Shown piece by piece: positions 1 through 5,053 of a stretch of 5,053 nt of DNA (positions are counted from its first letter, which is position 1; the number at the start of each line of letters is the position of its first letter). A program made the position numbers and the translations under genes. The notes under the pieces were generated by a model, which worked only from the letters and a program-made list of their open reading frames with translations, did no database searches and was not told where the DNA came from. Origin of the DNA: Solirubrobacteraceae bacterium (GTDB lineage Bacteria; Actinomycetota; Thermoleophilia; Solirubrobacterales; Solirubrobacteraceae); the NCBI GenBank assembly GCA_030447005.1, contig JAUJME010000136.1, positions 1 to 5,053 of the forward strand, written 5' to 3'.

Positions 1-1
1 G

Positions 2-736
2 TTCCTCTCCGAGATGGTGCCGATGGTCCCGCTGCTCGGGGGGATCGCCTCGGCGCGGACCGCCGACGACGGCGCGGCGCTCTTCTTCGGCGAGGAGGTG
101 GTCGCCGAGGGAGCGGTCGGCGTGCGCTTCGACGGCGTCGAGGTCCTTCCGTGCGTCTCGCAGGGCGCCGCCCCGGTCGGCCCGGAGCTGACCATCACGG
201 CGGCCGAGGGCAACGTGATCTCCGAGCTGGCCGGCAAGCCGGCGCTCGACAAGCTCCGCGAGACGATCGAGGGCCTCCCCGCGTCGGAGAAGCGGATGGT
301 GGCCGGCGGGCTGCTGATGGGGATCGTCGTCGACCCGAACAAGCCCGACTACGTGCACGGCGACTTCCTCGTCCGCGGCGTGGCGGGCGCCGACCCGGAG
401 GCGGGGACGATCGCGGTGGGGGCCGAGGTCCGCCCCGGCCAGGTGGTCCGCCTGCACGCCCGCGACGCCGACAGCGCCGACCGCGACCTCGACGAGGCGC
501 TCGGCATCCGCATGGAGGCGCTCGGCGGCCGCACGCCCGCCGGCGCGCTGGTGTTCGCCTGCAACGGTCGCGGCCGCGGCATGTTCGGCTCCTCCGACCA
601 CGACGCCGACGCGGTCACGCGCATCCTCGACGGCGCGCCGTCGGCCGGCTTCTTCGCCGCGGGCGAGATCGGCCCTGTGGGGGGCGAGTACTTCGTGCAC
701 GCGTTCACGGCGACCGTCGCGGTCTTCGCGCCGTGA
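2..736 (+). CDS. FIST-domain signal transduction protein (5' partial)
   Basis: The frame is open to the left edge, so 244 residues of the C-terminal part are visible. The first in-frame ATG (base 14) lies inside a conserved stretch reading FLSEMVPMVPLLGGIAS, so it is unlikely to be the true start. Recognisable FIST features are that GG-containing end of the FIST_N region, then a FIST_C region with GALVFACNGRGRGMFG (about 539-586) and the terminal signature AGFFAAGEIGPVGG (644-685) followed by the aromatic/His stretch EYFVHAFTATVAVF. FIST proteins are cytoplasmic and proposed to sense small ligands, possibly amino acids, often beside signalling or metabolic genes; the ligand here cannot be read from sequence. 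No kinase, cyclase or other output domain follows, so it is a stand-alone FIST protein. Usual length is about 380 residues, so roughly a third is missing to the left. Its stop codon overlaps the start of the SDR gene, suggesting coupled translation. Confidence 0.85.
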   Translation, partial: FLSEMVPMVPLLGGIASARTADDGAALFFGEEVVAEGAVGVRFDGVEVLPCVSQGAAPVGPELTITAAEGNVISELAGKPALDKLRETIEGLPASEKRMVAGGLLMGIVVDPNKPDYVHGDFLVRGVAGADPEAGTIAVGAEVRPGQVVRLHARDADSADRDLDEALGIRMEALGGRTPAGALVFACNGRGRGMFGSSDHDADAVTRILDGAPSAGFFAAGEIGPVGGEYFVHAFTATVAVFAP

Positions 737-1530
737 ACCTCGGCGGGCGCACCGTCCTGCTGACGGGCGCGACGGGCGGCCTCGGGCAGGCGATGGCGCG
801 GGCGCTCGCGCGCCGCGGGGCTCGCCTCACCCTCACGGGCCGGCGCGCCGAGCTGCTCGAGCCGCTCGCCGCCGAGCTCGGCGGGCGCGCGTACCCGTGT
901 GATCTGGCCGACCCCGCCGAGGTCGACCGGCTCGCGGCCGACGAGGGCGAGGCCGACGTCCTCGTCGCCAACGCGGCGCTGCCGGCGAGCGGCCGCATCG
1001 ACGCGCTCAGCGCGGCCGAGGTCGACGCCGCCCTCGCCGTCAACCTGCGGGCGCCGATCATCCTCGCCAAGGCCATGGCCGAGCGGATGGTCCCGCGCGG
1101 CTCGGGGCAGCTGGTCTTCGTCTCCTCGCTGGCCGGCAAGGCGGCCTCCTCCGGCGGCAGCCTCTACTCCGCGACCAAGTTCGGGCTGCGCGGCTTCGCC
1201 CTCGGCCTGCGTGAGGACCTGCGCCCCCACGGCATCGGCGTCTCGCTCGTCTCCCCCGGCTTCATCCGCGACGCCGGCATGTTCCACGACTCGGGTGCCA
1301 AGCTGCCGCCGGGCGTCGGGACCAAGACGCCCGAGGACGTCGCCCGGGGGGTCATCACGGCGATCGAGAAGGACCGCGCCGAGGTCGACGTCGCCCCGGT
1401 CGCGCTGCGCGCCGGGGCCGCCTTCGCGCTGCTGGCCCCCGAGGCAACCGCCAAGCTGCAGCGCCGGCTCGGCTCCGACGGCGTCGCCGACGCGATCGCC
1501 GAGGGCCAGCGCGGCGTGCGCGAGGGCTAG
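733..1530 (+). CDS. Short-chain dehydrogenase/reductase (classical SDR)
   Basis: This is a 265-residue Rossmann-fold oxidoreductase, normal length for a classical SDR. The GTG start at 733 overlaps the FIST stop (GTGA, 4 shared bases), and the protein then opens directly into the first beta strand (NLGGRTVLLTG). The frame stays open upstream, but that extension is an arginine-rich shadow of the FIST gene. Visible motifs: the TGxxxGxG cofactor loop TGATGGLG (residues 11-18); basic TGRR at 35-38 after beta-2, which favours NADP(H); D57 in the CDLAD motif; NAA at 80-82 in place of the common NAG; and the catalytic tetrad N104, S132, Y145, K149 (YSATK). SPG at 174-176 closes the cofactor site. 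The substrate is not predictable. No transmembrane segment or clear Shine-Dalgarno was seen, consistent with translation coupled to the FIST gene. Confidence 0.9.
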   Translation: MNLGGRTVLLTGATGGLGQAMARALARRGARLTLTGRRAELLEPLAAELGGRAYPCDLADPAEVDRLAADEGEADVLVANAALPASGRIDALSAAEVDAALAVNLRAPIILAKAMAERMVPRGSGQLVFVSSLAGKAASSGGSLYSATKFGLRGFALGLREDLRPHGIGVSLVSPGFIRDAGMFHDSGAKLPPGVGTKTPEDVARGVITAIEKDRAEVDVAPVALRAGAAFALLAPEATAKLQRRLGSDGVADAIAEGQRGVREG

Positions 1531-1609
1531 TCGCGGGCGGCGGGCCGGCGCGGCGCGGCGCGGCGCGGCGGCGAGCCTGGCGCACAGGGTGTCTACCTGC
1601 TCCGGCCCG
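1531..1609. other. Convergent intergenic region, possible weak bidirectional terminator
   Basis: This 79-base gap separates the SDR stop (TAG, 1528-1530) from the stop of the opposite-strand radical SAM gene (TGA, 1612-1610). CGGGCCGG at 1541-1548 and its exact reverse complement CCGGCCCG at 1602-1609 could form an 8-bp stem around a 53-base loop containing the GGCGC repeat. There is no T-tract on either side, so a classical intrinsic terminator is not supported. The pairing is symmetrical and could act on both transcripts, but this is inference. Confidence 0.3.
1547..1570. repeat. GGCGC pentanucleotide tandem repeat (4.8 copies)
   Basis: Four perfect copies of GGCGC (1547-1566) are followed by a partial copy GGCG (1567-1570). 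It is a non-coding microsatellite in the convergent gap just after the SDR stop. Five-base units are prone to slippage, but because the repeat lies outside both genes a length change would not alter a reading frame unless a stop codon were lost. Confidence 0.85.
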
Positions 1610-3709
1610 TCAGAAGAGCGCCTCCTGTCTGTGGCCGGGGGCGGGACCGTCCGTCGGCGTGCCCGCCGCACTGCGCGACGCCGCGGCCGCCCGCGCCCGC
1701 TGCTCTCCACGGCGGAAGAACCGCTCCTCCGTCATCCGCGACACCTTCGGCGCCTCGCGCAGCACCCGCTCGATGCGCTGGCGCTCGGCGGCCGGCGCGT
1801 AGGAGCCGCGCGCGTAGAGCTCCTCGTAGCGGTCGACGAGGTCGGGACGCTTCGCGCGCAGCCAGTCCATGAACACGTCCCGCGTCGCCCCGCGCAGGAA
1901 CAGCGTCTGCCCGCCGACGCTCGTGGCCCCCGCCTCCTCGGCGAGATCGAGGATCGCCTGGACCTGCGTGGGGTCGTCGTTGATCCCCGGCATCAGCGGC
2001 GCCACGAGGATCCCCGTGGGGATGCCCTGGCGGTTGAGCTCGGCGACCGCCTCCATCCGCGCCCGCGGGTGCGGGGTGTGCGGCTCGGTCGAGCGCCACG
2101 CGCGCTCCTCCATCGTCGGGATGGAGAGGCACGCGCTGAACTTGGTCCGCTCCGCGATCTGCCGGAACAGGTCGAGGTCGCGCAGCAGCAGCGGCGACTT
2201 GGTCAGGACGGAGCAGGGGTTCGCGGCGTCGCGCATGGCCTCCCAGATCCCGCGCATCAGCTTGTAACGGCCCTCGACCCACTGGTACGGGTCCGTGTTC
2301 GTCCCGAGCGCGACGTGCTCGCGCTTCCACGACGGCCGCGCCAGCTCCGCCCGCAGGACCTCGGGCACGTTGACCTTGACGATGATCTCGCGGTCGAAGT
2401 CGCGGCCGGCGTTGAAGTCGAGGTACTCGTGCGTGGGGCGGGCGAAGCAGTTGTGGCTCACCACGCCGTTGGAGATGAAGTCGCCCGTGCCCGTGGTGAT
2501 GTCGTAGAGCCGCATCGCCAGCCCCAGCGGCTCGACGGAGACCACGCGCGTCTTCGCGTCGGACTTGAGCGCCAAGCCCTGCACCGTCCGCTTGCGGGTG
2601 ATCGCCGGATCGGTGAGGTGGAAGAAGCGCAGCCGCTCGCGCAGCCCGCCGCGCAGCCGGATGTTGGTGATGCCGTTGGGACCGGCCGGCTCCTCGACCG
2701 CATCGAAGCCGAAGTGCTCCAGGCACGCCGCGGTCCAGTCGAGCATCGCTCGATCGCCGTTGGAGATTCGCAGCGCCGCGCCGCTGCAGGACCCCTCCGC
2801 GTCGAAGATCCCGGCGAGAAAGCCCTTGCGCCACGCGCCGCTGGGCGAAAGGGGCCAGCGGATGAGCTCCCTCACCTGGTCGACCGCCGGGGCCGACTGG
2901 GTCCGGATCGCGCGGATCTCCCGGCGTCCGCCAGCAGCTGCTGCGAAGAGGAAGGCGCCGGTGCCGACGCCCGCCTCGACGAGATAGCCCTGCGCACGTT
3001 CGAGGGCCTCGCCGTCGGCAAGGGCGAGCCGGAGGAAGCGATGGGTCCACGGCCGCCCGTTCGCGCGGACGTACTGCCGCGAGGCGAGGTGGCCGTCGCC
3101 GCGGATGAGCCCGCAGAGATAGCCGCGCCGGTAGTCCTCGCAGGCCTCCGGGGGGCGGGGCGTGTCGCCCGTCCCGAGCAGGGTGTTGTTCGTCGTCAGG
3201 TAGGGCCTCTGCCGAGCGCCCTGCGTGGCGCCGGTGACGTGCTTCCACCCCCGGTCGCTGAGGAAGCGATGGTCGCCGCTCGTGACGATCTGCGTCCCGT
3301 CCTCGAGCATCACCCGGTAGGCCGGCTTGATCGTGGACCAGTGGTCGAGCACCGTCGTCTCGACGTAGCGGCGGCAAGCGCCACGGACCTCGGTCCCGAC
3401 GATGGCGTCGCCCGGCCGCAGCTCGCCCATCGGGCGGGTGCGACCGTCGGCGAGCAGGATCCGGGTGTCCCCCGAGGTGCAGTAGGTGCAGGCATGGCTG
3501 CACCCCCGGTACGGGTTCACCGTCCACCCGAACGGCACGCGCGACGCGCCGGGCACGCGGTTGAGCGCCGTCTTCGCGCGGATCTCGTGGAAGCGCATGT
3601 CGAGCGCCTCCGGGGCGTCGAACGTGCGGATCACGAGGTCGTCACCCGTGCCCGGCAGCGACTCCTGCGGTTCTATCCCGACCTGCTGATCGTCCCAGCG
3701 CACGAACAC
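1610..3709 (-). CDS. Intein-containing SplB-like radical SAM protein (Rv2578c-like family)
   Basis: A 699-residue precursor in one uninterrupted frame; removing the 344-residue intein leaves a 355-residue host enzyme, close to what I recall for mycobacterial Rv2578c (about 340). The host parts are residues 1-76 and 421-699. Spliced, the cluster motif reads GCSHACTY+CFARPTHEYL, i.e. C70-x3-C74-x2-C421, which binds a 4Fe-4S cluster that cleaves S-adenosylmethionine. Other family blocks are GTNTDPYQ (469-476), LTKS (502-505), EPHTPHPR (542-549) and PLMPGINDD (571-579). The fold is related to COG1533 (SplB), but no cysteine lies near 44 residues after the cluster, where spore photoproduct lyase has its H-donor Cys; the next is C499. 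The substrate is unknown. The tail after about 665 is low-complexity and ends QEALF. The start is uncertain: GTG 3709 is used here, GTG 3703 or 3730 are alternatives, and none has a clear Shine-Dalgarno. It follows miaB by 24 bases, so it is probably the same operon. Confidence 0.9.
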   Translation of the reverse strand: MFVRWDDQQVGIEPQESLPGTGDDLVIRTFDAPEALDMRFHEIRAKTALNRVPGASRVPFGWTVNPYRGCSHACTYCTSGDTRILLADGRTRPMGELRPGDAIVGTEVRGACRRYVETTVLDHWSTIKPAYRVMLEDGTQIVTSGDHRFLSDRGWKHVTGATQGARQRPYLTTNNTLLGTGDTPRPPEACEDYRRGYLCGLIRGDGHLASRQYVRANGRPWTHRFLRLALADGEALERAQGYLVEAGVGTGAFLFAAAAGGRREIRAIRTQSAPAVDQVRELIRWPLSPSGAWRKGFLAGIFDAEGSCSGAALRISNGDRAMLDWTAACLEHFGFDAVEEPAGPNGITNIRLRGGLRERLRFFHLTDPAITRKRTVQGLALKSDAKTRVVSVEPLGLAMRLYDITTGTGDFISNGVVSHNCFARPTHEYLDFNAGRDFDREIIVKVNVPEVLRAELARPSWKREHVALGTNTDPYQWVEGRYKLMRGIWEAMRDAANPCSVLTKSPLLLRDLDLFRQIAERTKFSACLSIPTMEERAWRSTEPHTPHPRARMEAVAELNRQGIPTGILVAPLMPGINDDPTQVQAILDLAEEAGATSVGGQTLFLRGATRDVFMDWLRAKRPDLVDRYEELYARGSYAPAAERQRIERVLREAPKVSRMTEERFFRRGEQRARAAAASRSAAGTPTDGPAPGHRQEALF
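2447..2452 (-). other. C-terminal splice junction (N420 / C421)
   Basis: The codons AAC (N420, last intein residue) and TGC (C421, first residue of the C-extein) meet here. C421 is both the +1 splicing nucleophile and the third ligand of the host iron-sulfur cluster. The matching N-terminal junction is between Y76 (codon 3484-3482) and C77 (3481-3479). Joining the two gives ACTYCFARP, the expected radical SAM sequence. Confidence 0.92.
2450..3481 (-). mobile_element. Intein with LAGLIDADG homing endonuclease
   Basis: This 344-residue intein (precursor residues 77-420) is inserted in frame. The N-terminal splicing block begins CTSGDTRIL (C77 = intein Cys1). Block B is VTSGDHRFL with H147. The C-terminal blocks are RLYDITTGTGDFIS (400-413) and NGVVSHN (414-420), with penultimate H419 and terminal N420 for asparagine cyclisation, followed by +1 nucleophile C421. 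This is a class 1 arrangement with every splicing nucleophile present. Between the Hint halves lies an endonuclease with two dodecapeptide motifs. Cleavage at both ends rebuilds a canonical radical SAM motif in the host, which fixes the boundaries exactly. A/T-ending codons (GCA, GCT, GGA, CTT, TTT, CGA, TAT, GAT) are commoner here than in the flanking host gene or miaB, consistent with acquisition by homing. Intein-bearing members of this family are known, so the insertion site is probably recurrent. Confidence 0.95.
2615..3142 (-). other. LAGLIDADG homing endonuclease domain (inside intein)
   Basis: The domain spans about residues 190-365 of the precursor; its edges are approximate. The two dodecapeptide motifs are LCGLIRGDG (residues 198-206, bases 3092-3118) and LAGIFDAEG (298-306, bases 2792-2818). 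The metal-binding acidic residues at position 8 of each motif, D205 and E305, are both retained, and a lysine (K295) precedes the second. This is a single-chain, two-motif enzyme that would cut the intein-less allele of the host gene at the insertion site, allowing copying by repair. Retained catalytic residues suggest it is still active or only recently relaxed from selection; cleavage activity cannot be shown from sequence. Confidence 0.88.
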
Positions 3710-3733
3710 ATGTTCGCACAGCCGGCGGACGGA

Positions 3734-5050
3734 CTAGCCGATCCGCGACAGCAACCGCTCCTCGCCCATCAGCGTCTGGCTCGAGGCCGACCCGATGTCG
3801 ACCATCACGAGCTGCCCGGGCGCCGCGAGGCCGGCGAAGTTGACCGCCTTGTTGTGGCGGGTGCGGCCGCGCAGGCGGGTCGGGTCGGTCCGCGACGGCC
3901 CCTCGACGAGCACCTCCATCGAACGCCCGACGAACCGCTGCGCCCGCTCGCGCGCCCGCCGCTGGACGACCTCGACGAGCCGCTCCATCCGCTCGACCTT
4001 GACCTCGTGCGGAACCTGGTCGGGCAGGTCGGCGGCGAGGGTGCCGCGCCGGGGCGAGTAGACGAAGGTGAAGGCGCCGTCGTAGGCGACCTCCTCGGCC
4101 ACCTCGAGCGTCTCGGCGAAGTCGGCCTCGGTCTCCCCCGGGAAGCCGACGATGATGTCCGTGGTCAGCGCGACGTCGGGGACGTGCTCGCGGATGAGCG
4201 CGACGCGGTCGAGGTAGCGCTCGCGCGTGTAGGTGCGCCGCATCGCCTTGAGGATCCGCGAGGCGCCCGCCTGCAGCGGGAGGTGGATGTGCTCGCAGAC
4301 GCTCGCGAGCTCCGCGTGGGCGCGGATGACGTCCTCGCGCATGTCCTTGGGGTGCGGGCTCGTGTAGCGGATGCGGTCGATGCCGTCGACCGCGTCGATC
4401 GCGCGCAGGAGCTCGGCGAACGTGGTCCGCTCGGCGCCGAGGTCGCGGCCGTAGGAGTTGACGTTCTGGCCGAGCAGCGTGATCTCGCGCACGCCCTCGC
4501 CGGCCAGGCGCTCGGCCTCGGCGACGAGCTCGCGCGCCGGCCGGGAGACCTCGCGGCCGCGGGTCGAGGGCACGATGCAGTACGAGCAGGCCATGTTGCA
4601 GCCGACGGAGATCTGCATCCACGCCTGGAAGTCGCGGGCGCGCTTGTCGGGCAGGTGGCCCGTGAAGCCCTCGAACTCGAAGTAGCCCTGGGCGCTCAGC
4701 GAGTCGGAGGTGAGGAACTCGGCGAGCTTGTGGACCTGGCCCGGCCCGAAGGCCACGTCGACGAACGGGAACTGCGCGAAGACCTGCTCCTTGACCGACT
4801 GCGCCCAGCAGCCGCCCACGCCCACGATCCGCTCGGGGTCGGCGCGCTTGAGGTGCTTGGCCTGGTGCAGGTGGGCGACGAAGCGCTCGTCGGCCTTCTC
4901 GCGGATCGAGCAGGTGTTGAAGAGGATGAGCTGCGCGTCCTCGCGATCGGCGACCTCTTCATAGCCCAGCGACTCGAGCATCCCCTTCATCCGCTCGGAG
5001 TCGTGCTCGTTCATCTGGCACCCGAAGGTGGTGACGTGGAAGGACTTCAT
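3734..5050 (-). CDS. miaB: tRNA-2-methylthio-N6-dimethylallyladenosine synthase MiaB
   Basis: MiaB is a cytoplasmic radical SAM methylthiotransferase that converts i6A37 to ms2i6A37 in tRNAs reading UNN codons, using two 4Fe-4S clusters. The 438 residues contain all three domains. The N-terminal UPF0004 domain opens with TFGCQMNEHDSE and carries cluster ligands C11, C47 (NTCSIREKA) and C81 (VGGCWAQ). The radical SAM core has C151-x3-C155-x2-C158 (GCNMACSYCIVP), then GREVSRP, LLGQNVNSYG (192-201) and SPHPKD. A C-terminal TRAM domain, about 371-433, binds tRNA. NVNSYG, HIHLPLQAG and TDIIVGFPGE are typical of MiaB rather than MtaB or RimO. Length is slightly below the E. coli protein (474). The ATG at 5050-5048 begins at the usual MKxxxxTFGCQMN position, but only three bases lie upstream, so the ribosome binding site is outside the window and a slightly longer N-terminus cannot be excluded. 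The stop is TAG; the intein-bearing gene follows. Confidence 0.96.
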   Translation of the reverse strand: MKSFHVTTFGCQMNEHDSERMKGMLESLGYEEVADREDAQLILFNTCSIREKADERFVAHLHQAKHLKRADPERIVGVGGCWAQSVKEQVFAQFPFVDVAFGPGQVHKLAEFLTSDSLSAQGYFEFEGFTGHLPDKRARDFQAWMQISVGCNMACSYCIVPSTRGREVSRPARELVAEAERLAGEGVREITLLGQNVNSYGRDLGAERTTFAELLRAIDAVDGIDRIRYTSPHPKDMREDVIRAHAELASVCEHIHLPLQAGASRILKAMRRTYTRERYLDRVALIREHVPDVALTTDIIVGFPGETEADFAETLEVAEEVAYDGAFTFVYSPRRGTLAADLPDQVPHEVKVERMERLVEVVQRRARERAQRFVGRSMEVLVEGPSRTDPTRLRGRTRHNKAVNFAGLAAPGQLVMVDIGSASSQTLMGEERLLSRIG

Positions 5051-5053
5051 GGC

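Follow-up and report, generated by a model that had tools for sequence, protein, structure and literature searches.

Why does a radical SAM enzyme present its cluster-binding motif, CX3CX2C, twice in one polypeptide? This question is raised by an open reading frame of 699 amino acids with a GTG start (1610–3709, reverse strand) in the window, i.e., the whole stretch of 5,053 nucleotides that was analyzed. The encoded protein belongs to the radical SAM type, is close to the Rv2578c family, and contains an in-frame intein. The precursor reads C70-x3-C74-x2-C77, in which C70 (3500–3502, reverse strand) is the first cluster ligand, C74 (3488–3490, reverse strand) provides the second cluster ligand and occupies extein position −3, and C77 (3479–3481, reverse strand) is residue 1 of the intein itself, its first nucleophile, aligned with the third motif position. 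The preliminary description gave these residue numbers exactly and regarded C77 as a decoy that mimics the missing third ligand.

The radical SAM identity of the host protein was indicated by CX3CX2C, which appears as CSHACTYC in the joined exteins, and by a Radical_SAM domain (Pfam PF04055) at residues 455–580 (34.9 bits, cut-off 29.5), with the cysteine motif lying outside this match. A predicted model of the precursor matched the spore photoproduct lyase fold, with extein segments from either side of the intein contributing to the match, and a PDB sequence search with an intein-less homologue yielded no match at E 0.1. The top NCBIfam match of the open reading frame was NF038136, "intein-containing Rv2578c family radical SAM protein" (E 6.1e-209), of which positions 1–562 of 574 were covered; its 695.6 bits were just below the 700-bit cut-off. 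The NF038135 score was 395.1 bits, below the 430-bit cut-off, which was exceeded in none of the 249 genomes of the Paraconexibacter class. We therefore term the protein close to the Rv2578c family and not a member of it. Two homologues (P0021 and P0060) among the best 120 of 7993 scored bear the name of that family.

The intein comprises residues 77–420 (2450–3481, reverse strand) and contains a LAGLIDADG endonuclease domain. It is flanked by the N-extein (residues 1–76; 3482–3709, reverse strand), delimited by alignment with intein-less homologues, and by the C-extein (residues 421–699 and the stop codon; 1610–2449, reverse strand), which opens with C421 (2447–2449, reverse strand), both the +1 nucleophile and the genuine third ligand of the cluster. 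The TIGR01445 intein_Nterm match begins at residue 77 (24.8 bits, cut-off 24.5), and the Pfam Intein_splicing match, at 25.7 bits below its cut-off of 35.8, ends at residue 420. In intein-less homologues, the NF038136 match mostly begins at position 335, the start of the C-extein. To compare the junction directly, the window exteins were joined by a script and aligned with intein-less proteins from a search with the intein-less homologue L003, the best 120 homologues of which (7998 scored) consisted of 113 intein-less and 7 intein-containing proteins. Spliced residues 60–95 aligned without a gap to all 113 intein-less proteins, and the third motif residue was Cys in every one of them. The exact string CSHACTYCFARP occurred in 8 of the 113, and the commonest other strings varied at variable positions within the motif. 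In a MAFFT alignment of 100 intein-bearing and intein-less rows, the third Cys aligned at C421 and was invariant; C70 and C74 were invariant in this alignment and in that of 55 intein-bearing precursors. These results confirmed the boundaries in the preliminary description (an intein of 344 amino acids and joined exteins of 355), agreed with its expectation that removal of residues 77–420 leaves no gap, and supported C421 as the restored third ligand; the outcome in intein-less homologues that it had named as a refutation did not occur. The interval 2447–3490 that it assigned to the feature does span the codons from C421 to C74, but the intein itself is shorter and the C70 codon lies outside.

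We consider it very probable that a mobile LAGLIDADG intein was inserted directly before the third Cys of CX3CX2C, that standard splicing restores the motif, and that the motif formed with C77 is automatic. In the proposed mechanism, an intein of the class 1 type with a LAGLIDADG homing endonuclease would have entered at this point; C77 would form a thioester with Tyr76, the acyl group would pass to C421, and Asn420 would cyclize and free the 344-residue intein, with C421 becoming the third [4Fe-4S] ligand of the 355-residue enzyme. The occurrence of splicing, cutting by the endonuclease, inactivity of the precursor, and the reason for the use of this site are points that we infer. The site may suit an intein because of its strongly conserved coding sequence and the Cys available at +1.

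Of the residues expected of a class 1 intein, C77, H147, D403, N420, and C421 were found in the window, and the position of the block B Thr is occupied by Ser. In PMC10663303, TXXH is named as the common block B motif; the window has S144-G-D-H147 (3269–3280, reverse strand). This substitution, together with at least two other copies that appear frame-shifted (L083 inside the intein, and the intein-less L086 at the motif), could be taken to indicate that the insert is a relic that no longer splices and that the gene is non-functional. We regard this as extremely improbable because the window open reading frame is intact with all nucleophiles, extein columns are strongly conserved across the 55 intein-bearing precursors, and the block B Ser is common among relatives. 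The latter was examined in 179 intein-bearing records representing 173 distinct inteins, that of the window among them. For the classification, Cys at the first two motif positions and Asn preceding +1 were demanded by the script, which left intein residue 1, +1, and His free. Block B had Ser in 166 of the 173 distinct inteins (SGDH in 150 and SADH in 15), and all 173 had Cys at residue 1 and at +1 and ended in His-Asn (His419-Asn420 in the window; 2450–2455, reverse strand). Block F Asp403 (2501–2503, reverse strand) was invariant in the 55-precursor alignment. Eleven of 128 loci fell outside the classification, including L009, L038, and L088; on reading, L083, L119, and L120 showed intein junctions or intein halves, L085 showed only an N-side intein junction and L014 a C-side one, L086 was a frame-shifted intein-less copy, and L028 and L066 lacked the intein and differed slightly on the C-side.

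The invariance of Cys1 and Cys+1 is also what splicing chemistry demands. The decoy as a selected feature was rejected on this point: an invariant Cys1 is expected whether selection acts on a ligand or on splicing, and all of the inteins compared are related and occupy a single site. More generally, wherever a Cys1 intein inserts immediately in front of a Cys, that Cys is duplicated, and, thus, the mimicry is uninformative in itself. The decoy as a special feature of this locus was not supported, and the apparent C77 motif is best understood as an automatic result of the insertion site. Another part of the earlier claim was supported: the real CX3CX2C loop would be completed only by splicing.

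In a stronger version of the decoy, iron or a [4Fe-4S] cluster would be held in the precursor by C70, C74, and C77, and splicing would be delayed until the cluster is removed or passed to C421. The precursor does contain a formal CX3CX2C, and structure prediction leaves the choice of ligand open, since the barrel around the intein was largely confident in the second precursor model and the cluster loop (69–74 and 422–438) had a pLDDT below 50. The pTM of this model was 0.50, and the relative placement of its domains was unsure. The first model, built from the 55 precursors, had a mean pLDDT of 68.1 and a pTM of 0.50, with the N-extein and the start of the C-extein below 50; inteins, homing endonucleases, and WhiA were among the 50 Foldseek matches listed for it. 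Intein residue 1 is situated in the intein active site. A cluster bound there would compete with the splicing chemistry, no computed result favored binding by C77, and the pattern is automatic in any case. The inhibition of inteins by metals that bind active-site residues is described in PMC10663303 and is compatible with metal binding at C77; nevertheless, we consider this role of C77 to be very unlikely. The precursor is likely to be without its real active site before splicing.

The window intein contains two LAGLIDADG motifs with acidic residues, the sequence criterion for a homing intein: LCGLIRGDG at residues 198–206 (3092–3118, reverse strand) with D205, and LAGIFDAEG at residues 298–306 (2792–2818, reverse strand) with E305, the latter motif within a Pfam LAGLIDADG_3 match at residues 294–342. 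D205 and E305 were invariant in the 55 aligned precursors. By our own patterns, 132 of the 159 distinct inteins with 280 or more amino acids contained motif 1 and 149 contained motif 2, and 11 distinct inteins shorter than 160 amino acids occupied the same site without endonuclease motifs. The intein of L084, also at this site, has 448 amino acids, approximately 100 more than most others.

The distribution of the intein was examined in 396 genomes of the phylum of Paraconexibacter antarcticus (G002). NF038136 matched 115 of these genomes at 1e-60; by match span and junction reading, counted manually, the insert was present in 35 and the remaining 80 were intein-less. In the class of the same genome, NF038135 matched 122 of 249 genomes at E 0.001, with an insert in 16 (by span, manual count). 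A different kind of host was found in 7 of the 35 carriers (L106–L112) and in one further case split over two contigs (L119 and L120). Five of the seven were scanned (L106, L107, L109, L111, and L112) and were assigned to the PA0069 family with 448.5–468.7 bits (cut-off 360); their scores for Rv2578c were far below the cut-off of that family. Compared with the window, L106–L112 were 54–57% identical in the intein and 32–35% identical in the extein. Among other groups, the phylum of G011 yielded relatives of the intein in 1 of 249 genomes, which was G011 itself. The contig concerned (L014, G011:C33) is labelled Sphingosinicella and carries an intein-bearing gene of the Solirubrobacterales type; it is probably a misbinned metagenome contig. 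No relative was found in 151 genomes of the phylum of G008 in a search run without a positive control. Weak partial matches were present in 122 of 50,697 phage records, none of which covered 80% of the query (the 15 matches listed had 39% query coverage and approximately 30% identity). Homologues of L106 were found in 52 of 72,556 plasmid records, and the 10 matches listed covered 47–49% of the intein-bearing query.

On a host tree of 110 sequences, for which intein-bearing genes were taken by preference and which is, thus, not a random sample, at least 24 changes in intein state were needed, 13 of which were forced by well-supported (starred) branches. Shuffled labels required 36.8 changes on average, and 0 of 500 shuffles needed as few as observed. 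The presence of the intein was both patchy and clustered on this tree. The clustering may reflect vertical inheritance or near copies for part of the presence, and homing alone does not account for the distribution. Extein and intein identities in 54 genes showed a correlation of 0.10, which was matched by 43 of 500 shuffles, and the nearest relative was the same for extein and intein in 21 of the 54 genes. Based on the conserved LAGLIDADG acids, the patchy distribution, the weak agreement with the host, and the use of the same site in the PA0069 family, the intein resembles a homing element. The pattern of its spread is what would be expected of such an element with some vertical inheritance, and would still be compatible with a function in some hosts.

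One such function would be a maturation checkpoint, in which C70, C74, and C77 sense redox state or cluster supply, C77 is freed only when a cluster may be installed with C421, and the intein is kept for this purpose in at least some hosts. We consider this to be quite unlikely. The presence of one intein at exactly this Cys in two radical SAM families and of endonuclease-free mini-inteins is compatible with a checkpoint, and also with a selfish element.

The neighboring genes were also examined. Another radical SAM gene, miaB (TIGR01574; 3734–5050, reverse strand), shares the strand of the intein-bearing gene and ends 24 bases before it. Of the 44 loci at which the gene was positioned by the script, 11 had a miaB motif upstream, with little upstream DNA available at some loci; all 11 were on contigs named Solirubrobacterales or families of that kind. 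On the forward strand, a FIST-domain protein (1–736), which runs off the start of the window, and a short-chain dehydrogenase (733–1530) are encoded, and both are unrelated to the intein. The GTG at 733–735 overlaps the stop codon TGA at 734–736. According to PMC12924846, the phage Samy integrates inside Streptomyces SAM40697_5543, an Rv2578c-family radical SAM gene; thus, this gene family is targeted by a phage as well as by an intein.

The pair of host and intein is already modeled by NCBI curators as NF038136. The host family and intein are the same, and, apart from the score of the window just below the cut-off, we found no difference of kind. No paper on the Rv2578c host-intein pair was found in the literature searched, which covered few subscription papers, and none on inteins in Solirubrobacter. 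The intein of the PA0069 family is located at the same point before the third Cys as that of the window in a different host family. A related intein at the same point suggests, from sequence comparison, a jump between two enzyme families, and its occurrence in these hosts, to which the name of NF038136 does not extend, may be a minor novelty. Full-length, mini, and intein-less alleles in close relatives form a large natural set in which a cluster-binding motif is interrupted or spared in two enzyme families. Iron-sulfur biology is also represented by the host protein of the Mycobacterium tuberculosis SufB intein (PMC8891592), the splicing of which is crucial for function according to the title of a paper cited there; however, SufB is a cluster assembly protein and not a radical SAM enzyme.

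The closest precedent is the MoaA intein of Pyrococcus abyssi, which has the Cys-3/Cys1 spacing of C74-x2-C77. MoaA, too, is a radical SAM enzyme and carries this motif. The redox trap of its intein was reportedly described by Callahan et al. in 2011. In PMC10663303 and PMC3922620, a disulfide between extein Cys-3 and intein Cys1 is stated to block splicing. Since that pair is reported as a splicing-blocking disulfide in an oxygen-labile enzyme, reading C74 and C77 as Cys-3 and Cys1 would, by analogy, be more useful than the decoy. In the window, both cysteines of a redox-trapped intein are present; under oxidizing conditions, a C74–C77 CXXC disulfide would block the first splicing step, and the oxygen-labile enzyme would be made only in a reducing cell. 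Such a gate could hold on top of the insertion of a mobile intein; we regard it as unlikely. The pair occurs in all 173 distinct inteins, for which the script required the −3 Cys, and this Cys is dictated by the host motif; therefore, its conservation does not point to a switch under selection. Relatives without the intein are common, as shown by the best homologues of L003 and the genomes matched in the phylum, which indicates that the enzyme is retained without a gate. No redox effect was reported for the Rv2578c intein in the literature searched. Redox gating by Cys-3/Cys1 inteins rests, in the sources consulted, on the one natural case of P. abyssi MoaA, and the bacterial enzymes described here could offer a test. 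Overall, the locus looks like ordinary intein biology, i.e., a further example of a known arrangement and not a new device. Its likeness to P. abyssi MoaA, which belongs to another enzyme family and organism, lies in the Cys-3/Cys1 spacing.
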